From Candidatus Latescibacterota bacterium (lineage in GTDB: Bacteria; Latescibacterota; UBA2968; GCA-2709665), in NCBI GenBank assembly GCA_030746455.1, contig JASLMQ010000945.1, positions 1-9,284 on the forward strand: 9,284 nt of DNA, in the 5' to 3' direction. Positions 1 through 9,284 of this stretch are shown here, one piece after another. Made by a program: the position numbers and the translations under genes. Below the pieces are notes generated by a model, which made no database searches, had not been told where the DNA came from, and saw only the letters and a program-made list of their open reading frames with translations. The stretch's first letter is position 1. Every line of letters begins with the position of its first letter.

Positions 1-815
1 TAATCGTACAGACTTATCCCTTCCGCCTCGGCCTGCGCGCGCAGCCGCTCGACCTCCGCCAGCGCTTCGTCGTCCTTCAGCATGGGAATCCAATCGGGTT
101 TCTCGGCCGCGCGCGTACCCTCGGGCAGTGCGGAATTGTCCGTGTACTTGCCGGTGAGAAGCCCTCCCTGCAGCACCTGGTAGGGCACCACCGCGATCCC
201 CTCCTCCCGGCAGAGAGGCAGCAGGTCCTGCTCGATGCCCCGGTTGATCAGGCTGTAGGGGGGCTGATGCACGGCCGGGCGCGGCCAGCCGCCTTCGAGG
301 CAGCTCGCCATCACCTGGCGCACCTGGTCGGCGTCGAAGTTGGACACCCCCCAGTGCCGTGCTTTGCCTTCCTGAATGAGATCGGAAAACGCCTCGATCG
401 AATCCCCGATCGGCGTACGATCGTCCGGCTTGTGCATGTAGTACAGATCGATCCGGTCCGTAGCCAGCCGCGCGAGGCTGCGGTCGCACTCACGTCGGAT
501 GTGCGCCGGGCTCAGGCCTTCATCGTCGTCCTCGGGACCGATCTTCATCCCGACCTTGGTGGCCAGAACGGCCTGGTCGCGCCTCCCCGCCAATGCCTTG
601 CCCAGGATCTGTTCGGCCACGCCTCCCGGCGAGCCGATGGTGCGTGCGTATCCTTCGTACATGTTCGCCGTGTCGATGAAGTTGATCCCGTGGTCCAGCG
701 CCCGGCGCACGATATCTATGGCATCCCTCTCCCCGACGGGACTGCCGAAGGTCATCGTGCCGAGGCACAGAGGCGAGACGCGCAGCCCGGTGGTGCCGAT
801 CTCACGGTATTCCAT
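1..815 (-). CDS. Aldo/keto reductase, 3' end cut by the window edge
   Basis: NAD(P)H-dependent oxidoreductase of the aldo/keto reductase (TIM-barrel) superfamily, probably cytoplasmic, reducing carbonyl compounds; the substrate cannot be read from sequence. 271 codons are visible and open at the left edge; most relatives have about 310-340 residues. The protein begins MEYREIGTTGLRVSPLCLG, the usual first strand. The catalytic tetrad is complete: Asp48 and Tyr53 (FIDTANMYEG), Lys87 (LATKVG) and His128 (DLYYMHKPD). The family signature GLSPAHIRRECDRSLARL lies at about 100-117, and the cofactor-side WGVSNF and VPYQVLQGGLLTGKY segments are also present. The ATG at 815 is preceded by GGAGG (819-823) with only 3 nt between, a tight but usable spacing. 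The gene starts inside the remains of a DUF4143-type ATPase gene, so its upstream region looks recently rearranged. No promoter is convincing. Confidence 0.93.
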   Translation of the reverse strand, partial: MEYREIGTTGLRVSPLCLGTMTFGSPVGERDAIDIVRRALDHGINFIDTANMYEGYARTIGSPGGVAEQILGKALAGRRDQAVLATKVGMKIGPEDDDEGLSPAHIRRECDRSLARLATDRIDLYYMHKPDDRTPIGDSIEAFSDLIQEGKARHWGVSNFDADQVRQVMASCLEGGWPRPAVHQPPYSLINRGIEQDLLPLCREEGIAVVPYQVLQGGLLTGKYTDNSALPEGTRAAEKPDWIPMLKDDEALAEVERLRAQAEAEGISLYD

Positions 816-921
816 GCTCCTCCCCCTCCGCGTCCTCCGCCTGGTAGCAGTACTTCAGGAGATGGCCGGCCATCATGTTCTCGAACCGGGGTCCGGAATC
901 GGTCACGCGGGGCCATAGCCC
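802..921 (-). pseudogene. Fragment of a DUF4143-type (AAA_14-like) ATPase gene
   Basis: Reading the minus strand from about 921 gives a short open stretch, LWPRVTDSGPRFENMMAGHL then LKYCYQAEDAEG, ending at TGA 802-804. The core RFENMMAGHLLKYCYQAEDAEG closely resembles the conserved segment of DUF4143 proteins, where I recall RFENLVASHLLK followed by a Cys/His and an ED-EG motif. Those are about 380-450-residue P-loop ATPases common in accessory DNA. Only about 35 codons remain: a TGA lies upstream at 940-942, and the following C-terminal nuclease-like part is missing. The fragment overlaps the aldo/keto reductase start by 14 nt, and its GAG-GGG-GAG-GAG codons supply that gene's ribosome-binding site. 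Family assignment is by recollection of the motif. Confidence 0.6.
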
Positions 922-1022
922 AATCTGCTCATGTGTATTTCAGAGTCAACACTAGAACACTCATGCCGCAGGATTCAGGACGATTGGTCCGCTGCCTCAC
1001 GACGAGCCCCAAACTCAACGAC

Positions 1023-1048
1023 GGCTTGCACATATCAATGCACAAACC
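1023..1048. repeat. Stem-loop downstream of the toxin gene
   Basis: The 10-nt arms 1023-1032 and 1039-1048 flank a 6-nt loop. On the minus strand, as RNA, all ten positions pair if three G-U wobbles are allowed (GGTTTGTGCA with TGTGCAAGCC). It lies about 50-70 bp past the VapC stop codon and could mark the 3' end of the toxin-antitoxin transcript, but no T-run follows on either strand, so it is not a textbook intrinsic terminator. Nothing else identifiable lies in 945-1094. Confidence 0.25.
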
Positions 1049-1094
1049 ATTGTTTCAGAAAGGCATAGATGCAAGTCCTGGCATCCACTCGGTC

Positions 1095-1532
1095 CTATCT
1101 CACGGCCAGGGGATTGTGGGCCTTGAGCGTCCCGAACCGGGAGAAATCACGGTCGGCCGTCCAGAGCGTCTGCACGCCGTGGTGAGTGCAGATGGCTGCA
1201 ACGCGTGCGTCGTGGACCGCAGGGCCTGCGATCCGGCCATCGATAGCAAGTCTCTTCAACACCTCCAAGTAGCCTGATTCCTCGCCTATCATCTCACACA
1301 TTGGGGAGACCAGCCAGGCATCCAGAGCCTTCAGAGCAGTCGCCGTTGGGCTTGGAGGCCTGTAGAGCCTCGGGTGCGTGGTGATGGCGAGGAACTCGTG
1401 CAGGCAGGGCCACGGAATGGCCCACCGGTTGCCGCTTTCCGCCAGCTCCAGAAGCGCTGCCAGCGCCTGCTGATGGAACTCGGCATCCTCACGATGCGCA
1501 TAGACAAGCAGGTTCGTATCCACGGCGGTCAT
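1095..1532 (-). CDS. vapC: VapC-type PIN-domain ribonuclease toxin
   Basis: Toxin of a type II toxin-antitoxin pair; proteins of this family are Mg2+-dependent endoribonucleases that cleave RNA (often tRNA or rRNA) when the antitoxin is degraded. The 145-residue length is normal. The acidic PIN-fold residues are all in place: Asp5 in the N-terminal MTAVDTNLLVYAHR, Glu46 in CLHEFLAI, Asp108 in HDARVAAI, and Asp127 (or Asp129) in TADRDFSRF, so the enzyme is predicted to be active. The ATG overlaps the antitoxin stop in an ATGA (1529-1532), implying translational coupling and antitoxin-first expression. The target RNA cannot be told from sequence. The intact reading frame contrasts with the broken genes on either side, as expected for an element that selects for its own retention. 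Confidence 0.92.
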   Translation of the reverse strand: MTAVDTNLLVYAHREDAEFHQQALAALLELAESGNRWAIPWPCLHEFLAITTHPRLYRPPSPTATALKALDAWLVSPMCEMIGEESGYLEVLKRLAIDGRIAGPAVHDARVAAICTHHGVQTLWTADRDFSRFGTLKAHNPLAVR

Positions 1533-1774
1533 GCGCCGCGCCCCTCGTAGGCGACCTCACGGATGCGTTCCCAGCTTGCCCCCTCGAACTCCGGCGAGAG
1601 ACCCTTTCCCTTGAAGGTAACGGGCTGAACCCTGCACGGCCCCCTGCTCGCGCGCTTCTCGATCACCATTCGGAGCCCCTCTTCGGCGAGACTGCGAAGG
1701 GTCACCTTCTGCTCCCGAGCCAGCCGCTTTGCCCGGTTGAGCAGGCTGTCGGATATGTCGAGTGTCGTCTTCAT
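1529..1774 (-). CDS. vapB: VapB-type ribbon-helix-helix antitoxin
   Basis: An 81-residue antitoxin partner of the adjacent PIN toxin. Residues 1-41 (MKTTLDISDSLLNRAKRLA, then TLRSLAEEGLRMVIEKR) form the ribbon-helix-helix DNA-binding region: a short strand followed by two helices. The C-terminal tail GLSPEFEGASWERIREVAYE, ending GRGA, matches the toxin-binding tail typical of this VapB group (I recall forms ending in YEGRG). The start at 1774 was chosen because the family begins MKTTLDI. A longer frame from 1828 would add 18 residues translated through the palindromic operator and is unlikely. No Shine-Dalgarno sequence precedes 1774, and a promoter-like pair lies immediately upstream, so the message may be leaderless. 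The protein probably binds the palindrome at 1809-1824 to repress its own operon. Confidence 0.9.
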   Translation of the reverse strand: MKTTLDISDSLLNRAKRLAREQKVTLRSLAEEGLRMVIEKRASRGPCRVQPVTFKGKGLSPEFEGASWERIREVAYEGRGA

Positions 1775-1780
1775 AGCGTC

Positions 1781-1809
1781 AATATCGGCAATATACCCAT
1801 AGCAGTCAA
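1781..1809 (-). promoter_or_regulatory. Candidate vapBC promoter, leaderless arrangement
   Basis: On the minus strand TTGACT (1809-1804) matches the -35 consensus at 5 of 6 positions. A 17-nt spacer separates it from GATATT (1786-1781), a 4 of 6 match to the -10. Only GACGCT separates this -10 from the antitoxin ATG, so transcription would begin at or next to the start codon. The -35 sits between repeated ACCCATA half-sites, where a bound antitoxin would block polymerase. The -10 is weak, so the assignment is tentative. Confidence 0.45.
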
Positions 1810-1824
1810 CCCATATATATGGGT
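1795..1824. promoter_or_regulatory. Candidate VapB operator: 16-bp palindrome plus an extra half-site
   Basis: ACCCATATATATGGGT at 1809-1824 is a perfect 16-bp palindrome. A third copy of its half-site, ACCCATA, lies at 1795-1801, exactly 14 bp from the copy at 1809-1815 and in the same orientation. The group flanks and overlaps the candidate -35 element just upstream of the antitoxin gene. Paired and repeated half-sites are usual for ribbon-helix-helix autoregulators such as VapB, so this is the likely site of operon self-repression. Confidence 0.6.
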
Positions 1825-1846
1825 CCATCGATTGGTCCAGACGAAT

Positions 1847-1870
1847 GGCCTGCGCGATACCACGCAGGCC
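1847..1870. repeat. Inverted repeat, 8-bp arms
   Basis: GGCCTGCG (1847-1854) and CGCAGGCC (1863-1870) form a perfect 8-bp, G+C-rich stem with an 8-nt loop, followed on the plus strand by only TTT. It lies between the epimerase pseudogene and the vapBC promoter. It could be a weak terminator for minus-strand transcripts arriving from upstream, or a leftover of an insertion. The rest of 1825-1966 shows no gene. Confidence 0.4.
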
Positions 1871-1966
1871 TTTGCACTACAGTAGCTTGGAGGACGATAC
1901 GGGTCTACTCGACGTTGACTCAAGCGGCCTTGGCCTGGCGAGATCTGTGGTATCTGCCGGTGGGGT

Positions 1967-2445
1967 CTACTCGGTCTCAGATCTCTCCTCGTGGCAGCCT
2001 GATCCTCCCGCGGCTTCGTCTCGGATCCGCTGCCAGGAGTAGTCCGCGGACCAGCCCAGGGCCTTCTTCAGGGCTTTGTTCGAGAATGGACAGGCATGGC
2101 CGTCGACGACCGCGTCAACCTGCGTGGCTGCCGGCAGAAACTCGGCAATCAACTCGCGAACAGGTACGTCCAGGTAGACGTCATCGGCGGCGACATTCAG
2201 CGGACGGTCGTCTGAGACCAGAACGCATCGCAGGGGACACTGCCCATGTGGATCACGCCATCGGCTCCGGCGAACACGTCATTGAGTCCCGAGTCCTTCA
2301 CCAGATCGAGCTGGACATAGCCTGCTTCTGCAGGCGCCGGAGGAACGATATCCAGCGGAACGACATCATATCCGGACCTCTCCAGGATCCTGGCAATGCT
2401 CTTGCCGGTGGCGCCTTTGGCGCCAGTGACGACAATGCGTTTCAT
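1967..2445 (-). pseudogene. NAD(P)-dependent epimerase/dehydratase (extended SDR), middle deleted and frameshifted
   Basis: Two ends of one gene remain. The N-terminal part starts at 2445 with MKRIVVTGAKGATGKSIA, a Rossmann strand plus the TGxxGxxG nucleotide-binding loop, and runs about 80 codons through GYDVVPLDIV and GADGVIHMGSVPCDAFWS to a TGA at 2197-2199. Just there, in a different frame, begins LNVAADDVYLDVPVRELIAE (from 2200), followed by FLPA and a tail with FSNKALKKALGW and SWQRIRDE, which matches the C-terminal part of the same family; it stops at 1967-1969. Relatives have roughly 260-320 residues, so about 120-160 internal residues, including the YxxxK catalytic segment, are missing. 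The reading frame also changes at the join (about 2198-2212). The product would be inactive. The ribosome-binding site is poor (GGGGAC). Confidence 0.8.
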
Positions 2446-2482
2446 CGGCCCGTCCCCGTGATCTGAATTCTGGGCGATGCCG

Positions 2483-2494
2483 CAGGACGTCCTG
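2483..2494. promoter_or_regulatory. Perfect 12-bp palindrome upstream of the epimerase pseudogene
   Basis: CAGGACGTCCTG is self-complementary over 12 bp and lies about 40 bp upstream of the pseudogene start. Its position would suit a regulator-binding site for the former epimerase gene, but no regulator is known and a chance palindrome of this length is possible. Confidence 0.25.
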
Positions 2495-2531
2495 TTCTGA
2501 CGCAACGTGTATGGTGGGCGATAATGGCCTG

Positions 2532-2557
2532 TCCACCGAAGCCTTGGCGGAGGTGGA
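2532..2557. repeat. REP-like imperfect hairpin
   Basis: A 26-nt imperfect inverted repeat with outer arms TCCACC (2532-2537) and GGTGGA (2552-2557), inner arms GCC (2541-2543) and GGC (2546-2548), a 3x3 internal mismatch of G/A bases and a very short loop. It resembles a class of short palindromes (TCCRCC...GGYGGA type) that I recall scattered between genes in many environmental bacterial genomes. It abuts the tRNA-like fragment exactly at 2557/2558. Calling it a dispersed repeat is inference, because only one copy is in the window. Confidence 0.5.
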
Positions 2558-2591
2558 ACCCGAACCAGTGACCCCCTGCTTGTAGAGTAGG
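2558..2591 (-). pseudogene. Remnant of a tRNA 3' half (Val-like anticodon)
   Basis: On the minus strand this reads like tRNA positions 27-60. CCTAC (2587-2591) and GCAGG (2575-2579) form an anticodon stem at 4 of 5 positions, enclosing a 7-nt loop TCTACAA with TAC as the anticodon (valine). Then come a GGGTC variable region, ACTGG, and TTCGGGT, which looks like a T-loop. The 3' strand of the T-stem should be CCAGT, but the sequence turns into the hairpin at 2532-2557 instead. Position 33 is C rather than the near-universal T, and the D-arm and acceptor stem are absent. It is therefore not a functional tRNA; it is probably the scar of an integration into a tRNA gene. Confidence 0.5.
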
Positions 2592-2779
2592 CGATGGCCG
2601 TTTATAAACAACCACTTATAGAAACGTAGCGCACGCTGTAACACACGCCCAGAGGCCCTCATGAGTCCTGATGGGTGTCGACGGGGCGTGCTTCCTTCTC
2701 GTGTCTCATCCGCAGGCGAACACCTCTGGAGCAAGCACGTGGAGGTTCTTAGTTCGGACGTTACGCATCGTGCGAATGA
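2592..2779. other. Gene-free stretch downstream of the RND operon
   Basis: Together with the remnants above, this is the longest gap without an intact gene. It includes a locally AT-rich patch (about 2600-2630) with the 10-bp palindrome GTTTATAAAC (2600-2609). Past the RND pump stop there is only a weak interrupted inverted repeat (about 2726-2755) without a T-run. I see no convincing terminator, gene or RNA here. Confidence 0.5.
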
Positions 2780-5700
2780 TCACGCTTCGCTCCCCGCGCC
2801 CTTTCCTCTCGCCTGAAACATCAGATACAGCAACGGAAGCACGAACAAGGTGAGTGCCGTTGAGGTCAGCACGCCGCCCACCACCACGGTTGCCAGCGGC
2901 CGCTGGACCTCGGACCCGACGCCTGTGGAAATCGCCATCGGCACGAAGCCCGCGGCATCCGTAACGGCGGTGGCGAGGACGGGGCGCAGCCGCTGCATGG
3001 CGGCGCCGGTGACGGATTCCTTGAGCGCGTTCCCCCGGTCGAGGAAGCTGCGGATCGCGGTGACCATGATCTGGCCGTTCAGGACCGCGATGCCGGACAA
3101 CGCGATGAAGCCGATGGCCGCGCTGACGCTGAACGGCATCCCGCGCAGGGCCAGCGCGAATACGCCGCCGACCAGGGCGAAGGGGATACCCGTGTAGATC
3201 AGCAGCACCTCCCGGATGCGCTTCAGGCTCAGAAGAAGCAGGAAGAACACCATCAGGAGGGTGGCTGGAACGACGAGGGCCAGTCGGTCCCGAGCTCGTT
3301 CGAGATTCTCGAACTGGCCGCCCCATTCGATGATGTAGCCCGTGGGCAGGTGGACATCGGCTGCGATGCGTTTCCGGGCTTCGTCGATAAACGACGTCAC
3401 GTCTCGCCCCACGACATTACACTGCACTCGCATGACCCGTCGCCCCCACTCCCGGTTGATGGTGGACACCCCGGTCGTGTCCTGGATCGACGCCAGCATC
3501 CGGAGCGGGATGCGCTGGCCGCTCTCCGTCGAAACCGGCATCTTCTCGAGAAGCCGGGGATTACGTCGGTAGTCGTCGGGCAGCCGCACCGCCAGGTCGA
3601 AGCGGCGCTGGCCTTCATACACCTCGCCCACGTGATGCCCCCCGACGGCCTCCACGAACTCCAGCACGTGCCCGGCCGGCACGCCGTGGCGGGCAAGGGC
3701 CGGCTGGTCCACCACCACGCGAAGTAGCGGCTGGCCCGTCAACTGATCGGCGGCGATGTCTGATTGGCCGGGAGTCTGCAGAAGCACGCGCTGAATGTCG
3801 TCGCTGATCCTCACCAGTTCCTCGAAATCGTCCCCGTAGATCTTGATGCCCAGGTCCGACCGGATGCCGGAGATCATCTCGTTGAGCCGCATCTCGATCG
3901 GTTGGGTGAAGACCATGTTCAGGCCGGGAAGGTCGGCGAGTTCTTCCTGCATGGCGGCCACAAGCTCGGCCTGACTCTCGGCACGCGTCCACCTCCCACG
4001 GGGGGTGAGGGATACGAAGATGTCCGTCAGCTCCGTTCCCATTGGGTCGGTGGCCACTTCGGCGGTCCCGATACGGCTCCACACGTGCCGCACTTCATCT
4101 GGAAACGCTCCCCGCAGAATGCGTTCGATGCGCGTGTTGTAGTCCACCGACTGCTCGATGGAAACGCCCGCCAGGCGGATCGTATTGATGGTGACCGACC
4201 CTTCACTCAACCGCGGAATGAACTCGCCCCCCAGCCTCATCGCTTGCCAGCCGGTTAGCGCCAGCAGTAGGACCACCCCGCCCAGCACAGCCGACCGGTG
4301 GCGAGCCGCCAGGTCGAGCAGACGTCCGTATGACGGAACGACCCACCGTTCCAACGGGTCCTTCCGGCGGCTTTCCCGTTCCGGCAGGAAGATGCTACCC
4401 AGGACCGGCGACAGCGTGAGGGAGATCACCAGCGCGGCCAGCAGCGCAAACATGAAGGTCCAGGCCATCGGCTTGAACATCTTCCCCTCGATGCCCTGAA
4501 GCGTCAGAATCGGCAGGAAAACGATCAGGATGATGCCGATGCCGAACGTGATAGGGCGCGCCATCTCCCTTCCCGAGGCGATGATCGTGTCCGCACGCTC
4601 CTTCGCCGTCAACGGCCTGCCAAGCGCTCGCGAACGTTCCGAGAGGTTGCGTATATTCGCCTCCGTCATCACCACCGACCCGTCGATGATAATGCCGAAG
4701 TCGATGGCGCCGAGGCTCAGCAGACTGGCCACGATGGCGAACTCGTACATCCCAAGCACTGCGAACAGCATCGCCACAGGGATTACGAGGGCGACCAGCA
4801 TCCCCGCACGAAGGTTCCCCAGGAGTACGAATAGAACCAGCACAACCAGTACCGCGCCCGCCGCCAGATTGTGCTCGACCGTTTGGATGACCGAGCGGGT
4901 CAGCTCCGTTCGCTCGTACACGATCTCGACGATCACATCGTCGGGCAGGAACGGCCGAACGTTGTCCAACTGGGCTTTCAGGCGTTCGGTGACCCCCTTG
5001 CCATTTTCCCCCATCAGCATGAATGCGAGACCCAGCACCACTTCTCCTCGGCCGTCGGCCGTCACGGCGCCCCGGCGGATTTCTCGGTCGATCCTCACCT
5101 CCTCGGCCACGTCCTGGATGCGGACGGGATTGCCGGCATAGGAAGCGACCACCACGCCTTCGATATCCTCGATGTTCGACACCCGGCCAACGCCCTGCAC
5201 GAGCTGAGACCATCCGCCGGATGTGATGACCCCTCCGCCCACGTTCCGGTTGTTCGCTTCGAGCGCCTCATAAACGTCATCCAGCGTCAGCTCATACTTG
5301 ACGAGGGCCTCCGGCGAGACCACCACGTGGTACTGGCGGACATCGCCGCCCCAGGAATTCACCTCCGCCACGCCCGGTACCTTCCGCAGTTCCGGCTTCA
5401 CCACCCAATCGTGGAGGGTTCGCAGTTCCCCGAGGCTGCGAGCGGGGTTCTCGGACCGAAGGACATAGTGAAAGATCTCACCCAGGCCGGTGGAGATGGG
5501 GCCCAGCTGAGGGCGCTGGATGCCCAGCGGGAGCTCCACGCCGCTGATCCGTTCGGAGATGTACTGCCGCGCCACCGTAATCTCCGTGGCGTCGTCGAAC
5601 GTCGCCACCACCTGGGAAAAGCCGAACTTCGACACGGAGCGAACGTCGACCAGACCCGGCAGCCCCCCAATGGATAGCTCGACGGGAAGCGTGATCTGCT

Positions 5701-5887
5701 GCTCGATCTCCTCGGGACTCAGGGCCGGAGCAACGGTGTTGATCTGAACCTGGACCGGTGTGGTGTCCGGAAACGCATCCACCGGCAGATGAACCAGGCA
5801 CCAGGCACCGACTGCAATTCCGCCAGCGAACAGGAGCAGGACCAGGAGCCTGTTCCGGACCGCGTACTCGACGATATGTCCTAACAT
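2780..5887 (-). CDS. czcA: CzcA-family heavy-metal RND efflux pump
   Basis: Inner-membrane proton-driven pump of the heavy-metal-efflux RND family, the engine of a CBA complex. 1035 residues is the usual length. It has a first membrane helix at about 11-33, then VHLPVDAFPDTTPVQVQINT typical of the family, two periplasmic porter loops (about 40-335 and 555-870), and clusters of membrane helices at about 340-500 and 870-1025. The proton-relay motif in helix 4 is complete: DFGIIIDGSVVMTE with Asp396, Asp402 and Glu409, spaced as in CzcA. Near 559-576 (EFIPRLSEGSVTINTIRLAG) the position where CusA carries its first copper-binding Met is not Met, which argues for divalent ions (Zn, Co, Cd or Ni) over Cu/Ag. 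The start at 5887 follows GAGG (5893-5896) and lies 30 nt after the adaptor stop, so the gene is cotranscribed. The exact substrate is not determinable. Confidence 0.96.
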   Translation of the reverse strand: MLGHIVEYAVRNRLLVLLLFAGGIAVGAWCLVHLPVDAFPDTTPVQVQINTVAPALSPEEIEQQITLPVELSIGGLPGLVDVRSVSKFGFSQVVATFDDATEITVARQYISERISGVELPLGIQRPQLGPISTGLGEIFHYVLRSENPARSLGELRTLHDWVVKPELRKVPGVAEVNSWGGDVRQYHVVVSPEALVKYELTLDDVYEALEANNRNVGGGVITSGGWSQLVQGVGRVSNIEDIEGVVVASYAGNPVRIQDVAEEVRIDREIRRGAVTADGRGEVVLGLAFMLMGENGKGVTERLKAQLDNVRPFLPDDVIVEIVYERTELTRSVIQTVEHNLAAGAVLVVLVLFVLLGNLRAGMLVALVIPVAMLFAVLGMYEFAIVASLLSLGAIDFGIIIDGSVVMTEANIRNLSERSRALGRPLTAKERADTIIASGREMARPITFGIGIILIVFLPILTLQGIEGKMFKPMAWTFMFALLAALVISLTLSPVLGSIFLPERESRRKDPLERWVVPSYGRLLDLAARHRSAVLGGVVLLLALTGWQAMRLGGEFIPRLSEGSVTINTIRLAGVSIEQSVDYNTRIERILRGAFPDEVRHVWSRIGTAEVATDPMGTELTDIFVSLTPRGRWTRAESQAELVAAMQEELADLPGLNMVFTQPIEMRLNEMISGIRSDLGIKIYGDDFEELVRISDDIQRVLLQTPGQSDIAADQLTGQPLLRVVVDQPALARHGVPAGHVLEFVEAVGGHHVGEVYEGQRRFDLAVRLPDDYRRNPRLLEKMPVSTESGQRIPLRMLASIQDTTGVSTINREWGRRVMRVQCNVVGRDVTSFIDEARKRIAADVHLPTGYIIEWGGQFENLERARDRLALVVPATLLMVFFLLLLSLKRIREVLLIYTGIPFALVGGVFALALRGMPFSVSAAIGFIALSGIAVLNGQIMVTAIRSFLDRGNALKESVTGAAMQRLRPVLATAVTDAAGFVPMAISTGVGSEVQRPLATVVVGGVLTSTALTLFVLPLLYLMFQARGKGAGSEA

Positions 5888-5917
5888 AGGTACCTCACGC
5901 GAAGCAGTCGGTTGGGG

Positions 5918-7489
5918 TCAATCGTCCACGCAGCCCGCGCCCAGACGGGACTTGAGGAACTCAGACATCACGAGGACTCCCGATGCCACAACCGCCTCGT
6001 CGGGATGCAGACCTGACAGGATCTCGGTCGTGTTCGCCGCGGCGGTGCCCACGGTCACGCGCCTCAGCGCGAAGAGGTCCGGTTCCCTGCGCACGAAAAC
6101 GTAGGGATGGCGCTCGTGGTACTGGACCGCTTCGCTCGGCACGAGCACACCGGGCACGGTCAAACCAGTGAATACCTTCGCGCGCCCGAACATGCCGGCC
6201 TTCACCCGGCCGACGTCGTGCGTGGTCACCGCCCTCGCGCGTACCAGCCGCGTCCGTGGATCCACCGCGGCATCCACCCAGGCGAGTTCCCCCCGTACCT
6301 CCTCACCGGGAAGATCGTCGAACTCGACTGATACCGGCTGCCCCACGCGGATGTCCTGCAGACGGTCTGCCGGAAGGGACAGCGTCAGCCATCGGCTCGA
6401 GAGGTCTGTGAGCGTAAACAGTGCTTCGCCAGACGCCACCGCCTGCCCCGCAACGGCGGTACGATCGGTCAAGGTGCCGCTGAAGGGGGCGCGAAGCGTG
6501 TACGTCGCGGATGCATCGTCGGAACGCTCGATCTCCGCGATCGCTTCGGCCGACAAGCCAAGATTGACGAGCATCTGGCGGGTGCTCCGGGCGTCGAGCC
6601 GGGCTACTCGGTAGTCCGCTTCCGCCTGCAGCAGATCCTTCCGTGCGCCGATGCTCTCCTTCGCAAGATTCCGTTCCCGTTCGAACGTCTGCTTCCGGAT
6701 ATCACGGTTGACCAGGGCCGCCAGATACCCGCTCTTGGCGCGGGCGACCTCTGCGGAATGTAGCTCCGCGAGAAGCTCGCCAGCCTCTACGCGATCCCCG
6801 ACGTCCACGGCAACCCGGACTATGATCCCCGACGTCAACGGCGTGATCCGGGTCATCGCATTGCGGTTGTAGTCCGCCTCGCAGAGCGCCTCCACCCCGG
6901 GCATCAGCTCGCTGCGGCGTGGCCTCTCGATTCGAACCCCTGCCTTAGATGCGGAGTTCGCAGAAGGCATCCGCACCAGCAGGCTCTGTCCCGGTTCGAG
7001 TGAAGAGGCCAGTCCCGGCTGGCAGATACCGCACTCGCTCTCTGCCACCATGTGCTCATTGCAGAACAAGACGGATCCGGTGGCCTGGGACGGCGCGCCT
7101 GCAGCGTTTCCGGTTGATGGCGTCTTCACCTCAGGACGGCACAAGTGACATTCGTCCTCATACAGGAAGTGCTCGTTACAGTACGGCCTGCCCTTGTCCT
7201 GCAGCTCCGGGTGGCAGAGCCAGCACCGATCTTCGTAGCGCCCGTGTTCCTTGCACCACAGCCGGCCCTTCTCCCGCTTTGTGGGATCGCATATGAAGCA
7301 TGTCTCGCCGTCTTTCGCATGTACGTGGGCAACCTTGGTAACGATGCCACTGCTATGCTCGTCTTTGCCGACTGCTTCCGAACCCGAATCGCTGCAAGCT
7401 GCAAGCGCTGTCATTGTGAAGATGACCGCCGTCACGACCACGCATCGGGCCGTGGTCCGACTCACGCTGTAATGGTGTTTCGAGGGCAT
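5918..7489 (-). CDS. czcB: CzcB-type periplasmic adaptor lipoprotein with tandem Cys/His repeats
   Basis: Membrane-fusion subunit linking the RND pump to the outer-membrane channel; 523 residues, longer than the usual 380-420. Residues 14-32 form a lipoprotein signal ending in the lipobox LAAC (Cys32). Residues 64-160 hold a repeat module: CxxC at 64/67, 89/92, 114/117 and 153/156, each followed by x-P, and CxEH at 79-82, 104-107 and 143-146. The unit is 25 residues long, with a 14-residue insertion in the third. Eleven Cys and three His suggest several zinc-ribbon-like metal sites. The usual adaptor follows: lipoyl/barrel-sandwich halves (about 211-245 and 330-362, PLTSGIIVRVAVDVGDRVEA and APFSGTL), a helical hairpin (246-328), a beta-barrel (365-440) and a membrane-proximal domain (445-515). 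The start at 7489 was chosen over 7558 because GGAGG lies 5 nt upstream and a signal peptide follows at once. Confidence 0.94.
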   Translation of the reverse strand: MPSKHHYSVSRTTARCVVVTAVIFTMTALAACSDSGSEAVGKDEHSSGIVTKVAHVHAKDGETCFICDPTKREKGRLWCKEHGRYEDRCWLCHPELQDKGRPYCNEHFLYEDECHLCRPEVKTPSTGNAAGAPSQATGSVLFCNEHMVAESECGICQPGLASSLEPGQSLLVRMPSANSASKAGVRIERPRRSELMPGVEALCEADYNRNAMTRITPLTSGIIVRVAVDVGDRVEAGELLAELHSAEVARAKSGYLAALVNRDIRKQTFERERNLAKESIGARKDLLQAEADYRVARLDARSTRQMLVNLGLSAEAIAEIERSDDASATYTLRAPFSGTLTDRTAVAGQAVASGEALFTLTDLSSRWLTLSLPADRLQDIRVGQPVSVEFDDLPGEEVRGELAWVDAAVDPRTRLVRARAVTTHDVGRVKAGMFGRAKVFTGLTVPGVLVPSEAVQYHERHPYVFVRREPDLFALRRVTVGTAAANTTEILSGLHPDEAVVASGVLVMSEFLKSRLGAGCVDD

Positions 7490-7494
7490 TTTGT

Positions 7495-7499
7495 CCTCC
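7495..7499 (-). promoter_or_regulatory. Ribosome-binding site that decides the adaptor start
   Basis: GGAGG on the minus strand, 5 nt before the ATG at 7489. The in-frame ATG at 7558 lies inside the outer-membrane-factor gene, and using it would put 23 polar residues before the lipoprotein signal. The RBS and the signal peptide both support 7489. Confidence 0.8.
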
Positions 7500-7520
7500 C
7501 CTTCGTTCTGGGTCTTCGCG

Positions 7521-8774
7521 TCAAAGGGATCCTCCAACTGCCCGTTCCAGTTCGGCACGGGATCGATGGTAGTCGAACAGAGCTTCGGTATGGGCGATTC
7601 GTGCCTCTATCAGCGTCCTTCGTGCCTCCAGGACCTCCAGGTAGGAAGCCTTTCCCTGTCGGTAGTTCTCAGAGGCGGCTTGGCCTGCGGCTTCTGCCAG
7701 CTTAAGCACCCCGGACTCGAGAACCTTGACCCTGTTGCGCGCGGCCTCAAGAGCGGCGTGGCTCGACACCACTTCGCCAAGCGCCTCCTGCTTCAGATTC
7801 TCGTGTTCGGCTTCTGCCTGGCGTGCTTCGGCACTCGCAACCGACACCTCACCTCGCTGCCGGAACGGTGCCCAGATCGGGATCTCGATCCCGAACGTGG
7901 TCCTCCAGGACGAGGATCGTGTACCGGGTTCCCCTATCGTCTGCCGGGACACCCCCAGACTCAAACCCGGGAGTAGCGCCGCAATGGTCTCCGACCTGGA
8001 TAGACGGGCACGCGACAGGGCATGCTGGGCACCCCGCAGGTCGGGTCGCTGATCCAGGGCTTTACGCTTAAGCGTTTCTAGCTCGTAAGAGGTCGTATCC
8101 ACTTGCAGTTCTCCGACGACTTCGATGGGAGCCGACCCATCACGACCGAGGACCATCGCCAGAGAGGCTCTCGACGCTGCAAGCGCCGCTGTTGCCTCGG
8201 CCACTGCGTTCTCCGATAGGCCGACCTGGACCTCCGATCTCATCACCTCCAGACGAGGGACGTCGCCGGCATCGAACCGAGTGCGGGACTTCGCAGCAAG
8301 GTCCTTCGCCAAGAGCAGATTCTCCTCGGCGGCGGCCACGATCTTTCGATCAGCGAGGACGCGGTCGAAAGCCACGCTTACCTCAGCCTCGACGTCGAGT
8401 CGAGTGGTCTCATAGGCTGAGAATCGAACGGACTCTGCGCCCTGCGCTGAGGCGCGCTGACGGTACCACCACTTGAGAGGCCATTCGATCCGCTGAGTGA
8501 TGCCGATGCTCCGCTCGCCGTACTGCCCGATATCAAACACGCCGGGCAATTCCTCGTACTCGATCTCGAGCTCGGGATCTTCCGGAGCCAGCGCGATCAG
8601 CTTACGAGACCTCGCCGCCTGCCATTCCGCGTATGCCGCGGCTACCCTCGGATTTGACTCAAGGGCGAACTCCACAGCTTGGCCACGTGTCAGCTGACGC
8701 GACCCCGCACACACCGACTGCAGCGGCACGGAAACGAGAAAGATGCAGATGTAGATGGAATGAATCAGATGCAT
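7521..8774 (-). CDS. czcC: CzcC/TolC-family outer-membrane efflux factor
   Basis: Outer-membrane channel of the metal-efflux complex, forming a trimeric tunnel docking on the adaptor. 417 residues, normal for CzcC. A signal peptide covers about residues 1-23 (hydrophobic IYICIFLVSVPLQ, likely cleavage after VCA). Cys22 is not in a good lipobox, so signal peptidase I processing is more likely. Mature features are LTRGQAVEFALESNPRVAAA at 28-47, typical of this family, and two related long-helix repeats. The first includes SRTRFDAGDVPRLEVMRSEV (163-182); the second includes SENYRQGKASYLEVLEARRT (368-387) and ends ALFDYHRSRAELERAVG. The strand ITQRIEWPLKWWYRQRA is typical of CzcC-type proteins. 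The ATG at 8774 follows GGAGG with a 5-6 nt spacing. The gene ends 31 nt before the adaptor start, consistent with one operon. Confidence 0.93.
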   Translation of the reverse strand: MHLIHSIYICIFLVSVPLQSVCAGSRQLTRGQAVEFALESNPRVAAAYAEWQAARSRKLIALAPEDPELEIEYEELPGVFDIGQYGERSIGITQRIEWPLKWWYRQRASAQGAESVRFSAYETTRLDVEAEVSVAFDRVLADRKIVAAAEENLLLAKDLAAKSRTRFDAGDVPRLEVMRSEVQVGLSENAVAEATAALAASRASLAMVLGRDGSAPIEVVGELQVDTTSYELETLKRKALDQRPDLRGAQHALSRARLSRSETIAALLPGLSLGVSRQTIGEPGTRSSSWRTTFGIEIPIWAPFRQRGEVSVASAEARQAEAEHENLKQEALGEVVSSHAALEAARNRVKVLESGVLKLAEAAGQAASENYRQGKASYLEVLEARRTLIEARIAHTEALFDYHRSRAELERAVGGSL

Positions 8775-8806
8775 AAAATCCTCCAGGACACACGTTCACG
8801 CTATGG

Positions 8807-8834
8807 GCCTCAAACGCCAGATGGCGCCTCAAAC
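8807..8834. repeat. Pair of 9-bp direct repeats between the small secreted protein and czcC
   Basis: GCCTCAAAC occurs at 8807-8815 and again at 8826-8834, starting 19 bp apart. Each is followed by a CGCC-like run, and the perfect palindrome CCGCCGGCGG (8835-8844) sits beside the second copy. They lie in the 91-bp gap upstream of the czcC ribosome-binding site. The repeats could bind a regulator or shape the RNA leader, or could be chance in G+C-rich DNA. Confidence 0.35.
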
Positions 8835-8865
8835 CGCCGGCGGATGCTCTACGTGTTCTGAAGGA

Positions 8866-9267
8866 TCAGATGAGGAGGACAGTACTTTGCAGATGAATAG
8901 GGAGGGATCGTGTGGCTAAACTCTCAGTGTTGCGAAGTATGAATCCGGGATCAGCCGGGTTGACGGAATGCCGGGTGTCTGACACTGCGGGCGCAAAGCA
9001 GAGCCGGCTGACGTCCTTTATCCCAGGCGTATGGGGACCGACATCGGTCTGGAAGGCAAGGTCTATGCACTCACGGCAGTCATCGCCGGATGAGGACTGC
9101 GCGGCTGCCGAATCGAGGGCGCACCGGCCATCCGGTCCTGCGGGCTCGATGTGCGTGTTGCCGGCTTGCTCGACACAGACCACGAAGGCGCCTGCCGGTC
9201 CATATGACACAAAGAGTGCCAAGATCAGCCAGATCAGCGTGATCAGTCTGTGGAAGGAGTGCCTCAT
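8866..9267 (-). CDS. Small secreted Cys-containing protein, first gene of the metal-efflux block
   Basis: 133 residues, function unknown. A clear signal peptide spans about residues 1-27 (LITLIWLILALFVSYGPAGA, likely cut after AGA), so it is exported to the periplasm. The mature part contains five Cys (31, 49, 64, 67, 90), including a CxxC in DDCRECIDL, and a VVCVEQAGNTHIEPAG segment. Small exported proteins of this layout (VCV-x-GH-x-E near the N terminus, then C, then CxxC-D) are familiar to me from heavy-metal RND loci, but I know of no assigned function. Its 91-bp distance from czcC and identical orientation suggest it belongs to the same unit. A periplasmic metal binder or chaperone is plausible but is inference. 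There is no Shine-Dalgarno sequence before 9267; the first 17 nt upstream are AT-rich. Confidence 0.75.
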   Translation of the reverse strand: MRHSFHRLITLIWLILALFVSYGPAGAFVVCVEQAGNTHIEPAGPDGRCALDSAAAQSSSGDDCRECIDLAFQTDVGPHTPGIKDVSRLCFAPAVSDTRHSVNPADPGFILRNTESLATRSLPIHLQSTVLLI

Positions 9268-9272
9268 GTCAA

Positions 9273-9278
9273 ATAATA
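9273..9278 (-). promoter_or_regulatory. Possible -10 element of the efflux operon
   Basis: TATTAT on the minus strand matches the -10 consensus at 5 of 6 positions and lies 5 nt before the ATG at 9267, which would give a leaderless transcript. The -35 region is beyond the window, so this cannot be tested here; AT-rich DNA at a gene start can mimic such a box. Confidence 0.3.
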
Positions 9279-9284
9279 AAGTAC

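Follow-up and report, generated by a model that had tools for sequence, protein, structure and literature searches.

The window, by which we mean the whole stretch of 9,284 nucleotides analysed here (Candidatus Latescibacterota bacterium, contig JASLMQ010000945.1), carries on its minus strand a three-gene heavy-metal efflux operon encoding an outer-membrane factor (8774..7521), a periplasmic adaptor (7489..5918) and a CusA/CzcA-type permease (5887..2780). The outer-membrane factor is TolC/CzcC-like (OEP, E 2.7e-44), and the permease scored 1143.7 bits against TIGR00914 (cut-off 701.45), which identifies it as a heavy-metal RND permease. The adaptor, 523 residues long from its ATG with an alternative GTG start possible at 7558, matched both HlyD_D23 (146.4 bits, cut-off 30) and TIGR01730 (163.9 bits, cut-off 94.9), placing it among the RND periplasmic adaptors. 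Against TIGR00999, the CzcB/NccB family, it reached 142.6 bits, under the subfamily cut-off of 319.3, and for this reason it is called CzcB-like rather than CzcB proper. It begins with a signal peptide (predicted helix at residues 11-30) and a lipobox ending in LAAC32 (7394..7489), and near its C-terminus it has LGAGC, which contains the near-invariant Cys520 (5930..5944). The core of beta-barrel, lipoyl and hairpin domains occupies residues 198-510 (5960..6898), as placed by the HlyD_D23 and TIGR01730 matches and by ZneB (3lnn), the best PDB match of the adaptor by sequence and by fold.

Other features of the window were recorded alongside the operon. Among 80 homologous loci (see below), the best matches to the outer-membrane factor came from two Latescibacterota records (L001, 279 bits; L049, 205 bits). 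Upstream of its gene, the minus strand at 8866-9267 encodes a putative secreted protein of 133 residues with several cysteines, to which no Pfam or NCBIfam family matched; genes for weak relatives (E 7e-5 to 0.027) lie ahead of the outer-membrane factor gene in L001, L029 and L005, and ahead of the adaptor gene in L059. Downstream of the efflux operon, a minus-strand PIN-domain gene (1095-1828) is preceded by a VapB-like antitoxin candidate scoring below the Pfam cut-off, and the two likely form a VapBC-type pair. A 102-residue frame on the same strand (2197-2505) matches the first part only of a NAD-dependent epimerase family and is possibly a truncated gene.

Between the lipobox Cys32 and the adaptor core, which starts at about residue 198, lies a stretch of Cys/His repeats. 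An earlier note on this DNA had placed them at 7012-7310, corresponding to about residues 61-160, and every motif that it named is present in the ATG-started frame: C64-x2-C67-x-P, C79-x-E-H82, C89-x2-C92-x-P, C104-x-E-H107, C114-x2-C117-x-P, C143-x-E-H146 and C153-x2-C156-x-P. The spacing it described is likewise correct, with a period of 25 residues for the cysteines at 64, 89 and 114, a stretched interval from 114 to 153 (39, or 25+14) and an identical CxEH-x6-CxxC distance throughout. Its count of three units plus a half unit has to be revised, since an H55-x-H57 pair precedes C64 with the same x6 spacing and had been overlooked, so that the "half unit" is a complete site. As judged from the sequence, the adaptor carries four complete four-ligand sites, one His2Cys2-like and three Cys3His-like. 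Site 1 is a variant knuckle, H55-x-H57-x6-C64-x2-C67 (7289..7327), and is followed by site 2, C79-x-E-H82-x6-C89-x2-C92 (7214..7255), and site 3, C104-x-E-H107-x6-C114-x2-C117 (7139..7180). A variable linker (residues 120-138, 7076..7132), containing the 14-residue stretch, then leads to site 4, C143-x-E-H146-x6-C153-x2-C156 (7022..7063), which adjoins the core. The ligands of sites 2 and 3 are invariant in an 18-row alignment, and all four ligands of site 4 are invariant across an alignment of 27 sequences (the window and 26 loci selected because they have knuckles); the spacing from site 3 to site 4 differs among homologues. Several non-ligand residues, for example R76, W78, Y85 and E86, are conserved as strongly as the ligands in a set that, like the 18-row alignment, was picked by motif.

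Homologues were collected in two ways. A search with the module (residues 55-170) found 1008 proteins at E <= 0.01 among 1033 candidates, the best 120 of which were listed, and a search with the core only (residues 160-523), which is blind to the repeats, gave 499 matches among 7998 candidates scored. The best 120 of these 499, a set found without the knuckles, comprise 109 proteins counted as having a long N-terminus and 11 with a short one. Exactly four CxxC motifs together with three or four CxxH motifs were present in 98 of the 109; the remaining 11 have six or seven CxxC (6 proteins), two or three (4 proteins) or none (1 protein). The last of these (P0135, 329 aa) looks like a fragment admitted by the length rule, and two of the four with two or three motifs (P0139, P0179) were clipped by that rule and otherwise have four units each. 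Repeated metal-site-like units between the lipid anchor and the core, as the earlier note described them, are therefore strongly conserved in homologues, and the Cys/His pattern lies far beyond chance. Within the long-N-terminus proteins the distance from CxxH to the next CxxC was 10 residues in 337 of 342 cases, whereas that from CxxC to the next CxxH was 15 in 224 cases and otherwise 20-84. Because the former is fixed and the latter variable, the repeating unit can be identified as the knuckle CxEH-x6-CxxC, with the linker as the varying part. Of the two registers that had been put forward, the knuckle is thus borne out, and the zinc-ribbon arrangement (CxxC...CxEH) is ruled out by its variable distance.

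The repeats had also been read as the outcome of expansion by duplication. For the 25-residue unit this reading fails. When units 1-4 were compared between different proteins (99 proteins), mean identities were 60, 82, 82 and 75%, respectively, while the three regular units compared within one protein gave means of 63, 45 and 47%, the regular units being compared over 18 residues in both cases. A unit being more alike across proteins than between units of one protein, the units are old and position-specific; units 2 and 3 of the window share a DNA identity of only 54%, and together these values rule out a recent tandem expansion. Duplication does hold for a larger element, a block of three sites. 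Block pairs inside one protein reach up to 98% identity, indicating that some block duplications are recent. Counting non-overlapping blocks in 323 proteins (245 database proteins and 78 adaptor reading frames of loci, 320 distinct sequences), one block was present in 181, two in 109, three in 6 and none in 27. Among 424 block starts, which include 7 that overlap another block, 407 have HxH (211), HxH with x5 (93), CxxH (92) or CxH (11) as the pair before the first CxxC; the other 17 are of other types. The last knuckle, adjacent to the core, is usually single. Since it is the three-site block that expands, most adaptors seen have one to three blocks plus one core-side knuckle, and knuckled adaptors with blocks have from 4 to about 10 sites. 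Across all adaptors the number runs from 1 to about 10 at the same position, including adaptors with one strict knuckle such as the earlier note had mentioned. The database search with the module and the count of repeats that it had proposed thus found the Cys/His positions conserved and the number of units variable.

An AlphaFold2 model of the full adaptor (94 sequences) had a mean pLDDT of 85. Residues 51-60 averaged 68 and residues 61-120 lay between 76 and 84; the linker dropped below 50 at residues 124-137, and the last knuckle reached about 89. Each of the three regular units is predicted in this model as two short strands with a turn between them; in units 2 and 4 a helical turn comes next, which is absent in unit 3. 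The module modelled in isolation had a mean pLDDT of 70 and a pTM of only 0.39, and overall its fold is predicted with fair confidence. In Foldseek searches the full adaptor model matched ZneB and other adaptors, while the isolated module gave 0 matches against the PDB and 7 against BFVD, all with E above 2. The best hit of a PDB profile search, pyridoxal kinase (E 0.014), was taken as chance. Over the Cys/His stretch of the window adaptor nothing exceeded a Pfam cut-off, and nothing covered it among the best 25 of 31 NCBIfam matches listed for this protein. Known zinc-ribbon, zinc-finger and zinc-knuckle families gave sub-threshold Pfam and NCBIfam matches only in the proteins scanned, and a CusF-type beta-barrel domain was matched neither by Pfam, nor by PDB sequence, nor by Foldseek. 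A search of the open-access literature by title and abstract opening found no description of the knuckle motif or domain among the matches listed.

Of 101 loci from a scan of genome contigs, 80 were retained, mainly from Planctomycetota and Verrucomicrobiota, with Myxococcota, Latescibacterota and others. Wherever the contig was long enough, knuckled adaptor and permease were adjacent, often with the outer-membrane factor in front. Whole-genome profile searches, which scored only some first-look candidates per genome and whose counts take in the centre genomes, for which a match was known beforehand, found the module in 8 of 194 genomes in the phylum of a Verrucomicrobiae record, 34 of 199 in that of a planctomycete, 21 of 140 in that of a Kofleriaceae record and 2 of 148 in that of a Desulfobacteraceae record; none was found in the viral contigs searched. 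ArsR-family regulator genes occur in 38 of the 80 loci (E <= 1e-4, some weak) and lie within 3.5 kb of the knuckled adaptor in 42 of 116 loci, and homologues of heavy-metal P-type ATPases occur in 11 of the 80, the query's own included. On the planctomycete plasmid pK2D_1 the gene order is czcC, a small gene, czcB, czcA, a two-knuckle gene (hypothetical), two small genes, cadA, trxA and czcD. A thioredoxin-like protein, which could keep knuckle thiols reduced, is encoded close to knuckle genes in L120 (12664-13110, with a lipobox) and L096 (6937-7443). In L076 a P-II-family gene (13963-14271) lies directly behind the knuckle-associated permease and ahead of a metal P-type ATPase.

Some of the same operons encode small stand-alone knuckle proteins as well, mostly lipoprotein-like. 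A search with the module alone returned 24 proteins among 28 candidates. About 12 of them have the look of small, complete, secreted proteins, and most of these carry a lipobox; others are pieces of adaptors. Within the contig scan a separate knuckle gene was present in only 2 of the 80 loci: in L076 a gene for 126 residues ends 3 bases ahead of the knuckled adaptor, and in L004 the gene lies just upstream of it, near an ArsR-family regulator gene. Among 28 additional loci (L091-L118), whose selection relied partly on a second small match and whose adaptors have one strict knuckle or more, a two-knuckle reading frame lacking an adaptor core was found in 20. These comprise 12 of 16 loci from the planctomycete-phylum search, where the frame follows the permease gene or, in L103, the outer-membrane factor gene, 8 of 11 from the search in the phylum of the Kofleriaceae record, where it lies directly upstream of the adaptor, and 0 of 1 from that of the Desulfobacteraceae record. 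Most such frames are about 100-150 residues long; in L092, L100, L106 and L114 the listed frame is longer, with an uncertain start, and L113 has a 247-residue frame bearing two knuckles. In L107 the knuckle gene stands between outer-membrane factor and adaptor, which parallels the sil operon (L126), where silF is flanked by silC and silB. The only stand-alone knuckle gene inspected in an annotated record (L120) is annotated as hypothetical.

To the extent that the trees can be read, knuckled adaptors go together with a single clade of CzcA-type permeases, to which the window permease belongs. In one quick tree the knuckle-associated permeases fell on one side of a branch (64 against 5 rows), and in another 59 rows were separated with a branch support of 100 from 13, which include a SilA and plasmid CusA/CzcA-family pumps and carry a long-branch warning among the non-knuckled permeases. 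It was the knuckles themselves that led to nearly all knuckled rows, and the one-clade pattern is therefore partly ascertainment. Set against this is a plasmid search by permease alone, which matched 3737 records. Eight records from the best 55 (two overlapping lists) were inspected, a row with 53% identity at 22% query coverage being left out; the two systems above 50% permease identity (L119, L120) are knuckled and the six below 50% are not. The permease search thereby located distant knuckled systems on two planctomycete plasmids, and the plasmid search with the module itself gave no match. Permease residues H140, H159, H187, M407, M666 and M671, among nine such columns, are typical of the knuckle-associated clade and rare in the five others compared, a lead only, given 64 sequences against 5. 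M666 might conceivably stand in place of a ZneA zinc ligand. HME1 and HME2 permeases carry a DFG-x3-DGA-x3-VEN signature in TM4, according to the published description (PMC3637150). The window permease reads DFGIIIDGSVVMTEAN, a DFG-x3-DGS-x3-TEAN motif in which D, D and E are kept, DGA has become DGS and VEN has become TEAN. It thus keeps the acidic DFG/DG/E residues of divalent-metal pumps and not the full HME1/HME2 signature, and this departure makes its substrate unsure.

The knuckles are also associated with the opposite end of the adaptor. Among the 105 knuckled adaptors whose 3' ends are complete, 102 have a cysteine within the last 16 residues (101 as G[AGS][GS]C), compared with 0 of 16 non-knuckled ones; of the three knuckled exceptions, one has an unrelated ending, one contains undetermined letters and one ends at LGAG. 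Conversely, a His within the last six residues occurred in 13 of the 105 knuckled and 11 of the 16 non-knuckled adaptors. The rows of these comparisons are related and not independent. Aligned over 286 knuckled rows, the Cys520 column is C in 282 and the lipobox Cys32 column in 244. Cys203 in the first core strand (6881-6883) is C in 174 of the 286 and in 0 of 11 non-knuckled adaptors, and does not track Cys520.

Extra N- and C-terminal metal domains have been described for heavy-metal pump adaptors; according to a review (PMC4446572), SilB has a C-terminal CusF-like domain, CusF is a separate protein, and the CusB N-terminus binds metal via Met residues and can pass it to CusA. The knuckles resemble the Cu/Ag systems of SilB with CusF/SilF in that a metal domain comes in two forms, one fused to the adaptor and one a small separate protein whose gene accompanies those of the pump (PMC4446572). 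They differ in being N-terminal, in consisting of CxEH-x6-CxxC knuckles and in their block repeats, with no relation to CusF detected by sequence or fold. Like the metal-binding segment of CusB, the module precedes the adaptor core, but it has Cys/His knuckles that are predicted to be folded in place of the Met residues reported for CusB (PMC4446572). The His-rich tails of some CzcB-type adaptors occupy the same position and likely serve the same broad task. Several non-knuckled adaptors have such N-terminal tails, both in the same loci and on plasmids (L004, L027, L045, L122), and the tails are not universal among the 16 examined; they are low-complexity His/Asp/Glu segments, often on proteins with a His-ending C-terminus, whereas knuckled adaptors combine ordered knuckles with a C-terminal Cys. 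The non-knuckled adaptor of L067 has an N-terminal YHCPMHP, which we take to be HMBD-like and which is likewise an N-terminal Cys/His metal-type motif on an HME adaptor; the knuckle motif differs from it, and the Pfam matches listed for the window protein include none of this kind. The module is best read as a thiol-based periplasmic metal-handling device, analogous to CusF, the C-terminal domain of SilB and the N-terminus of CusB, and not detectably related to them.

We propose that the adaptor insert forms a lipid-anchored periplasmic array of four small metal sites on a flexible linker, the last packing against the adaptor core. The array would catch a soft or borderline divalent metal in the periplasm, Zn2+ or Cd2+ being the first guesses, and the metal would be passed along the adaptor to the CzcA-type permease, perhaps by way of the C-terminal Cys520. 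The stand-alone knuckle lipoproteins of the same operon may, in some lineages, take over or share the catching, in the way that CusF serves CusB. Metal binding, the identity of the metal, its reversible transfer as opposed to a structural role and the direction of its flow are inferred here, and we would give the full proposal of a catching and hand-over array about an even chance. What the analysis itself establishes is the site pattern with its register and conservation, the expansion by blocks, the stand-alone relatives near pump genes, and the links with one permease clade and with a C-terminal Cys; these findings, the neighbouring metal-resistance genes and the known extra metal domains of such adaptors speak for the proposal. 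Against it count the conserved non-ligand residues, the low pTM and missing PDB match of the isolated module, the rarity of separate knuckle genes in the contig scan and the departure of the permease motif from the HME1/HME2 signature. The main rival is that a permanent zinc folds each knuckle into a structural domain serving as a rigid spacer or docking surface, with no transport relay; the docking partner could be the permease, the outer-membrane factor or the stand-alone lipoprotein. Cys3His sites usually bind zinc too tightly for quick transfer, and the Cys3His ligands, the strongly conserved aromatic and charged residues around them and the small strand-turn-strand predicted for each of the three regular units are all what a structural zinc domain would lead one to expect. 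Non-ligand conservation, moreover, exceeds the need of a simple sponge, which fits a structural or docking role. However, a range of 1 to about 10 sites at the same position would be odd for a fixed docking surface, and Cys520 goes with the knuckles from the opposite terminus; on this evidence we consider a structural role unlikely, yet a serious contender.

An array that instead senses periplasmic metal and switches the pump on by reshaping the adaptor would suit the prediction of site 4 confidently beside the core with sites 1-3 on a flexible tether, and direct activation of CusA by CusB, reported in the same review (PMC4446572), offers a precedent. Nothing specific speaks against such a sensor or gate, beyond its having no need of as many as ten sites, and we regard it as improbable. 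Lower still is the likelihood that the CxxC pairs are oxidisable thiols in a redox or disulfide module and not metal ligands. CxxC motifs in an oxidising compartment invite this explanation, as does the thioredoxin-like gene found in the L120 plasmid cluster and close by in L096, but thioredoxin-like matches occurred in only 6 of 116 loci, some weak or distant, and the CxEH half is conserved as well as the CxxC half and at a fixed distance from it. That the "CWLCH" of site 2 is a CxxCH haem motif of a multihaem c-type cytochrome has next to no probability: C89-C92-H93 is the single CxxCH in the window module, and CxxC is followed by His in 0 of 323 first block units, in 191 of 323 second ones, in 145 of 323 third ones and in 14 of 204 last ones, Asp, Gln or Asn being common there instead. 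His is thus not conserved at this position, and a c-type cytochrome was rejected.

Taken together, the recurrence of the module in related pumps, and of small separate proteins beside some of them, suggests dedicated metal handling before export. More tentatively, and with rather less than an even chance in our estimation, the knuckle may be a previously undescribed periplasmic domain family that defines one clade of heavy-metal RND pumps and comes with a complete thiol-based delivery line, consisting of a stand-alone lipoprotein catcher, an adaptor block array tuned by duplication, a core-side knuckle and a permease-side C-terminal Cys. Periplasmic metal delivery to heavy-metal RND pumps is best understood for Cu/Ag, and if the delivery line is real it would be a separately evolved Cys/His counterpart of the Met-based CusF-CusB-CusA relay. 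With 1 to about 10 sites, fused or separate, the family lends itself to comparing site number, ligand type and pump clade across a natural series, in which the relay idea can be tested by setting site number against metal resistance.
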